Shown here: in pieces, positions 1 through 64,000 of the stretch
How positions within the stretch are numbered: the first letter of the stretch is position 1
How the letters are laid out: every line of letters begins with the position of its first letter
Source: Oceanispirochaeta crateris
Lineage (GTDB): Bacteria > Spirochaetota > Spirochaetia > DSM-2461
Reading direction: 5' to 3'
Length of the DNA: 64,000 bases
Assembly: GCF_008329965.1 (NCBI RefSeq)
Contig: NZ_CP036150.1
Location: forward strand, 186,001-250,000
Made by a program: the position numbers and the translations under genes
Notes under the pieces: generated by a model
What the model was told of the DNA's origin: nothing
Database searches by the model: none
What the model saw: the letters and a program-made list of their open reading frames with translations, nothing else

Positions 1-2
1 CA

Positions 3-356
3 TCCTGCCCGGTCATTGAGGCAACCAGGGATGCTGATCTTGTTATTCTTATTACAGAACCAACCCCCTTTGGTTTACATGATCTGAAACTCGCCGTCGA
101 AACGGTTCGCCAAATGGGAAAACCGTTTGGAGTTGTCATTAACAGAAATGGAATTGGGAACGATGGGGTAGAACAGTATTGCCGTGAAGAGAGCCTTGAC
201 ATCATTGCATTGATCCCCAATGACCGATTGATTGCCGAAACCTATTCTGCGGGGAATCTGTTGTATCCAACAGTCCCTTCTGTAAAAAATGCAGTGAGTC
301 ATATAGAGAGTTATATTGAAAAAATAAATGAAAAGATGAAGAGAGATACAGTGTGA
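3..356 (+). CDS. MinD/Mrp-type P-loop ATPase, 3' part only
   Basis: The 5' end lies outside the window; about 117 C-terminal residues are visible in frame from base 3 to a TGA at 354-356. The stretch reading VILITEPTPFGLHDL followed by GVVINR is typical of the second half of MinD-superfamily ATPases that carry an inserted ferredoxin domain. The gene overlaps the next one by 4 bp (GTGA), so the two are translationally coupled. In anaerobes such ATPases often occur as adjacent pairs beside NifX-family proteins, as here, and are presumed to act in metal-cofactor or Fe-S handling. The exact substrate is unknown. The Walker A motif and ferredoxin cysteines are upstream and cannot be checked. Confidence 0.85.
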   Translation, partial: SCPVIEATRDADLVILITEPTPFGLHDLKLAVETVRQMGKPFGVVINRNGIGNDGVEQYCREESLDIIALIPNDRLIAETYSAGNLLYPTVPSVKNAVSHIESYIEKINEKMKRDTV

Positions 357-1228
357 AAGAGATCGTCGTCATATCAGGAAAAGGTGGAACTGGTAAAACA
401 TCCATTACTGCCTCTCTGGCATACTTGGGTGGAGAAGATTTGATTGTGGCTGATTGTGATGTGGATGCTGCGGATATGCATCTGCTCCTTTCTCCCGATT
501 TCGGAAATCCGGAGGAATTTTACAGTGGTGAACTTGCCGTGATTAATCAGGATGTATGCATTCAGTGTGGCAAGTGTCAGGAAGTCTGCAGGTTTGATGC
601 CATCTCGGTCGTAAACAATCAGTATTTTGTGGATTCATTAGGGTGCGAGGGCTGTGGGTATTGCGCCCGGGTCTGTCCTGCAGAGGCTATTACTAACGAA
701 CGGCCCGGTGTAGGCCAAGTCTTTGTTTCTAACATCCGAACAGGTTCTGCCATGGTTCATGCCCGACTGAATATCGGTGCAGATAATTCCGGAAAATTGG
801 TCGCCAAGGTTAAAAAAGATGCAAAATCTCTTGCTGAATCAAAGAACAAAACTGCCGTTTTGGTGGATGGTTCACCAGGATTAGGATGTCCTGTTGTCTC
901 TTCTCTATCAGGGGCTAACTTTGTGGTTCTGGTGACAGAATCTACTGTTTCCGGGATTCACGACCTGAAAAGGGTCTATGAGCTCGTTGAAAAGTTCGGG
1001 ATTAAAGCTGGATGCATTATCAATAAGGCGGATCTTAATCCCGGAGTCACGGACAAGATAAAAGGTTTTCTCGATGCTTCCGGAATTGTTCTTCTCTCGG
1101 AGATTCCATATAACGAATCCTTTACTAAGGCCATGACAAACGGGAAAACAATTGTGGAATATGACAAAGAATTAGGAGCCATAATCAGCGGGAGCTGGGA
1201 ACAGATAAAAGAACTGTGTGAAATATAA
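353..1228 (+). CDS. P-loop ATPase with inserted 2x[4Fe-4S] ferredoxin domain
   Basis: This 291-residue cytosolic protein starts at a GTG that overlaps the stop of the preceding paralogue. It opens with a deviant Walker A motif (GKGGTGKTS, residues 9-17), as in MinD/Mrp/NifH-like ATPases. A bacterial ferredoxin-like insert follows with cysteines at 69, 72, 75, 79 and 98, 101, 104, 108, enough for two [4Fe-4S] clusters. The C-terminal half has the LVTESTVSGIHDLKR and INKADLNPG segments of the family. Together with the upstream paralogue and the downstream NifX-family gene it forms the conserved pair-plus-NifX arrangement. The role is probably ATP-driven Fe-S or metal cluster transfer; the target is not known. 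Confidence 0.9.
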   Translation: MKEIVVISGKGGTGKTSITASLAYLGGEDLIVADCDVDAADMHLLLSPDFGNPEEFYSGELAVINQDVCIQCGKCQEVCRFDAISVVNNQYFVDSLGCEGCGYCARVCPAEAITNERPGVGQVFVSNIRTGSAMVHARLNIGADNSGKLVAKVKKDAKSLAESKNKTAVLVDGSPGLGCPVVSSLSGANFVVLVTESTVSGIHDLKRVYELVEKFGIKAGCIINKADLNPGVTDKIKGFLDASGIVLLSEIPYNESFTKAMTNGKTIVEYDKELGAIISGSWEQIKELCEI

Positions 1229-1241
1229 GGAGAACAGGGAA

Positions 1242-1580
1242 ATGAAAATAGTCTTTACAGCAAAAGGGAACAATATGGATTCCCTCATAGATCCACGATT
1301 TGGAAGAACTGAGTATTTTGTGATTTATGATGAAGATTCTAAGAATCTTGAATCCTATGATAACAGAGCTATTGAATCTGAAGCCCATGGGGCTGGTCCC
1401 AAGACTGCCCAGAAGTTAGTGGAGTTAGGGGCAGAAGTTCTCATCACTGGAAATGGTCCTGGAGGCAATGCTTCCGGTGTTCTGAGTACCACCGGAGTTG
1501 AGGTTTATGTCGGAGCCGGAAACATGACTGTGGAAGAGGCTTATGATGCCTATAAAGCCGGATCTTTGAAAAAGTCCTGA
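1242..1580 (+). CDS. NifX/NafY-family (dinitrogenase FeMo-cofactor-binding-like) protein
   Basis: A 112-residue protein starting at the ATG at 1242, preceded by AAGGAG at 1227-1232. An in-frame ATG at 1218 overlaps the upstream gene and has no ribosome site. The fold signature of the family is present: an N-terminal strand MKIVFTAKG, the DPRFGRTEYFVIYD segment, a GAGPKTAQ loop and the GNGPGGNA turn, ending in a helix. No nif genes are visible, so nitrogen fixation is not implied; free-standing members in anaerobes accompany Fe-S ATPases like the two upstream. It is probably a small carrier or sensor of an Fe-S or heterometal cluster. Confidence 0.85.
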   Translation: MKIVFTAKGNNMDSLIDPRFGRTEYFVIYDEDSKNLESYDNRAIESEAHGAGPKTAQKLVELGAEVLITGNGPGGNASGVLSTTGVEVYVGAGNMTVEEAYDAYKAGSLKKS

Positions 1581-1594
1581 GGTCTTGTGTTTGC

Positions 1595-1853
1595 ATGGAT
1601 CAATTTATTACAGCCTTCGCAAGTGATGATGGGAAATCCTTTATAGACCGCCATTTTGGAGATGCAGATTATTATGATCTCTATGGTTGTTTCCCATGTT
1701 TTTGGGCCAAACCTGAAACAAATCAAGAATAAGTTCTTTTGTGTCCTTGCCGAAAATATGGATATTGCTCAAAGCATAAGAATACTTCAGGATAAAATCT
1801 CTCTTTCAATAGATGAGGGGCAAGATCATTTAAAGGATGTTTTTAAACTTTAA
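1595..1853 (+). pseudogene. Decayed second NifX-family gene (internal deletion plus frameshift)
   Basis: From the ATG at 1595 the frame reads a normal NifX-family N terminus (ITAFASDDGKSFIDRHFGD, then ADYYDLY) but stops at 1730-1732 after 45 codons. The +1 frame across the same bases carries the family C-terminal part, VSHVFGPNLKQIKNKF followed by a helix ending at 1853. The two halves meet near 1685, so the central 35-45 residues are missing and the frame is shifted. The remains abut the intact NifX-family gene upstream, so this was probably a neighbouring paralogue. I see no route to a full-length product. Confidence 0.75.
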
Positions 1854-2026
1854 AATAAGTGAGGACCCGGTTTATTACATTCCAATTTTTCTCTCAAAAC
1901 CATCTTTCATTCTCCCAATCATCGGCGTAGTTTCAATATTTTACTTTTTCATGAAAACTATATAGAATAACAATCCGTTCATATGTAGAATGAATTAAAA
2001 GTTCGATTTGTATGTCGCTTCTTTCT

Positions 2027-2044
2027 TATTAGCGTTGACTAATA
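2027..2044. promoter_or_regulatory. Palindromic operator TTAG-N6-CTAA upstream of feoAB
   Basis: TATTAG, six bases, then CTAATA forms a perfect 6-bp-arm inverted repeat about 70 bp before feoA. The same TTAG-N6-CTAA core recurs at 10585 and 41864. The core resembles operators of DtxR/IdeR-type metal regulators. That identity is an inference from shape and from the iron-uptake genes it precedes. Confidence 0.55.
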
Positions 2045-2114
2045 TTGTTTCAAGGGTTAACGTATATTATAGTTTTCTAATGGTGATCGGTACTCGGAGA
2101 AATTCAATTCAGCG

Positions 2115-2348
2115 ATGGTGAATAAAATGAGCTTATCTGAAATAGAACTTGGTAAAAGTGCGATTGTTGAATCAATCATTGGTGGTAAGAACCTGAGGCA
2201 GAAGCTGGTTAATCTTGGGCTGATTCCCGGAGCGGAAGTTCGAGTCATCAGAGCCAACAGATTAGGCCCCATGGTTCTGAGTGTTCAAGGCTCTCAGATA
2301 ATGATAGGTCAGGGGATGGCAAAGCGTATCTATGTCAAAGGAAAATGA
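2115..2348 (+). CDS. feoA: Ferrous iron transport accessory protein FeoA
   Basis: A small 77-residue SH3-like FeoA protein. The segment GGKNLRQKLVNLGLIPG, then EVRVIRANRLGPMVLSVQG and a final VKGK strand are characteristic. It is cytoplasmic and assists the FeoB ferrous iron permease. The ATG at 2115 is used here; the ATG at 2127 (giving MSLSEIELG) is an equally good alternative because neither has a well-spaced Shine-Dalgarno. Its 3' end overlaps feoB by 17 bp. The TTAG-N6-CTAA palindrome upstream suggests metal-dependent control. Confidence 0.92.
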   Translation: MVNKMSLSEIELGKSAIVESIIGGKNLRQKLVNLGLIPGAEVRVIRANRLGPMVLSVQGSQIMIGQGMAKRIYVKGK

Positions 2349-4488
2349 ACTGACTCTTGCTTTTACTGGAAATCCAAATTGCGGTAAGAGTTCTCTTTTT
2401 AACCTCCTTACCGGAGCAAAACAGCAAATTGGGAATTGGCCGGGTGTCACCGTTGAGCGTGTAGAAGGCCGGTATGAACACAATCATCAAAACTACAAAA
2501 TAGTAGACCTCCCTGGTATTTATTCACTATCTCCCAACTCTGAAGATGAACAGGTTTCAAGGGATTATATCCTTAGCAGGAAGGCAGATCTAATTGTAAA
2601 TATTCTGGATTCTACAAATTTATCCCGGAATCTGTACCTCACAGCCCAACTGATCGAAATGAAAGTTCCTGTCGTTGTTGTTTTGAACATGATGGACCTT
2701 GCCAATGACAATGGATTGAGTATTGATATTGATCATCTTTCCGCCCATCTGGAATGTCCGGTGATTGGTGTAAGCGCCGTTAATCTAAATGATGTTTCAA
2801 GGCTGAAAGATTTTTTTGAAACAAATTGCAGGCTGCATCCGGTTTCCTCCATAGAGTTTAAATATCCAAATGAAATTGAAGATCTTATCAGTCGTTGGAA
2901 AATCCTACTTGAAAAGAAAGCCCATGAACTAAACCTTGATCCGCGATGGCTGACCCTTAGATTGATCGAAGAAGATCCCTGGGTCAACTCTGTTGTCTGT
3001 GATAATGCCATCCTTAATAGGGAAGAAATTGAATTACAACTGAAGGGTATTAAACAGATTCTGAATGAGACACCCGATATGATCATCGCTGATTATGTTT
3101 ATGGTGCTGTCAACGGGATTAGTCGTGAGGTTGTTAAACGGATACGGCAGGTGAAACCCCTCAGCGATATTGTCGATTCCGTTGTGATGCATCCTGTGCT
3201 GGGTATACCCATATTCTTTGCGGTAATGATGATTGTATTTTTTGTTACGATCGAAATTGGGAATATATTTGTTGACTGGTTTGATACCGTTGCCGGGTTG
3301 ATCTTTGTTGATGGAGTTCACTCACTGCTTTCCTCCGTGGGGGCACCAAGCATCGTTTCTTATTTTATATCGGATGGTGTCGGGGCAGGGATTCAGATGG
3401 TGATCTCTTTTATTCCCTTTGTCTTTTTCATGTTCCTCATGCTTTCTCTGCTGGAAGACTCGGGTTATATGGCAAGAGCCGCCTTCGTTATGGACCGATT
3501 TATGGGCAAAATTGGTCTTCCCGGTAAGGCTTTTGTCCCCATGATCGTGGGCTTCGGCTGTACTGTGCCGGCGATCCTCGCTACCAGAACCCTGGATAAC
3601 AAGCGGGACAGGATGATTACCATTTTCATGGTACCCATGATGTCATGCGGAGCCAGACTTCCTGTTTATGCTCTTTTTGCTGCTGCTTTTTTTCCAACAA
3701 GTACGGGGCTTATTGTCTTTTCCCTCTATATGACAGGGATACTGGTTGCTGTGCTCTCAGGACTTTTGATTAAGGTTACTCTTTTTCGGGGAGAACCTTC
3801 TGATCTTATCATGGAGCTGCCACGCTATCATGTCCCCCGGGCAAAACATATCTTGCTGCATACCTGGGCAAGGGTAAAAGATTTTATTAAAAGAGCCGGC
3901 AAGGTTATCATCATAGCCGTTTTTATTATGTCCATTTTTTCATCATTCAGTCTGAACGATGGATTTAACCCGGATAATACAGCCGAATCTCTTTTGGCTT
4001 CTCTGGGACGGTTTATAACCCCGCTTTTTACTTCTATCGGCATTAGCGATGACAATTGGCCTGCCACTGTCGGTTTATTTACAGGAATCTTTGCCAAAGA
4101 ATCAATTGTCGGGACTCTGAATGCCGTCTATAGTCAATTGAATAGTCTTGGGGTTAACTCTTCCGAGGGATCAGTCGGGCTGAGTATTCTCAGATCAAAA
4201 TTTTCACCTGCTGCAGCCTATGCCTATCTGTTATTTATCCTTCTATATATGCCCTGCGTTGCTGCGGTCAGTGCGGCTATGAAAGAGATCAGTGTTACCT
4301 TTGGGCTGGTTCAGGCACTTTACCTAACTCTGGTCGCCTGGATTATTTCAACACTATTCTATCAAATTGCAGAAGGGCATAATCCATTGTATATTTTGAT
4401 TGCTTTAGCTCTGCTCATCCTGATCATTCTTATTTTCAAAATTATTGCCAGATCCATTCCCAAAGATCATAGTTCTATACCTGAATAG
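2332..4488 (+). CDS. feoB: Ferrous iron permease FeoB
   Basis: A full-length 718-residue FeoB, the inner-membrane Fe(II) transporter. The N-terminal G domain has G1 GNPNCGKSSLFN (about residues 13-24), a PGVTVERVEG switch, G3 DLPGIYSL and G4 NMMD. A helical GDI-like linker leads to the membrane domain from about residue 285. The two Gate regions are recognisable, one containing GYMARAAFVMDRFMGK and GFGCTVPAI. The start codon lies inside feoA with no separate ribosome site, so translation is probably coupled. No feoC follows. Ferrous uptake fits an anaerobic lifestyle. Confidence 0.96.
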   Translation: MSKENELTLAFTGNPNCGKSSLFNLLTGAKQQIGNWPGVTVERVEGRYEHNHQNYKIVDLPGIYSLSPNSEDEQVSRDYILSRKADLIVNILDSTNLSRNLYLTAQLIEMKVPVVVVLNMMDLANDNGLSIDIDHLSAHLECPVIGVSAVNLNDVSRLKDFFETNCRLHPVSSIEFKYPNEIEDLISRWKILLEKKAHELNLDPRWLTLRLIEEDPWVNSVVCDNAILNREEIELQLKGIKQILNETPDMIIADYVYGAVNGISREVVKRIRQVKPLSDIVDSVVMHPVLGIPIFFAVMMIVFFVTIEIGNIFVDWFDTVAGLIFVDGVHSLLSSVGAPSIVSYFISDGVGAGIQMVISFIPFVFFMFLMLSLLEDSGYMARAAFVMDRFMGKIGLPGKAFVPMIVGFGCTVPAILATRTLDNKRDRMITIFMVPMMSCGARLPVYALFAAAFFPTSTGLIVFSLYMTGILVAVLSGLLIKVTLFRGEPSDLIMELPRYHVPRAKHILLHTWARVKDFIKRAGKVIIIAVFIMSIFSSFSLNDGFNPDNTAESLLASLGRFITPLFTSIGISDDNWPATVGLFTGIFAKESIVGTLNAVYSQLNSLGVNSSEGSVGLSILRSKFSPAAAYAYLLFILLYMPCVAAVSAAMKEISVTFGLVQALYLTLVAWIISTLFYQIAEGHNPLYILIALALLILIILIFKIIARSIPKDHSSIPE

Positions 4489-4499
4489 GTGGGTTGATA

Positions 4500-4529
4500 T
4501 AGACAGTTGTCTGACCTTTTCAGTACAAT
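4500..4529 (+). promoter_or_regulatory. Sigma-70-type promoter for the exported nucleosidase gene
   Basis: TAGACA (4500-4505) and TACAAT (4524-4529) are separated by 18 bp, each with 5 of 6 consensus bases, and lie about 32 bp before the ATG at 4562. This separates the gene from the feo operon. Confidence 0.5.
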
Positions 4530-4561
4530 GAAGTCATATTGAATCTCTGGAGAATCTATTT

Positions 4562-5482
4562 ATGAAAAGAATCTTTGCATTATTTAGCCTCATACTGTTT
4601 TTAGGTACCTCTTTGTGGTCTGAGGGTGTTCAGGAGCTTCCATCTCCCTCTCAAGAAGAGCGGATTGCTATCGTATCAGCCTTTGGGCCTGAAGTCGTAA
4701 AATTAAAATCTATTGCAACCATCGAAGAAGAAATCGTTATCAACGGTAAGAGTTTTACTCTCTGTGAAATTGAAGGCAAGAAGGCTGTCCTTTTTCTCTC
4801 AGGGATCAGTATGGTAAACGCGGCCATGACCACTCAGATGGCTTTAGACACTTTTAATATTTCACATATTCTGTTCAGCGGGATTGCCGGAGGGGTTAAT
4901 CCTGATTTGAACATTGGTGATGTCACAATTCCCGCTCAGTGGGCTCAGTATCAGGAATCCCTTTTTGCCCGCAAGACTGATGAGGGGTATGACCTGGGCT
5001 GGCATCAGGAGATCTATCCCGGTTTTGGTATGATGTATCCTCAGAATGTTGATGTCACTCATGGAAGACTCGACGGTGTTGATGAGACAGAAAGTAAATT
5101 TTGGTTTGATGTCGATGAGGATCTCTTGGCTGTTGCCGAGAAAATCAGTGATGTTACTCTTTTATCCGAAACAGAGGATGCAAAGCTTTCCCATGTTCCC
5201 AAGCTGGTTGTCGGGGGAGTCGGTGTTTCCGGTATGACCTTTGTGGATAATGCGGAATACAGAGAGTGGGCTTTTGACAATTTCCAGGCCGATTGTCTGG
5301 ATATGGAATCTGCTGCTGTAGCCCATGTTGCCTATGTGGCTGATGTGCCTTTTATAGCGTTCCGTTCTCTTTCAGACCTGGCCGGAGGCGGTGAAGGTGA
5401 AAATGAAATGGGAACCTTTTTTGGGCTGGCCGCGGATAATGCGGCAGAGGTTCTTCTGCAGTTTCTGAAAGCCTGGGACTGA
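4562..5482 (+). CDS. Exported 5'-methylthioadenosine/S-adenosylhomocysteine nucleosidase-like protein
   Basis: This 306-residue protein begins with a signal peptide (MKRIFALFSLILFLGTSLWS), so it should act outside the cytoplasm, unlike the usual Pfs/MtnN of about 230 residues. The nucleoside phosphorylase fold is clear: FSGIAGGVNPDLNIGDVTIP, then VSGMTFVDNAEYR, DMESAAVAHVAY and RSLSDLAGG, the last holding the catalytic Asp. Known family members cleave MTA, SAH or 5'-deoxyadenosine to adenine and a ribose derivative. A ribosome site GGAGA lies about 9 nt before the ATG. No lipobox cysteine is present. A secreted paralogue of this enzyme (Bgp) is known in Borrelia. The neighbouring leftward operon also handles SAM-derived nucleosides. 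Confidence 0.88.
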   Translation: MKRIFALFSLILFLGTSLWSEGVQELPSPSQEERIAIVSAFGPEVVKLKSIATIEEEIVINGKSFTLCEIEGKKAVLFLSGISMVNAAMTTQMALDTFNISHILFSGIAGGVNPDLNIGDVTIPAQWAQYQESLFARKTDEGYDLGWHQEIYPGFGMMYPQNVDVTHGRLDGVDETESKFWFDVDEDLLAVAEKISDVTLLSETEDAKLSHVPKLVVGGVGVSGMTFVDNAEYREWAFDNFQADCLDMESAAVAHVAYVADVPFIAFRSLSDLAGGGEGENEMGTFFGLAADNAAEVLLQFLKAWD

Positions 5483-5522
5483 AAATAATCAGCTTTCAGC
5501 GTATTGATCAACTGGAATCATC

Positions 5523-5560
5523 AGTAAGTCCAGGGTAGAGCCATCTATTCTGGACTTACT
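5523..5560. terminator. Bidirectional hairpin between convergent genes
   Basis: AGTAAGTCCAG (5523-5533) pairs perfectly with CTGGACTTACT (5550-5560) around a 16-nt loop. It lies between the rightward nucleosidase gene and the leftward SAM hydrolase gene. The T-tract is weak on both sides. Confidence 0.6.
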
Positions 5561-5574
5561 CATTTAAAATAACA

Positions 5575-6417
5575 CTATTTCATTTTTTTGAACTCAATCT
5601 CCCAGTGATGTCCCGTCCCAATGTTATAGGCTTTGGCAAAGTTTCCCTGATTTATAGCAATGGCCATGTTATAGACTGAGTTAACATAAATAACCTGTTC
5701 ACTGGGGTAAACATCGGCAAAAGATCGTCCATAAACTATACGATTATTATAGGCCATGACCTTGTTGTTTCTGATCATGACTTCAACTGTTTCACCGTGC
5801 TTAAATCCTGTCTTAACAAATTCATCTCTGGGAATATTCGTCCATAGACTGCCGAAACGTACATCCAGTATGTCAATCGAACCCAGGACAGATGTCTCAG
5901 TTCTAATGACATCTCCAACGGCCAGTTCAGTAATCTTCTCAAGGTCTACAATCTTACCGACCTGTTCAAATGAAATCGTTCCAGATGCCAGTTTTGCACC
6001 CGTATTGGCATACACATCGCGGCCATGAAAAGTGTAGGAGTATTCTGTGTCTTCCCTGCGGTGCTTTGTTTCATCAATTTCACGAACTTCTTTCAATCCC
6101 ACATATTTCTTCATATGAGTCAGGGTGCCATTGTCGGGTGTCACAATAAAGTGACCATCAATGGTCTCTGCAACGACGCTTAGTCTTTTTGAACCGACGC
6201 CCGGGTCTACCACAGAAACAAATACAGTTCCTTTCGGCCAGTATTCCGTCGTCTGATAAAGCCGGTAAGATGCTTCCCAAATGCTGTACTGTGGTATGTC
6301 ATGAGTTAGGTCGTAGATTTTTAAGCTGTCGTCAACCATATTGGCTACACCATGCATTGCAGAAACTGCACCGTCAACCAACCCAAAATCGCTCTGAAAA
6401 ACTAATATTTTGTTCAT
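5575..6417 (-). CDS. SAM hydroxide adenosyltransferase (DUF62 family), copy 1
   Basis: A 280-residue protein of the SAM-dependent chlorinase/fluorinase superfamily. Members that lack halogenase residues hydrolyse SAM to adenosine and methionine. The hydrolase triad fits: Asp71 in VVDPGVG, Arg78 seven residues later, and His131 in FHGRD. The nucleotide-binding TPDNGTLTH segment is at about 93-101. No signal peptide is present, so it is cytoplasmic. It is the last gene of a five-gene leftward operon (S component, duplicated ATPase, EcfT, then two DUF62 genes) and lies 36 bp after its paralogue. Its association with an ECF importer suggests the transporter's substrate is a SAM-derived nucleoside or related compound. 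Confidence 0.88.
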   Translation of the reverse strand: MNKILVFQSDFGLVDGAVSAMHGVANMVDDSLKIYDLTHDIPQYSIWEASYRLYQTTEYWPKGTVFVSVVDPGVGSKRLSVVAETIDGHFIVTPDNGTLTHMKKYVGLKEVREIDETKHRREDTEYSYTFHGRDVYANTGAKLASGTISFEQVGKIVDLEKITELAVGDVIRTETSVLGSIDILDVRFGSLWTNIPRDEFVKTGFKHGETVEVMIRNNKVMAYNNRIVYGRSFADVYPSEQVIYVNSVYNMAIAINQGNFAKAYNIGTGHHWEIEFKKMK

Positions 6418-6453
6418 TCTAACCTCCTCAGGTGTAATTCAGTCCAAGGAATT

Positions 6454-7302
6454 TTATTTCCTGAATTCTACAGTCCAGTCTGATCCATAATCGATACCGT
6501 ATTTTTCACAAAAACTACCTTGTGACACAGCCAGGGAAATCTTCATCAATTCATTGTTATAAATGACAGGGGCTCCCTTTTCTGCAAATCCAAAAGATTT
6601 GTGGAAAAGGAGTTTTTCTGAAAATTTCTCAACACCTTTGTGACATATCCTTAGATCAAGGTAGTCTCCAAATTCAAAGCCGGCTTTTTTAAAAACAGAG
6701 AGGGGGATATTGGTCCACAGATTTCCAAAATTGGGATCATTGATTTCAAATATACCCTTGATGGTATTTCCCCCCTCAATGGTTGGATTCAGGATAGGAA
6801 ATCGGACTATCTCATCCTTAGAATAGGCAGGACCTACTTCTTGAAAGCTGATTATCCCGGAGGCTAATTTTGCAGCACAGAATCCAAAGAGGTCTCTTCC
6901 ATGGAAAATGCTGACCTCTTCTGTGTCTTTTCCTTTTAGCCTGTTTACATTTTCATCTATTTCCCGAATTTCCTTTATGCCGAACTCCTTGTCGACATGA
7001 GTGAGAGACCCATTATCTGGTGTCACGATGTAATAGCCATTGTTGGTGAGGGCAACAGACGCTTTTCGGGGAGTTCCCACTCCCGGATCTACAACTGAGA
7101 CAAAAACAGTCCCCTCCGGCCAGAACTTCATTGACTGATACAATCGGTAGGAGGCACTCCATGTATCAAATTGCGGAATGTCGTGGGTCCCTGTGATTAT
7201 TTCGAGTGAGCGGTCTACGCTCTTTACGACGCCATACATAGAGCAGACAGCCCCCTCTTTGTAGGTGAAATCTGTCTGAAAAACTAAAATTGCTTTTTCC
7301 AT
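6454..7302 (-). CDS. SAM hydroxide adenosyltransferase (DUF62 family), copy 2
   Basis: A 282-residue paralogue of the adjacent downstream gene, with the same architecture: Asp72 and Arg79 in the VDPGVGTPR segment, TPDNGSLTH, and His134 in FHGRD. The two copies are clearly homologous but well diverged, especially in the C-terminal beta-barrel domain, so the duplication is not recent and the two may differ in substrate. It is cytoplasmic with no signal peptide. It follows ecfT after 32 bp with a ribosome site AAGGAG upstream of the ATG. Whether it is a hydrolase or uses another nucleophile cannot be decided from sequence alone. Confidence 0.88.
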   Translation of the reverse strand: MEKAILVFQTDFTYKEGAVCSMYGVVKSVDRSLEIITGTHDIPQFDTWSASYRLYQSMKFWPEGTVFVSVVDPGVGTPRKASVALTNNGYYIVTPDNGSLTHVDKEFGIKEIREIDENVNRLKGKDTEEVSIFHGRDLFGFCAAKLASGIISFQEVGPAYSKDEIVRFPILNPTIEGGNTIKGIFEINDPNFGNLWTNIPLSVFKKAGFEFGDYLDLRICHKGVEKFSEKLLFHKSFGFAEKGAPVIYNNELMKISLAVSQGSFCEKYGIDYGSDWTVEFRK

Positions 7303-7334
7303 TTTAAACTCCTTAATCGATTCTTAGGTCCTTC

Positions 7335-8168
7335 TTAAATGAATGGGTTGTAGAATCGTCCGTGATTGATAAAGGCTGATACCGAGAGAGTGGCTGCGAA
7401 TATTAGGGCAGAGAGGATGATAACCGTGAAATCAGAGATAGACAGCTTTTTTTTACTAAACCAGGTTCTCTTCTTATGTTTGCCAAAGCCCCGTAAGTCC
7501 ATGGCGTTGCTGATCAATTCTATGCGGTCTAGAGTTGAAAATACCAAAGGAATGATAATTAAAAGAGAATTTTTCACTCTCTGTGAGAATTTAGCTTTTC
7601 TTGAGATATCCAGGCCTCTGGCCTGTTGGGAAAGGCTGATATTTCTGTACTCTCTCTGAATGTCCGGAAAGTACCGTAATGTTAGAGAGACCGCATAGGC
7701 TGCCTTGTAATGCACTCCCACGCCATTTAGGGCCGAGGCAAACTCACTGGGATTGGTTGTCAAAAGAAAGGTAATGCCCAGAGGAATGACCGACGCATAT
7801 TTGAAAAACTTCGTTGTTTGATAAAAGACCTGTTCCTGTGTCAGAGTGTAGGGGCCGATGATGTGGAATATCACATGACGAGTTCCATAAATCTTGACTC
7901 CCTCTTCGGGTGAAAAAAAGAATGTAATGATCACATTGGTCAGTAAAAAGACTGCCACATAAATTACCATGACCTTAATCTGTGAGAATTTTATCTTTGA
8001 CAACCGTAAAATATAGATGGAAAAAATCATGATCAGCAAAACGACTCGCAAATCGTAGCTGAACATCACTGCAAAGGTTAAAAATAGAAACGCAACAAGC
8101 TTTGTGAGTCCAGACAATCTGTGTATTGGTGTATCAATGAAGTTGTAGGAGAATAGTTTACCATTCAA
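7335..8168 (-). CDS. ecfT: Energy-coupling factor transporter transmembrane protein EcfT
   Basis: A 277-residue membrane protein of the CbiQ/EcfT family that couples the ATPases to the S component. It has about five hydrophobic helices. The two cytoplasmic coupling motifs are present: QQARGLD at about 182-188 and MDLRGFG at about 224-230. Its start overlaps the end of the ATPase gene by 4 bp. Together with the upstream ATPase and S component this makes a complete, dedicated (group I) ECF importer. Confidence 0.93.
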   Translation of the reverse strand: MNGKLFSYNFIDTPIHRLSGLTKLVAFLFLTFAVMFSYDLRVVLLIMIFSIYILRLSKIKFSQIKVMVIYVAVFLLTNVIITFFFSPEEGVKIYGTRHVIFHIIGPYTLTQEQVFYQTTKFFKYASVIPLGITFLLTTNPSEFASALNGVGVHYKAAYAVSLTLRYFPDIQREYRNISLSQQARGLDISRKAKFSQRVKNSLLIIIPLVFSTLDRIELISNAMDLRGFGKHKKRTWFSKKKLSISDFTVIILSALIFAATLSVSAFINHGRFYNPFI

Positions 8169-9874
8169 TGGATGCGGACCCTCTTTTCATAATCAATAAA
8201 ATTCTGCACAAATCCGGTACCATCGATTATTCCCGAATTTTGGCTCAATTGGTACAGGGATGTTTCTCTGAGATTTGCCTGTTCGATGATTTTTTTATCT
8301 GTGAGGATATCGCTGGGTCTAGCATCGGCAATCTTCTTTCCTCCAGAAATCACAACAGCTCTAGAAGCATATTCAAGCATAAGATGCATGTCGTGTGTGA
8401 TGAGAATAATGGCAACTCCCGATCTGTTGATTTCATCAATAAACTCCATTATCTGAGTATAGTGTTTGAAATCCTGACCGGCGGTTGGTTCATCCAAGAT
8501 GATGACTTCGGGATTGAGAACGAGAATGGATGCTATGGTTACCCGTTTTTTCTGACCAAAGCTGAGAGCTGCTATGGGCCAATTTCGAAAAGGAGTCAGA
8601 CCGCATACAGCCAGAACTTTTTCAACTCTTGTTTTTATCTCTTCCTCATCCACTTTTCTCAGTCTCAACCCCAGGGCAATTTCATCATAAATGAGGGCCT
8701 TGGAAATCATCTGATTCGGATTCTGCATGACCACGCCAATTTTTTCCGCCCTCTCCTTGATGGTCAAATCAGAAATATCCTTTCCCTGATAAGAGATGAT
8801 TCCCGCGGATTCTTTTTCAAAGCCGGAAATCAGCCTGGATAGGGTCGACTTTCCAGCTCCATTCCTGCCTACGATGGCAATGAGTTCTCCCTGTTCAAGT
8901 TTAAAACTGACATCGTCAATAATGGGCTTGGCCCCATCATATGAAAAACTGATATTCTTGAGTTCTAACAATGTTTGGCGCCTGATTTCAGGTTCTGCAG
9001 TTTCAACCGTCTCATTCCAAGTACAAACTGCATCTCTGACTTTCTCCATAGCCAGAGTTTCTAAGTGTCCGGCTCTGAGGTCTTTTTTGACTTCGATTCC
9101 AGCATACTTCAATGCAGTAACATACAGTGGTTCCCTAATTCCATTTTCAATGAGAAAGGGGGAAGCCATGAGCGAATCTGCGTCCATATCGGCAATAATC
9201 GATCCGTCATTCATGAGAATGATTCTATCGATATCCCGATGGAGAACATCTTCGATTCTGTGTTCAATTATAATAATGGTTTTGCCCGTGTCTTTGTGTA
9301 TGTCATCAATGATTTCTATGGCCGACTTTCCCGTTGCAGGGTCCAAATTAGCCAGGGGTTCATCAAAGAGAAGGATTTCAACATCATCAACGAGTACACC
9401 GGCCAGGGATGTCCGCTGTTTTTGACCACCAGACAATTCATAGGGTGAGGAAGATCGAAGGCTCTCCATGTCAACCATTCTTGCCGCTTTATCCACCCGT
9501 TCCTGCATTTCTAATTGATTCACATTGTCATTTTCTAATGCAAATGCAATGTCTTCATAAACTGTCAGGCCCACAAACTGCCCATCTGGATCTTGAAGAA
9601 CAGTTCCCAGTATCTTGGACAGTTGGAATATATCAAGATCTCTGGTTTCTTTTTCCTTGATTTTAAGATTGCCTGTGATTTCTCCTTCATAGGAAAAGGG
9701 AATGAGACCGTTGAGGCAATGTCCCAGGGTGCTTTTACCACTCCCGCTGGGACCTGCAATGAGTATCTTCTCTCCTTTTTTAAAGGAGAGATTGATATTA
9801 CGAAGAGTAGGTCTGGCCTGTGTGAAGTACTGAAAATTAAAATCTTTAAACTCAATAATATTTTCTCTACTCAC
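8165..9874 (-). CDS. Fused double ATPase of an ECF transporter (EcfA-EcfA)
   Basis: A 569-residue protein with two complete ABC ATPase domains. The first has GPSGSGKST (about 41-49), a Q-loop, LSGGQKQR and LLFDEP. The second has GRNGAGKST (about 339-347), LSFGQKKR and IILDEPTAGQD. The fusion removes the need for separate EcfA1 and EcfA2 subunits. It overlaps ecfT by 4 bp and follows the S-component gene by 56 bp. A long antisense open frame over the first half is a shadow. Confidence 0.95.
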   Translation of the reverse strand: MSRENIIEFKDFNFQYFTQARPTLRNINLSFKKGEKILIAGPSGSGKSTLGHCLNGLIPFSYEGEITGNLKIKEKETRDLDIFQLSKILGTVLQDPDGQFVGLTVYEDIAFALENDNVNQLEMQERVDKAARMVDMESLRSSSPYELSGGQKQRTSLAGVLVDDVEILLFDEPLANLDPATGKSAIEIIDDIHKDTGKTIIIIEHRIEDVLHRDIDRIILMNDGSIIADMDADSLMASPFLIENGIREPLYVTALKYAGIEVKKDLRAGHLETLAMEKVRDAVCTWNETVETAEPEIRRQTLLELKNISFSYDGAKPIIDDVSFKLEQGELIAIVGRNGAGKSTLSRLISGFEKESAGIISYQGKDISDLTIKERAEKIGVVMQNPNQMISKALIYDEIALGLRLRKVDEEEIKTRVEKVLAVCGLTPFRNWPIAALSFGQKKRVTIASILVLNPEVIILDEPTAGQDFKHYTQIMEFIDEINRSGVAIILITHDMHLMLEYASRAVVISGGKKIADARPSDILTDKKIIEQANLRETSLYQLSQNSGIIDGTGFVQNFIDYEKRVRIH

Positions 9875-9930
9875 AAATCCTCTTTTAAAATGTTTCGTTT
9901 AATAGCTTATCTATGCGTTGAGTTCTTCAA

Positions 9931-10488
9931 CTATTCTTTATCAAGACTGCCTTTTTTAGTTTTTGTTGCACCGTAAGCAATCAGCAGAAGAGTCCCGATA
10001 ATGGCAACCGTTACGGAGTTCATAGCAGCCGCAACAATTCCCTGGGTAAAGACCAGGTTTACAGGTTCTTTATAGATCAGTATATCAAGGACAGGGGCAA
10101 CTACAACCCAGGCTAGGATATTGCCGACAACTTGGATGACATTGAAAATAACAATAGATTTTCCTTTGAAAAGTCCTTCTTCGACACCTGTCTTTTTATA
10201 AGCAAGTCCATATGAGAAACCGCAAACGCCGCTGGCTATTACCCAACTCCACCAGGGAGAACCGTATTGCAGAGCATCTGAGAGGGCATGGCCGATAAAC
10301 GCAATGAGTCCACCGGCAATGGGGCCAAACAGTACTGCAAAGAAAGCGCCAAGGCCGTAAGCGGTCTGTAGACTGGTTTCCGGGATGGGTGAAGGTACTT
10401 TAACATACATAAACAGCAGCATAAAAAGGGCTGCTCCAAGTCCTGTTGCCACAATAGTTCTCGTGCTTACCTTAAAGTAATCTTTCAT
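9931..10488 (-). CDS. ECF transporter substrate-binding S component (UPF0397-like)
   Basis: A 185-residue integral membrane protein with about six helices. The segments GLGAALFMLLF, PIPETSLQTAYG, FGPIAGGLIAFIGHALSDA and QYGSPWWSWVIASG match the UPF0397 group of S components. Such proteins bind the vitamin or nucleoside-like substrate in the membrane. The substrate of this group is unsettled; co-transcription with two SAM hydroxide adenosyltransferases points to a SAM- or adenosine-related solute, an inference. The start is the ATG at 10488 with AAGGAG just upstream. This is the first gene of the ECF operon, read from the promoter at 10554-10583. Confidence 0.9.
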   Translation of the reverse strand: MKDYFKVSTRTIVATGLGAALFMLLFMYVKVPSPIPETSLQTAYGLGAFFAVLFGPIAGGLIAFIGHALSDALQYGSPWWSWVIASGVCGFSYGLAYKKTGVEEGLFKGKSIVIFNVIQVVGNILAWVVVAPVLDILIYKEPVNLVFTQGIVAAAMNSVTVAIIGTLLLIAYGATKTKKGSLDKE

Positions 10489-10553
10489 AAATGTTCTCCT
10501 TAGGAAAAATGAGTCAAAAAGATATATGTTCAGGATGAAATATCATCAAGTTA

Positions 10554-10583
10554 ATCATACTCTTGCAGCACAAGGAGTGTCAA
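10554..10583 (-). promoter_or_regulatory. Promoter of the ECF/SAM-hydrolase operon
   Basis: On the minus strand a perfect TTGACA (10583-10578) is followed after 18 bp by TATGAT (10559-10554). The first two bases of the -35 box are the last two of the neighbouring TTAG-N6-CTAA operator, so a bound regulator would block this promoter. Confidence 0.65.
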
Positions 10584-10610
10584 ATTAGTAGGCACTAATT
10601 TTTCATTAGT
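10582..10610. promoter_or_regulatory. Double palindromic operator between the ECF operon and the ferric-type ABC operon
   Basis: AAATTAGT, AGGC, ACTAATTT is an 8-bp-arm palindrome (10582-10601) with the TTAG-N6-CTAA core. A third half site (ATTAGT, 10605-10610) pairs with ACTAAT at 10594-10599. The site overlaps the -35 box of the leftward ECF operon and lies about 110 bp before the rightward solute-binding protein gene, so it may serve both. Confidence 0.6.
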
Positions 10611-10720
10611 TCTTTTCATTTGGTCATCGAATGATAATTGAAGAATAAATTTAATCTTTTATTTTCATTAACGTAAAACTTGGTTTACAATTTTGGGTAT
10701 ACAACTTAAAGGAGAATTTC

Positions 10721-11761
10721 ATGTTAAGAAAAGCTTTAACCGTTTTATCTGTCTTCATGCTTACAGTCGCTTCTGTATTTGCAGCAGGTTCTCAGGAAAC
10801 TGCTGCTGCAGACAAGGGTAAGCTGGTGTTTTATGCTGGTCTTCAAGAAGATCATGCCGCCATGATTGCAGAGGAATTTGAAGCCGAAACCGGAATCAAA
10901 ACAGACTTTGTCAGAATGAGCAGTGGGGAAATCCTCGCCCGTCTTAAGGCAGAGAAAGATAATATGTCTGCATCCGTATGGTACGGTGGTCCTGTCGATG
11001 GTATCGTTGCTGCAGATCAGGAAGGAATCATTGAAAAATACATTTCCCCGGAAGCTGTGAACATCAAAGAAGGATTTAAAGATCCCACCGGTGTCTGGAC
11101 AGGTATTTATATCGGATATCTTGGATTTGTTGGAAACCAGAAGATGCTCGCTGAAAAAGGTCTGGAAATGCCCCAGTCCTGGGAAGATCTCCTGAAACCC
11201 GAGTATGAACAGGAAATTGTTGTTGCCCACCCGGGATCATCAGGAACAGCCTATACCATGCTGGCCACAGTTGTTCAGATGCTTGGAGAAGATCAGGCCA
11301 TTGAATACTTTAAAAAATTCAGTCCCCAGGTAAGGCAGTACACCAAATCAGGAACCGCCCCCGGAAGGATGGCCGGTCTTGGTGAAACAACTGTGGGAAT
11401 CACATTCCTTCACGACGCCATCAAGTACAAAAAAGAAGGGTATAGCGATATCGTTATATCAGCTCCTGTGGAAGGAACTGGATATGAAATCGGTGGAGTT
11501 GCCCTGTTGAAGAACAGTCCTGATCAGGACAATGGTAAAATCTTCATTGACTGGGTTCTGACAAAGAAAGTTCAGGAAATGGGACAAACTGTTGGATCTT
11601 TTCAGTTTCTTACCAATAAAGACGCTCTTCCTCCCGAGGAAGCCATGCCGATCAAGGATACAAAACTTATCGACTATGATTTTCAATGGGCTGGAGAAAA
11701 CAAGAAGAGGCTTGTGCAGCGTTTCAGCGTAGAAACAAACACTACGGCTCCTACAGAATAG
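10721..11761 (+). CDS. Ferric iron-type ABC transporter substrate-binding protein
   Basis: A 346-residue periplasmic protein with a signal peptide (MLRKALTVLSVFMLTVASVFA) followed by the AGSQE start seen in many spirochaetal binding proteins. It matches the FbpA/AfuA-like group: VFYAGLQEDHAAMIAEEFE, a TGIKTDFVRMSSGE segment and a C-terminal WVLTKKVQE helix. It is followed by a strong hairpin, then by a fused double permease and an ATPase. Members of this group also transport other solutes such as phosphonates or polyamines. Iron is favoured because the upstream operator matches the one before feoAB. Confidence 0.82.
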   Translation: MLRKALTVLSVFMLTVASVFAAGSQETAAADKGKLVFYAGLQEDHAAMIAEEFEAETGIKTDFVRMSSGEILARLKAEKDNMSASVWYGGPVDGIVAADQEGIIEKYISPEAVNIKEGFKDPTGVWTGIYIGYLGFVGNQKMLAEKGLEMPQSWEDLLKPEYEQEIVVAHPGSSGTAYTMLATVVQMLGEDQAIEYFKKFSPQVRQYTKSGTAPGRMAGLGETTVGITFLHDAIKYKKEGYSDIVISAPVEGTGYEIGGVALLKNSPDQDNGKIFIDWVLTKKVQEMGQTVGSFQFLTNKDALPPEEAMPIKDTKLIDYDFQWAGENKKRLVQRFSVETNTTAPTE

Positions 11762-11769
11762 TGATAGAA

Positions 11770-11792
11770 GCCCTGCAGACGCAGGGCTTTTT
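11770..11792 (+). terminator. Hairpin with T-run after the binding-protein gene
   Basis: GCCCTGC (11770-11776), loop AGAC, GCAGGGC (11781-11787), then TTTTT. It lies 9 nt after the stop codon and inside the operon. It probably limits read-through so that more binding protein than permease is made. Confidence 0.8.
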
Positions 11793-11825
11793 CATGGCTC
11801 TAAATATTCACAACAAGGAGGCTTC

Positions 11826-13526
11826 ATGACAACTACCAACAAACTTAAAATGAGAAGTAGTTTTAAATTGCTACTGAATCTAAAGAATGACCCGGCCCTG
11901 CTGGCTATCATTCTTTTCACACTGGCTCTTGTCACTTTCTTCATCCTCATTCCTCTCTATAATATTTTGCTGGAGAGTCTCACAAATCAAAAAATGATCA
12001 GTCTTCAGAATTACAAGGATGTTTTTGCCATGCACGGCAATGTCCAGATTCTGACAAACACCATCCTATTGGGCATTGTGACTGCTACTATCTCAGTCGC
12101 TATAGGATTTGTTTTTGCCTATGTTACGACTTATATGAAGATCAGGTTTAGAAGGACCTTTGATTTCATCGCTATTCTGCCCATCATCTCTCCCCCCTTT
12201 GTCGTGGCTCTGTCGGCCATACTTCTTTTTGGTAGGGTAGGGCTTATCACAAGAGGACTATTAGGCCTCAAAGATGCTGAAATCTATGGTTTTCATGGGC
12301 TGGTGCTCGTTCAGTCCCTGAGTTTTTTCCCCATAGCCTATATGATGTTAGTCGCTCTGCTTCAGAGGATAGACCCCTCTGTTGAAGAGGCATCAAGAGA
12401 TCTGGGTGCCTCCAGATTCAAGGTGTTCACATCGGTGACGCTCCCCCTTATGGCCCCCGGCCTGGCGAATGCCTTCCTTTTGGTTTTTATTCAGTCCATT
12501 GCCGATTTTGCCAACCCCGTGGTTATTGGTGGAAACTTTACCACCGTTGCGGTCAAGATTTATCAGGAGGGGATTGGGAATTACCAGTTCGGTACGGCTA
12601 CGGCTCTCGCTATGGTTCTGTTGTCTATTTCTATTTCTATTTTTGTATTACAAAAATACTATGTCAGCAAGAAGTCCTATGTGACAGTGACCGGTAAAGT
12701 TTCCCGGCACAGAGATTTGATCAGTTCCCGGAAAATTACAGTACCCGCTACTACAGTTCTCACTCTCTTTACGGTGTTTGTCATCATGATGTATATACTT
12801 ATTCCCATCGGCTCCTTTGTGAAGCTGTGGGGAGTCAATTACACACCGACTCTGGAACATTACAGGTACATATTTAAGCCCAAACTGTTTCAACCCGTTG
12901 TGACAACGACGATTCTGGCTGCTGTGGCTACACCTGTTTCTGGGATATTGGGCATGATCATTGCTTTTTTGATTGTCAGAAAAAAATTCTTTGGAAAGTC
13001 CTTCATCGAGTTTACAACCATCATGGCCCTGGCTATTCCCGGGACCATCATCGGTTTAGGATATGTTATCAGTTACAATAAGAGTTACGGGATAGCTGGT
13101 CTGACTCTGATTCCCCCCATTACCGGAACGGCCTTTATCATTATTATGGCCTTTATTATCAGAAGTCTCCCTGTGGGAGTCCGGTCGGGAATTACCTCTT
13201 TACAGCAGATTGACCCGACCATAGAAGAAGCGGCTAGTGTACTAGGCGCTTCCAGCAGCAAAGTTTTTTCAAGTGTGACCATTCCTATGATTAAGAATGC
13301 CTTTCTCAACGGATTGATCTTTACTTTTGCCAGGAGCATGACCCTTGTAAGTACGGTTATATTTCTCATTTCGGCACAGTATAAACTGCTGACAACTTCC
13401 ATCATGGCTCAAATTGATGTTGGTCGTATGGGTGTGGCGTCTGCTTACTGTACGATTCTGATTATCATTGTGAGTCTGGTAATGCTACTCATTAAATTTC
13501 TAATCAGGAATATCAGTACAGAATAG
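11826..13526 (+). CDS. Fused double permease of the ferric iron-type ABC transporter
   Basis: A 566-residue inner-membrane protein with about twelve helices formed by two homologous permease halves, as in FbpB-type proteins. Each half carries an EAA-type coupling loop: EEASRDLGASRFKVFTSVTLP (first half) and EEAASVLGASSSKVFSSVTIP (second half). The ribosome site AAGGAGG precedes the ATG. The ATPase gene follows after 12 bp. This makes a complete importer with the binding protein upstream. Confidence 0.92.
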   Translation: MTTTNKLKMRSSFKLLLNLKNDPALLAIILFTLALVTFFILIPLYNILLESLTNQKMISLQNYKDVFAMHGNVQILTNTILLGIVTATISVAIGFVFAYVTTYMKIRFRRTFDFIAILPIISPPFVVALSAILLFGRVGLITRGLLGLKDAEIYGFHGLVLVQSLSFFPIAYMMLVALLQRIDPSVEEASRDLGASRFKVFTSVTLPLMAPGLANAFLLVFIQSIADFANPVVIGGNFTTVAVKIYQEGIGNYQFGTATALAMVLLSISISIFVLQKYYVSKKSYVTVTGKVSRHRDLISSRKITVPATTVLTLFTVFVIMMYILIPIGSFVKLWGVNYTPTLEHYRYIFKPKLFQPVVTTTILAAVATPVSGILGMIIAFLIVRKKFFGKSFIEFTTIMALAIPGTIIGLGYVISYNKSYGIAGLTLIPPITGTAFIIIMAFIIRSLPVGVRSGITSLQQIDPTIEEAASVLGASSSKVFSSVTIPMIKNAFLNGLIFTFARSMTLVSTVIFLISAQYKLLTTSIMAQIDVGRMGVASAYCTILIIIVSLVMLLIKFLIRNISTE

Positions 13527-13538
13527 GAGATCTAAATT

Positions 13539-14612
13539 ATGAACAAAAAAATGAAAGTAGAAATAAAAAACCTGACTAAAACATTTATCACCAATAAGAA
13601 TGATCAGGTAAAAGCCGTAGATAATATCAATCTGACAATCAATCCAGGAGAATTTGTCTGTCTCCTGGGGCCCTCAGGATGTGGAAAGACAACGACTTTG
13701 CGTATGTTGGCCGGATTTGAAATTCCAACAAAAGGAGAGATCCTCATTGGGAATGAGAATGTCGCCAATTTGACACCAGATAAAAGAGATACGGCCATGG
13801 TTTTTCAGAACTATGCCCTGTTTCCCCATATGAATGTGTATGACAATATTTCCTATGGCCTGCGGATCAAAAAATTGCCTAAGGCTGAAGTGCATGAACG
13901 GGTCGATCGAATTCTGAAGCTTATGAAAATGGAAGACTTTGCCCAGAGAGTCCCATCGGAGATGTCCGGTGGACAACAACAGCGGGTTTCCCTAGCCAGA
14001 GCACTGATCATGGAGTCCGGTGTCCTTCTCTTCGATGAACCCCTGTCAAATCTGGATGCCAAGCTCAGACTCCATATGAGGGATGAGATCAGGAAAATTC
14101 AGAAAGAAGTCGGAATTTCTTCTATCTATGTGACTCATGACCAGGAAGAAGCCATGGGCCTCTCCGATAAGATTGTCATCATGAAGGACGGAACCATTCA
14201 GCAGATCGGTTCTCCCAGGGAGATCTATCAGAAACCCATCAATGCCTTTGTGGCCCAATTTATCGGGAGAGCCAATATTCTGGATGGACAAATTGTGGGA
14301 GACAAGGGTGATACGGTTGTTCTGGATGTGCATGGCGTTCAGTATGTCACGGAAAAAACAACAAAACATAAGGTTGGAGATAAGGTGCAGTTTATGATTC
14401 GTCCCGAGTCATTCAACACGAGTGAAAAGGATTTTAAAGCCGAAGTCACTAAGAGTGTCTTTATGGGCTCTCATCACGAATATGAGGTCTCTATATTCGG
14501 TAAGACCTTTGAAATCTCAGAGAATAATCCCATGAGAAAAATTACCGCCGATGTGGGAGAAATCCTTTCCTTTTCTATGGATCCAAACTCCATCCATATT
14601 TTGGAAAAATAG
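13539..14612 (+). CDS. ATPase of the ferric iron-type ABC transporter
   Basis: A 357-residue ABC ATPase with GPSGCGKTT (about 44-52), Q-loop FQNYALFP, signature MSGGQQQRVSLARAL, Walker B VLLFDEP and the switch YVTHDQEEAMGLSDK. A C-terminal TOBE-like domain from about residue 245 is typical of the FbpC/PotA/MalK group. The start has AGGAG 8-9 nt upstream. Confidence 0.94.
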   Translation: MNKKMKVEIKNLTKTFITNKNDQVKAVDNINLTINPGEFVCLLGPSGCGKTTTLRMLAGFEIPTKGEILIGNENVANLTPDKRDTAMVFQNYALFPHMNVYDNISYGLRIKKLPKAEVHERVDRILKLMKMEDFAQRVPSEMSGGQQQRVSLARALIMESGVLLFDEPLSNLDAKLRLHMRDEIRKIQKEVGISSIYVTHDQEEAMGLSDKIVIMKDGTIQQIGSPREIYQKPINAFVAQFIGRANILDGQIVGDKGDTVVLDVHGVQYVTEKTTKHKVGDKVQFMIRPESFNTSEKDFKAEVTKSVFMGSHHEYEVSIFGKTFEISENNPMRKITADVGEILSFSMDPNSIHILEK

Positions 14613-14633
14613 TTTCCCCTCCTAAGGGCCTAT

Positions 14634-14693
14634 GAGTTCTCCCAGTGACAATTTCTTCCCTGGTATTGTCGCTGGAGAACTCCTTGTTTTTCA
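14634..14693. terminator. Strong hairpin between convergent fbpC-like and pgmB genes
   Basis: GAGTTCTCCCAGTGACAAT (14634-14652) pairs almost completely with the sequence at 14665-14682 (ATTGTCGCTGGAGAACTC), followed by TTGTTTTTC. The T-run favours use by the rightward operon. Confidence 0.75.
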
Positions 14694-14721
14694 CTGTCAG
14701 CCCAATCCTCTGAAAGTCATT

Positions 14722-15393
14722 TTAACGCGGAAGATCTGACAATTTTTTAGAAAGTACGGACCAGGTGACACCCTGCAGATTCGGGAAAAGGATATCGGCT
14801 CTATTGAGCTGGTTTTTTCGGCCAATTCCGGCGGTTTTCATTCCGGCGTTCTGCGCCGCTTCTATCCCGGCTGCCGCATCTTCAAAGACGAGGCATTCTC
14901 CCGGTTCTAGCTTTAGATCGCCGGCTCCTAGGAGAAAGACTTCCGGGTCGGGCTTGGCTCGGCTTGTTCTGTTTCCGTCCACAACGGCGTCCAGGTATCT
15001 TGCCAGTCCAGTCCTCTCCAAAATTAGAGGGGCATTCTTGCTGGCAGACCCAAGAGCTGTTTTTATTCCCGACTGTTTCAGCTCCTTCAACAGGTCAAGG
15101 GCTCCGGGGAGGATCCCCTCGGGAGTCATCTTGCCAATCATTTCTACATAGTTTTTATTTTTGCTTGCCATGGCAGACTCTTTTTCATCCTCTGATAGAG
15201 TTAGCTTACCCATGGACAGTAGTATTTCAAGAGATGCCCGGCGCGATACCCCCTTGAGTCTTTCATTCTCTTCTTCAGTAAATGAAAATCCAAGAGATTC
15301 TGCCAATTGCCTCCAGGCTTGAAAGTGATACCTGGCAGTATCCACAAGAACACCGTCTAAATCAAAAATAATCCCCTTAATGTTATGGCTCAT
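14722..15393 (-). CDS. pgmB: Beta-phosphoglucomutase
   Basis: A 223-residue HAD-superfamily enzyme converting beta-glucose 1-phosphate to glucose 6-phosphate. The nucleophile motif is DLDGVLVDTARYH, the cap has WRQLAESLG and KGVSRRASLEI, and the later HAD motifs are ALGSASKNA and KPDPEVFL with VFEDAAAGIEAA. The ATG at 15393 (MSHNIKG) is chosen because AAAAGGA lies just upstream; an in-frame ATG at 15441 has no ribosome site. It is the natural partner for the GH65 phosphorylase at 54241-56514, which would release beta-glucose 1-phosphate. Confidence 0.92.
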   Translation of the reverse strand: MSHNIKGIIFDLDGVLVDTARYHFQAWRQLAESLGFSFTEEENERLKGVSRRASLEILLSMGKLTLSEDEKESAMASKNKNYVEMIGKMTPEGILPGALDLLKELKQSGIKTALGSASKNAPLILERTGLARYLDAVVDGNRTSRAKPDPEVFLLGAGDLKLEPGECLVFEDAAAGIEAAQNAGMKTAGIGRKNQLNRADILFPNLQGVTWSVLSKKLSDLPR

Positions 15394-15534
15394 GATTTTT
15401 CCTTTTGCGGATTGACCGTCTGTTTGCATGATTGATTGCAAGAATCGACATGTAGTAAGAGTGAATCTTTTAGTTCAGCTCCGGGGGAGAAACTGCAGAT
15501 GCACTTTTTCTTCACAATCAATAATTCTATGACA

Positions 15535-15562
15535 TTGAATCTGTAACTGCCAGGTCTATAGT
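15535..15562 (+). promoter_or_regulatory. Promoter for the GH13 glucosidase gene
   Basis: TTGAAT (15535-15540) and TATAGT (15557-15562) are 16 bp apart, about 125 bp before the ATG at 15690. The rest of the 296-bp gap holds no gene that I can recognise. Confidence 0.4.
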
Positions 15563-15689
15563 TCATCCATCTCTATTTTTCATGTACCGTCGTCATAAAA
15601 TAGGTCATGAAATATTCAGGGATTGCCAACCTCATAGAAAATCCGCTACTTTATGTCTTTCTTAGACGTTCTATATCAGGAGACAGAAT

Positions 15690-17315
15690 ATGTTCCATCA
15701 TAAGCCAATACAGGAAATGGTGATCTATCAGATCTATACCCGGAGTTTTAAAGACTCCAACGGTGACGGTGTTGGAGATCTGGCGGGGGTCACAGAGAAA
15801 CTGGAGTATTTGAGTTCTCTGGGAGTCGATATGCTTTGGCTGAGTCCATTCTGTTCCTCTCCCAATGACGATATGGGATATGATATTTCGGATTATCAGA
15901 ACATCATGGTCGAAATGGGCAGTATGGAAGATCTGGAGAGACTCCTCGAAGAGGCCCATAAAAGGAATATCGGAATCATGATGGACCTGGTTCTCAATCA
16001 TAGTTCTGATGAACATCCCTGGTTTGTTGAGTCCAGAAGCAGCCGGGATAATCCCAAACGGGATTGGTATATTTGGGCGGATGAGCCGAATAACTGGGAC
16101 TCCTATTTCTGCCCTGAAGCCTGGGAGCTGGACGAGAAAACAGGTCAGTACTACTTACATATTTTTGGAGTGAAACAACCTGACCTGAACTGGAGAAATC
16201 AGGAGCTTAGGGAAGAGATTTTCCGCATGGTGGAATGGTGGCTTGAAAAGGGAATTGATGGACTCCGGTTGGACGCCATACACCTCATTGGGAAACCGGA
16301 AGGGAATCCTGATTATGTTCACGCTCCGGGAGAGAGCAAGCAGTTCTGTCATTTTCGAAATCATGAGCTGGGCCATAAATATATTCAGGAACTGCATAAA
16401 CGGGTCTTTAGCCGGTATCATCCTGTCACTGTGGGTGAAACAGGCGGCTCTACACCCCAAAGTGCCCGGTTGTATGTGGATAAGGCGCGGCATGAGTTTG
16501 ATATGATTTTTCATCTGGGCTTCCTGGAGGAAGGGGAGTTTGAGGAAAATCCCGCCCGGAATTACAAAAAGTTCTATGAAAAATGGTATGAACAGCTCTC
16601 TCAAGAGGGCTGGGATGCTGTTTTTCTAGGGAATCATGATCTGGCGAGGATGGTCTCGGTCATTGGAGATGAAGAACGTTACTGGAAGGAATCTGCCACC
16701 TGTCTTGCCACCATGATTTTGACACAGTGGGGAACTCCCTTCCTCTATCAGGGGGACGAGATTGGAATGGTTAATGCGGGATTCACCAGTCTGGATCAAT
16801 TCAGAGACCCCCATACTACGATCAAATACAGAGTGGCTGAGGAAAAAGGCCAGGATACAGAAAAAGTGTTGGCTGATATCATTAAATGGGGACGGGACAA
16901 CAGCAGAACACCCATGCAGTGGGATGACTCAGCCCATGGAGGTTTCAGTGAGGCAGAACCCTGGATCATGATGGCGCGGAACTGGCAGCATATTAATGTT
17001 GCCCGTCAGGAGGCTGATCCCTGTTCAGTTCTCAGCTATTATAAAAAGGCCATTGCCATGAGAAAAAGCAATCCCTGCCTCTCATACGGCCGGATGGAGA
17101 TGGAAAAATCAGATCCTGCTGTTTTTGCCTACAGACGTAGTCATGAAGGATGTTCGGTGTTGGTTGTATTGAATTTGAGCTCATCCCCGGCCGCATTCAA
17201 TATGAAAGCCTTCAATAAAGATCAAATCCTTCTCTCTAACTATCCAGGGATCAGGCAGAATGTTTCGGGTCTGTTCCTCAGGCCCTGGGAGAGTCTTGTT
17301 GTTAAAGATCGATAG
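15690..17315 (+). CDS. GH13 alpha-glucosidase (oligo-1,6-glucosidase-like)
   Basis: A 541-residue cytoplasmic enzyme without signal peptide, the usual length for oligo-1,6-glucosidase, sucrose isomerase and trehalose-6-phosphate hydrolase relatives. The calcium-site motif DSNGDGVGD is at 22-30. The catalytic residues are the nucleophile Asp195 (GLRLDAIHLIGK), the acid Glu250 (VTVGETGG) and Asp317 (FLGNHD). It ends in a typical C-terminal beta domain. The ribosome site CAGGAGA precedes the ATG. It would hydrolyse short alpha-glucosides taken up into the cell; the exact linkage cannot be told from the sequence. Confidence 0.9.
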   Translation: MFHHKPIQEMVIYQIYTRSFKDSNGDGVGDLAGVTEKLEYLSSLGVDMLWLSPFCSSPNDDMGYDISDYQNIMVEMGSMEDLERLLEEAHKRNIGIMMDLVLNHSSDEHPWFVESRSSRDNPKRDWYIWADEPNNWDSYFCPEAWELDEKTGQYYLHIFGVKQPDLNWRNQELREEIFRMVEWWLEKGIDGLRLDAIHLIGKPEGNPDYVHAPGESKQFCHFRNHELGHKYIQELHKRVFSRYHPVTVGETGGSTPQSARLYVDKARHEFDMIFHLGFLEEGEFEENPARNYKKFYEKWYEQLSQEGWDAVFLGNHDLARMVSVIGDEERYWKESATCLATMILTQWGTPFLYQGDEIGMVNAGFTSLDQFRDPHTTIKYRVAEEKGQDTEKVLADIIKWGRDNSRTPMQWDDSAHGGFSEAEPWIMMARNWQHINVARQEADPCSVLSYYKKAIAMRKSNPCLSYGRMEMEKSDPAVFAYRRSHEGCSVLVVLNLSSSPAAFNMKAFNKDQILLSNYPGIRQNVSGLFLRPWESLVVKDR

Positions 17316-17324
17316 ATGATAAAT

Positions 17325-17356
17325 CCTGAAAAAGCCCCGAATGGGGCTTTTTCAGG
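17325..17356. terminator. Perfect bidirectional terminator
   Basis: CCTGAAAAAGCCCC (17325-17338), loop GAAT, GGGGCTTTTTCAGG (17343-17356) form a 14-bp stem with T/A tracts on both sides. It serves the rightward glucosidase and the leftward flagellin gene. Confidence 0.9.
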
Positions 17357-17384
17357 TCCAATAGTCCAGTGATTGGATCTTAGA

Positions 17385-18245
17385 TTACTGCAGCAGCTGG
17401 AGAACTGACTGAGTTCTCTGGTTGGCCTGAGCCAACATGGCGTTGCTGGCCTGTGACAGAATCTGATTTTTTGTGAAGTCTACAGTTTCATTAGCCATAT
17501 CCAGGTCCCTGATTCTAGATTCGGCAGCCTGAAGGTTTTCAGCACCGATATCAATTCCCTTGATAGCCATTTCAAGTCTGTTCTGGTAAGCACCCAGGTC
17601 AGCTCTCTGCTTATTCACTGTCTTCAATGCCTGATCCAGAACTCCGATGTTTCTGTTAGACTGTTCAGGGGTTGAGATTGACATGATCTCACCGCTGCCC
17701 AGCTGACGCATACCCAGAGCTTCCGCTGTCATTGTTCCGATAAAAACCTGCTCTTTCTGGTCCATGTTGGCACCGATGTGAAAGGACATTTCACCTGTAA
17801 CAGTATTGCTGCCTGTCTCGGCGGCAAAACGGCCTGTAAGCATATTCATACCATTGAACTGGGCATGGGATGCTACACGGTCGAGTTCGTCTACAAGCTG
17901 TGAAACTTCAACCTGGATCTGCATTCTATCCTCAGAGGTGTAAATCCCATTGGATGACTGAACAGCCAGTTCTCTGACTCTTTGGATGATATCTGTGGTT
18001 TCCTGGAGGAAACCTTCTGTTGTCTGGATAAAAGAAATACCGTCTGCAGCATTCCGGGAAGCCTGGTTCAGACCGCGGATCTGAGATCTCATTTTCTCTG
18101 ATACAGCCAATCCTGATGCATCGTCACCAGCCTTGTTTATTCTCATTCCGGATGAGAGTTTTGACATATTGCTCGCACTATTGTTGCCGGCAATGCCCAG
18201 ATTTCTGTTGGCCGTCATGGCCGTGATGTTGTGATTGATAATCAT
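17385..18245 (-). CDS. flaB: Periplasmic flagellar filament core protein FlaB (flagellin)
   Basis: A 286-residue flagellin. The N-terminal coiled-coil [17 protein letters not shown], then [20 protein letters not shown], and the C-terminal [18 protein letters not shown] with a final [15 protein letters not shown] are the conserved D0/D1 regions. The short central part without a variable D2/D3 domain is typical of spirochaetal FlaB. The ATG at 18245 is chosen because GGAGG lies just upstream; a longer in-frame start at 18308 has none. In spirochaetes this protein forms the core of periplasmic flagella. Two sigma-28-like promoters lie upstream. Confidence 0.96.
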
Positions 18246-18313
18246 AATTCCTCCGTGTGCTAGTACATTTTCAGGCATCCTTGCCTGGGCAGAAAATTCA
18301 TCCACCAATATCT

Positions 18314-18401
18314 GTATCGGGGGCAGTATTCATAAAATAAAAAATTAATTTAAGGTGAATTTTGGGATGCTCAAGTATCGGTATGGACCATAAAGAGTTA
18401 A
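18314..18401 (-). promoter_or_regulatory. Two candidate sigma-28 promoters for flaB
   Basis: Read on the minus strand, TTAACTCT, 11 bp, ACCGATAC (18401-18375) and TTATTTTA, 11 bp, CCCGATAC (18340-18314) both keep the sigma-28 spacing and the CGATA core of TAAAGTTT-N11-GCCGATAA. The -35 parts match only partly (5 and 4 of 8). Apart from these and the methyltransferase promoter, the 281-bp gap holds nothing recognisable. Confidence 0.4.
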
Positions 18402-18490
18402 GGGTTTAATAAAAAAAAAAGAATCATTATTGTTTCTGCCTGTCCCTTCATTGTGAGATATTATGGATTCTGCTTTTCTGTGATTAGTCC

Positions 18491-18519
18491 TCGACAAAGC
18501 GATATGATCATTCTAAAAT
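18491..18519 (+). promoter_or_regulatory. Promoter giving a probably leaderless methyltransferase mRNA
   Basis: TCGACA (18491-18496), 17 bp, TAAAAT (18514-18519). Only 7 nt separate the -10 box from the ATG at 18527, so transcription should start at or next to the A of the start codon. No Shine-Dalgarno is present. Confidence 0.6.
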
Positions 18520-18526
18520 CAACTTC

Positions 18527-19684
18527 ATGACCTCAAGCTCCGATTTTTTCTCCAAAACCCCCTTAGAACTGAAAAATCTCTCAGAAAATTTGGGAATTAG
18601 TCCTGAAACATTGAAAAGTTATTTTAAGGACAGGAAACTGCCCTCGGATGTGCATCTCCAAAAACTCTCAGAACACTTTCATTATAATAAAGAGCAGTTA
18701 AAAATACTTTGGGGGGTTGTGGACCGGGAAACTCTGGAGTATCTGCAAAAGAACCTGGATGTCATTCCCGCCTTGAAACCAGGAAAACGTAGAATCAAAA
18801 AGCTGAACCAGACAATGAATACTGATCTGGGAACACTCTATCGGAACGACTGTTTGGATGTCATGGCCGGCATGGAAGATGAGACAGTGGATCTGATATT
18901 TGCCGATCCGCCTTTTAATCTGAATAAAAAATATCCTTCGGGAATGAATGATCTGCTCAAGGAAGAAGAATATATCCTTTGGATGAATCGTTGGGTGGAT
19001 GAGCTGTGCCGGCTTCTCAAACCAGGAGGAGCCCTATTTTTGTGGAATCTGCCCCGTTGGAATATTGAAATCTCAAAAAGACTGAATAAGTCTCTCTATT
19101 TTAAAAATTGGATTGCCGTAGATCTCAAATACAGCCTCCCCATACGGGGGCGCCTGTATCCCTCACATTATTCTCTGCTCTATTTTACCAAGGGGAAGAA
19201 GGCCAACACTTTCAATCCCGACCGTATTCCCATGCAGATCTGTCCCAAATGTTATGGAGACCTCAAGGATTACGGAGGGTATAAATCCAAGATGAATAAA
19301 AAGGGAGTCAATATTACGGATATCTGGACGGATATTCCTCCAGTGCGTCATGCTAAATATAAGAGGCGTAAAAACTCCAATGAGCTTTCTATCAAACTCC
19401 TGGACAGGGTCATCGAGATGGCATCCAAACCTGGAGATCTGGTGTTTGACCCCTTCGGTGGTTCAGGCTCCACTTATATCGTAGCCGAACTCAAAGATCG
19501 GCGCTGGATCGGGACGGACATTGGTCCTTCCGATGAAATTATCGCCCGGTTTAAAATTCTGGATACGGAGCGTCAGATCCTGGAGGATTACCGCAAGGAT
19601 ATGAACTGTCTGTTTACGGAACAGAGCCTTACTCAGAGGAAGAAGAGGAAACTCTGGACCAATGAAAGCTTTGAGGGCTCCTGA
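18527..19684 (+). CDS. Orphan HTH-fused DNA methyltransferase (N6-adenine/N4-cytosine type)
   Basis: A 385-residue protein. The N-terminal 70 residues resemble an XRE-type helix-turn-helix (LGISPETLKSYFKDRKLPS followed by a second helical segment). The methyltransferase part has motif IV FADPPF (DPPF at 127-130) before motif I DPFGGSGSTYIVA near the C terminus, the order of beta-class amino-methyltransferases. A CPKC pair near residue 240 could be part of a zinc site. No restriction endonuclease gene is adjacent, so it is probably a solitary enzyme with a regulatory or epigenetic role. The HTH may bind its own promoter or help target selection. Confidence 0.85.
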   Translation: MTSSSDFFSKTPLELKNLSENLGISPETLKSYFKDRKLPSDVHLQKLSEHFHYNKEQLKILWGVVDRETLEYLQKNLDVIPALKPGKRRIKKLNQTMNTDLGTLYRNDCLDVMAGMEDETVDLIFADPPFNLNKKYPSGMNDLLKEEEYILWMNRWVDELCRLLKPGGALFLWNLPRWNIEISKRLNKSLYFKNWIAVDLKYSLPIRGRLYPSHYSLLYFTKGKKANTFNPDRIPMQICPKCYGDLKDYGGYKSKMNKKGVNITDIWTDIPPVRHAKYKRRKNSNELSIKLLDRVIEMASKPGDLVFDPFGGSGSTYIVAELKDRRWIGTDIGPSDEIIARFKILDTERQILEDYRKDMNCLFTEQSLTQRKKRKLWTNESFEGS

Positions 19685-19853
19685 AATATCCATCCTGTGG
19701 TGCATCTCCCCCCTCATCGCTCAGGTTTGAACATATTAGACAAATCGTAAATACCTGTTATATTATGTACATTATTTCTACAGTCTTGCTACAGAAGGCG
19801 GCAGTACCGAAGGTTTGATCCTTCCCTCAAAAACTTTGATAGGAAATACCTAA

Positions 19854-20786
19854 ATGATTCAGACAGACATTCTTGCTTTTTTTCAGACTCAGGCCAATCC
19901 TTTTTGGGATGGGATGGCCACGGGTATCACTATGTTTGGGGAAGAGCTGATTTATATCCTCATTATTGCTGTGTTTTTTTGGGGAATTTCCAAAAAAAAG
20001 GGCATGATCCTGGCATTTACTTTACTGACATCCCTGTTTCTCAATAATCTTGTGAAGATTCTTGTACATAGTCCCCGGCCCTTCGAGGTTCTGGACAATA
20101 TCAATGGAAAACGGCTTAAAACGGCAACGGGGTACTCCTTTCCCAGTGGTCATACACAGGGAGCTTCCAGTTTTTACTTCACCCTTGTTTATCTCTTCCG
20201 GAACAGGCTTTTTCAGCTTTGCTGCCTGGTAATTTTATTCCTTGTCGGGATCTCCCGTCTGTACCTGGGGGTACACTGGCCCCTTGATGTGCTGGGCGGA
20301 TGGTTTCTGGGGATCAGCACAGCCTGGCTGGTTGCGTCAAAGATCGACCGCCTCTGGGAGGACCCTTCCGGCTTGGAGCGACTTATCCTGATATTAAGCG
20401 GATTGACAATTCTATTTACAGCCATGATGTCCTTTCTAGAAGTGTTTTACTTTAGAGGCGCAGTCAAAACCGAGGATTTTTTCAAGGGGGCCGGTATACT
20501 GTTGGGCTGTTTTTCCGGATTTCTTATAGAGAGACGGTTCACTGATTTTTCTGCATCAAAGGGGACTCTCCTACAGAAAATCCTCAGAATATTCATAGGT
20601 ATTTCAGGGATTGTGCTCCTCCAGGGAGGAGTCAAGGTTTTACTGTCCGATGCCGCATTCAGTCACCTTTTGAGATATGCCCTCATGGGATTATGGATGA
20701 CCCTGATATTTCCATGGCTAGGATGCAAAGTCCGTCTGTTCGACAGTTCTCCCTTTGTGGGAGAGGCGAAAACTCAAGAGGAGTAA
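19854..20786 (+). CDS. PAP2-family membrane phosphatase
   Basis: A 310-residue integral membrane protein with about eight helices. The three acid phosphatase motifs are present: KILVHSPRP (about 70-78), SFPSGH (about 95-100) and SRLYLGVHWPLD (about 141-152). Relatives dephosphorylate undecaprenyl pyrophosphate, phosphatidic acid or related lipids on the outer face of the inner membrane. The C-terminal part beyond the catalytic core has extra membrane segments of unknown role. The last 69 bp overlap the convergent MFS gene. The weak ribosome site is TAGGAAA. The 169-bp gap before it holds no recognisable element. Confidence 0.88.
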   Translation: MIQTDILAFFQTQANPFWDGMATGITMFGEELIYILIIAVFFWGISKKKGMILAFTLLTSLFLNNLVKILVHSPRPFEVLDNINGKRLKTATGYSFPSGHTQGASSFYFTLVYLFRNRLFQLCCLVILFLVGISRLYLGVHWPLDVLGGWFLGISTAWLVASKIDRLWEDPSGLERLILILSGLTILFTAMMSFLEVFYFRGAVKTEDFFKGAGILLGCFSGFLIERRFTDFSASKGTLLQKILRIFIGISGIVLLQGGVKVLLSDAAFSHLLRYALMGLWMTLIFPWLGCKVRLFDSSPFVGEAKTQEE

Positions 20787-21902
20787 GAATAGAGCGCTTA
20801 ACATAAAGTAGGGAATGATTTCAAGGCCAAATATCCTGGCTAGAATACCAGCCAGGGATGGAACGAGGGCCGCTCCAATTCCGGCTGCGGCAATCTGCAT
20901 GCCTATGGTATGACTTTGAAACTTTCGTTCCACCCGTTTTTCCGTATCGGAAACCAGTCCAGGAAAAATAGGGGCTATGGCCAGTCCGCTTAATCCGATA
21001 CCAAATATGCTTAAGCCGTTATGGAGATCCACAATAATAAAAACTGTTCCCAGGATGGCAAGGAAAATGCTGAAATAGAGCATAACAGAGACTGTCAATT
21101 TCCTATTGAACCAGCCGGCTAGAATACGGCCGATGGTAAACATTGCCCAGTAGGCCCCGGAAATGAATCCTGCAAGCGTGGGTGAGACTCCCCTTGATTC
21201 TGTTAGAAGGGTGTAAGACCAGAGGCCCAACCCCAGTTCTACACCTGTATAAATCATGAACATCAACATATTCAGCCAGGTCGTGAGTCTTCTCATTGTT
21301 TCTAAGAGGGACGCTTCTTCTTTTACATGAGTCTCCTCTTTCAGAGTCATATTGTGCCACCAGCCTCGGGTAAAAAGAAAAATCAATGCCAGAAGGATTT
21401 GGAATATGGTGACGATGATATAACCCCATTGCCAACGCTGGGTCAGTGTGATTCCCAGTGTCATGATTACTGGGCCGATGGTGACGCCCAAGCCAAAACT
21501 GGCATGAAGCCATTGCATCATACGGTCACTGTGATTCTGGGCAATATAGGTATTGATCCCCGCATCTACGGCCCCCGCTCCCAATCCTCCCAGGGTTGAT
21601 GCTGCAACAAATAAGACCCATAGAGGGGTGATCGAGTTGATCAGGAGAGCAATGGCCGTCACAGCACAGCTCAGGCTGAGAAGTCCTCCCAGTCCTAACT
21701 TCTTGACCAATACCCCGCTAAAGAAACTGGAAAGAGTATAACCAGCCGTCGAAAATATAAGGAGGAGACCCATCGCATCCAGGGGAAGGGTAAAATCCTT
21801 CCTTATGCCGGGCCAAGCTACGCCCAGAAGCCCGTCGGGAAGGCCCAGAGAAATAAAGGCAATGAACGATAAAGCAATGAGGCTGATCCCTGTTCTTTTC
21901 AT
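20718..21902 (-). CDS. MFS transporter
   Basis: A 394-residue carrier with twelve predicted helices. The FISLGLPDGLLGVAWPGI start, GVLVKKLGLGG loop and a gap of charged residues in the middle are like the sugar- or drug-type MFS carriers of the FucP/YfkF kind. AGGAAG lies 9 nt before the ATG. Its substrate cannot be judged. It overlaps the PAP2 gene tail by 69 bp in convergent orientation. Confidence 0.85.
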   Translation of the reverse strand: MKRTGISLIALSFIAFISLGLPDGLLGVAWPGIRKDFTLPLDAMGLLLIFSTAGYTLSSFFSGVLVKKLGLGGLLSLSCAVTAIALLINSITPLWVLFVAASTLGGLGAGAVDAGINTYIAQNHSDRMMQWLHASFGLGVTIGPVIMTLGITLTQRWQWGYIIVTIFQILLALIFLFTRGWWHNMTLKEETHVKEEASLLETMRRLTTWLNMLMFMIYTGVELGLGLWSYTLLTESRGVSPTLAGFISGAYWAMFTIGRILAGWFNRKLTVSVMLYFSIFLAILGTVFIIVDLHNGLSIFGIGLSGLAIAPIFPGLVSDTEKRVERKFQSHTIGMQIAAAGIGAALVPSLAGILARIFGLEIIPYFMLSALFLLLLSFRLSHKGRTVEQTDFAS

Positions 21903-22024
21903 TTAGGTTCTTCCTATTTCAATGTATTGATTCCTTCCATATTAGACTAAAACATCCATTTTAATCTTGGATTTTAATAACATATGGTTCCAACTATATG
22001 GTATTCTCAATAAAAGGAGGGCCT

Positions 22025-24736
22025 ATGGATTCAAAGAATGTCAACATCATCATTGATGGTCAGAGTATCAGCACTAGATCTGGAATGAGACTTCTTGATG
22101 CCGCCCGTGAACACGGGATTGATATCCCCTCTTTGTGTTACAAGAAACATATGCTTCCCCTGGACTCCTGCCGCATGTGTGTGGTCCGTGTAAAAGGTCT
22201 GGCCGGCTTGAAGAGTTCCTGTTCTCTTGTTGTGGAGGAGGGGATGGACATCTGCTCCATGGATGACGAGATTGAGGCTGTACGACGGACAACTCTGGAA
22301 CTGATTCTTGCAGATCATGATTATGATTGTTCAATCTGTCACCAGGCGGGAGAGTGTACCCTGCAAGATCTAGCCTACCGGTATCAGATTGATGCTCAGG
22401 GGTGCAGAGATTTCAGAGCTGTTGAAGATCGTCCCGTAGTAGAGCCTGATGTCACTTCTCCGGTTTTGGAATTTGATCCGGGAAAGTGTATCCGCTGTGG
22501 AATTTGCATCCAGGCCTGTTCAGAGCTTCAGGGTAAGCATGTTCTGGATTTTATGGATAGGGGTATGCAGGTTTTTCCTTCACCAGAATACTGGACCTGG
22601 AAAGAATCCAGCTGCGATGGATGTGGAGAGTGTGTCCAGAATTGTCCTACCGCCGCCTTGACAGAAAAGCCCGTCAATGGAAGGTTTCGAATCAGTGATA
22701 TTGATAAAAGAGTCCGGACAAGCTGCGGCTACTGTGGTGTCGGTTGTCAGATGGACCTCTGGGTCAGGAATAACCAGGTTGTCAAGGTGAGGGGGGCCGG
22801 AGCGGATGTTTTGCCCAACAGAGGACGTCTGTGTGTAAAAGGACGATTCGGATATCAATTCCTGGGCAGTCGTGAGCGTCTGAGGGTCCCTCTCATCAGG
22901 AAAAAGGGAACTTTTTGTGAAGTCTCCTGGGAGGAAGCCCTGGATTATACGGCACAAAAACTTGCAGAGATCCGGGATGAGTCTGGACCGGATTCTCTCG
23001 CGGGATTGGCCTCGGCCCGATGTACCAATGAAGAGAATTATATTTTTCAGAAATTCTTCAGGGCCGCCGTGGGGACCAATTCTGTGGATCACTGTGCCAG
23101 GCTTTGCCATGCCCCAACCGTCGCCGGGCTGGTTCGTGCCTTCGGGTCCGGTGCCATGACAAATCCCATTGAAGATCTGGCAGGGGCAGACTGCATTCTT
23201 GTTACGGGAGCCAATGTCTCTGAGACCCATCCGGTTACCGCTACCTACATTCGCAATGCCAGGGATAGAGGGGCTCAGATCATAGTCATTGATCCACGGA
23301 AAATTGATTTGATTCAAGGTTCGACTCTATGGCTCAGACCGAAGTCCGGTACAGACGTCGCCTGGATCAACGGCTTGATCCATATCATTTTAGAGGAGGG
23401 ATTGGCCGACAGGGAGTTTATCAGAACCCGGACGGATAATTTCGTGGCCCTTGAAGAAGCCGTCAAGCCCTTTACTCCCCGCGTAGTGGAAGACATCTCG
23501 GGCATTTCTGAAAAGCAGCTGCGCCAGGCCGCCCGTCTCTATGGAGCTGCCTCTAAATCCTCCATTGTCTTCGCCATGGGCATCACCCAGCACATTACCG
23601 GTACGGATAATGTACTGTCTCTGGCCAATCTCGCCATGGTTTGCGGTCAGGTCGGCAGGGCTTCTACGGGAGTGAATCCCTTACGAGGACAAAACAATGT
23701 CCAGGGAGCCTGTGATATGGGGGGACTTCCTAATGTGTTTCCCGGCTATCAACATGTTTCAGATCCTGAGATCCGCTTAAAGTTTGAGACCGCCTGGGGG
23801 AGGGCCCCTTTAGCTGCAAAAACGGGTCTGACCGTGATGGAAATGATGAATTCCGCCTCGGAAGGCCGCGTCAGGGGCATGATGATCATGGGTGAGAATC
23901 CAATGCTCTCCGATCCGAATCTAAATCATGTAGAAGCCTCCCTGAAGGCCCTCGATTTTCTTGTGGTTCAGGATATTTTTATGACAGAAACCTCAGCATT
24001 GGCCGATGTTATTCTCCCGGCAGCGGCATTCGCCGAGAAAGAGGGGAGCTTTACCAATACGGGGCGCAGGGTGTTGAGAGTTCGCAAGGCCGTCGAACCT
24101 CCCGGAGAGTCCAGAGCAGACTGGCAGATTCTTACTGAAATTTCCACCCGCATGGGGTATCCCATGGCCTATAAAAATAGCTCACAAATCATGAAGGAAA
24201 TCGCGTCTCTTACTCCCATATATGGGGGCATCTCCTATGAACGTCTGGAAGATGAAAATCTCCAATGGCCCTGTCCTTCACAGGAGCATCCTGGTACACC
24301 TTTCCTCCACAAAGAGCAATTTTCCAGGGGGAAGGGTCTGTTCCATCCCGTAGACTATATTCCGCCTGCTGAGCGTCCAGATAAGGAATATCCCTTTGTT
24401 TTGTCTACCGGCCGTTTACTCTATCACTATCACACCGCTACCATGACAAGGCGGTCTGAAGCCTTGAACGATTTTGCCCCGTCAGCCTATGGAGAGATCA
24501 ACGGAGAAGACCTGGACCGATTAGGGGCCGGGGAGGGAGACCTTCTGAAGGTGACCTCCCGAAGAGGAGAGATCGTTGTCCCTGCCAGAAAGAGTGATCG
24601 TGTTGCCCCGGGAGTTCTTTTCATTCCCTTTCATTTTCATGAATCACCCGTCAATAGGCTGACCAATGATGCTCTAGACCCGGCTTCCAAGATACCAGAA
24701 CTAAAAGTATCGGCCTGCAGGGTGGAGCTGGTATGA
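22025..24736 (+). CDS. fdhA: Formate dehydrogenase alpha subunit with N-terminal ferredoxin domains
   Basis: A 903-residue molybdopterin oxidoreductase. It starts with a [2Fe-2S] domain (DSCRMCVV), a His-Cys [4Fe-4S] segment (DYDCSICHQAGECTLQDLAY) and two [4Fe-4S] sites (CIRCGICIQAC and CDGCGECVQNC), like NuoG and HydA-type N termini. The catalytic domain has SCGYCGVGC and the active-site region DHCARLCHAPTVAG, where cysteine stands in place of the selenocysteine of many formate dehydrogenases. The ATG at 22025 has AAAAGGAGGG upstream; a longer frame from 21998 is less likely. It is cytoplasmic, with no Tat signal and no membrane subunit nearby, so the electron partner may be NAD or ferredoxin. 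It overlaps mobA by 4 bp. Confidence 0.92.
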   Translation: MDSKNVNIIIDGQSISTRSGMRLLDAAREHGIDIPSLCYKKHMLPLDSCRMCVVRVKGLAGLKSSCSLVVEEGMDICSMDDEIEAVRRTTLELILADHDYDCSICHQAGECTLQDLAYRYQIDAQGCRDFRAVEDRPVVEPDVTSPVLEFDPGKCIRCGICIQACSELQGKHVLDFMDRGMQVFPSPEYWTWKESSCDGCGECVQNCPTAALTEKPVNGRFRISDIDKRVRTSCGYCGVGCQMDLWVRNNQVVKVRGAGADVLPNRGRLCVKGRFGYQFLGSRERLRVPLIRKKGTFCEVSWEEALDYTAQKLAEIRDESGPDSLAGLASARCTNEENYIFQKFFRAAVGTNSVDHCARLCHAPTVAGLVRAFGSGAMTNPIEDLAGADCILVTGANVSETHPVTATYIRNARDRGAQIIVIDPRKIDLIQGSTLWLRPKSGTDVAWINGLIHIILEEGLADREFIRTRTDNFVALEEAVKPFTPRVVEDISGISEKQLRQAARLYGAASKSSIVFAMGITQHITGTDNVLSLANLAMVCGQVGRASTGVNPLRGQNNVQGACDMGGLPNVFPGYQHVSDPEIRLKFETAWGRAPLAAKTGLTVMEMMNSASEGRVRGMMIMGENPMLSDPNLNHVEASLKALDFLVVQDIFMTETSALADVILPAAAFAEKEGSFTNTGRRVLRVRKAVEPPGESRADWQILTEISTRMGYPMAYKNSSQIMKEIASLTPIYGGISYERLEDENLQWPCPSQEHPGTPFLHKEQFSRGKGLFHPVDYIPPAERPDKEYPFVLSTGRLLYHYHTATMTRRSEALNDFAPSAYGEINGEDLDRLGAGEGDLLKVTSRRGEIVVPARKSDRVAPGVLFIPFHFHESPVNRLTNDALDPASKIPELKVSACRVELV

Positions 24737-25332
24737 TAAGTCTCAAGACAAAAGCGGGGCCCTTCGTCACCGCGGGAATCCTCACGGGAGGGGGAAGTCG
24801 CCGTTTTGGGCAGGATAAGGCCTTGTATCCCTGGAAAGGACAGACACTTTTAGAGTGGACACTACAGGGAGCCGCTTATATGACGGATAAAACGTATCTT
24901 CTGGCGAAGAGTCCAGAGGCTTATCTCTATACGGGCCTCCCCGTTTTAGAAGATTCATCTTCCGAATCTACTCCCCTCAACGGGATTCTCTCGGTCATCC
25001 CCTATGTGAAGGATTGGCTTCTTCTTTTGGCCTGTGATATCCCTTTTTTCGACTCCAAAGTCCTGGAAGCCCTTTGGGAATCCAGAAGCCGGAATGAGGC
25101 GACCATCCTCCGCTTAGCCGGAAAGTATCAGCCCTTTTTGAGCTTGTATCCTGATACGGTTCTGCCTCTGTGGGCTGAAGCTTTTCACTCTGGAGAGTAT
25201 CAGCTGCAGAAGGTCATTGAGGGGATGCCCAAAATTGTTCTGGAGGAGGAAAATTTACTTTTGAGAGGCATCAGGCCCGAATGCTTTTCCAATATAAACA
25301 GCCCCACCGACCTGGAAAAACTGCCTCTATGA
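24733..25332 (+). CDS. mobA: Molybdenum cofactor guanylyltransferase MobA
   Basis: A 199-residue nucleotidyltransferase that adds GMP to molybdopterin for bis-MGD enzymes. The signature ILTGGGSRRFGQDKA is at about 16-30, followed by LLLACDIPFFDSKV and PECFSNINSPTDLEKL at the end. It overlaps fdhA by ATGA upstream and fdhD by ATGA downstream, forming a tight three-gene operon for formate dehydrogenase and its cofactor. Confidence 0.92.
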   Translation: MISLKTKAGPFVTAGILTGGGSRRFGQDKALYPWKGQTLLEWTLQGAAYMTDKTYLLAKSPEAYLYTGLPVLEDSSSESTPLNGILSVIPYVKDWLLLLACDIPFFDSKVLEALWESRSRNEATILRLAGKYQPFLSLYPDTVLPLWAEAFHSGEYQLQKVIEGMPKIVLEEENLLLRGIRPECFSNINSPTDLEKLPL

Positions 25333-26084
25333 TTATAAAAGAGGTCTCAATTGTCCGATATAATCATGGCCGTCCGGAAAGAAGGCCCGATAGGGTTATT
25401 TGTGAAAACTGGTTGTCCCTTTACCTGAATGGAACGCTCCTTCGGGAAATCCCGGTGACAAACCGGGATATTCCTGATCTGGTCACAGGAATTCTGTGTA
25501 CAGAAGGCTATTTGAAATCAAAAGAACTCCCACAGATCATGCTGGAAGGTTCCATCTGCCGGGTCTCTCTGGAGGGAAACATTCAGGTCAAAACTCAGAG
25601 GGATCTTGTAGACTGCGCTTCCACACGGGTCGAGTTGGATGAGAACATTCAACCACTACGGCAGGGATCGCCTAGAACAGCCGATGATATTCTCTCTTTG
25701 GTTGCAGAATTTCAAAAAATTCCCTCGGTGTATCATGAGACCGGAGGGGTACACATGGCCGCCTTTGCCCAGGATCAAATTGAGTATTGGGCGGACGATA
25801 TCAGTCGAAGGAATGCTGTGGACAAGGTGATCGGGAAGGGGTATTCAGGACATGTGGATTTTTATCAGGGATTGATCATCACATCCGGACGGATCTCATC
25901 GGATTTGATCTTGCGGATGGTCCACATGGGCATTCCCATGATTGTTTCAATCTCTGCCCCGACGGACAGGGCTTTATTTTTGGCCGAATCCTATGGTGTT
26001 ACCGTCTGCGGTTTTGCCCGGGGACTGAGGATGAATATTTACACCCATGAAGAGAGGGTGGACACGGTTTCTAAAGGCCATTAG
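25329..26084 (+). CDS. fdhD: FdhD sulfur carrier for formate dehydrogenase
   Basis: A 251-residue FdhD. In E. coli this protein passes sulfur from IscS to the molybdenum cofactor. The conserved C-terminal parts are ETGGVHMAAFAQD, RRNAVDKVIGKG, SGRISSDLI and VSISAPTDRA. The usual CxxC loop is reduced here to one cysteine in VDCASTRVELDE. The start ATG at 25329 overlaps the mobA stop; an earlier ATG at 25281 lies inside mobA. A second, more divergent paralogue is at 38148. Confidence 0.9.
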   Translation: MIIKEVSIVRYNHGRPERRPDRVICENWLSLYLNGTLLREIPVTNRDIPDLVTGILCTEGYLKSKELPQIMLEGSICRVSLEGNIQVKTQRDLVDCASTRVELDENIQPLRQGSPRTADDILSLVAEFQKIPSVYHETGGVHMAAFAQDQIEYWADDISRRNAVDKVIGKGYSGHVDFYQGLIITSGRISSDLILRMVHMGIPMIVSISAPTDRALFLAESYGVTVCGFARGLRMNIYTHEERVDTVSKGH

Positions 26085-26152
26085 CTCTCCCCGGGCAGGA
26101 AGTATCGACCGGGGGCTCTCATAGACACTCTCTTAGACGGGGCTTTACTGTA

Positions 26153-26181
26153 TTCCATAGATATCTTTGATTCTCTATAAT
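26153..26181 (+). promoter_or_regulatory. Promoter giving a probably leaderless U32 mRNA
   Basis: TTCCAT (26153-26158), 17 bp, perfect TATAAT (26176-26181), 6 nt, then the ATG at 26188. No Shine-Dalgarno precedes the gene. Confidence 0.55.
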
Positions 26182-26187
26182 TGCGCT

Positions 26188-28059
26188 ATGAGTCGAAAAT
26201 TTAACGGAAGATCCCTGGAGCTGTTGGCTCCGGCGGGCACATTTGATATTTATAAATCTATCATCCAAAGCGGCTGTGACGCTGTGTATTGTGGTGGCCA
26301 GGTTCTCAATATGAGGATGATACGAAAAGGGTATAACTTCAGTCATGAAGAACTGAAAGAGGCTGTTCAACTCGCCGGAGAAGCGGGAAAGAAAGTTTAT
26401 ATAACGGTCAATAGTCTCATCGATGACAAGGAAATTTCCCAGGCCGAAGATTATTTGGGCTTTTTGGAAGAGATTCAGCCCCATGCCATCATCGTGCAGG
26501 ATGCTACAATCCTGGGAGTCGTAAAAAAGATGGGGCTTACTCTCCCGCTTCATTCTTCGGTGATGATGAATGTTCATAATATTGAAATGATCCGCTTTCT
26601 GGAACGGTATGGTGTGGAGAAAGTGGTTCTCTCCCGAGAAATGTCCCTTCAGCAAGTCAGACTGTTGGCGGAGCAGACTGATGTGGAACTGGAGTATTTT
26701 ACCCATGGCGATATGTGTGTGACCCATGGTTCCCAATGCCTCTACAGCTCCTATCTTTTCGGAATGTCCAGCAATCGCGGCCGCTGCCTCAAGCCCTGCC
26801 GCTGGTCCTATTCCCGGGAAGGACATGAGGATGACAAACCCTTTCCCCTGGCGGTGAAGGATTTGAATCTTTACAGTCATCTGGGAGACATGATTCTCGC
26901 CGGTGTTTCTTCCTTCAAGATAGAGGGGAGGATGCGGCAAAAGGACTTCATTCTGAGTTTGGTCAACCGGTATGGAGAGGCTCTGGACCGGTTTCTGGAT
27001 GATCCTCTGGGGGGAGCCCGGGCGGATGAGGCAGATATGGACGAGTTCAAGAAACGAGATTACTCCACGGCCTATGCCTTTGGAAATCCCGGTATGGCAA
27101 ACATCAATACCAGGGGGGAGGGGTCCGGGCAGTTTTACTCGACAGGTAAGATGTTCAGCCTTCCTACTGCCGAAAAAGAGATCCCTCTATCAGGTTCCGG
27201 GAAGGACGTTCCCCTTCAGACAATTGATGAATCCCTTAAAATGACCGTCCGGGTGAATACGGCTGACCAGGCTCGGTTGGCTCTAGGCTGCGGTGCCAAC
27301 AGAATCTATCTCACCACAGAACCCTTTGCTCCTGAAAGACCCATTTCCTTTCGGGAATTAGGGGCGCTCTCCAGGGAGTGTCATCTTCAGGGATGTGAGC
27401 TCTTTCTAGCCCTTCCCAGGATGACGAATGGGGAGCAAAATGACCTGATCCGGTCTTATTTTCAAAAGAATCCTCCCGTAAAGGGAGTGCTCGCCTGTCA
27501 TGCCGGTGTATTTGAACTCATTGATTCCAAAAAGTACGGGATCATCTGTGATACAGGAATGAATCTGTATAATGCCGGAGCGGTAGAGTTTTATACCTCA
27601 GTGGGAGCCACTGGCTGGACTTCATCTCTGGAATTGCCTTTTGATTCTCTGGTCAGCCTGCCGCAAGAGGTGAAATCCAGAGACTGCTCTAGCTCTGGTG
27701 AAGTTGTGCTGCATGGTCTCCCCGGCGTGATGTATATGGATCATGATATCAGCGGTAATCGCGAGGACTGCATCGAACTGAATACTCCGGTTTCCAGGCT
27801 GACAGTCCGCCGGGACTGGTGGGACAGATATCATCTGATTCCTCATAAGGAACTCAGCCTCCTGCCGCTTTTGCCCGAACTGGTGAACGGCGGCTACAGA
27901 TTCTTCCGTTTGGAGCTTCAGGCCTACACTCTGTCCGATTCAGAAACCATTATGAAGGCCTATCGGCAGGCATTGGATGAACCCTCCAGAGCCCCCGAAA
28001 TCTTCAATGCATTGAAACCCTGTTCAGGAGGATATACTTATGGCGCTCATCAATTCTGA
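26188..28059 (+). CDS. U32 family peptidase-like protein
   Basis: A 623-residue cytoplasmic protein of the U32 family. The N-terminal half has LELLAPAGTFDIYKSII, CDAVYCGGQ and the cysteine-rich part HGDMCVTHGSQCL then RGRCLKPCRWSY, which in UbiU, UbiV and RlhA relatives binds a [4Fe-4S] cluster. The length resembles the longer RlhA/YegQ-like members. The family includes tRNA/rRNA hydroxylases and the oxygen-independent ubiquinone hydroxylases. Because it leads a run of UbiD, UbiA and UbiX homologues, a role in anaerobic quinone or aromatic hydroxylation is possible but unproven. The start ATG lies 6 nt after a TATAAT. The 3' end overlaps the aminotransferase gene by 20 bp. Confidence 0.85.
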   Translation: MSRKFNGRSLELLAPAGTFDIYKSIIQSGCDAVYCGGQVLNMRMIRKGYNFSHEELKEAVQLAGEAGKKVYITVNSLIDDKEISQAEDYLGFLEEIQPHAIIVQDATILGVVKKMGLTLPLHSSVMMNVHNIEMIRFLERYGVEKVVLSREMSLQQVRLLAEQTDVELEYFTHGDMCVTHGSQCLYSSYLFGMSSNRGRCLKPCRWSYSREGHEDDKPFPLAVKDLNLYSHLGDMILAGVSSFKIEGRMRQKDFILSLVNRYGEALDRFLDDPLGGARADEADMDEFKKRDYSTAYAFGNPGMANINTRGEGSGQFYSTGKMFSLPTAEKEIPLSGSGKDVPLQTIDESLKMTVRVNTADQARLALGCGANRIYLTTEPFAPERPISFRELGALSRECHLQGCELFLALPRMTNGEQNDLIRSYFQKNPPVKGVLACHAGVFELIDSKKYGIICDTGMNLYNAGAVEFYTSVGATGWTSSLELPFDSLVSLPQEVKSRDCSSSGEVVLHGLPGVMYMDHDISGNREDCIELNTPVSRLTVRRDWWDRYHLIPHKELSLLPLLPELVNGGYRFFRLELQAYTLSDSETIMKAYRQALDEPSRAPEIFNALKPCSGGYTYGAHQF

Positions 28060-29278
28060 TTATTCTGGTCCTGAGAAAATTCTTGAAAAGAAAAAAGACT
28101 TTCTTATGCCCTGTTCCTATCATTTTTATAAAAATCCACCCCAGCTTGTGAAGGGCAAGGGAGCTACTCTTTTTGACAGCAAAGGGAAGGAATACACCGA
28201 CTTTTTTGCCGGCGTCTCTGTCATGAGTTGTGGCCATTGCAATGATTTGATTAACAAACGGGTGATGGACCAGCTTCAAACATTGCAGCACACCACATCT
28301 ATCTATCTGACTCAGCCCGTGGTGGATCTGGCGGAGCAGCTGGCATCGGTTTTGCCGGGAAATCTGAGGCGCAGCTTTTTCTGCAACTCGGGTTCGGAGG
28401 CCAATGAAGGGGCAATGCTTTTGGCCAGGGTTTATACGGGTAAAAAAGAATTTATTGCCCTGGACGGGAGCCTTCATGGGAGAACTTTCCTCAGTTCTGG
28501 TGCCAATGGTATCCCCATGTGGAGGACTGACCCCTTCTGTGATGAAGTTCCCGTACATTTTGCATCTTCTTCGGAAGATGTTAAGAAAATTATGGAAGAA
28601 AAGGGAGACAGAATTGCCGCACTGCTGGTTGAACCTATTCAGGGGAATGGCGGAATCCGGCCTCTTCCTTCTGATTTTTTTACATCCCTCCGCCCAATGA
28701 TGAAAGAAAAAAAGATCCTTTTGATCTGTGATGAAATCCAGACGGGTTTTGCCCGAACCGGGAAAATGTTCGCCATTGAACATTATGGTGTTCAGCCGGA
28801 TATTCTGACAGGCGCCAAAGCTCTGGGAAACGGGTTTCCCATTGGCTTTTTTGCCTCAACCGATGCCATTGCCTCCACTTTTACCAAGCCTTCAGCCTCC
28901 ACATTGGGGGGAAACCCTGTCTCCTGTCAGGCTGGTTTGGGAGTCTTGGAATTTATCAGGAAAGAAAATCTGATTGAACAGGCTCGGATAAAGGGTGAAC
29001 AGTTGAAAAAGGGACTCCTGGAGATCAGCCGGGACTGCCCCTTCTTGGGGGAACCCCGGGGATTCGGGCTGATGCTGGGGCTTCCCGTATCCTCATATCA
29101 GGATATGGACGGAGCTGAGCGTTGCGATCTGATTCTGGAGGAGATGAAAGATAGGGGATTTCTCATCGGTAAAAACGGGTTGGGCCGGGATGTTCTCGCC
29201 TTTCAGCCTCCTTTGGTGATCAGTTCAGAGATGATCAGTCTCATGCTTGAAAATTTAAAAAAAACAGTCAGGAAGTAA
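28040..29278 (+). CDS. Class III PLP-dependent aminotransferase
   Basis: A 412-residue fold type I enzyme. The signatures are FFCNSGSEANEGA (about 113-125), ICDEIQTGFARTG (229-241) and the PLP lysine Lys260 in ILTGAKALGNGFP. It resembles acetylornithine, 4-aminobutyrate and AGXT2-type aminotransferases; the substrate is not clear. AGGAGG lies about 10 nt before the ATG. It is followed after 3 bp by the solute-binding protein gene, so it belongs to the operon with the Ubi genes and ABC importer. Its link with them is not explained. Confidence 0.88.
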   Translation: MALINSDYSGPEKILEKKKDFLMPCSYHFYKNPPQLVKGKGATLFDSKGKEYTDFFAGVSVMSCGHCNDLINKRVMDQLQTLQHTTSIYLTQPVVDLAEQLASVLPGNLRRSFFCNSGSEANEGAMLLARVYTGKKEFIALDGSLHGRTFLSSGANGIPMWRTDPFCDEVPVHFASSSEDVKKIMEEKGDRIAALLVEPIQGNGGIRPLPSDFFTSLRPMMKEKKILLICDEIQTGFARTGKMFAIEHYGVQPDILTGAKALGNGFPIGFFASTDAIASTFTKPSASTLGGNPVSCQAGLGVLEFIRKENLIEQARIKGEQLKKGLLEISRDCPFLGEPRGFGLMLGLPVSSYQDMDGAERCDLILEEMKDRGFLIGKNGLGRDVLAFQPPLVISSEMISLMLENLKKTVRK

Positions 29279-29281
29279 CAA

Positions 29282-30151
29282 ATGAAAAAACTATTGATAC
29301 TCTTATTTGGTTTCACTTTGGTGTTTATGGCCGCCGCCTCAGGGCAGAATGAATCTTCTGAAGAAACGAGGAGTATTCGAATTGGCGTGATGCCCGATGC
29401 GGGTGCGCTTCCTCTTTTTCTGATGGACAATGTGGAACCCGTGCCATTTATGAGTGCCAAGGAACGGGATACCGCCATGCAGATAGGCGAACTGGATGGA
29501 ATCATGACAGACCTTGTCTCTGTTGTCTCCTTCGGTCAGAAGGGGATGCCCCAGAAGGTTCTCACCATCACTGAGAGCCGTTTTATGATCGTTGCTCATC
29601 CCGAATTCGATGACAATTCCCTCTGGAGCATAGGGCTCTCGGATAATACGGTTATTGAGTTTATGGTGGATCAGATGGCGGGAGAACGTGAGATTGAGAA
29701 GGTCTCCATACCCCAGGTTCCTGTTCGGATGGAAATGCTGGGGAACGGTAAGATTCCTCTGGCCTGTTTAACCGATGCCATGGCCTGGCCTCTCCTGAGC
29801 CGGGGATTCCCAATTGTCGTGGATCAGGCCGACACAGGACTGGAACCAGCAGTTCTTGCCTTCTCTGAAAGCTTTGTTCAGGATCATCCCCAAGAGCTGA
29901 GTGACTTTCGGGATCAGTGGGATGAGGCTGTGAGTCAAATCAATGCTGACCCCGATCGATACCGATCTCTTCTTCTGGATAAAATACGTCTTCCCGATGA
30001 TCCTGAGAATCCCTATCCGGTGCCTCACTTTCGCCCTGTGATACTCCCTCCTGTCGATACGGTTTCCAGTGTACTTCAATGGTTTGAAGCCAAATATGGG
30101 CTGGAACATTCTGTCAGCTATGAAGATATTATAATTTCACAAGGGAATTGA
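29282..30151 (+). CDS. ABC transporter substrate-binding protein of the NMT1/SsuA type
   Basis: A 289-residue exported protein with a signal peptide (MKKLLILLFGFTLVFMAAASG). The type II binding-protein fold is seen in RIGVMPDAGALPLFLM, a hinge, and GELDGIMTDLVSVVSFG. No lipobox is evident. It is the first ABC component in the run; the matching ATPase and permease lie at 33136-34613, beyond UbiD, UbiA and UbiX. The split order suggests that the imported compound is the substrate or precursor of the Ubi enzymes. MqnA and MqnD share this fold but lack a signal peptide, so they were set aside. Confidence 0.8.
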   Translation: MKKLLILLFGFTLVFMAAASGQNESSEETRSIRIGVMPDAGALPLFLMDNVEPVPFMSAKERDTAMQIGELDGIMTDLVSVVSFGQKGMPQKVLTITESRFMIVAHPEFDDNSLWSIGLSDNTVIEFMVDQMAGEREIEKVSIPQVPVRMEMLGNGKIPLACLTDAMAWPLLSRGFPIVVDQADTGLEPAVLAFSESFVQDHPQELSDFRDQWDEAVSQINADPDRYRSLLLDKIRLPDDPENPYPVPHFRPVILPPVDTVSSVLQWFEAKYGLEHSVSYEDIIISQGN

Positions 30152-30160
30152 TCCCTGCTG

Positions 30161-30189
30161 TGGACTCCCCCTCCAGCTCTCACTATAAT
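30161..30189 (+). promoter_or_regulatory. Promoter giving a probably leaderless ubiD mRNA
   Basis: TGGACT (30161-30166), 17 bp, perfect TATAAT (30184-30189), 6 nt, then the ATG at 30196. No Shine-Dalgarno is seen. This would let the Ubi genes be read separately from the upstream genes. Confidence 0.55.
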
Positions 30190-30195
30190 CGGCAT

Positions 30196-31644
30196 ATGTC
30201 TTATAAAAATTTGCAGGATTTTATAGCCCGGCTTGAAAAGGAAGGGGAGTTGAAAAGAATCAGCGCCCCGGTCAGTCCAAAGCTGGAGATAAGTGAAATT
30301 ACCGATAGGGTGAGTAAGCAGAGCGGTCCTGCTTTGCTCTTCGAAAATGTTGAGGGGTCGGATTTTCCGGTTCTGATCAATGCCATGGGCAGTTACCGGC
30401 GTATGGCCATGGCTCTAGGAGCTTCGACTCTGGATGAAAAAGCGGCGGAGCTGGAAGAGCTCATGGATTGGGCTTTCTCTCAGATGCGCCGCTTGGATGT
30501 GATGAGCTTTTTCCCTAAGATCAAATGGGCCCGCCTTTTTCTGCCCCACAGGGTTTTAAAAGCACCCTGTCAGCAGGTTGTGGATCATAATCCGGACCTC
30601 AGTACCCTTCCCGTTCTCACCTGTTGGCCCGGGGATGGCGGCCCTTTTTTTACCCTGCCACTTGTGATCACGAAAGATCCGGAAACAGGTTCCCAGAACA
30701 TGGGAATGTACCGTATGCAGGTCTATGATAAAAATACAACGGGCATGCATTGGCATCACCATAAAGACGGGGCCCACTATTTTCACAAATACAAAGAACG
30801 GGGGGAGAGGATGCCTGTGGCTGTGGCTCTAGGAGATGATCCCGCCGTCACATACGCCGCAACGGCACCTCTACCAGAGGGTATTTCTGAGTTATTCTTT
30901 GCCGGTTATCTTCGGGGAAAACCCGTGGAAACAGTCAAATGCATCACTTCGGATTTGCAGGTACCCGCCCAGGCCGAGTTTATTCTGGAAGGCTACGTCG
31001 ATCCGGAAGAGCCCCTGCGCCGGGAGGGTCCCTTTGGTGACCATACAGGGTATTACTCCCTGGAAGACGATTATCCCGTGTTTCATGTAACGTGTATCAC
31101 CCGGAGAAAAAAGCCGGTTTTCCCTGCCACCATTGTCGGTCAGCCTCCCATGGAAGACTGCTATATTGCCAAGGCCACGGAGCGGATTTTTCTGCCTCTC
31201 CTCAAAAAGATGGTACCAGAAATGGTCGATATGAACCTGCCCCTGGAAGGTGTTTTTCATAACTGCGCCATTATTTCCATCCACAAGCGTTATGCGGGGC
31301 AAGTCCAGAAGGTTTTGAACAGTATCTGGGGAATGGGACAGATGATGTACACCAAGATGATCATCGTTGTGGATCATGATGTGGATGTTCAAAACCTGAG
31401 TCATGTCATGTGGAAGGTTTTCAACAATATTGATGCCGAAAGGGATCTGATTATGAGTCAGGGTGCGTTGGATGCCCTGGACCATGCCTCTCCCCGGTCC
31501 CGTTTCGGTACCAGGCTGGGGGTGGATGCGACTCGAAAAGGTCCTCTAGACGGGCATGAACGAGAATGGCCCGAAGACATCGTCATGAGTGAAGATGTTA
31601 AAAAACAGGTGGATCTCCGATGGAAGGAATTGGGTTTTGAGTAA
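30196..31644 (+). CDS. ubiD: UbiD-family prenylated-FMN-dependent decarboxylase (MqnL-like)
   Basis: A 482-residue (de)carboxylase. The family features are MSYKNLQDFIARLEKEGEL, GPFGDHTGYYS with the conserved acidic site, TCITRRKKPVFPATIVG, and EVFNN-like VFNNID near the end. It uses prenylated FMN made by UbiX, which is encoded two genes downstream. In the futalosine menaquinone route the equivalent enzyme decarboxylates the prenylated dihydroxynaphthoate. The ATG at 30196 is preferred over one at 30148 because it gives the standard N terminus and lies 6 nt after a TATAAT. UbiA overlaps its 3' end. Confidence 0.9.
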   Translation: MSYKNLQDFIARLEKEGELKRISAPVSPKLEISEITDRVSKQSGPALLFENVEGSDFPVLINAMGSYRRMAMALGASTLDEKAAELEELMDWAFSQMRRLDVMSFFPKIKWARLFLPHRVLKAPCQQVVDHNPDLSTLPVLTCWPGDGGPFFTLPLVITKDPETGSQNMGMYRMQVYDKNTTGMHWHHHKDGAHYFHKYKERGERMPVAVALGDDPAVTYAATAPLPEGISELFFAGYLRGKPVETVKCITSDLQVPAQAEFILEGYVDPEEPLRREGPFGDHTGYYSLEDDYPVFHVTCITRRKKPVFPATIVGQPPMEDCYIAKATERIFLPLLKKMVPEMVDMNLPLEGVFHNCAIISIHKRYAGQVQKVLNSIWGMGQMMYTKMIIVVDHDVDVQNLSHVMWKVFNNIDAERDLIMSQGALDALDHASPRSRFGTRLGVDATRKGPLDGHEREWPEDIVMSEDVKKQVDLRWKELGFE

Positions 31645-32548
31645 AATGGAAAAGCTCCGCCGGTTCATCCGCCGGGAAACCCGGCGGGGGCAGGGAATCA
31701 GCCGGGCCGTCATGCTGGAGCATACTCTGTTTTCCCTCCCTTTGGCGATTTGTGCTTTTTTACTGGAAAGCGGAGGACGCCCCGGTTTTTCCACTGTCCT
31801 CTGGATTCTGCTGGCTGTTTTTGCGGCCCGGAATGGAGCCAATGCTCTTAACCGTCTGATTGATAGAAAAATTGATGCCGAGAACCCCCGCACTGCCGAT
31901 AGAGATCTGCCCTCGGGACGGGTGAAACTCCGTGATCTGTGGATTTTTACAATCGTCTGCGGCCTGCTTTTCCTTTTCTCTGCGGCTATGCTGAATCCTC
32001 TCTGCCTGTTCCTGGTCCCATTGGGAGCCCTGCTCATCGGCGGTTATTCTTTTACTAAACGTTTTACATGGCTCTGTCATTTCTGGCTGGGTATTACCTG
32101 TTCTGCCGCTGTTATGGGCAGTTTTCTAGCCCTGAGCGGACGCTTTGAAATCCGCTACTTTCCACTGACAATCGCCGCAGCTCTTTGGATTGCCGGCTTT
32201 GATATCATCTATGCCCTTCAGGATATTGATCATGACCGATCTCACGGCATTCACTCTGTACCGGCTCGTTTTGGCTATCCTGGAGCCCTATACATAGCGG
32301 GAATGAGTCATGGGGGAACCCTGTTTTTTCTGCTGGTGAACATGGCCTTTTTTAAGGTTGGTCTATGGTATGCCGCGGGAGTCGTTATTGCGGCTCTCAT
32401 TCTGGTGGCCGAACACATCCTCGCCTGGAAGGGGGATGTAAAATGGATTCCTTTGGCATCCTATCACCTGAATCAGATCCTCTCCCCTGTGGTTCTTCTC
32501 TTCACAGTTCTGGATATTTATATGCCGGGAGGCCTGTATGGTCTCTGA
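31637..32548 (+). CDS. UbiA-family aromatic prenyltransferase (MqnP-like)
   Basis: A 303-residue integral membrane enzyme with about eight helices. The first aspartate-rich motif is NRLIDRKIDAENPRT (about 75-90) and the second is DIDHDR (about 195-200), as in 4-hydroxybenzoate and futalosine-pathway prenyltransferases. The RNGANALNRLIDRKID context is closest to MqnP. A TTG start at 31637 is chosen since AAGGA lies 8 nt upstream; the ATG at 31646 would be 17 nt from it. It overlaps ubiD by 8 bp and ubiX by 11 bp. Confidence 0.85.
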   Translation: MSKMEKLRRFIRRETRRGQGISRAVMLEHTLFSLPLAICAFLLESGGRPGFSTVLWILLAVFAARNGANALNRLIDRKIDAENPRTADRDLPSGRVKLRDLWIFTIVCGLLFLFSAAMLNPLCLFLVPLGALLIGGYSFTKRFTWLCHFWLGITCSAAVMGSFLALSGRFEIRYFPLTIAAALWIAGFDIIYALQDIDHDRSHGIHSVPARFGYPGALYIAGMSHGGTLFFLLVNMAFFKVGLWYAAGVVIAALILVAEHILAWKGDVKWIPLASYHLNQILSPVVLLFTVLDIYMPGGLYGL

Positions 32549-33143
32549 TTCTACGCCGCTTATTCTGGCAGTGACAGGAGCCAGCGGTTCCTTTTACGCT
32601 AAGGCTCTTGCAGAAAAGATAATTAAGAGGGGTCTTTCTCTCCATCTTTTGATCAGCAGGACTGCCCCCGAAGTATTCCAGAAAGAGACGGGAAGCTCCA
32701 TGGATCAATGGTTGGAGGAGTTGAGTTCAACGGGGATGGTGACCCTAGAAAGCCTTGGAAACCTGGGGGCTTCTATTTCCAGCGGTTCCTACCTGACCCG
32801 GGGAATGATCATTGCTCCCTGCAGTATGGGGACTCTTGGAAGAATTGCCGCTGGAATTTCCGGGAACTTGATAGAGCGGGCAGCGGATGTCTGTCTCAAA
32901 GAGAGACGGAGACTGGTCCTGCTGACCCGAGAATCTCCCCTTTCGGCCATTCACCTGGAAAATATGCTCCGCCTCACCCATGCGGGTGGGGTCATCATGC
33001 CCCCCGTCCCAGCCTTTTATACCCTTCCCAAGAATCTCAGTGATATTGTGGACTATACGGCCGAACGTGTGATGGATATGATGGGTCTTCCATCGGAGGA
33101 TATCCCGAGATGGAGTCCAGGAGGCGATTCAGAAAATGATTGA
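32538..33143 (+). CDS. ubiX: UbiX flavin prenyltransferase
   Basis: A 201-residue enzyme that joins FMN to dimethylallyl phosphate, making the cofactor for UbiD. The motifs are AVTGASGSFYAKALAE (about 11-26), IIAPCSMGTLGRIAAGISGNLIERAADV in two stretches, and TRESPLSAIHLENM. GGAGG precedes the ATG by 6 nt, inside the end of the UbiA gene. It overlaps the ABC ATPase gene by 8 bp. Confidence 0.93.
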   Translation: MVSDSTPLILAVTGASGSFYAKALAEKIIKRGLSLHLLISRTAPEVFQKETGSSMDQWLEELSSTGMVTLESLGNLGASISSGSYLTRGMIIAPCSMGTLGRIAAGISGNLIERAADVCLKERRRLVLLTRESPLSAIHLENMLRLTHAGGVIMPPVPAFYTLPKNLSDIVDYTAERVMDMMGLPSEDIPRWSPGGDSEND

Positions 33144-33891
33144 TTTTCTGGATACAGCATTTTCTTATGCGAGTGATAAACCCGTTTTACCCGGTTATCG
33201 TGACAGTTGGGAGACGGGGTTGATACATTCTCTTATAGGACCATCGGGCTGTGGTAAGAGTACTCTTCTGTATCTTATGGCTGGTCTGATTCAACCTCTC
33301 AGTGGTGAGATTCATATCCATGGGAAGAGCCCTCAACCGGGTAGGAGGGAGACCGGTGTCATTCTGCAAAATCACGGCCTATTCCCCTGGAAAACAGCCT
33401 GGCAGAATCTGGCTTTAGGACTTGAAATCCGGGGTGTGAAGAAGAGTGTCATCCATGAGAAGGTCCGTCAGGTTGTTAAAGACCTCGCCCTGGAAGGGAA
33501 AGAACACTCCTTTCCAAAAGATATGTCAGGAGGCGAAAGGCAGAGACTGGCCATCGGACGATCCATGGTTTCGGATCCTGACCTGTTACTGCTGGATGAA
33601 CCTTTTTCGGCCCTGGATGCCATGACCAGAGAAAGGCTTCAGGATAATTTATGGCAACTGCAGCACAAGGGGCCCTCCCACTCTTGCGGGCTGACAGTCG
33701 TCCTTGTTACCCACAGTATCGAAGAGGCTGTTTTTCTCAGCGACCGGATTCATATCATGGACGATCAGGGAGGAATCCGGTCCCTGTCAAATAAGACATC
33801 GGGTCCCGGGAGCAGGATGGATGCATCCTACTTTGAAGCCTGTGTTCTTTTAAGAAAGCAGTTTGAGCTTCATTCCAGGGGGAAAATATGA
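33136..33891 (+). CDS. ABC transporter ATPase (SsuB/TauB-like)
   Basis: A 251-residue ATPase with GPSGCGKST (about 35-43), Q-loop LQNHGLFPWKTAWQNLALG, signature MSGGERQRLAIGRSM, Walker B LLLLDEPFSALD and switch VTHSIEEAVFLSD. It belongs with the permease directly after it (ATGA overlap) and the binding protein at 29282. The SsuB/TauB/ThiZ group imports small organic acids, sulfonates and thiamine precursors. Confidence 0.9.
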   Translation: MIDFLDTAFSYASDKPVLPGYRDSWETGLIHSLIGPSGCGKSTLLYLMAGLIQPLSGEIHIHGKSPQPGRRETGVILQNHGLFPWKTAWQNLALGLEIRGVKKSVIHEKVRQVVKDLALEGKEHSFPKDMSGGERQRLAIGRSMVSDPDLLLLDEPFSALDAMTRERLQDNLWQLQHKGPSHSCGLTVVLVTHSIEEAVFLSDRIHIMDDQGGIRSLSNKTSGPGSRMDASYFEACVLLRKQFELHSRGKI

Positions 33892-34613
33892 AGAAAATGC
33901 TCCCACCTCTTGTCCTTCTCATCGCCCTTTGGTGGTGCAGTTCCCTGATCATTGACAAGCCTTTTTTTCCAACGCCTGATCGCGTTGTTCTGGAAATGGT
34001 GCAACAGTTCCTTATGGGGGATTTGACATCACATTTGATGACCTCCCTCTTTAGAGTCTTTGCCGCGCTTGTTTTTTCATTCTTTCCTGCTCTTTTTCTG
34101 GGGATTGCCGCCGGAAGGAGCCCCGGTTTTGATTCCCTTATCAGCCCGGCAGTTTATCTCCTGTATCCCGTACCCAAGGTAGCCCTTCTTCCCATCATCC
34201 TCCTCTTTTTGGGACTGGGAAATTTTTCCAAGATATTCTTTGTTTCTCTCGTTGTTTTCTTTCAGTTCTATCTGAATCTGAGGGACGAAACAGCGGGTAT
34301 CAGCCGTCAGTATTTTGATTCTCTCACATCTTTGGGAGGGAGTAAGAGGAATGAGTTAAGGCATATCATCCTCCCGGCTTTGATGCCCCGTATTTTTTCA
34401 TCCCTTAGAATGACCCTGGGTACTGCCATTGCCATCCTTTTTTTGGCAGAGACCTTTGCCACCAGGAGAGGGATCGGCTGGTACATCATGGATGCCTGGT
34501 CTCGCATCGCCTATACGGAGATGTATACGGGCATACTGGCCTTGAGTCTGGCGGGATTTTTGCTTTTTTTGATCCTTGATCTCTCAGAAACCTTTTTCTG
34601 TCGCTGGAAATAA
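33888..34613 (+). CDS. ABC transporter permease (SsuC/TauC-like)
   Basis: A 241-residue inner-membrane permease with about six helices. The EAA-type loop DSLTSLGGSKRNELRHIILPAL is split by the coupling glycine, and the segment LLYPVPKVALLPIILLFLG is typical of the SsuC/TauC/ThiX group. It closes the 8.4-kb run that starts with the U32 gene. No terminator hairpin was found directly after it. Confidence 0.9.
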   Translation: MKKMLPPLVLLIALWWCSSLIIDKPFFPTPDRVVLEMVQQFLMGDLTSHLMTSLFRVFAALVFSFFPALFLGIAAGRSPGFDSLISPAVYLLYPVPKVALLPIILLFLGLGNFSKIFFVSLVVFFQFYLNLRDETAGISRQYFDSLTSLGGSKRNELRHIILPALMPRIFSSLRMTLGTAIAILFLAETFATRRGIGWYIMDAWSRIAYTEMYTGILALSLAGFLLFLILDLSETFFCRWK

Positions 34614-34627
34614 TACCTTTAGATGAT

Positions 34628-34643
34628 TATTTATCGATAAATA
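34628..34643. promoter_or_regulatory. Perfect palindrome upstream of the AOR operon promoter
   Basis: TATTTATCGATAAATA is a perfect 16-bp palindrome that ends 1 bp before the -35 box, the position expected for an activator or a roadblock repressor. Its right part TATCGATAAATA recurs exactly at 51677-51688 in the hydrogenase promoter. Confidence 0.55.
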
Positions 34644-34644
34644 C

Positions 34645-34673
34645 TTTACGAAATAAAAAAACAGTCCTATAAT
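34645..34673 (+). promoter_or_regulatory. Promoter of the AOR-Tat operon
   Basis: TTTACG (34645-34650), 17 bp, perfect TATAAT (34668-34673). Predicted start of transcription is near 34680, directly before the riboswitch. Confidence 0.6.
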
Positions 34674-34683
34674 AGCAAACTCT

Positions 34684-34806
34684 AGCTCCGATTCAGGATT
34701 TCCTAAGGGCAAACTCTTAGCCTATGGGTTCTGAACATTGGGTGCCCTGGAAACGGTGGTTGCCTCCCGCGTTTGAAAAGGAGACTATACGCACGAGGGA
34801 GGAGTT
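34684..34806 (+). promoter_or_regulatory. Molybdenum/tungsten cofactor (Moco/Tuco-type) riboswitch
   Basis: The leader contains an 11-nt GNRA tetraloop receptor, CCTAAG (34702-34707) opposite TATGG (34723-34727), closed by TTCAG/CTGAA. A GAAA tetraloop sits at 34750-34753. The 3' part has GGTTGCCTCCCGCG, then TTGAAAAGGAGACTA, then CGCACGAGGGAGG. This layout is how I remember Moco RNA. CCTCCC (34763-34768) can pair with GGGAGG (34797-34802), which is the ribosome site for the GTG at 34810, so ligand binding should hide it and shut off translation. The downstream AOR-family gene supports the call. A covariance-model search was not possible here. Confidence 0.8.
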
Positions 34807-34809
34807 ATT

Positions 34810-35460
34810 GTGTCCGTAAAAGAAAACAAAATCCTAAATACGGCCATTACGCGCCGAGACTTTCTTAAGTTTACAGGACTTGGAACAGTCGGAGCCGCTG
34901 CAGCATCCTGGTTACTACCCGGATGTCAATCCAAAGATATCAAGATATTCGAAACAGCAGATGGTATGATTATTCATGAAGCTGCCCGTTGTACTGGTTG
35001 TCTCATATGTGAGTCTACCTGTTCTGTTGGAAATGACGGAAAAGCGAGTCAGATTACCGCACGTATCAAAGTCAGTCAGAATCTGGCTTATGGACCCGAC
35101 GGAGTCAGAGGGGACTGGGTTCATGGAAAGGGTGAAAATGGTAATTTTACCATGACCGCCGATACATGCCGTCAGTGTGAACAACCCGCCTGCGCTTTAG
35201 CCTGTCCGCAGGGAGCTATATTTCAGCAGGAAGCTACTGGCGCACGTGAAGTTGATCCTGAGAAATGTGTCGGCTGCGGAACTTGTACCCGCGCCTGTCC
35301 CTGGGGAATCCCCACACTGGATCCGGAAACCAATATTTCTACAAAATGTATTCTCTGTCACGGCTACACAGCTTGTGTCAAAGATTGTCCTACCGGGGCT
35401 CTTTCCTATGTTTCATGGGAAGACGCACTCAAGAACTATAAAAAACACTTTCAGGTTTAA
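34810..35460 (+). CDS. Tat-exported four-cluster ferredoxin-like protein
   Basis: A 216-residue iron-sulfur protein. The N terminus TRRDFLKFTGLG (residues 14-25) is a twin-arginine signal, and LLPGC soon after could be a lipobox, so it may be anchored outside. Four cysteine groups follow: CTGCLICESTC, CRQCEQPACALAC, CVGCGTCTRAC and CILCHGYTACVKDC, enough for four [4Fe-4S] clusters. It resembles the YdhY/YdhX-type partners of AOR-family enzymes. The GTG start is preceded by GGGAGGAG, which is also the 3' strand of the riboswitch stem. It probably carries electrons for the enzyme encoded next and may hand them to a quinone or periplasmic partner. Confidence 0.88.
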   Translation: MSVKENKILNTAITRRDFLKFTGLGTVGAAAASWLLPGCQSKDIKIFETADGMIIHEAARCTGCLICESTCSVGNDGKASQITARIKVSQNLAYGPDGVRGDWVHGKGENGNFTMTADTCRQCEQPACALACPQGAIFQQEATGAREVDPEKCVGCGTCTRACPWGIPTLDPETNISTKCILCHGYTACVKDCPTGALSYVSWEDALKNYKKHFQV

Positions 35461-35479
35461 GAATTAGGAGGAAGAAAAC

Positions 35480-37582
35480 ATGGCGCTTAAAGGCGGATGG
35501 ACAGGTACTATACTTAGAGTAAACCTGAGTACGGGAGAAATTACCCGTGAATCTACAGAAAAATACACTTATTTCATCGGTGGTATGGGAATCGGATATA
35601 AAGTCATGTGGGACGAAGTCCCTGCCGGAACTCATCCTTTTGCCGAGGAAAACAGAATTATATTCGGAGTGGGCCCTCTGACTGGTACAGGAGCAATGTG
35701 CAGTGGAAGGACCAACATTACAAGTCTTTTAGCTTCTAACCCATTTCATGGTGTCAGTGACAGTCATATGGGTGGGCACTTTGCCGTAGAACTGAAATAT
35801 GCGGGGTATGATGCCATCATTATTCAGGGAAAATCTGAAAAACCGGTGTGGCTTAGAATTGCCGACCAGGATGTCAGCCTAGAAGATGCATCTCTCTTGT
35901 GGGGACATGGGACTTTTAGCACGATTAAAGAAGTAACAGCCCTCATGGGAAAAGACTCCCAGGTTGCCGCTATCGGTCAGGCTGGTGAAAACCAGGTGAA
36001 CCTTTCGGTCATCAGAACCGGAACAAGCCACTCGGCTGGTGGCCATGGCGGAGTCATGGGTTCCAAAATGCTCAAGGCCATTGGTCTTAGGGGAACCGGA
36101 TCGGTAAAGATTGCCGGTGACAGATTAAAATGGCATGCATTAAATAAATCAACCTTCGATATCGTGGGTGCCAATAACCAGCATGTTGTTCCTTCCACCC
36201 CTCAACCCTGGGCCGAATTCCATGATCCAGCCAGCCGCTGGACAGCTCAGAAAGGTCTTATGTGGGGAGCCGCGGAATATCCCATTGAAACTGGAGAATG
36301 CCCTCCTGGAGAACCAAATAAGATCGGTTACCGGACAATGAAGTCTATCAAGGACCTGGGTCCTGCCGCTGAAAAATATACGGTCCGCATGGGGGGATGT
36401 GCCTCATGTCCAGTTCGTTGTCATGCCCATTTGAATGTACCTGAACTAGAAGCCTATGGTGTGAGCCCCTATGTAGCCAATACATGTATGGGATTTTACT
36501 CACCCAATGGAATTATGAATGGTAAATACAATATTGAGGGAAAAACAAAGGACGAAGCAACTGTTATTGGCCGAACAGCAGGAGCTCAGGTAGCGGATGA
36601 CCTGGGAGTTTGGTGTAATTACGGGCAGATAGGACGTGACTTTCAATGGACATTAAAACATGGTTACCTGAAAAAAGTTCTTCCTGCAGAAGAGTATGCC
36701 AGTCTAAAATTGGATTTGCTGGAAGCAGGAGATCCTAACTTCTTTCATGAGTTCTATCGCCGTATAGCTTTCAAAGAAGGTGAATTGGCCACATTGGGTG
36801 AAGGAGCCCACTATGTGGCTAAGAAGTGGAACCTGCCGGAAGAGTACTGGACCTACAAAGGAAACAAACTTTGGAGCAAGGTCGGATACCCCGTCCATCA
36901 TAGTAATGAATCCAATGGTGTGGTAGGAGCTGTTATTTCCTCTATGTTTAATCGGGATGCTCAGTGTCATACTCATCAGAACCTTATCGGAAGCGGTCTT
37001 CCTACGAAAATACAACAGGAAATTGCGGCCGAGCACTGGGGTGAGGGAGCTATTGACGAACCTGCGTTCTATACTCCTGCCAATGAAGCGAAAGCCAAGT
37101 TTACAAAATGGAGCATTGTACGGAATGTACTGCACGATTCATTGACTCTGTGTAACTGGATGTGGCCCATGACAGTTTCTCCTCTGAAAGAGAAGGGCTA
37201 CAGAGGTGATACCTCTCTTGAGTCCAAGTTTTTTAGCATGGCTACCGGATTTAATGTAAGAGAGGACGTTTTGGATAGTTATGCAGAACGTGTCTTTACC
37301 CTGCACCGTGCATTGACCGCCAAACAGATGAACTCTAAGAATCTGCGGGAAGATCATGACCAGCTGACAGGTTGGCAGTATTCAATGGATCCAGAGAAGA
37401 CTGCCTTCGATCAGGGGACAATCAAGCTGGATAAGGATGACTACAATATGGCTTTGACCTATTTTTACAAAGAAATGGGCTGGGATGAGACAACTGGTAT
37501 TCCTACACGGAAAAAACTGGATGAGCTGGAACTTTCAGATGTAGCAGATCAGCTGGAAAGTCTTGGACTCCTGACAGCCTGA
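35480..37582 (+). CDS. AOR-family (tungsten/molybdenum) oxidoreductase, YdhV-like
   Basis: A 700-residue aldehyde:ferredoxin oxidoreductase family enzyme. Family features are the N-terminal GWTGTILRVNLSTGEITRE, the cofactor-binding IGGMGIGYK and GTGAMCSGRTN, AGENQVNLSVIRTG, and the [4Fe-4S] ligands CASCPVRC (about 307-314) with a distal cysteine in TLCNWMW. The length and the pairing with a ferredoxin-like protein resemble E. coli YdhV and YdhY. The enzyme itself has no Tat signal, which leaves its compartment open: either cytoplasmic, or carried with its partner. The substrate is unknown. AGGAGG precedes the ATG. Confidence 0.9.
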   Translation: MALKGGWTGTILRVNLSTGEITRESTEKYTYFIGGMGIGYKVMWDEVPAGTHPFAEENRIIFGVGPLTGTGAMCSGRTNITSLLASNPFHGVSDSHMGGHFAVELKYAGYDAIIIQGKSEKPVWLRIADQDVSLEDASLLWGHGTFSTIKEVTALMGKDSQVAAIGQAGENQVNLSVIRTGTSHSAGGHGGVMGSKMLKAIGLRGTGSVKIAGDRLKWHALNKSTFDIVGANNQHVVPSTPQPWAEFHDPASRWTAQKGLMWGAAEYPIETGECPPGEPNKIGYRTMKSIKDLGPAAEKYTVRMGGCASCPVRCHAHLNVPELEAYGVSPYVANTCMGFYSPNGIMNGKYNIEGKTKDEATVIGRTAGAQVADDLGVWCNYGQIGRDFQWTLKHGYLKKVLPAEEYASLKLDLLEAGDPNFFHEFYRRIAFKEGELATLGEGAHYVAKKWNLPEEYWTYKGNKLWSKVGYPVHHSNESNGVVGAVISSMFNRDAQCHTHQNLIGSGLPTKIQQEIAAEHWGEGAIDEPAFYTPANEAKAKFTKWSIVRNVLHDSLTLCNWMWPMTVSPLKEKGYRGDTSLESKFFSMATGFNVREDVLDSYAERVFTLHRALTAKQMNSKNLREDHDQLTGWQYSMDPEKTAFDQGTIKLDKDDYNMALTYFYKEMGWDETTGIPTRKKLDELELSDVADQLESLGLLTA

Positions 37583-37586
37583 AAAT

Positions 37587-38147
37587 ATGAATAACCCTAT
37601 CCAGGGGATTCTACTGGAGGCGGTGAAAACCGCCTCCGGGCTTTCCCGCCTCATTGACGATCTGGAACTGACAAAGCTCTGCATGGAAGAAGTTTCAGAT
37701 GATATAGAAATCACCAATTCCGAAATACGCGAGATTATTCTGACAATGAATGATCAGGAAGAGTTTACTTTATGCGTATTCACGGGCAAAGAGCGACTCC
37801 GCTGTTTTGACTCTACCATCATGAGCCTGTCCTACGCGAAGGCATTGAACCTCGGTGCCGAGGGGGACATTTTTGAAACGATTGCCTCGACGGTACGCAA
37901 TGAATCCAGACAGTATCCACGGCCTACTATGATAGATATGTTTCGACATCCTCCTTATAATCTGGAGCCCGAGATTCTGGAACATACGGTTGAAGCCATT
38001 CTTAAGGATCATTCTGAATTTAAAGATATATGCCGAAGTTCGGCATCCAATGGAGACATTTACTTGTACTCCAATCGATACATCAATAAATCAAGGGCAG
38101 ACTATCTTTCTGAGTGGGAGTCTGTCGGAAGCTTGGAGTCACAATAA
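37587..38147 (+). CDS. Unrecognised protein of the AOR operon
   Basis: A 186-residue soluble protein with no signal peptide, no cysteine cluster and no motif I recognise. It begins with two helical stretches, and has a QEEFTLCVFTGKERL beta-rich middle and a charged helical C-terminal part ending in a SRADYLSEW segment. It starts 4 bp after the AOR gene and its stop directly abuts the next ATG, so it is a true operon member. Its place after AOR recalls E. coli ydhW. An assembly chaperone for the AOR enzyme or its export partner is a reasonable guess from position only. Confidence 0.7.
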   Translation: MNNPIQGILLEAVKTASGLSRLIDDLELTKLCMEEVSDDIEITNSEIREIILTMNDQEEFTLCVFTGKERLRCFDSTIMSLSYAKALNLGAEGDIFETIASTVRNESRQYPRPTMIDMFRHPPYNLEPEILEHTVEAILKDHSEFKDICRSSASNGDIYLYSNRYINKSRADYLSEWESVGSLESQ

Positions 38148-38828
38148 ATGATAGATCAGAATATGTTGAATCTGACACCACCTCAGGTTGAAGAAAATGA
38201 AATCACACTCTATGTGGGCACAACGCTGTTTCAGACCTTTCTCTGCACCCCTGAGGCATTGGAAGAGTTAGGCGTCGGACACCTGTACTGCCGAGGCATC
38301 ATAAGTGAAAGAGAGGATATTACTAAGATAGAAATATCCAAAATTGAGCAAGATGGATTGGACAAGTATGAGATCCGGGTGGAGCTGAAGAATCAGATAG
38401 AAAAAGATCGGAAAAGACAGGACTCTTTTCAAATGCCTTCAGTCTCCCATCTTCAGGATCTTGCCGCTAATATCAAAGACCTTGCCGGGAAATACCGGAG
38501 CCATGGAGGAATCCACTGTGCTGCCTTATCAGATAGTCGTGACATTGTTTCTCTTTATGAGGATGTAGGCAGGCATAATGCCTTTGACAAAGCCATTGGA
38601 GCCGCGGTAATAAAAGGAATTCGACCCTCTGAACTCATCTATTTTTCATCGGGACGTATCAATTCGGAAATCGCCGAAAAAGCAGCTGTCTGCCGTCTGC
38701 CCCTTCTTGTCAGCCGGAGTATTGCCACCACAAGGGCCTGTTTCATTGCCGGAGGATCAAATACCTGCATCATTGGCAGGATTGAATCAAAGATTCCCTT
38801 CTTGTATACTGCCTCCACGAGAGAGTAA
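38148..38828 (+). CDS. Divergent FdhD-like protein lacking the CxxC loop
   Basis: A 226-residue FdhD-family protein. The C-terminal hallmark parts are present: HGGIHCAALSDSRD, EDVGRHNAFDKAIGAA and SSGRINSEIAEKAA. The N-terminal part is shorter and the sulfur-transfer CxxC loop is absent; the corresponding region reads DRKRQDSFQMPSV. It therefore cannot work by the known cysteine mechanism and may instead bind or present the cofactor of the AOR enzyme. It directly abuts its neighbours (stop-start contact on both sides). The canonical paralogue is at 25329. Confidence 0.82.
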   Translation: MIDQNMLNLTPPQVEENEITLYVGTTLFQTFLCTPEALEELGVGHLYCRGIISEREDITKIEISKIEQDGLDKYEIRVELKNQIEKDRKRQDSFQMPSVSHLQDLAANIKDLAGKYRSHGGIHCAALSDSRDIVSLYEDVGRHNAFDKAIGAAVIKGIRPSELIYFSSGRINSEIAEKAAVCRLPLLVSRSIATTRACFIAGGSNTCIIGRIESKIPFLYTASTRE

Positions 38829-39599
38829 ATGAAGCATAAAGCAAAAGAAAACGAGCCGGAGGTTCTTGAATCACAGCCGGTTTTAGCTCATATAAAAGAG
38901 CTGCGGACCGTATTTTTTGTCTCAATCATTGCCCTGGCCATTGGCAGTTGTATCAGTTTTTACTTTTTTGATCCCATCATCAATTTTCTCTATAAACCAT
39001 TCAGCACAATGGAAGGGCTCGGATCGACGGATACCCTTTTTGTGAATTTCCTTTTTGAAGGATTCGTTACAAAATTAAAAATATCGGTGATGGCAGGGCT
39101 GACTATGGCTGTTCCGGTCATCCTTTTCATGTTAGTCCGCTTTACTCTGCCTGCTCTCAGGAAAAAAGAAAAAAATGTTCTCTTCGGGGCTCTGGTTTGC
39201 GGAGGGTTTCTTGTCATTGTAGGGTTCTATTACGGATATTTTTACATACTGCCCCTCACTGTTCAATTCTTTACCAGCAGGGGATTCTTGCCTGATAATG
39301 TTGGCTTCATGCTGAACTATCAGAAAAATGTCATCTATATTTTCAGGTTTATACTGATGATCATGCTGAGCTTCCAGTTTCCCATACTGCTTGAAGTACT
39401 ACTAGTATTGAATATTGTCTCCCGGAAGGCTCTTTTTAAGGCAAGCCGTTTTGTCATCGTCCTTGTCTTTATTGTGTCGGCGTTAATAACCCCTCCCGAT
39501 TTTATTTCCCAGTGTATAATTTCCCTGCCCCTGATCTTTCTCTATTTTTGTGCTATTTTCATAGCCAAAATATTTCATTTCGGCGAACAGGAGAAATAG
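38829..39599 (+). CDS. tatC: Twin-arginine translocase TatC
   Basis: A 256-residue membrane protein with six helices. The opening LAHIKELRTVFFVSIIALAIG (cut here at the helix) and the later FYYGYFYILPLTVQFFT and SFQFPILLEVLLVL parts are characteristic of TatC. It follows the FdhD-like gene with no gap and is followed by tatB- and tatA-like genes. The Tat substrate in this operon is the ferredoxin at 34810. Confidence 0.92.
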   Translation: MKHKAKENEPEVLESQPVLAHIKELRTVFFVSIIALAIGSCISFYFFDPIINFLYKPFSTMEGLGSTDTLFVNFLFEGFVTKLKISVMAGLTMAVPVILFMLVRFTLPALRKKEKNVLFGALVCGGFLVIVGFYYGYFYILPLTVQFFTSRGFLPDNVGFMLNYQKNVIYIFRFILMIMLSFQFPILLEVLLVLNIVSRKALFKASRFVIVLVFIVSALITPPDFISQCIISLPLIFLYFCAIFIAKIFHFGEQEK

Positions 39600-39603
39600 A
39601 GTC

Positions 39604-39918
39604 ATGAATGGACTGGGATTTCAGGAAGTATTGGTTATTGTTGCCCTTGTCATCTTGTTTATACGCCCTCAGGAACTGCCGGTTATTTTTCGTAAATTGG
39701 GAAAAGCCTGGGCCAAGGTCTATTATTACTATACTTTAATGAAAAAAGAGCTCCAGAGTATGGAGAAAGAGATTGGAATAGAAGAAGAAATGAAAGAAAT
39801 TCGATCCATGAATGCAAGAATGAAGAGCGAGATTGCCAATTTTGACCGCGCTCTATCAGATACAGTGAATACAAAGGTCACATCAAATAATAAAACGGAA
39901 GAACAGAAGGAGTCATAA
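39604..39918 (+). CDS. tatB: TatB-like translocase subunit
   Basis: A 104-residue protein with one N-terminal transmembrane helix (FQEVLVIVALVILFI), the short RPQELPVIFRKLGKA hinge-amphipathic helix and a long charged coiled-coil tail. The tail length and the proline in the hinge fit TatB better than TatA. It starts 4 bp after tatC. Confidence 0.8.
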   Translation: MNGLGFQEVLVIVALVILFIRPQELPVIFRKLGKAWAKVYYYYTLMKKELQSMEKEIGIEEEMKEIRSMNARMKSEIANFDRALSDTVNTKVTSNNKTEEQKES

Positions 39919-39920
39919 TT

Positions 39921-40106
39921 ATGTTAGGAACTACAGAAGTCATGGTCATTGGTGGGGTCGTGGTATTGCTTTTTGGAGCATCGGCTATACCAAAATTTGC
40001 CAAGAGCCTTGGAAAAGCCAAGAAAGAGTTCAAGGAAGGACTTGAAGAGGGCGATTCCGAAATGAATGAATCGGACAACAATAAAACCGAAACCAAGGAA
40101 AAATAA
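39921..40106 (+). CDS. tatA: TatA-like translocase subunit
   Basis: A 61-residue protein with an N-terminal helix (TTEVMVIGGVVVLLFGASA), then the conserved IPKFAKSLGKAKKEFKEG amphipathic helix and a short acidic tail. This is a standard TatA. It lies 2 bp after tatB and closes the operon. Confidence 0.9.
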   Translation: MLGTTEVMVIGGVVVLLFGASAIPKFAKSLGKAKKEFKEGLEEGDSEMNESDNNKTETKEK

Positions 40107-40193
40107 TCTTTAGATTATAGGCCTTCTCTTTGTTACTATGTTGAGAGAAATGAGGCTATTGTAGATATAAAAAACAAGGTTTCCGTAGAGTTG

Positions 40194-40248
40194 ATTGCTG
40201 CTGTTCTTTTCAACTTCATAGCTGATAGTCTGCAGCAATTTCTTATTT
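40194..40248 (+). terminator. Possible terminator of the AOR-Tat operon
   Basis: ATTGCTGC (40194-40201) can pair with GCAGCAAT (40232-40239) before TTCTTATTT. The 30-nt loop is long, so this is a weak call. Confidence 0.3.
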
Positions 40249-41689
40249 ATAAGCCTAACTCAAGAACACGAATAGCCTCTTGTACATCATCGGGATTCCA
40301 CTTTTTCAGGATACCGAAACCCTTCGCCCTGTACCAGTATGCCTGCCGTATTTCATGACTGAACCGGCCCAGTAAAAAATCTTTGAGCAATTTTTTTGTG
40401 AACCTTTTGGAATATTTTTGTGCTAAATCGATTATGGTCTTTTCTGTAGGATCAACTGTAATGACCTTCCCCCTGCACACATCACAACTGTTACAATCTT
40501 CTGGTACCGCTTCCAGGATGGCAAGGAGGGATTCCCGGCGGCATGTTTCTGAGTCTTCTGCAAAAGTCAGTAGTTTTTCATAGCGCTCTCTTAAATCTTC
40601 TCTTGGATTCTCCGCCTCACGGAGACGGTCTGATGGATGGTATAAAAGGATGGCCCGGCAGGGTTGCCTGTCACGGCCGGCCCGTCCAGATTCCTGCAGA
40701 TAGGCCTCCACCGAAGAGGGGAGGGTGTAATGAATCACAGTCCGGATATTTGGCTTGTCCATACCCAAACCGTAGGCACATGTGGCAGCCAGAATCCCAT
40801 TCTCAGATCTAAAATACCAATTTTCAAGGTCAGTCCTTAGTTCCTTGGAGAGTCCTGCATGGTAAAAACGGATCTCCTGATCATCCAGTCTCTGTCTGAG
40901 GTAGAGGGCACACTGTTCGGTTTGTCTTCGGCTGGAGCAGAAGATGATAGCCGGGCGATCGATGCGTGGAATAAGTTCTGTCAGTGTTTGCATTCGTGAC
41001 AGGACAGGCAAAACCTCATAGTGAATATTCACACGGTCAGGATTGGCCATCACCAGATTGAAATCCACTTCGCTAAAAAGAATAGATTTTATTTTTTCTA
41101 GAATCTGAGGAGACGCTGTGGCCGTATAGGCTGTTATTTGCTGAGCTGCCAGTTCGGGCAGCACTTCTCCCAGTTTCAAACAGGCCGGTCGAAAGGTCTC
41201 TCCCCATTCAGGAATGGTATGAGCCTCATCCAGAACCAGATGGGCTATATTCACTTTTTTGAGTTTCTCTCTGACTTCCGGTAGGATCAGTATTTCCGGG
41301 TTTGTTAAGAGCATATTGAGGGATCCATCTTCTACAGAGGACCAAATCTTCGCTTTTTCGGACTGGCTCATCCCACCTTTGAGGAGTGCTCCTTTCATCC
41401 CGGCTTCCTCTACCCTCCGCAGCTGATCCGCCATCAGTCCCAGAAGGGGAAAGACAACGATTGTCAGCCCCTCCAGCAAGCAGGCCGGTAGCATGAAACA
41501 GAGGCTTTTTCCGGCCCCCGTGGGGAGTAGTACCACCTGATTTCGGGGGGCTTCCTCCTGTTCCTCCTCTCCGAAGTAACCAGAGCTTCTGAGTATGTTT
41601 GTGATGACCAGATGCTGGTAGGGGAAGAGGTAGCTAATATCGAAGCGTTCTTTTGCTGTTTGGGTAAGTGGATCGGGAGTCATATACAT
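40247..41689 (-). CDS. recQ: RecQ-family ATP-dependent DNA helicase
   Basis: A 480-residue superfamily 2 helicase. Motif I is LLPTGAGKSLCF, motif II is LDEAHTIPEWG, motif III is AYTATASP, and motif VI is QESGRAGRDRQ. The cysteines CRRESLL and CNSCDVC form the RecQ zinc site. An HRDC domain is absent, so it is the short form. The start is the ATG at 41689 or 41683; neither has a clear ribosome site. Its coding sequence at 41479-41611 is homologous to a decayed fragment at 44864-44995. Confidence 0.9.
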   Translation of the reverse strand: MYMTPDPLTQTAKERFDISYLFPYQHLVITNILRSSGYFGEEEQEEAPRNQVVLLPTGAGKSLCFMLPACLLEGLTIVVFPLLGLMADQLRRVEEAGMKGALLKGGMSQSEKAKIWSSVEDGSLNMLLTNPEILILPEVREKLKKVNIAHLVLDEAHTIPEWGETFRPACLKLGEVLPELAAQQITAYTATASPQILEKIKSILFSEVDFNLVMANPDRVNIHYEVLPVLSRMQTLTELIPRIDRPAIIFCSSRRQTEQCALYLRQRLDDQEIRFYHAGLSKELRTDLENWYFRSENGILAATCAYGLGMDKPNIRTVIHYTLPSSVEAYLQESGRAGRDRQPCRAILLYHPSDRLREAENPREDLRERYEKLLTFAEDSETCRRESLLAILEAVPEDCNSCDVCRGKVITVDPTEKTIIDLAQKYSKRFTKKLLKDFLLGRFSHEIRQAYWYRAKGFGILKKWNPDDVQEAIRVLELGL

Positions 41690-42029
41690 AGTTACATAAA
41701 AAAACGAAATGGTGCTTTAATTTTATAGAGAAGGAATTGATTCTTGTCGTGTTTATGAAGAAACATTTGAACAAAATCTTATGGTCCATCATGTTTGCTT
41801 CATTCGATTCAAGTATTAGAAGGATTCAATAGAATCTGGAGCGACGATTTTCTTGACAAATTATTAGGTATGACTAATAATTCTTAAGAAGATATAGTTT
41901 ATTAAATTTTTTATTAGAAATGATTTCTGATAAGGGAATATCATTGTACTTATGATTTACGGAAATTTATTTCAGCTTGGTGATATATCCCTTTTAAAGT
42001 ACCAAATACTACAGTTAAGGAGATACGGT
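41690..42029. other. 340-bp intergenic region between recQ and the lipoprotein gene
   Basis: It holds the promoter-operator at 41853-41882 and, further downstream, a leader of about 145 nt before the TTG at 42030. In that leader AAGGGAATATCA (41932-41943) can pair imperfectly with TGATATATCCCTT (41981-41993). No coding sequence was recognised; the ATG at 41952 has no well-placed ribosome site. Confidence 0.5.
41853..41882 (+). promoter_or_regulatory. Promoter overlapped by a TTAG-N6-CTAA operator
   Basis: TTGACA (41853-41858) is followed after 17 bp by AATAAT (41876-41881). The spacer and -10 box are covered by AATTATTAG-GTATGA-CTAATAATT (41859-41882), a palindrome with perfect 9-bp arms and the same core found before feoAB and between the ECF and ferric-type ABC operons. 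A bound protein would block RNA polymerase. Confidence 0.65.
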
Positions 42030-42473
42030 TTGAAAAGATTGTTTGGTTTTATATTCATTCTTTTGCTAATTAGCATGGTATTTATGTCCTGTGAGGATGT
42101 GAATAACGGTTCTCCAGATATATCCATTACTGGTAAATCGGAAGCCAGTGGTGATGATGGCAGTCTCTCTAATGGTGATCTTATTGATTTTGGAAATGTT
42201 TATTCTCCAATTGATGAAGATCTTTCGTTTACCATTGGAAATGCGGGCGATTCGGATCTCACAGTTTCATCAATAGTTCTTTCAGGAAGTGATGTCTATA
42301 GTTTGCCGACGAATCCCGCTCCTGTAAATATCCCTGTTGGTGAAGAACAGGTCTTCATAATCAGATTCACCTCAGATATCACAGGAGCAAGAACAGGAAC
42401 CGTCACTATTAACAGCGACGATCCCGATGAATCGAGCTTTCAGTTATCCCTTACAGGGTATGCTACTTCATAA
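42030..42473 (+). CDS. Small lipoprotein with an Ig-like (choice-of-anchor D) domain
   Basis: A 147-residue protein starting at TTG 42030, with AAGGAG at 42017-42022. From this start it reads MKRLFGFIFILLLISMVFMSC, a clear lipoprotein signal with lipobox FMSC. The mature part DFGNVYSPIDEDLSFTIGN, then TVSSIVLSGSDVY and GTVTINSDDPDESSFQLSLTG is an Ig-like ASH/choice-of-anchor D repeat often found in surface and adhesive proteins. It should sit in a periplasmic or outer leaflet. Its promoter carries the metal-type operator, suggesting starvation-induced expression. Confidence 0.8.
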   Translation: MKRLFGFIFILLLISMVFMSCEDVNNGSPDISITGKSEASGDDGSLSNGDLIDFGNVYSPIDEDLSFTIGNAGDSDLTVSSIVLSGSDVYSLPTNPAPVNIPVGEEQVFIIRFTSDITGARTGTVTINSDDPDESSFQLSLTGYATS

Positions 42474-42481
42474 TAAATTTT

Positions 42482-43873
42482 ATGGAAGATATGTTCATAG
42501 GATGGCCGACACTTGCCAGTCGGTCCTGTTTGAAAGACAGCATGAGAAGCTTTGCAGACAATGCTGTCTTTTTTAATCACAAACCAACTTTTATAATCTC
42601 TTCCGATCTTGAAACTCAAGAACATTGTGATTTTGCTGTTTCTATTGCGGAAGACATTAAAAAAACTTCAGGTATAGAAACAGTTGGCATTGGAAAAAAA
42701 ACTAGTTCTGACTTCATTCAGAGTCTTGCAACTGACTTTGATCCTGAGGTCCTATCCTATGCTTTGGTTCATGATAACAATACCAATCATTTTGGACACA
42801 ATTCAAATCAGCTGATTCTTGCGACAGCGGGCAGGAATTATATTCAGTCTGATGATGACGTATATTGTCAGCCCGGTCATTACGAGAACACTCTTTCAGA
42901 TAAACTGGAATATTCCAATGCATATCTCCCAGCAGATCTTCAAATTTTTCATTCCAGGGATGAGATGCTGGAGAAAGCAAAGGATTTCAGTGTGGATGTT
43001 CTTACAGAGCATTACAGACTTCTTGGCAAATCCGTTGATGATGATAAAGTTATCTCCCTTACGACTTCAGGTGCCTATGGGGACTCTGGTATGGGTAATC
43101 TCCGCTTCCTGATGAGGCTTAAAGGGGAGAATCGAAGAATTAAGCTTGCTTCTGATGAGGTGTACAACAGGAATAAGTTTGCCAGGGACATCATTCGCAT
43201 TCCAAAAGGGACGACCATAGGGTCTGGAACCCATTTGATGGGAATGAATATCGGAGTCCTTAACAAAGAGTTTATACCTCCTTTTTTTCCTCTAGGAAGA
43301 AGTGTGGATCTCTTATTTTCTGTCATGACTCGTCTAGTAAATCTGAATAGTAATACCGCATTTCTGGGTTTTGGATTGTTTCATAGTCCTGAGGACACGA
43401 GATTTTACGCAGAAGACAGCATGCAGAGATTAAAACCGAATTTGGTAGATCTCATTATGTCTGTTATCCTTGCCTGCAGACCGGATCGTGAAATTACATC
43501 TCCACATAATCGCCTAAATGATATTGCTGATGTATTATTGGAGTTTTCAAGCTTCGGAAAAATAGAGTTTGTCGAGGTTGTTCATGATCTCTGGAGCAAA
43601 AGCATACAGGTCTATGCACTGGAGTTGGAAAATCTCCTGGAGGAATACAAACGGAAGCCTGTTTCCTGGGCTACCGACACAGACCTTCTGCTTGATGACA
43701 TCTATGAACTTCTGAGGGAGCCTTCTTACCTTTTTTCAAAAAAACGATATGGTTTCAATTCTGATGATATTCAATATCATATGGGGATGTATGGTAAGCT
43801 CCTTAAAATCTGGCCGGATATTCATAAGCATTCTGCCCAGCTTAATCAGGAAGGCCGGGGGCTTTTGAAATAG
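42482..43873 (+). CDS. Unknown protein with GT-A-like DDD motif (putative glycosyltransferase)
   Basis: A 463-residue protein with no signal peptide or membrane segment. The segment [22 protein letters not shown] at about 104-125 is shaped like the family 2 glycosyltransferase nucleotide-sugar site with a DDD metal motif. The remainder has a [17 protein letters not shown] part, a [14 protein letters not shown] part and a helical C terminus, none of which I recognise. It starts 8 bp after the lipoprotein gene with no Shine-Dalgarno. It overlaps the UDP-sugar decarboxylase gene by 28 bp in convergent orientation. A sugar-transfer role is plausible from motif and neighbour only. Confidence 0.6.
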
Positions 43874-44781
43874 TCTATTGTTTTCAACAGACCTTCTCTT
43901 AAATCAATCTTTGGTTCCCAGTTCAATTTCTGTCTGGCCAGGGTAATATCGGGTTTTCTTCTTTTGGGATCATCTTTGGGAAGGGGTAGGTATACTTTTT
44001 GACTTTTAGAGTCTGTCAGCTCAATTATCATATCAGCTAATTCGTTCATCGTCACTTCCATGGGATTCCCGATATTGATCGGTCCGGTTAAATCCTTTGA
44101 ATCCATCATTTGTATCATAGCATTTACAATATCATCCACATAGCAGAAACTTCTGGTCTGGTTTCCATCTCCAAAGATTGTGATATCCTGATTCTGCAAT
44201 GCCTGGACAATAAAATTGCTCACAACTCTGCCATCGTCACTTCTCATATGGGGACCGTATGTATTGAATATCCGGAGCACTTTAATGTTGACTTTGTTCT
44301 CCCTGTAGTAATCGAAAAAAAGAGTTTCGGCGCATCGTTTCCCCTCGTCATAACATGCTCTTGGCCCTATTGTGTTAACATTTCCCCAATAGCTTTCCAA
44401 TTGCGGATGTATTTCCGGATCACCGTATATTTCACTTGTAGATGCTTGAAGGATGGGGATATTCAGGTTTTTTGCCAGTTCCAGCATGTTTATGGCCCCT
44501 ATTACACTGGTTTTTGTTGTCTGTACTGGATCATGCAGGTAGTGGATGGGACTAGCAGGACAGGCAAGATTATAGATCTGGTCCAATTCAAGAGATATGG
44601 GATTAATGATGTTATGGTGAAGAATTTCAAAATAGGAATTATCCATAAGCTGGAGCAGGTTCTCTTTAGTACCAGTGAAAAAATTATCGAGGCATAGTAC
44701 TTTATTGCCTGATTCCAGCAGTTTAGAACATAGATGAGATCCGATTAAACCAGCTCCTCCAGTAACCAATATTCTTATCAT
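43846..44781 (-). CDS. UDP-glucuronate decarboxylase-like NAD-dependent sugar epimerase/dehydratase
   Basis: A 311-residue extended SDR. The NAD site is [12 protein letters not shown] (about 7-18), followed by [25 protein letters not shown] and the catalytic CYDEGKR (Tyr and Lys). The sequence pattern [19 protein letters not shown] and [10 protein letters not shown] is that of UXS-type enzymes converting UDP-glucuronate to UDP-xylose. Such products feed polysaccharide or glycoprotein synthesis, in line with the putative glycosyltransferase next to it. No ribosome site is apparent. Confidence 0.85.
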
Positions 44782-44863
44782 GTTTTAGCCTAATAGGTAA
44801 CAAAATGAATTATCTGTAAACTAATAATATACAACAAATCCGGTGAATTATCATTAACCATTA

Positions 44864-44995
44864 AAGCAGGCCGGCAGCATGAAACAGAGGCTTTTTTCCA
44901 TCCTCTGTGGGGAGCAGAACCACCTGACGCTGGGGAGTGTCCTCTTCTTCCCCGTAGTAAGCAGAGTGTCTGAGTCAGTTTGTGATGACCAAACG
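44864..44995 (-). pseudogene. Decayed recQ fragment
   Basis: Read leftward from 44995 the frame gives RLVITN, stop, LRHSAYYGEEEDTPQRQVVL, LPTEDGK, and then, after one extra A, SLCFMLPA. This aligns with RecQ HLVITNILRSSGYFGEEE, QVVLLPTGAGK and SLCFMLPA at 41479-41611. The fragment has an internal stop, a frameshift in the A-run and a damaged Walker A motif. It abuts the stop codon of the lipoprotein gene at 44997. It is the remnant of a second, diverged recQ. Confidence 0.85.
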
Positions 44996-44996
44996 T

Positions 44997-46328
44997 TTAG
45001 GAGTCGACGACAAAAGGGCCAATTATCTCGTAATTGTTTGTTTTGTTGATTTCATCTTCGGCCAATACTTTTAAGATGAGGTAATAGGTTCCAGTAAGCT
45101 CAGGCCAAGGAAGGTTAAAATCTAACCAATCTGAATAATCTCCACTTAGGAGTGCTTCAATTGTTGCTGATGTGATGAGTGTATCCTCTTCGTCCCAATT
45201 CTCATCTTCAGAAGCATAGGCTCCCCAGAAAATCTGATCAGTACCGTCTGCTGAACCCTCATTCTTTATATTAAATCCAATATATGTCTCATCACCAACA
45301 TTAGAAGGTGGTGTATGTTCATCCGTATCCTCAATCAGATAATCGATATTTTTCATAACAACAATTTCAACAGGTACGGTAATATATCCTGTGTTATCAC
45401 TGAAATACAGATCATCCTCGGCGCTCAACGAGACGATCAAGTTATAATCCGTATTTTTATCCGGATAGGGCCAAGTTCCGGAAAAGGGTATGGAAAGAGA
45501 ATCCTGGTAGGCCTCCAGGGGCGATTCGGAACCCTGAGAAACGATGGTGTCTCCACTTCCGATGATCAAGTCTTCTGAGTAGTAGACAATCCAAGAAATG
45601 GACTGGGTACCGTCGTCAGAGCCGCTGTTTTTAAAGGTAAATGATCCTGAAAAATCACTGCCACCCGAATAGTCAGATTCATATGTGGTTACCGATACAG
45701 TATTATAGTTTACATCATCTAATGCAGGAGAGCTTGTGGCTACATTGATGGTTGTTTCCGCCGTATTCAATTGGCTGTCTGTTACCTTCACGATGGCTGT
45801 TCCTCCCAGGTCCGAGGGGGCCGTGTAGAGGTTGTTTATCAGAGATTCCCCCGTACCGCCAATGGATTGTTCCAGTGAATAACTGTACTCACCAGTTCCT
45901 CCGTTTGCTTCCAGAGTTACTTTTTTCCCTCTGTAGATTGAAATAAAGGAGGGACTGAGTGTTAGAAGCGAGACAGATGGAGAGACTATGGTGAGCAGGG
46001 ATTGGCCTGTTGCTCCGTAGCTGTCTTCTACCTGCACAATGACCATACCTGTTTTGTCCGATGGAGCCGTATAGCTGTTGTCTGTTAGCTTTTCACCACT
46101 ACCTCCCAAGGCGGTCGACAGAGTAAGCTCATAGGGCGGTACGCCGCCTTCTATTTCAAGAGTAAGACTCTGGGAGCTTAAAAGCTGAGCCTCAGAGGGG
46201 CTAATGGATAAGACCTGCCCATCAGGTCCGTCCAATATTTCCGAGAAAGGGGTCGCTTGTACACACGCCGCTAAAATGATGATTACGATCTGAAAGATCA
46301 GGATTGCTTTTAGGTTTATCTTTTGCAT
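44997..46328 (-). CDS. Large lipoprotein with Ig-like and CARDB-like repeats
   Basis: A 443-residue lipoprotein; the signal ends IIILAAC. Two tandem Ig-like repeats of about 70 residues follow (both with the pattern GGxGExLxxNxYTAPSD). The second half has two CARDB-like beta domains (starting near DDVNYNTVSVTT and near KNIDYLIEDTDE), each with a DNTG or NKTNNY end. These domains are usual in exported adhesive or scaffold proteins. It is the last gene of a three-gene leftward set with the beta-barrel-like and coiled-coil proteins upstream; 20 bp separate it from the preceding gene. Confidence 0.8.
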   Translation of the reverse strand: MQKINLKAILIFQIVIIILAACVQATPFSEILDGPDGQVLSISPSEAQLLSSQSLTLEIEGGVPPYELTLSTALGGSGEKLTDNSYTAPSDKTGMVIVQVEDSYGATGQSLLTIVSPSVSLLTLSPSFISIYRGKKVTLEANGGTGEYSYSLEQSIGGTGESLINNLYTAPSDLGGTAIVKVTDSQLNTAETTINVATSSPALDDVNYNTVSVTTYESDYSGGSDFSGSFTFKNSGSDDGTQSISWIVYYSEDLIIGSGDTIVSQGSESPLEAYQDSLSIPFSGTWPYPDKNTDYNLIVSLSAEDDLYFSDNTGYITVPVEIVVMKNIDYLIEDTDEHTPPSNVGDETYIGFNIKNEGSADGTDQIFWGAYASEDENWDEEDTLITSATIEALLSGDYSDWLDFNLPWPELTGTYYLILKVLAEDEINKTNNYEIIGPFVVDS

Positions 46329-46348
46329 TATGAAATACGTCTATGGAA

Positions 46349-47440
46349 CTACAATGATAAATTTACACCCAAAGTGGGGTAAAATCCTGAAAAAATTGTA
46401 GATTGTTCAAAATAGAATGTATAATCTCCCGAATAGTAAAAACTGAAGCTGTCATACAGAGGAATTTCTGCACCAAGCCCCAAGGACAGATAGGGGAGTG
46501 TGGAATAGGTCAGATCCTTATTGGATGAGTTCACTGTGAAGTAGGATAATCCTGAACTGAGCCTTGCAAGTAATCTGCTCCCGGAGGCGATACCAAGACT
46601 CATCTGTATTTCCGGACCCAAAGAATAAAAATTATTAGTGGAACTGGTTAGCAGTCCATCACTTTCAAAGTGATCCCAGGAAATCCGTCCTCCCAGATCA
46701 AGATCCATTTTCCATTTCTTTAATTGATAAGCGCCATAAAGCGAGAAATGAGATCCGTAGGAAAAATATTCAGCTGCCTTTCCAGTACTAATGAGTGGTG
46801 AACCTGACAAGGATACAGTAATCAAGGATTCCTCAATTTTAACTTCCTTTACTTCAGCTTCTATTTCAAGGGGGGCCTCTTCAATGGATTCCGTGGGAAC
46901 CTTCTCTACTTCTGTGAACCCTTCTTCACTGTCTACTTTGTTATTACTCCACCAGTCCCAACCGGGAGGCGGTTCTGCTTTTACAATTTCCAGATGTTCT
47001 CTTATAACGGGAATAATTCTATCTACGCTGCTGTTGATATATGCATTGGAAAAACCTTCCAGATACGAATCCCTCTGTATTGAGATGAGTAGCTGTTTAT
47101 CCCAGGTTGAATAGCAATTCATTATCAGTGATAGATTATGATCCGTTTGGGTATAGTGCGTTTCAATTATAAAAAATGCTCCCAGCCAGCCTGCTTTATC
47201 TAGGAGCTCTTCAATGGTTATTACATCTTCTACCTGTATGGTGTTCAAGTTGTACTCTTTGAGTTTGTTCGTTGTGGTGTCGTTTATGAGTTTTAAAAAA
47301 TCCTTTGAATCACTCTTGGTAAAAACCAGGATATTGGGTTCCCGTTCTACTTCTTCTGCATTAATAGTATTGACCGGAATTATAGCTGTCAGGAGGACGA
47401 ACAGCTTGAGAGTATATTTGAAAAGATTTTGATTCTTCAT
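46349..47440 (-). CDS. Exported protein with predicted C-terminal beta-barrel
   Basis: A 363-residue protein with a signal peptide (KYTLKLFVLLTAIIPVNTINA). The N-terminal part (about 35-155) looks like an alpha/beta domain: ILVFTKSDSKDFLKLIN followed by LGAFFIIETHY. An acidic Glu/Val-rich linker (about 170-205) leads to a region of alternating hydrophobic strands ending FYPTLGVNLSL with a C-terminal hydrophobic residue, as in outer-membrane barrels. No family was recognised. It lies 11 bp after the coiled-coil gene and may form an envelope complex with its two neighbours. Confidence 0.7.
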   Translation of the reverse strand: MKNQNLFKYTLKLFVLLTAIIPVNTINAEEVEREPNILVFTKSDSKDFLKLINDTTTNKLKEYNLNTIQVEDVITIEELLDKAGWLGAFFIIETHYTQTDHNLSLIMNCYSTWDKQLLISIQRDSYLEGFSNAYINSSVDRIIPVIREHLEIVKAEPPPGWDWWSNNKVDSEEGFTEVEKVPTESIEEAPLEIEAEVKEVKIEESLITVSLSGSPLISTGKAAEYFSYGSHFSLYGAYQLKKWKMDLDLGGRISWDHFESDGLLTSSTNNFYSLGPEIQMSLGIASGSRLLARLSSGLSYFTVNSSNKDLTYSTLPYLSLGLGAEIPLYDSFSFYYSGDYTFYFEQSTIFSGFYPTLGVNLSL

Positions 47441-47451
47441 TTTTTTTATTT

Positions 47452-49005
47452 TCAGTTTCCTTTGGTATCGCTTTGAAACACCACCTGGTCTCCTGCTTCG
47501 GGTTTTACTGAAAAATCATAGAGTATTTCCAATTCTCCAAGAACAAAACCCTCTTCAAAAGATGTGATAATTCCACTCGCTAGAACCAACTCTTCATTTT
47601 TATTCCGATCTTTGACTACCGTGAATTCTGCACCAATTTTTAGCTCACTTTCATCATCATATTGAATTGTAATCTTATTAAACTGAGCCTTTGTAATCAT
47701 ACCTGTGATGATATCCGGCTCTTCATTCTTTTTATTTACACTCTGTGCCTCTAGGGTTGAATCCACTTCACTTTCCGTCGATAGGGAAGGACTCTCCTGA
47801 TTTCGAATGTTGTCAGAATCAATTTTTTGAAGGATATAGAAGGCGTTTGATAATTCTGGAATGGAATCTATCTTCTGCCGTAGCTCAGATTCTTTTGACC
47901 TGTATTCCCCACTGGCGTATTCGTTAGTGAGTGCTCGTGATAAACGGCCTAATTCTGTCATAAGTGCGCTGTATCGATCAGTTCTTTTTGAGTTTTCATT
48001 CTGAGATGTTATTTTGACCCCCATATTTTCTTGAAGCAAGGGGATCAAGTTCTGGTAGAATTCAAAGGTTTTTGGGGGGACTAATCTATCAGTCTCATTT
48101 TGATCTTTCATAAATTTTTCAATTTCAGTTAGTTTAGCTAACCCTTCCTGTGGATTCTCATTTTGAATATCCTGAAAAATCTCAAGGAATTTACGCTGCA
48201 CGATGTCCATAAAAATTTCAGACTGTTTTGTTTTTAATTCTGAATCATTGATAATTGGATTTTCCTGTTCTGTTATCATAGAAGCAGGACTTTCCAGGGA
48301 CTCTATGGATCCCTGGAGATTCTGTTGCTCTTCAACCAGTAATTCCTTTTCGGAAACGGCCGCTTCAAGAACCTCTTCAGTCTCATTTCTTTCATTCAGA
48401 ATTTCATCGATCTTCAAATTCAGATCATCTAGGCTCAGACTATAAAACTCTACCATTTCGTTTGTTAGATTCAAAAGAAGGTCATTTTCCATACTGATCA
48501 TTCTTGAATCGATTGCTTCCCTGGTCAAACCGGCGAGACTAAGTTTTGTTCTTTCTTCTGAAAATTGCTTTTCAGCCTGCTTCTTCAGTTCAATGAGATC
48601 TCTCAGAGAATTAAGTCTTTGGTCGTATTCTGCTATTCTTTCTTTATATACGGTAATTTCCTTCTCTTTGGATCGGATCTTCAATGATGCTTCATCTTGA
48701 AAAGCTTTGAGTATGGCCCATTCAGAATCACTACTGACACTTGAACTCAGGATTTCCTCCACTGTATATGTCTTATTGATAACATTCCCAAATATAAAAA
48801 TACCGATTAAACTCAGCAAGATGGCAATCATAATCACTGTCGCAGGAAGAATGAGTCCTTTTGAGTGACTCTTGTATTCTATCTCATGGGGGGTTGAAAA
48901 GAAAAAGTTTGAGAATTTTCTCTCTATGCCGATTAGAATTGTCTCTTTGTCTTCTTCGGAGATATTATTAATGTCAAAATCTGTATTTTCCCTCATGCTG
49001 CCCAT
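47452..49005 (-). CDS. Membrane-anchored coiled-coil protein
   Basis: A 517-residue protein with a cytosolic N terminus of about 50 residues, one membrane helix (GLILPATVIMIAILLSLIGIFIFG, split across about 50-73) and a long periplasmic part. Residues about 95-250 are charged, heptad-like coiled coil (KEKEITVYKERIAEYDQRL and following). The C-terminal 85 residues form a beta-rich domain with VVKDRNKNEELVLASGIIT. No family was recognised. The ATG at 49005 lies 7 nt after a TATAAT and lacks a Shine-Dalgarno; a second ATG at 48996 is possible. It leads the three-gene envelope operon. Confidence 0.75.
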   Translation of the reverse strand: MGSMRENTDFDINNISEEDKETILIGIERKFSNFFFSTPHEIEYKSHSKGLILPATVIMIAILLSLIGIFIFGNVINKTYTVEEILSSSVSSDSEWAILKAFQDEASLKIRSKEKEITVYKERIAEYDQRLNSLRDLIELKKQAEKQFSEERTKLSLAGLTREAIDSRMISMENDLLLNLTNEMVEFYSLSLDDLNLKIDEILNERNETEEVLEAAVSEKELLVEEQQNLQGSIESLESPASMITEQENPIINDSELKTKQSEIFMDIVQRKFLEIFQDIQNENPQEGLAKLTEIEKFMKDQNETDRLVPPKTFEFYQNLIPLLQENMGVKITSQNENSKRTDRYSALMTELGRLSRALTNEYASGEYRSKESELRQKIDSIPELSNAFYILQKIDSDNIRNQESPSLSTESEVDSTLEAQSVNKKNEEPDIITGMITKAQFNKITIQYDDESELKIGAEFTVVKDRNKNEELVLASGIITSFEEGFVLGELEILYDFSVKPEAGDQVVFQSDTKGN

Positions 49006-49012
49006 CTTGTAT

Positions 49013-49041
49013 ATTATAATCTGTTTATTGTTATGTTATAA
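49013..49041 (-). promoter_or_regulatory. Promoter giving a probably leaderless envelope-operon mRNA
   Basis: On the minus strand TTATAA (49041-49036), 17 bp, TATAAT (49018-49013), 7 nt, then the ATG at 49005. No Shine-Dalgarno precedes it. Confidence 0.5.
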
Positions 49042-49109
49042 AAATAAACTTGCATTTTCAATGCTATTTCAGCTAGAGTTGTTGAAATGTACCGTGGAGA
49101 GTTTTTTTT

Positions 49110-50513
49110 ATGACTAAAATGTATAGAATCAATATCAAAACCAAGATGATTATAATGATCATTCCAATCCTCGTCTGTAGTTTTATGGTTGTCGGGTATA
49201 TCTCTGTAATCTCCACTCGAAACAGCCTTATGAGGAAATCAAGTCAACTCATTCGATACAAGGCTGGACAATATGAATCCTATGCAAAGCAGCAGTGGAC
49301 CAATTTGCAGGAAAGCGGCCTTTCAACTGATGCGGTATATCTCGATATAATACAGGATTCTTTAAAAAATTATGCCAACGGGATGATCCAGAATGATTCG
49401 GAATACATACTGGCCCTGGATGATTCGGGACAATTGATGTTTTCTACAGGAGATCTGTCATGGGCGAGTCATTTTTCTGATGAAATGAAAAGTGCCTCCT
49501 ATCACAAAAATGGAGGATTATATCAATTTACTTTGGGATCGGATTCCTACTATGGTTTATCGGTGCTGCTGGATTTTCCTGAATGGGAAGTTTATTTAAT
49601 CGAGGAATCCCGTTCTTTTAAAGATGATATCCGTGAGATTACAATTCAGCAAATTCTGAGTTTTATTATTATATTGATTGTGATAGTCATAGCCATTATT
49701 GGACTTTTAAATACAATAACCGCCCCGATTCAAAGATTTAGAAATACCATTCATAAGATTATGGAGAACAAAGATTTCTCTCAAAAGGTCAGGATTGAAT
49801 ATCCCGATGAGATTGGGGATCTTGCCTATGACTTTAATACATTGATTTCAAATTTTGATCTGGCTTATTCCAATTTGAAAGAGTATGCACTGAATGAGGC
49901 TATTGTTCTCAAAGAGCTTCACACTCGGGAATATGAAACTCTGGATGTTTTGGCCCGTGCCTCGGATTATAAGGATCCGGAAACGGCAGCCCATATCAAA
50001 AGGGTGAGTGACTACGCTCTCCTTTTTGCCGAGTTACTGGATCTGGATCAGGAAAGCCGGGACCTTATCTACTATGCTGCCCCTCTTCATGATGTGGGAA
50101 AACTCGGTATTCCTGACTCTATACTGTTAAAGCCAGGGAAACTGAATGATGAAGAGATGAAGATTATGAGAAATCATACGGTCATTGGTTATGAAATTAT
50201 GCAGAACCCTTCGAGTAAATTCCTTAAGGCAGGAGCTATCATTGCCATCTCACATCATGAACGTTTTGATGGAATGGGCTATCCTTATGGACTTAAAGGG
50301 GAGGATATTCCACTCTTTGGAAGAATTGTCAGCATCGTTGATGTTTTTGATGCTCTAACAACAAAGCGGCCGTATAAAGATTCCTGGAGTTATGATGAGG
50401 CTGTTAATGAAATCTTACAGGAGAGTGGAAAACACTTTGATCCATTTCTTGTACAAATATTTGAAAATAATGCATCTAAATTTAGAGAGCTGTATATGAA
50501 CCGGGACTACTAA
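49110..50513 (+). CDS. HD-GYP domain protein with periplasmic sensor and HAMP
   Basis: A 467-residue membrane protein. A first helix (about 11-32) and a second (about 182-205) flank a periplasmic sensor domain of about 150 residues. A HAMP domain (NTITAPIQRFRNTIHKI and EIGDLAYDFNTL) is followed by an HD-GYP domain with HDVGKLGIPDSILLKPG (HD) and HHERFDGMGYPYGLKGEDIP (GYP), plus AHIKRVSDYALLFAE. It is probably a cyclic-di-GMP phosphodiesterase responding to an envelope signal. GGAGAG precedes the ATG. It is divergent from the envelope operon at 47452-49005. Confidence 0.92.
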   Translation: MTKMYRINIKTKMIIMIIPILVCSFMVVGYISVISTRNSLMRKSSQLIRYKAGQYESYAKQQWTNLQESGLSTDAVYLDIIQDSLKNYANGMIQNDSEYILALDDSGQLMFSTGDLSWASHFSDEMKSASYHKNGGLYQFTLGSDSYYGLSVLLDFPEWEVYLIEESRSFKDDIREITIQQILSFIIILIVIVIAIIGLLNTITAPIQRFRNTIHKIMENKDFSQKVRIEYPDEIGDLAYDFNTLISNFDLAYSNLKEYALNEAIVLKELHTREYETLDVLARASDYKDPETAAHIKRVSDYALLFAELLDLDQESRDLIYYAAPLHDVGKLGIPDSILLKPGKLNDEEMKIMRNHTVIGYEIMQNPSSKFLKAGAIIAISHHERFDGMGYPYGLKGEDIPLFGRIVSIVDVFDALTTKRPYKDSWSYDEAVNEILQESGKHFDPFLVQIFENNASKFRELYMNRDY

Positions 50514-50592
50514 TTGCATCCATTCCTTTTTTAAATCTTGCAGTTTTTAGACTATGGGGATCATTCTTCTCTTTAGAATTGTGCTCTGGTGC

Positions 50593-51465
50593 TTACTGGT
50601 TTGAAGATTCTCCCCCGAACTCCTTGGATAAGGCATCCTTCATGATGGGCAGCGGGGCTTCCAGACCAGTCCACATCTTAAATCCTATGGCTCCCTGGTA
50701 TACAAGCATTCCCAGACCATCAAGGGTTTTGGCACCTCGCTTGGAAGCTTCATATAAGAACGCTGTCAAAGGAGGATTGGGAATAACATCGCAAACTACC
50801 ATATTCTTTCTAATGCTGTCATAGTTTAATTCAGGTTTTTCATCCACATCTGGAAATAGGCCTATGGATGTGGCGTTTACCAAAATATCCGTTGTGTCAG
50901 GAATTGAAATTGAGCCATCCCAGGATATAAATTCTGAATGAGTTCCTGTGTGATCGTTCAGATGTTTGACAAGGGCTTGGCCCTTTGAAGCCGTACGGTT
51001 TGCTATGGATATTTGTTTAGCCCCGGCCAGAGCCAGTTCCACTGAGATCGCCCGGGCGGCTCCTCCGGCCCCCAGTATCAAAAAGTTCCTGCCTTTGGGG
51101 TTCACTTTGGCATCATTTTTAAGTGATTCTAAAAATCCCTTGCCATCTGTATTCTCACCGATGAGCCTGTCCTTATCTTTTCTTACCGTGTTCACCGCTC
51201 CAATCAGGGATGCATCTTCTGCTATTGAATCCAGGTATTGAATGACTTCAATTTTATGGGGGATGGTCAGATTGATGCCCTTCATTTGCATGGCTCGCAT
51301 GCCTGAAATGGCTTCTTTAAGATCCTGGGGTAAGACTTCGATAGTCAGGTATCTCCAATGGATGTTCAGTTCTTTGAAAGCGGCTTCCAGCATCACAATG
51401 GTGGGATTCTCTGCAACAGGATGTCCAAATACGCCTACCAGTTCGGATTTATAACTATGTCCCAT
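50593..51465 (-). CDS. Shikimate dehydrogenase-like protein with altered substrate loop
   Basis: A 290-residue enzyme of the AroE family. Catalytic Lys is in NLTIPHK, the Asp in GENTDGKGF, and the NADP site is LGAGGAARAI with ANRTASK. The C terminus has the conserved DGLGMLVYQGA. The substrate-recognition loop that reads SxS in normal AroE is replaced by ENPT in GHPVAENPTIVMLEAAF. Either it is an AroE with relaxed recognition or a paralogue acting on another compound. The ATG at 51465 is chosen because AAGGTGG lies 8 nt upstream; the frame is open to 51528. Confidence 0.82.
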   Translation of the reverse strand: MGHSYKSELVGVFGHPVAENPTIVMLEAAFKELNIHWRYLTIEVLPQDLKEAISGMRAMQMKGINLTIPHKIEVIQYLDSIAEDASLIGAVNTVRKDKDRLIGENTDGKGFLESLKNDAKVNPKGRNFLILGAGGAARAISVELALAGAKQISIANRTASKGQALVKHLNDHTGTHSEFISWDGSISIPDTTDILVNATSIGLFPDVDEKPELNYDSIRKNMVVCDVIPNPPLTAFLYEASKRGAKTLDGLGMLVYQGAIGFKMWTGLEAPLPIMKDALSKEFGGESSNQ

Positions 51466-51645
51466 GAAAAAACCACCTTGCATAAAAAAGTATTCTGGAG
51501 AATCAAACAGTCCATTCTCTGCTGCCATCTCCCTTTTAGCACTATTTTAATCTGTATACGATTCTTTTGCTACTCAAAGGATGCAGACAGTGAGTTTTGC
51601 CTGGTCAGCATCATAAATCTAATGACTTTTTAGTGTACTGACTCC

Positions 51646-51674
51646 TTGACACTCAGCCTTTCTATCGTTACATT
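51646..51674 (+). promoter_or_regulatory. Promoter of the [FeFe] hydrogenase operon
   Basis: TTGACA (51646-51651), 17 bp, TACATT (51669-51674). It is followed by the TATCG repeats and lies about 40 bp before the first ATG of the operon at 51714. Confidence 0.7.
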
Positions 51675-51700
51675 AATATCGATAAATAAATATCGTAAAC
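51663..51700. repeat. Three 14-bp-spaced TATCG direct repeats at the hydrogenase promoter
   Basis: TATCGTTA (51663), TATCGATA (51677) and TATCGTAA (51691) start exactly 14 bp apart. They cover the -10 box and the transcription start, a repressor-type position. The middle unit belongs to the 12-mer TATCGATAAATA also found at the AOR promoter (34632-34643). Confidence 0.65.
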
Positions 51701-51713
51701 AGGAAGTGCATTT

Positions 51714-52409
51714 ATGAAACAGTCACAAAGAACGAAAAAGCTTCATTTTAAAGATATTTCCTGTTCTCAGCCCAGGAAGATAAGCCATCATCGTATAGAT
51801 GATGCTTTCCTTTCAATGAGTTTTCAAGGGAAGCAACGGATGATTTCTGTTCTTTCTCATAATCCTGTTCAGGCCATTCAGGCCTATAATCTTCAAAGGA
51901 CAAGTGCCTCCGTTGTCCTGCATGCACGGACTCCCAAGGCTCTTCTGGTTTTTACGGGTCCTCCTTGTCAAAAAGAAAAAGATAGGGAACACTGTCAGCG
52001 ATTTATGCAGTTTTCCGGACAGAAGATCATCTGCGGAGGAACTACTTCGAATATTGTAGCCCGGGAACTGGGTCGAAACATTGAGACAACAATGGCTTCA
52101 GGGACCCTTCCCGGAATCTCAATGATGGAGGGAGTGGACCTGGTGACAGAGGGAATCCTCACAATGTCCAGAGTACTGGAATATCTGAAAAATCCTCCGT
52201 CTCATGAGACTAGGAATGCAGCTAGCCGGCTTGTTGATCTTTTGAAGGGAAATGACAGCATTACTTTCATGGTGGGAATGCAAAAGAATCTGGCTTATTC
52301 CGACCCAAAATGGCCGGTAGAGCTGGAGTTGCGGAAGACTGTTGTCAAAGGGATCGCCAGAATACTGGAAGAGGAATATCAGAAAAAAATTGAAATTGAA
52401 TTCATATAA
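51714..52409 (+). CDS. Hydrogenase-associated protein with SpoIIE-type C-terminal region
   Basis: A 231-residue soluble protein. The segment LLVFTGPPCQKEKDREHCQ, then QFSGQKIICGGTTSNIVARELG and MEGVDLVTEGILTMSRVLEYL resembles the C-terminal regions of the longer SpoIIE-annotated proteins found beside group B [FeFe] hydrogenases. The N-terminal PP2C phosphatase part seems shortened; I see no aspartate metal motif such as DGxG. It may therefore be a regulatory or scaffold version. AGGAAG lies 8 nt before the ATG. It is the first gene of the hydrogenase operon. Confidence 0.65.
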   Translation: MKQSQRTKKLHFKDISCSQPRKISHHRIDDAFLSMSFQGKQRMISVLSHNPVQAIQAYNLQRTSASVVLHARTPKALLVFTGPPCQKEKDREHCQRFMQFSGQKIICGGTTSNIVARELGRNIETTMASGTLPGISMMEGVDLVTEGILTMSRVLEYLKNPPSHETRNAASRLVDLLKGNDSITFMVGMQKNLAYSDPKWPVELELRKTVVKGIARILEEEYQKKIEIEFI

Positions 52410-52421
52410 GAGTGGTAAGAA

Positions 52422-52676
52422 ATGAAAAAGATTGATGTGGAAATCTGCTTTGGAACAACCTGTTTTGTTTTGGGTGGATCCCAGCTCCAGGACCTGGAGA
52501 GAGTTCTTGGAGCTGATTTAAGGGATAAGATCAATATTATTCCGCGGAACTGCTTGGGACTCTGCAAGGATGAAAAATACAACCAGGCCCCCTATGTGAA
52601 GGTGAATGGTCAAATCGTTGATACGGCATCCATAGAGAGGGTTATAGATAAAATTAAGAGTGAGATTGATGAGTAA
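52422..52676 (+). CDS. Thioredoxin-like [2Fe-2S] ferredoxin
   Basis: An 84-residue protein of the NuoE/HydC ferredoxin type. The ligands are CFGTTC (about 9-14) and CLGLC (about 46-50), the spacing of [2Fe-2S] thioredoxin-like ferredoxins. The middle part IIPRNCLGLCK is typical. It overlaps the hydrogenase gene by 8 bp and is its probable electron carrier. Confidence 0.88.
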   Translation: MKKIDVEICFGTTCFVLGGSQLQDLERVLGADLRDKINIIPRNCLGLCKDEKYNQAPYVKVNGQIVDTASIERVIDKIKSEIDE

Positions 52677-54138
52677 TATAAAACTGACGAGTAATTTGAA
52701 TAAACAGGTTTTGGTAAAGATTATCCAGGCCTTTGATTCCGAAGATTTCCCTACATCAGCCTATCAGATCCCTTTCAAGATGCGTCCAAAACACAGTGAC
52801 CCCCACTATCGGTGCTGTATCCATAAGGAGAGGGCGGCCATCAGAGAGAGAGTCATTGCAGGTCTTGGGTTTTCAGTTGGCGAAGATGACCAGATAAAGC
52901 TTCTTTCCCACTACGCTCAGGATGCGGTTGAACGGGAGGAACTGGACGGAGAAGTTCTTACAGCCATTGATACAGCCTGTCAGGGTTGTGTACCCGTTCG
53001 CATTCACGTGACCGATATGTGTCAGGGTTGTGTGGCCCAGTCCTGTGTGGCATCCTGCAAATTCGGAGCCATTAAAATCAATAATTCAAAAGCCGAGATC
53101 GATGCCGATTTGTGTAAAAATTGCGGAAAATGCATCAATGCCTGTTCTTACAGCGCCATTGCAAGACTCCGTGTTCCCTGTGAGGAGGTCTGTCCGGTCA
53201 AGGCCATCAGTAAGAACGAACTGGGTGTTGTGGAAATTGATTATGAACGCTGCATCAGCTGCGGAGCTTGTGTTTCCGGCTGTCCTTTTGGAGCGATACA
53301 TGAGAGAAGCCAGTTGATCGACATCTTAAAATCAGTCAATAGTGATGTTCCGGTTGTGGCCCTCATCGCTCCCGCTTTGCAGGGTCAGTTTCCCGAACCC
53401 ATCAGTAAACTTGCTACGGCTTTGACAAGAATCGGGTTTTCCCATATTCAGGAAGTGGCAGAAGGAGCCGATCTGACCACTTTGCATGAAGCCAGGGAGT
53501 TTGCAGAACGAATGGCCCAGGGAGAGTCTTTTATGACGACATCCTGCTGTGCCGCCTATCGGGAGATGGTGGTCAAGCTCGCTCCGGAACTGGAACCCTT
53601 CGTTTCCGATACACCAACTCCCATGCATTATAGTGCCAAAATAGCCAAGGAACGTTTTCCAGGATGCATCACTGTTTTTGTGGGACCCTGTGTGGCCAAA
53701 AGGAAGGAAGGTTTAAAAGATCCCTATGTGGATTATGTCATGAGTGTCGAAGAAATGGGTGCCTTGTTTGTTGCTAAGCAGATTGAACTGAGTGAATGTG
53801 AAGATTATGAATTTGCTGTCCCCAGCTCCAGCGAAGCCCGGGAGTTTGCTATTTCGGGAGGGGTCAGTAGAGCCGTTGCGGCCGCCGCCCCCGAGAGTGC
53901 TCCCATAAAACCCTTTTGCATAGACGGGTTGGATAAGAAGGCCATTGCCCTGCTGAGATCATTTGCGAAGAAAGGGACATGCAGCGAAGGAAATCTTATA
54001 GAAGTCATGGCTTGCCAGGGAGGATGTGTCGGTGGTTCGTCCATTCTGAATAATCCAAAATCTGCGGGAGTCAAAATCAAAAATTATGCCTCCGAAGGCC
54101 AGTCGGTATGTCGAATTCCCGATGCGGTCAATGTATAA
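52669..54138 (+). CDS. [FeFe] hydrogenase, group B-like
   Basis: A 489-residue protein. The N-terminal part has CQGCVAQSC, CKNCGKCINAC, CEEVCP and CISCGACVSGC, enough for several [4Fe-4S] clusters. The H-cluster motifs are altered from the canonical form: L1 is TTSCCAAYREM (Ala where Pro is usual), L2 is FVGPCVAKRKE, and L3 is EVMACQGGCVGG (Gln for Pro). These changes are found in the monomeric group B. The ATG at 52669 overlaps the ferredoxin gene; a GTG at 52660 is possible. The maturation genes hydEFG are not in the window. It may evolve hydrogen from ferredoxin, or sense it. Confidence 0.9.
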   Translation: MSNIKLTSNLNKQVLVKIIQAFDSEDFPTSAYQIPFKMRPKHSDPHYRCCIHKERAAIRERVIAGLGFSVGEDDQIKLLSHYAQDAVEREELDGEVLTAIDTACQGCVPVRIHVTDMCQGCVAQSCVASCKFGAIKINNSKAEIDADLCKNCGKCINACSYSAIARLRVPCEEVCPVKAISKNELGVVEIDYERCISCGACVSGCPFGAIHERSQLIDILKSVNSDVPVVALIAPALQGQFPEPISKLATALTRIGFSHIQEVAEGADLTTLHEAREFAERMAQGESFMTTSCCAAYREMVVKLAPELEPFVSDTPTPMHYSAKIAKERFPGCITVFVGPCVAKRKEGLKDPYVDYVMSVEEMGALFVAKQIELSECEDYEFAVPSSSEAREFAISGGVSRAVAAAAPESAPIKPFCIDGLDKKAIALLRSFAKKGTCSEGNLIEVMACQGGCVGGSSILNNPKSAGVKIKNYASEGQSVCRIPDAVNV

Positions 54139-54142
54139 AATG

Positions 54143-54178
54143 CCGGGAGAAAAGTTGAGTTTTCTCTTTTCTCCCCGG
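54143..54178 (+). terminator. Hairpin after the hydrogenase gene
   Basis: CCGGGAGAAAAG (54143-54154) pairs with CTTTTCTCCCCGG (54166-54178) with one bulged base. There is no T-run, so it may be only a transcript-end structure. Confidence 0.45.
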
Positions 54179-54240
54179 GATTTGGACATATTTATGAAAC
54201 AGTTCAATATTGAGTAGAGTTAATTTGGACCTCTGAGATT

Positions 54241-56514
54241 TTATGAGATTTCTTGGAAAATCCGAACTGTCTGTTTTTCATTTTTGGAAAGCCTGATTTG
54301 GGTTTCATTTATTTCAATGTTTAAAGGTGCATCTGCTGTTAATTGTACGCTTTGATCTGATGGATCATAGTGAACTTTCAGCAGAACTCCTTTGTGCAGC
54401 AGGGAAAAGGAAATCCTACCCCAGTTCCTGGGGAAATCAGGATTCAAATGCAATACCCCCGCCGAGATTTCCATATGGGCAAAACCATAGAGTAAGGCGA
54501 TTCTGGCTCCCCCCATGGCGGCCAGGTGAATTCCGTTATCCGTATTTCCCTCCTTGTCTTCCAGATCAAGGAACAAGTTCTTTCTAAAATAGTCTTCAGC
54601 CTGTTCCTGCCTGTCTCCAAGGGCTGCAACTGCCGATTGGATGGCAGAGGATAGGGAGGAGTCCCCGCTTGTGAGAGGCTCATAATAGTCAAAATTGGAA
54701 GCAAAAACTTCCTTATCAAAATACTGTTTCTGCAGGAGGAGCCCCATGATGACATCGGGTTGTTTCATGACGCGGTGGCGGTAAATCTTGAGGGGATGAT
54801 AGTGGAGGAGTAGGGGCCTTTTCTCCAGAGGCGTATGCTCCCAGTCCCAGGGACTCTTTTCCAGAAATGAATCATCTTGTTTGTATATGAGGGAGTCCTC
54901 AACTTTCGGTAGATAAAAATGATGGGCTATATGCCGCCAGGAGTTGATCTCCCGGATGCTCAGATTCAGCTGTTTTATCAGTTTTGCTGTCCATTCTGGA
55001 AACTCATCCAGCAGTTCCAGGGCTGTGGCATGGGCAAAGCTCAGATGTTCTCTGGCCATCAGATTCGTATAAAAGTTGTTATTCACCAGTGCCGTATACT
55101 CATCCGGCCCGGTGACACAGTGGAGACAGTAGCCTTTACCCGGGACGTCAAGGGCAAAGGCCGCCCAGAAACGGGCCGTTTCGAAAAGCATTTCCGCACC
55201 GCCTTTTAAGAGAATATCCCTTTCTCCACTGTGGTCCAGGAAGCTTTTCAATCCCCATATAATATCTGCATTGATATGAAATTGAGCAGTCCCTGCGGGG
55301 AAAAAGGCCGAACATTCTCTCCCGTTAATGGTCCTCCAGGGGTAGAGGGCTCCAACTTCTGAAAGTTCTTCAGCCCTGTCCCGGGCTTCCTTGAGATGGG
55401 CAATCCTGTATTCTACAAGAGTCCTGGCACGCCGGGGATCTATATTATTCAGCGCTCCTTGAATATAAATATCGGCATCCCAGAAGGTGTGGCCGTTATA
55501 ACCTCCACTGCTCAGTCCTTTGGCGGCTCCGCTCCGAGCAGGATCTGTTCCTGTCGACTGGAGGAGCCCATAGCTGTTGTAGCGCAGGGCTCTGGTATAT
55601 TCGGGTTTTCCCTCGATGATCGTATCAGCTTTCTTCCAGAAGTCTTTCAGGTAATTTTCTTGTTCAGAGCAGATTTTCTGCCAATCCATTGGGAAGTTCT
55701 TCTGCTCATCCCTTACTTTTTCAGAAGGCAACCCTGAGGGGGGATCGGCTTCAAAACGAGCCATCAGCAATCTGGAAGATTCCGATGATTCATCTAAATC
55801 TATATCCTGATACAGGGTTTCGTACTGATTGGACTCTATCCCTTCATAACGTGAAAACCTATCGAGGCAGACCGTGCATCGGTAACTCAAATTACTGGAG
55901 GTGGTTGTCTCTTCAATCATGCATCCCCGGGAAGTGACTGTGTAGTCACTCTTCCTGAAAAGATCTTTTTGAAGAGATTCCATTTTACGGGGATCGCCGC
56001 TTTCTTTACTTTCAAGGTTTGGAGGTCCTATCCTTCTGGTAATCCTGTATTTCCCCCTGCCTTTCAGTGTTATTCGGCTGTAAAGACACTGTGAGTGTAC
56101 AAGGGAGGTGAGCACTTCTTCCTGGATCAATAGGTCTGAACCATCAGAGCCGACGATCTGACAGCTCGTCTTCCGGATACCCTTTTGCATATCCAGTTCT
56201 ATGGTTCCTTTTGAAATATCCAGAGCCTCATAGCCTGAGGCTGTCGCTTTACTGACCTCCCAGTTAAGTACATCTACAAGGGGAATCATTACCTGTTGCA
56301 TCCCGGGGTATCCGTATGCTTTTTCTCCGTAAGTAATGGGGGTTGTCTCATAAAAGCCATTGATGAATGTCCCCGAAGTTTGAGAACTCCCGGGGGCATT
56401 GGCCTGAACTCCTAGAAAACCATTGCCGCAAAACAGGAGAGTCTTCAACTCTGGCATTAAGCGGGAGTCCCCAAAATTTCTGGTGATTGTCCAAAGAGTC
56501 TTTTCGTTCTTCAA
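54241..56514 (-). CDS. GH65 family disaccharide phosphorylase
   Basis: A 757-residue cytoplasmic enzyme of glycoside hydrolase family 65 (maltose, trehalose, kojibiose or nigerose phosphorylase). The catalytic region has GHTFWDADIYIQGAL and CVTGPDEYTALVNNNFYTN, where Glu of PDEY is the general acid. The C-terminal part has DVIMGLLLQKQYF and LTSGDSSLSSAIQS. The products should be beta-glucose 1-phosphate and a second sugar; beta-phosphoglucomutase is at 14722. It is the last gene of the leftward transport operon, 17 bp after the permease gene. The linkage specificity cannot be told. Confidence 0.9.
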   Translation of the reverse strand: MKNEKTLWTITRNFGDSRLMPELKTLLFCGNGFLGVQANAPGSSQTSGTFINGFYETTPITYGEKAYGYPGMQQVMIPLVDVLNWEVSKATASGYEALDISKGTIELDMQKGIRKTSCQIVGSDGSDLLIQEEVLTSLVHSQCLYSRITLKGRGKYRITRRIGPPNLESKESGDPRKMESLQKDLFRKSDYTVTSRGCMIEETTTSSNLSYRCTVCLDRFSRYEGIESNQYETLYQDIDLDESSESSRLLMARFEADPPSGLPSEKVRDEQKNFPMDWQKICSEQENYLKDFWKKADTIIEGKPEYTRALRYNSYGLLQSTGTDPARSGAAKGLSSGGYNGHTFWDADIYIQGALNNIDPRRARTLVEYRIAHLKEARDRAEELSEVGALYPWRTINGRECSAFFPAGTAQFHINADIIWGLKSFLDHSGERDILLKGGAEMLFETARFWAAFALDVPGKGYCLHCVTGPDEYTALVNNNFYTNLMAREHLSFAHATALELLDEFPEWTAKLIKQLNLSIREINSWRHIAHHFYLPKVEDSLIYKQDDSFLEKSPWDWEHTPLEKRPLLLHYHPLKIYRHRVMKQPDVIMGLLLQKQYFDKEVFASNFDYYEPLTSGDSSLSSAIQSAVAALGDRQEQAEDYFRKNLFLDLEDKEGNTDNGIHLAAMGGARIALLYGFAHMEISAGVLHLNPDFPRNWGRISFSLLHKGVLLKVHYDPSDQSVQLTADAPLNIEINETQIRLSKNEKQTVRIFQEIS

Positions 56515-56531
56515 ATGATCCCCCCGGATGA

Positions 56532-57635
56532 TCAGCCCTTAACAGATCCGGCCATAAGGCCTCTTACAAAGAATCTCTGTAGACCAAAGAAGACGGTCAG
56601 CGGAATGATCATACTCAGGAAAGCACCGGACGTGAGAAGATGCCAATCCTGTCCTTTTTCTCCAATCATGGCAGCCAGGGCGCTTGTGACAACCCTGTTT
56701 TTATCTCCCAGGAAGACCAGTGCCACAAGGTAGTCGTTCCAGACCCAGAGGAACTGGAAAATGGCAAAACTGGCTAAGGCCGGGATGGATAAGGGCAATA
56801 CAAGGCGTACAAAGGTTACAAAGGGAGTGGCTCCGTCCAGATAGGCCGACTCAAATATATCCCGGGGAAGTGTACTGATGTAGTTGTAGAGCAGATAGAC
56901 TGCCAGGGGGAGGCCAAAACCAGTATGGGCCAGCCACATACCTACAAACGTTCCATTGAGACCCCACCGGGTATAGTCTCTTAAAATGGGGATCAAGGCT
57001 ATTTGCAGAGGCACAACCAGAAGTGCCACTACCATGATAAACAGAGGTTTTCTTCCGGGAAATTCCATCCAGGCAAAGGCATAAGCCGCAAAGGCTGCAA
57101 TAAGAATGGGGATTATCGTTGCCGGAATGGCTACGGCAATAGAGTTTAGTACGGCATCTGCAAAATCGTTCCCTTGCCGGGTGATTGTGTTTCCTTCTCC
57201 ATCGACAAAGTCTACCGTACCCCCAGATAGGACATCTCTATAGTTCTGCAGGGTTAAATTGGCCCCGAATCCTATCCATTTTTCCTCGTAGACTTCAATT
57301 TTTCGTGATCTTTTATTCCCATACCAGCGGAGAGTCCTATTTTCGGATACGGCTATTCCTTCACGCCAGTCGGCAAAGTCTGCTGTCACTCCCTCCAACT
57401 CGATGGGAGCATCGGGATTCGTGTCTGCCGGAAGTTCAAATTCAGCGGTTTTTACAAAATCTTTATGAGGGAGAACCGACCACCAACCAGAGCTGTAAAT
57501 ATCTTTGGAATCTCGAAAGGATGTTACAAAGACACCCAAGGTCGGTATCGTCCAGGCGGTAACAATTACAACGAGAGTTATCAGTACCAGAATTCGTCCT
57601 GTTAGGGACTTTCTTGTTTTGATCATATGGCTCAT
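56532..57635 (-). CDS. Sugar ABC transporter permease (AglG/MalG-like)
   Basis: A 367-residue permease. An N-terminal helix is followed by an unusually long periplasmic segment (about 40-145) before the core five helices, a form known in alpha-glucoside AglG-type permeases. The EAA motif is ESAYLDGATPFVTFVRLVLPL. It overlaps the upstream permease by 4 bp. No matching ATPase gene is present in the operon. Confidence 0.9.
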   Translation of the reverse strand: MSHMIKTRKSLTGRILVLITLVVIVTAWTIPTLGVFVTSFRDSKDIYSSGWWSVLPHKDFVKTAEFELPADTNPDAPIELEGVTADFADWREGIAVSENRTLRWYGNKRSRKIEVYEEKWIGFGANLTLQNYRDVLSGGTVDFVDGEGNTITRQGNDFADAVLNSIAVAIPATIIPILIAAFAAYAFAWMEFPGRKPLFIMVVALLVVPLQIALIPILRDYTRWGLNGTFVGMWLAHTGFGLPLAVYLLYNYISTLPRDIFESAYLDGATPFVTFVRLVLPLSIPALASFAIFQFLWVWNDYLVALVFLGDKNRVVTSALAAMIGEKGQDWHLLTSGAFLSMIIPLTVFFGLQRFFVRGLMAGSVKG

Positions 57636-58714
57636 TTCAATACCTTCCTATCCCTGAATTGTTTTAGGTTGTAGGCTAAAACAGGAATTATGACCACGAG
57701 AAGAACGATGGCAATAGCCGAGGCTTCACCAGAATTTCCATAGGTGAACTGCCTTAAGTAAAACTCATTGGCCATAACATTTGTTCCGTAGTTTCCTCCG
57801 GTCATGACTCTGACAATATCAAACAGTTTCAGGCTGAAAATCAGAATAGTTGTGGTGACTGTCACAATGGTAGGCATGATGTAGGGGATGGTAATCCGGA
57901 AAAATATGGTCAATCCATTGGCACCGTCTACACGTGCTGCTTCATTGATTTCATCGGGTATCCCTTTTATGGCAGAAGAAAGGATAACCATGGCATACCC
58001 CGTCTGCAGCCAGACCATAATGATGATCAGGAGAAAATTGTTCCACACAGGCAGAAGAAGCCAGGCTTGAGCCTCCCCTCCAAAGGCGGTAACAATGGCA
58101 TTCAGGAGTCCAATTTCTGTTATATTGATCCCTTCTCCTTTATAGGCATACATGAATTTCCAAATGACCCCGGCACCTACAAAAGAGATGGCCATGGGCA
58201 TAAAAATGAGGGATTTGAATATTTTCTCTGCCTTGCTCTTATCGGCTAAAACCGCAATGAGTAATCCTGTAATAATACAGAAAGAGGTTCCGAAGACCAT
58301 CCACAGCAGGTTGTTTCTGAAACTCTCTATCATGATCGGATCTGTGAAGGCAAATTTATAATTGTCAAAAGAAACAAAACCGTTTCCATTCGCATCAGCA
58401 AAGCTGAGTCGCAGTGAACGAAGTGTCGGAATAACCAGGGCCCAGAAGAGCATAACCACGGCGGGACCAGCAAACACTACGGCCACTGCAGTCGATCGGA
58501 TTTTGTGGGGCATCGATTCTGCTACCGCATTCAAAACAAAATAGAGCAATGCCACTGAGCCTAGTCCCCAGATGACCGCAAAGATTGTCATGAATACTTT
58601 ATAACTCTGCATATTCTGAAGGATCGCAAATCCTCCAACCAGAACCCCAAATGTGAGTAATACAAGGGCTACTAAAACACTCCGATTCCATTTTGAATCG
58701 ATTCTTTGGCTCAT
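57632..58714 (-). CDS. Sugar ABC transporter permease (AglF/MalF-like)
   Basis: A 360-residue permease with about eight helices; an extra pair of N-terminal helices precedes the core. The EAA motif is NEAARVDGANGLTIFFRITIPY. AGGAG lies upstream of the ATG. It is separated from the binding-protein gene by a 61-bp gap containing a hairpin. Confidence 0.9.
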   Translation of the reverse strand: MSQRIDSKWNRSVLVALVLLTFGVLVGGFAILQNMQSYKVFMTIFAVIWGLGSVALLYFVLNAVAESMPHKIRSTAVAVVFAGPAVVMLFWALVIPTLRSLRLSFADANGNGFVSFDNYKFAFTDPIMIESFRNNLLWMVFGTSFCIITGLLIAVLADKSKAEKIFKSLIFMPMAISFVGAGVIWKFMYAYKGEGINITEIGLLNAIVTAFGGEAQAWLLLPVWNNFLLIIIMVWLQTGYAMVILSSAIKGIPDEINEAARVDGANGLTIFFRITIPYIMPTIVTVTTTILIFSLKLFDIVRVMTGGNYGTNVMANEFYLRQFTYGNSGEASAIAIVLLVVIIPVLAYNLKQFRDRKVLK

Positions 58715-58738
58715 AAGGGTCTCCTCTTTATAAAGGAA

Positions 58739-58766
58739 TAGAGAGGATGGTCATTCATCCTCTCTA
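58739..58766 (-). other. Intercistronic hairpin between binding-protein and permease genes
   Basis: TAGAGAGGATG (58739-58749) pairs perfectly with CATCCTCTCTA (58756-58766) around a 6-nt loop. Its position after the binding-protein gene fits a transcript-stabilising or partly terminating element that raises binding-protein levels. Confidence 0.65.
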
Positions 58767-58775
58767 ATATTTACA

Positions 58776-60104
58776 TCATTCTGGCCAAGAGGCATCAATG
58801 GCCTTTACGGCCTGATCCAGAGTTTTTGTTCCGGAAACATAATCGGTCATTTCTTTCCAGAATGAACCGGCTCCAACCTGACCGGGCATTAGGTCTGATC
58901 CGTCAAAACGAACACTGGTCGCATTCTGGATGACTTCTGCAACCTTTCTGTCAACAATATTTGTGTACCAACTCAACTGAGAGTCTTTGTGGGGAGAGAT
59001 GGCTCCCCCTGCTTTGACCCAGCCTTCTACAGAGGCGCCTGTGGCAAAATACTGCATAACCATCCGGACTTCAGGTCTGTCGTTAAACATGGCATAAATG
59101 TCACCGGCTACCAGCACGGGTTTTCCATACTGAGGATCTACGCTGGGAAGATAGAAAAAGTCATAATCTTCTCCGGCTTTCAGGTTGTCTGGAAAAAAGG
59201 ATGTGATGAAGTTCCCCTGTTTGTGCAACCAGGCTTTAGGTGGTTTTTCAAACATGACCTTGGGAGCATCTCCAAAACTGGTTGTGGCAATCCCTTTCCG
59301 TCCACCGTAAACCATTCCGTCAGCAAACCAGATTGAAGCCATGGTTTCAATGGCACCACGAACTTCTGGGCTGTCAAATTTTAGTTCTCCCGAAACCCAT
59401 TTGTCATAGTTTTCAAGACTTGTGGTGCGGAGCATCATTTCTTCTACCCAGTCTGTGGCAGCCCAGCCTGTGGCTGCACCGGATTCTATACCCACGGCCC
59501 AGGGGCTGTCTCCGTCGGAGATAATCATTTTTTGGAGGCTGACTAATTCTGCCCATGTTGTCGGTACTTTATATCCTGCTGCATCAAACTCTTTCTTGTT
59601 ATACCAGACCAGAGACTTTCCGTTTACACGGCCCCAAAGGCCTGCCATTATCGGTCCGTCAGGAGACTCCATTGTGGCCATATCGAGCCAACTCTGTATG
59701 TAATTGGATTTTACTTTTTCCATATCCAGGACTTTGTTCAAGTCTATGACGTAGCCTTTGGCAACGAAGTTGTTGAGTAGCCCTGGCTGAGGAAAGTCTA
59801 CGATGTCGGGAGCGTTTCCACCTTCTATACTGATCCCGATGGAGGCTTCAAATTCTTTTGAACCTTCGTATTGAATGTCGATTCCTGTCATCTCTTCAAA
59901 GGATTTGACGGACTGCTCGAATTTGATGGCATCATTGTCTACAAAAGGTCCAGCCATTGTAACAACTTTACCCCGTACTGCCGCATAGGCATCATCTGCC
60001 ATTGCCGTTTCTGATGCAGCAGGACTCGCCTCTTTCTGGCCTGCTGCAAAGACTGCAGTAGAAAACATCAACAATGCGATGATCAGAATACCAATTTTTT
60101 TCAT
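58776..60104 (-). CDS. Sugar ABC transporter substrate-binding protein
   Basis: A 442-residue exported protein with a signal peptide (MKKIGILIIALLMFSTAVFA) and a mature end starting AGQKEAS. It belongs to the family 1 sugar-binding proteins; SFEEMTGIDIQYEGSKEFEA and LWGRVNGKSLVWYNKKEFDAAGY are typical of AglE-like alpha-glucoside binders. It is the first transport gene after lacI, with AAGGAG before the ATG. Confidence 0.9.
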   Translation of the reverse strand: MKKIGILIIALLMFSTAVFAAGQKEASPAASETAMADDAYAAVRGKVVTMAGPFVDNDAIKFEQSVKSFEEMTGIDIQYEGSKEFEASIGISIEGGNAPDIVDFPQPGLLNNFVAKGYVIDLNKVLDMEKVKSNYIQSWLDMATMESPDGPIMAGLWGRVNGKSLVWYNKKEFDAAGYKVPTTWAELVSLQKMIISDGDSPWAVGIESGAATGWAATDWVEEMMLRTTSLENYDKWVSGELKFDSPEVRGAIETMASIWFADGMVYGGRKGIATTSFGDAPKVMFEKPPKAWLHKQGNFITSFFPDNLKAGEDYDFFYLPSVDPQYGKPVLVAGDIYAMFNDRPEVRMVMQYFATGASVEGWVKAGGAISPHKDSQLSWYTNIVDRKVAEVIQNATSVRFDGSDLMPGQVGAGSFWKEMTDYVSGTKTLDQAVKAIDASWPE

Positions 60105-60122
60105 ACTCTACTCCTTATCTAT

Positions 60123-60138
60123 ACAACCCTTGGGTTGT
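60123..60138. promoter_or_regulatory. Inverted repeat between the LacI regulator and the binding-protein gene
   Basis: ACAACCC, TT, GGGTTGT is a perfect 7-bp-arm inverted repeat in the 44-bp gap. It could be an operator or a small hairpin in the leader. It does not resemble the TGAAAG site upstream of the regulator gene. Confidence 0.4.
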
Positions 60139-60148
60139 GAAATACATA

Positions 60149-61150
60149 TTAGGTCGTTCCTCTCTCTATGAGCTCTACTTGAAGGTTTACTTTTTGTATG
60201 GCATTGCTGTTGCCAGTGATCAGTTCCAGAAGGAGCTTTGCGGAAATCCGCCCTGAATCTCCCAGATGCTGGGAGATGGATGACAATCCCATCCAGTCTG
60301 CCGACTCTATATCGTCGAATCCCAGTACGGCCAGGTCTTCGGGAATCCTGATATTCATTTCCCTGGCGGCTTTCATAATTCCAATTGCCTGGAGATCACA
60401 CATGGCAAAGATGGCCCTCACACGGTTCCCCTCGTCCAGAAACTTACGGAATACTCGGTGTGAGTCCTCTACCGTGGTATTGGATTCCATGATCAAAGAG
60501 TCAGGAAGGGTGACTCCTTCATCTTGTAAGGTCTCCATATAGCCCTTCAGTCTCAATTCTGAGGGGTGACAACTATAGGTGATGCTTTGGTTTTCATCCC
60601 CCATAAAAGCGCAAGGGAGGTAGTTCTTCTTTATAAACAGCTCGGCTGCCATCTGGCCGCCCCGCTGATCATCTGCAAGAATTCTGCTGTAGTTTTCATC
60701 ATCTGATTCAATCATAACCACATGAAGATCAGATGCCTGAAGAAGGCGATTTTGAGCCGGAGTCAGATGGATAGACATGAGAATGAGTCCGTCCAGTCGT
60801 CTTGTGAAGGGGACAGAACTCAAATATTCAGCAAGCTGTTCCGGGCTTTCTATGGTGTAAATAATGACTTCGAAGTTTTTTTCTTTGAAGTAGGGGATCA
60901 TGCCTCTCAATCTCTCTACAAAAGAAGGGGCAGGAAAGAAGGGGGTCAGAACTCCCACTCTGCGGAATGACCGGCTGGCATTCGAACCCGCATTACCCTG
61001 ACGGATATAGTCGAGTTTTTCCATGCTGGATGATATTCGGAGACCCGTCTCTTTCTTGACGCTCTCCGGGTTATTGAGATAACGGGAGACAGTTGTAATG
61101 CTTACTTCTGCATCCTCGGCTACATCGTAGATGGTTGCTCTTTTATTCAT
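60149..61150 (-). CDS. LacI-family transcriptional regulator
   Basis: A 333-residue regulator. The N-terminal HTH reads TIYDVAEDAEVSITTVSRYLN with the hinge helix after it, then a sugar-binding periplasmic-type domain (GVLTPFFPAPSFVERL to LGFDDIESADW). It heads the operon for the sugar importer and GH65 enzyme and probably senses the imported disaccharide or its phosphate. The palindrome TGAAAGTACTTTCA upstream is a likely autoregulatory operator. AGGATG precedes the ATG. Confidence 0.92.
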   Translation of the reverse strand: MNKRATIYDVAEDAEVSITTVSRYLNNPESVKKETGLRISSSMEKLDYIRQGNAGSNASRSFRRVGVLTPFFPAPSFVERLRGMIPYFKEKNFEVIIYTIESPEQLAEYLSSVPFTRRLDGLILMSIHLTPAQNRLLQASDLHVVMIESDDENYSRILADDQRGGQMAAELFIKKNYLPCAFMGDENQSITYSCHPSELRLKGYMETLQDEGVTLPDSLIMESNTTVEDSHRVFRKFLDEGNRVRAIFAMCDLQAIGIMKAAREMNIRIPEDLAVLGFDDIESADWMGLSSISQHLGDSGRISAKLLLELITGNSNAIQKVNLQVELIERGTT

Positions 61151-61185
61151 AACATCCTATTTAAAAATAGATAGAAAGAACTTTT

Positions 61186-61201
61186 ATGAAAGTACTTTCA
61201 T
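61186..61201. promoter_or_regulatory. LacI-type operator ATGAAAGTACTTTCAT
   Basis: A perfect 16-bp palindrome with the TGAAAG/CTTTCA arms common to LacI-family operators, about 36 bp before the regulator gene and between it and the divergent MFS gene. The MFS gene may thus be co-regulated. Confidence 0.7.
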
Positions 61202-61204
61202 GTA

Positions 61205-61226
61205 TTGAAAGAATAAACCCTTTCAA
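61205..61226. promoter_or_regulatory. Second, wider-spaced TTGAAAG/CTTTCAA inverted repeat
   Basis: TTGAAAG (61205-61211) and CTTTCAA (61220-61226) are separated by 8 bp, directly beside the first operator. It may be an auxiliary site for the same regulator. Confidence 0.4.
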
Positions 61227-61362
61227 AGAGATCTGTCAAATTCTAATTCTTAATAATTTCTCCTTCTAGTCTGCTAAAAAGAGAATTGCTGTGTGTCTAT
61301 TCCGCTTCTTCACAGAAGATGGATCTGCCTGTATTATAATAACCCAATAGGAGACTCATATC

Positions 61363-62646
61363 ATGATCACTAAGGCGCACAAATTAAGTTATGCAGGTTT
61401 TCTCTGGCATGGTATTTTTTTAGCACTCACGGTGACCTTTACAGAGGTAAACTCTGTATTGCCCGCTTTGGTTCTCCAAATAGGAGGCTCTGAAGTACAC
61501 ATTGGGTTTATAACGGCCATCATGATCGGTTTTCCTCTGATCTCACAGCTGCTATTTGCGCCTTTTATCCAATCCAGGAAAAGAAAGAAGCCCTTCCTGT
61601 TGGCGGGATTGTATGCCAGAATGTCCGCTCTTTTCGGCATAGGTCTGCTTTTGAACAGTGTTGACTCCTTTTCACCTTCCATCGTTCTGATTCTTATTTA
61701 TTGCGGACTCACCGTCTTTACTCTCTCGGGTGCTTTTTCCGGTATCAGCTATGTTTCCCTCATAGGAGTCACCATTCCAAAAGAACTGAGACATAAGTTT
61801 TTTCTACATAAACAGGTGTTCTGGAGCCTGGGTGTGCTAATTTCGGGAGTTCTCACCCGGTATGTCCTGGCCGGGTTTTCAGGAACTCAAAAATATACAT
61901 TTCTGTTTGCTCTCGCTTCATTGATGCTGGCTCTAGGATCAATCGGATTCTGGATGATCAGAGAACCGGATGTAGCTCTTGGGGCGGAAACAACTGCCCC
62001 CACGACTCCTGGAATTAAGGGAGTTTTCTCATCCATGAAGGTCATCTTGAAAGAGGATAGAACCTTCAGATTCTATTGCATTGCCATAAATCTACTCTCT
62101 TTATCTATCGTGATCATTCCTTTTTATCTCCCCTCTTTGATGAGGCATTTTTCTCTTTCCCCTCAAATCATTGGGACTATCGTTCTTCTCCAGATGGGCG
62201 GGATGGTCCTTTCTAATCTTATTTGGCCGAAGATCATTAAGCCCCTCGGTTTTAAAGGTCTTTTGAAGATTCAGGCTACGGCCAGTCTGTTTATTCCTTT
62301 CTTGTTGACCATCCTTCTTGTAAGCGGAATTGGCCCGGGTGTTATCTATGTTGTTTTCCCTCTCTTGGGAGCCCTGGCAGGGGCTCATAAAATGTGCGGA
62401 GAAGCTGTTTTGGTTCAGATTAGTCAGGAAGATCGGAGGGCTCTATATTCCGGAATCTACGGTGCTCTGAATTTGAGTAGTGCTGTGGCGCCTCTCATTC
62501 TTGGATTTCTCCTCAGGGATATTACATTCCTTCTGCTTTTCCCGATTCTGGGAGTTTTCTCTCTTTTAGCCATCCCAATTGTCAATAAAATGATATGCCC
62601 AATAGATGTGGTAAAGGCTCAAGACGATATGATTTCAAGGAGTTGA
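61363..62646 (+). CDS. MFS transporter
   Basis: A 427-residue carrier with twelve predicted helices. The ITAIMIGFPLISQLLFAPFIQ part and RKRKKPFLLAG loop look like the general MFS-1 group. It is divergent from the lacI gene and shares its operator region, which suggests a sugar or sugar-product carrier. AGGAG precedes the ATG. The last 12 bp overlap the convergent membrane protein gene. Confidence 0.85.
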   Translation: MITKAHKLSYAGFLWHGIFLALTVTFTEVNSVLPALVLQIGGSEVHIGFITAIMIGFPLISQLLFAPFIQSRKRKKPFLLAGLYARMSALFGIGLLLNSVDSFSPSIVLILIYCGLTVFTLSGAFSGISYVSLIGVTIPKELRHKFFLHKQVFWSLGVLISGVLTRYVLAGFSGTQKYTFLFALASLMLALGSIGFWMIREPDVALGAETTAPTTPGIKGVFSSMKVILKEDRTFRFYCIAINLLSLSIVIIPFYLPSLMRHFSLSPQIIGTIVLLQMGGMVLSNLIWPKIIKPLGFKGLLKIQATASLFIPFLLTILLVSGIGPGVIYVVFPLLGALAGAHKMCGEAVLVQISQEDRRALYSGIYGALNLSSAVAPLILGFLLRDITFLLLFPILGVFSLLAIPIVNKMICPIDVVKAQDDMISRS

Positions 62647-63222
62647 GCTTGTCCTATCCATTTTTGAAAAATGGCGGTAAAGAAAGTAGGTAAGGAGTAC
62701 GGCAATGCCTTTATCGGTAAAATTGATCAGAATACGGGTAAACAGGGCCGAGGTGAATATAGAATTCCCCGTATGTATGATGGCCTTGACGATATCATCG
62801 GCTACCAGGTTGGTGAAGCCTTCAAATAGAAATGTCACAATGACAGCCCCCAGGATGGAATTTCCAAGGGTCAATACAAAAATAATCCAGATGACTCCTA
62901 TGGGAGTATTGAGAAACCCTTTTCTTACCATTACAGCTGTTGCTATGGCAGTGAACATATTGACCAAAGCAAAGGGATAGAAATTGCCGGGGAACCCCAT
63001 TAACACTTCGTAAAAAAGATTTGACAAAAGTCCTGTGATAATCCCCGGGACCAGACCAAAGAAGGCTGAAATCATGATTGTAAAGAAAGAGTCAAAAAAT
63101 AAGGGAAGGGACAGAGCGTCGTTCATCATGAACAGGAGTCCATTCATTCCTACTGCTACAACAATGACGGTCGTCGTCACAGGCAGAGGTTTTTTTATGG
63201 GTAAATTACTATTGATGACCAT
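62635..63222 (-). CDS. Six-helix membrane protein resembling an ECF S component
   Basis: A 195-residue hydrophobic protein with about six helices. The LPLFFDSFFTIMISAFFGLVPG part followed by GLLSNLFYE is shaped like the start of ECF-type S components and also like the membrane sensor part of some signalling proteins. No ATPase or EcfT gene is nearby. The ATG at 63222 lies 6 nt after a TATCTT and has no Shine-Dalgarno. Confidence 0.55.
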   Translation of the reverse strand: MVINSNLPIKKPLPVTTTVIVVAVGMNGLLFMMNDALSLPLFFDSFFTIMISAFFGLVPGIITGLLSNLFYEVLMGFPGNFYPFALVNMFTAIATAVMVRKGFLNTPIGVIWIIFVLTLGNSILGAVIVTFLFEGFTNLVADDIVKAIIHTGNSIFTSALFTRILINFTDKGIAVLLTYFLYRHFSKMDRTSSTP

Positions 63223-63228
63223 GAATAA

Positions 63229-63257
63229 AAGATACCACGTACGCTATTCTGGGTAAA
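63229..63257 (-). promoter_or_regulatory. Promoter giving a possibly leaderless mRNA
   Basis: On the minus strand TTTACC (63257-63252), 17 bp, TATCTT (63234-63229), 6 nt, ATG at 63222. Both boxes match only 4 of 6, the weakest case of this kind in the window. Confidence 0.4.
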
Positions 63258-63466
63258 TATTTTTCGCAGGAAACAAACAGCCCAATTTGTATTTTTTTCT
63301 TTTGACTCTGTTCCCATTCGGTCTTGTAGGTTCACATTTAAATTGAAAATTCTGTTGAATATCTACCTGATCGTGGATTTTGTTTAAAAAAGAGAGTGAA
63401 TCAAATCTCCCCTAAGGGAGCTTCTCATGGTAATATGTTGAAGTTTCCTGTTTTTTCGGAGGGTTA

Positions 63467-64000
63467 ATGAGGGGTCCTTTCAGATACATACTATTATTCT
63501 TGCTCCTCCTACAAATGCCTTTCTTAACAGCCCAGAATCAAGAACTTGAAAAGTCCCCTCATTCAGTTTTGTTTCTCTTTTCTTATCATCCCGGACATGA
63601 GTGGGAAGATGTTCTGTATAAGACTCTCCTGGAAGGGATGAAAGAGAATCTTCCCGGTGTGGATCTCTTTGTGCAGTACATGGACAGCAAACGCTATTCC
63701 CTGGAGGAGAGAGCTGATTCTATTTTGACTCAACTCAGAACTGATATCCCTTCGGATTTGCTCCTCATTGTGGCTGTCGATGATAATGCACTTCATTTCC
63801 TGACGAATAAGGGGCAGGATCTATTTCCCGGGGTTCCCATAGTTTTCTGTGGAATCAATGATTACCCCCAATTTCAGGACAAGCTGAAATCTCCACATAC
63901 GGGTGTTATCAGCCGGGTCAATCTTCAAGATACTCTGAAATTGGCACAGAGTCTGATTCCCGGGGTTAAAAAAGTTTTTGTAATATCAGATGCCACTCCC
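63467..64000 (+). CDS. Exported ABC-type binding or sensor protein, 5' part only
   Basis: The gene runs off the window; 178 residues are visible. It starts MRGPFRYILLFLLLLQMPFL, a signal peptide or membrane anchor, with GGAGGG just upstream. The mature part LFLFSYHPGHEWEDVLYKT, then DLLLIVAVDDNALHFLT and GVPIVFCGINDYPQF is typical of the ABC_sub_bind-type periplasmic domain often fused to histidine kinase or GGDEF output in sensor proteins. Which output follows cannot be seen. The 244-bp gap upstream shows only a small CTCCC/GGGAG inverted repeat near 63407-63420. Confidence 0.75.
   Translation, partial: MRGPFRYILLFLLLLQMPFLTAQNQELEKSPHSVLFLFSYHPGHEWEDVLYKTLLEGMKENLPGVDLFVQYMDSKRYSLEERADSILTQLRTDIPSDLLLIVAVDDNALHFLTNKGQDLFPGVPIVFCGINDYPQFQDKLKSPHTGVISRVNLQDTLKLAQSLIPGVKKVFVISDATP

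Follow-up and report, generated by a model that had tools for sequence, protein, structure and literature searches.

A P3-less Moco-family RNA, probably a translational ON switch, at the head of a YdhV-type oxidoreductase and Tat operon in Oceanispirochaeta crateris

The seven-gene ydhY operon and its host genome

The window analysed here, a stretch of 64 kb, spans bases 186001-250000 of the 4.01-Mb single-contig genome of Oceanispirochaeta crateris. It contains a run of seven forward-strand genes separated by 0-19 nt. The first encodes a ydhY-like 4Fe-4S ferredoxin subunit (WorS; 34810-35460), which matches Fer4 families and NF007382 (191.8 bits, cut-off 213) and carries an RRDFLK Tat motif that scores just under the cut-off of the TAT_signal model (19.4 against 22.7 bits). 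The second encodes a YdhV-type aldehyde ferredoxin oxidoreductase (WorL; 35480-37582; AFOR_N and AFOR_C), whose NF007354 score of 1087.7 bits exceeds the cut-off of 868. Downstream lie genes for a YdhW-like protein (37587-38147; NF007411 108.2 bits, below the cut-off of 203), an FdhD sulfurtransferase (38148-38828; PF02634 149.9 bits), TatC (38829-39599; PF00902 160 bits, TIGR00945 above cut-off), a TatB-like protein (39604-39918; TIGR01410 39.9 bits, below the cut-off of 56.5) and TatA (39921-40106; PF02416 49.7 bits, TIGR01411 above cut-off). The first-pass annotation had described a ferredoxin-AOR-FdhD-Tat operon, which is correct in content and gains the YdhW-like gene.

Judged by sequence, the enzyme belongs with the class V WORs (clade 41) of PMC13328260, as it combines a YdhV-type large subunit with a Tat-signal small subunit. 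With this clade and with E. coli ydhYVWXUT it shares the large subunit, the Tat-signal ferredoxin subunit and YdhW, and as at the Cetobacterium somerae WOR locus, where tat and tup genes surround the enzyme (PMC13328260), tat genes are nearby. What sets the locus apart from the class V WORs of that paper is that FdhD and TatCBA lie inside the operon and that a Moco-family RNA stands at its head; PMC13328260 makes no mention of a riboswitch. The ydhY-ydhV-ydhW module also occurs with FdhD and Tat genes in other spirochaetes, in Halanaerobiales and in several Clostridia. Among named genomes, the nearest YdhV relatives are those of the spirochaetes Candidatus Marispirochaeta associata (82% best-segment identity) and the Spirochaetales MAG SZUA-414 (81%).

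The host genome carries tupABC, with the TupA and TupB models as leading specific matches below their equivalog cut-offs, and no modA was found in it. It also has two AOR genes, two PF00384 genes and five MoCoBD_1 genes. Because of the latter two sets molybdenum use is possible, and the five MoCoBD_1 genes make the idea of a tungsten-only organism untenable. Elsewhere in the window (21998-26084), genes for a formate dehydrogenase alpha subunit (TIGR01591), a MobA-like protein and a second FdhD stand in a row that has no Moco RNA match. Directly upstream of the ydhY leader (29282-34613) are UbiD, UbiA and UbiX-like (flavoprotein) genes; next come an ABC ATPase and a permease, for which the closest named models, SaoA and SaoP, both score below their cut-offs.

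A Moco-family aptamer without P3

The leader of ydhY matches RF01055 at 34674-34797 on the forward strand. The match scores 40.2 bits, above the gathering score of 36, with an E value of 4.2e-6 over the whole window, and is the sole Rfam match in the 64 kb to exceed its curated threshold. A Moco/Tuco-type riboswitch had been proposed here from the letters alone, with the Rfam covariance model named as the check; the match passes it and, since its P3 positions are deleted in the alignment, falls into the P3-less, Tuco-associated subtype. The receptor, tetraloop, CCTCCC, GGGAGG and GTG that had been picked out by eye all lie where they were claimed to be. In the aptamer, a P1 5' strand CUCC (34686-34689) pairs with GGAG (34780-34783), the distal P2 (34702-34727) carries the tetraloop receptor CCUAAG (34702-34707)/UAUGG (34723-34727), and P4 (34740-34765, GGG...CCU) is capped by a GAAA tetraloop (34750-34753) and covaries in relatives. 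The conserved core sequence CCUCCC (34763-34768) spans P4/P5, where the usual P5 GG is GA. The leader thus shares with RF01055 as defined in PMC2408646 its P1, P2 with receptor, P4 with GAAA loop and CCUCCC core, and belongs to its P3-less subtype.

In that study P3-less RNAs made up 58 of 176 family members, 17 of the 19 organisms with such RNAs also carried tungsten-cofactor genes, and the authors proposed that the P3-less form senses the tungsten cofactor (PMC2408646). Direct ligand-binding tests of Moco RNA have so far been unsuccessful because the cofactor is unstable. The O. crateris genome fits this association with its tupA/tupB and AOR genes, and the RNA stands before a Mo/W-related operon. 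RF01055 matches the genome three times (66.2, 51.5 and 40.2 bits), every time without P3. One of the other copies precedes tupABC-moeA-moaA-moaC-MOSC-mog (where the names moaC and mog rest on sequence resemblance only). The other precedes genes for a binding protein, a PF00174 molybdopterin-domain protein and an ABC permease.

The latter operon (L005:8421-13464, genome C1:2948420 on) has its Shine-Dalgarno sequence (SD) inside P1 and encodes a solute-binding protein, the PF00174 protein and a permease of 665 amino acids. The solute-binding protein is again found downstream of the RNA in G296, G297 and G312, and in SZUA-414 the whole operon divergently adjoins ydhYV; related loci are L169, L174, L179 and L305. 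We regard the operon as a candidate cofactor-repressed importer of a metal or pterin.

Upstream of the aptamer lies a sigma-70-like promoter at 34645-34673 (TTTACG at 34645-34650, a 17-nt spacer and TATAAT at 34668-34673; 10 of 12 consensus matches). It is the joint best of our scan, in which sites of this class were not commoner than in shuffles (12 against 10.9 expected); the distance from TATAAT to the aptamer is identical in the genus mate (L126). The first-pass annotation had placed the transcription start at the base just before the structured leader. The site itself stands, but transcription from it would begin near 34679-34681, already within the 5' end of the Rfam match, a weakly conserved part.

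A Moco RNA occupies the same place in six close spirochaetes, four Halanaerobiales and one distant spirochaete. It lies directly 5' of ydhY in the genus mate, Marispirochaeta (L007), L127, L128 and SZUA-414 (L008), and outside these close relatives in the Halanaerobiales L013, L014, L020 and L039 and in the distant spirochaete L017. None was seen upstream of ydhY at L129, L130 and most of the clostridial loci examined. In our MAFFT alignment (A1), the P1 3' strand is one column off in some rows, for which reason pair counts for P1 were not drawn from it.

Predicted folding of the ydhY leader

The SD of ydhY, GGGAGG (34797-34802), lies 7 nt before the GTG at 34810 and 13 nt beyond P1. This differs from the E. 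coli moaA leader, whose ribosome-binding site is part of P1 and which is switched OFF by the cofactor (PMC2408646). In the six spirochaete leaders the SD follows P1 by 8-13 nt and the GTG follows the SD by 6-7 nt. We found no terminator-like site between the aptamer and the GTG, and so dropped a terminator-based reading of this leader.

When the leader is folded without constraint, CCUCCC pairs with the SD, and what remains of the P4 3' arm takes up the spacer and the start codon. The resulting minimum-energy hairpin (34748-34816; 34748-34768 with 34797-34816) would cover the SD and part of the GTG in the ligand-free state, which agrees, at the level of a folding model, with the earlier suggestion that the leader hides its own ribosome site. 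The modelled probability that the SD is unpaired is about 0 in the free ensemble and averages 0.74 with P1 and P4 enforced; in the other five spirochaete leaders it rises from 0-0.18 to 0.40-0.73. This alternative pairing excludes the aptamer because it uses the same bases, namely the P4 3' strand, P5 and the stretch around the 3' strand of P1. In simulations of the growing transcript, the minimum free energy falls by about 7 kcal/mol once the SD has been transcribed, and the sequestered fold is modelled as about 11 kcal/mol better than the aptamer fold, a preference that ligand, tertiary contacts or kinetics must therefore overcome. Once 30 nt of coding sequence are included, weak pairing with downstream bases takes up the start codon and part of the SD (AGGA), also when the aptamer is enforced. 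Taken as a model, the anatomy of the leader suggests that of an ON switch.

The first-pass annotation had pointed to the pairing of CCTCCC with GGGAGG. This complementarity is present, but it is partly automatic, because CCUCCC is a conserved element of the family and GGAGG is a general Shine-Dalgarno sequence, so it is not evidence alone. When we shuffled the flanks around a fixed SD, 84 of 200 shuffles reached an energy as low as that of the window's alternative stem; such shuffles are thus not significant for the window itself, and we do not use them as proof of the stem. The flanking parts of the helix add to this. The P5 loop and the linker change together, reading GUGUUU/AAACAC in L007, GUAUUU/AAAUAC in L127 and L128, and GCGU/ACGC in the window. 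Linkers swapped among 15 leaders paired less well than the native ones, which were equalled in 72 of 5000 permutations, and a strict count of helix extensions was borderline (p 0.03-0.06), both statistics being drawn from related and hence not independent leaders. We regard this covariation as suggestive of an alternative stem.

Shine-Dalgarno placement, sign and ligand

Our survey drew on spirochaetes, AOR-bearing genomes and Bacillota, which gave about 190 Moco RNAs whose downstream sequence was available; start codons were called by script. Among leaders with a close start, the SD is the P1 3' strand in 25. Two moeA leaders (L091 and L089) had appeared as exceptions after the pattern search misplaced P1; by eye the SD lies in P1 in both, which brings the count to 27. 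The genes behind this layout are moaA, moeA, tupA and other transport genes, the binding-protein/PF00174 operon, P5C dehydrogenase and one weak TiaS-like protein. A separate SD further downstream occurs in 15 close-start leaders, and all 15 precede WOR/AOR operons, which begin with ydhY, with the AOR large subunit, or with a ferredoxin followed by AOR. The association of layout with gene class has a nominal Fisher probability of 1.6e-11 (26 against 15), a value that ignores relatedness and comes from a rule formulated post hoc. Lineage alone does not explain the split, because four genomes (G000, G296, G297 and G312) hold both layouts.

The two layouts also respond differently in the folding model. 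With the aptamer enforced, the SD becomes more accessible in 14 of the 15 separate-SD leaders (in one by only 0.09); in the 23 P1-SD leaders so modelled the gain does not exceed 0.05 in any, which is partly true by construction. The clearest ON platform predicted belongs to an AOR leader of Youngiibacter fragilis (L183), in which an uninterrupted 12-bp helix joins the aptamer segment CCUCCCGUGUUU to the SD region AAAUACGGGAGG. In an independent Bacillota sample the RNA is found in 220 of 398 genomes, nearly always in long, terminator-type leaders. For leaders of this type the automatic terminator finder confused antiterminators with terminators, and the SD-placement rule is stated here for close-start leaders. 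At least one terminator-type leader, that of a formate dehydrogenase (L256), is OFF-like in the model. Only two new close-start WOR leaders came from this sample (L264 and L212); the SD is separate in both, and no switching is predicted for that of L264. The AOR gene behind L212 shifts frame within its first hundred codons, perhaps through assembly errors.

Several further loci were recorded along the way. Two tupA leaders, L121 and L167, have a separate SD about 47 nt beyond P1; in L167 the aptamer fold shuts it (unpaired probability from 0.96 to 0.00), an OFF design reached by another route, and in L121 it is unchanged. A P5C (glutamate semialdehyde) dehydrogenase, identified by TIGR01236, lies behind Moco RNAs at L092, L149, L182 and L164, with the SD inside P1 in three; it is perhaps a tungsten-free aldehyde dehydrogenase made when the tungsten cofactor is short. 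The RNAs at L082 (the leaders L081 and L087 are alike), L202 and L244 are followed by a TonB-receptor-like protein and by small membrane proteins that look like transporter permease components; these may possibly be unrecognised tungsten or cofactor uptake proteins.

We consider it probable that the ydhY leader is a P3-less Moco-family riboswitch that senses the tungsten cofactor and acts as a translational ON switch for the operon of an exported class V WOR. As long as no cofactor is bound, the 3' half of P4 and CCUCCC would quit the aptamer core and pair with the SD and start codon; cofactor binding would lock P4, P5 and P1 and free the SD. The switch would act on translation of the first gene and hence probably on expression of ydhY-ydhV-ydhW-fdhD-tatC-tatB-tatA, so that enzyme and export genes would be made when the cofactor is available. 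What is observed directly is the family membership, the loss of P3, the operon, the SD positions and their split by gene class; ligand, binding, direction and the reach to the tat genes are inferences. The first-pass annotation gave the switch no sign. The ON direction, opposite to that of E. coli moaA, is favoured because the free fold hides the SD and the aptamer-constrained fold mostly frees it, and the tungsten cofactor is the favoured ligand because the RNA lacks P3 and the genome carries tupABC and yielded no modA.

The copies before synthesis and tungstate-transport genes, with their SD inside P1, would work as OFF switches. A broader proposition, on which we place even weight, is that one aptamer works in both directions within a regulon, the position of the SD alone deciding which, and that there is an ON class of Moco/Tuco riboswitch. 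An SD within P1 would let the cofactor shut off its own synthesis, tungstate import and the tungsten-free P5C dehydrogenase. An SD a short linker past P1 would make the nearly invariant CCUCCC a built-in anti-SD, so that the cofactor would turn on the tungsten enzyme, its maturation and its export. No description of an ON-type Moco RNA was found in the openly accessible literature (subscription journals lay mostly outside the search). The likely ON sign, the built-in anti-SD and the SD-placement rule that separates tungsten-enzyme from synthesis and transport operons are what is new here.

Of the alternatives, a working riboswitch whose ligand is the molybdenum cofactor or a shared pterin precursor is possible, if unlikely. 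It would suit the MoCoBD_1 and PF00384 genes of the host and the preference of E. coli YdhV for molybdenum (PMC13328260, PMC12096430), and the E. coli RNA deprived of P3 gave no working switch (PMC2408646). All three copies in this genome, however, are P3-less, the transporter genes found are tupABC and not modA, and the class V WOR of C. somerae, an organism that also has TupABC, prefers tungsten (PMC13328260).

We think it rather unlikely that the riboswitch has the usual OFF sign, with the cofactor repressing the operon as in E. coli moaA. That leader is the only family member measured (PMC2408646), and the weak downstream pairing of AGGA and the start codon in the longer aptamer-constrained fold would point the same way. 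Against this, the SD lies outside P1, unlike in all 25-27 leaders of OFF layout, and the model predicts no stable masking of the SD in the aptamer state and full masking in the free state. We think it highly improbable that the aptamer is decaying and has no regulatory role: it is the lowest-scoring of the three, GGAAAGG has become GAAAAGG and the P1 pairs are few, but it is 89% identical to the genus mate (79% in the 100 nt upstream, 78% in the first 150 nt of coding sequence), P1 shows a compensatory change (CUCC/GGAG to CUUC/GAAG in L126), and the RNA is retained at the ydhY operon in several genera.

Because a single genome holds leaders of both the predicted OFF and the predicted ON type, ligand, sign and Mo/W specificity can be tested cleanly by genetics. 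If the tungsten-sensing ON switch is borne out, it would point, on regulatory grounds, to tungsten use by the class V WOR (YdhV-type) enzymes of these bacteria, which are little understood, and to production of FdhD and the Tat export proteins on demand together with the WOR enzyme.
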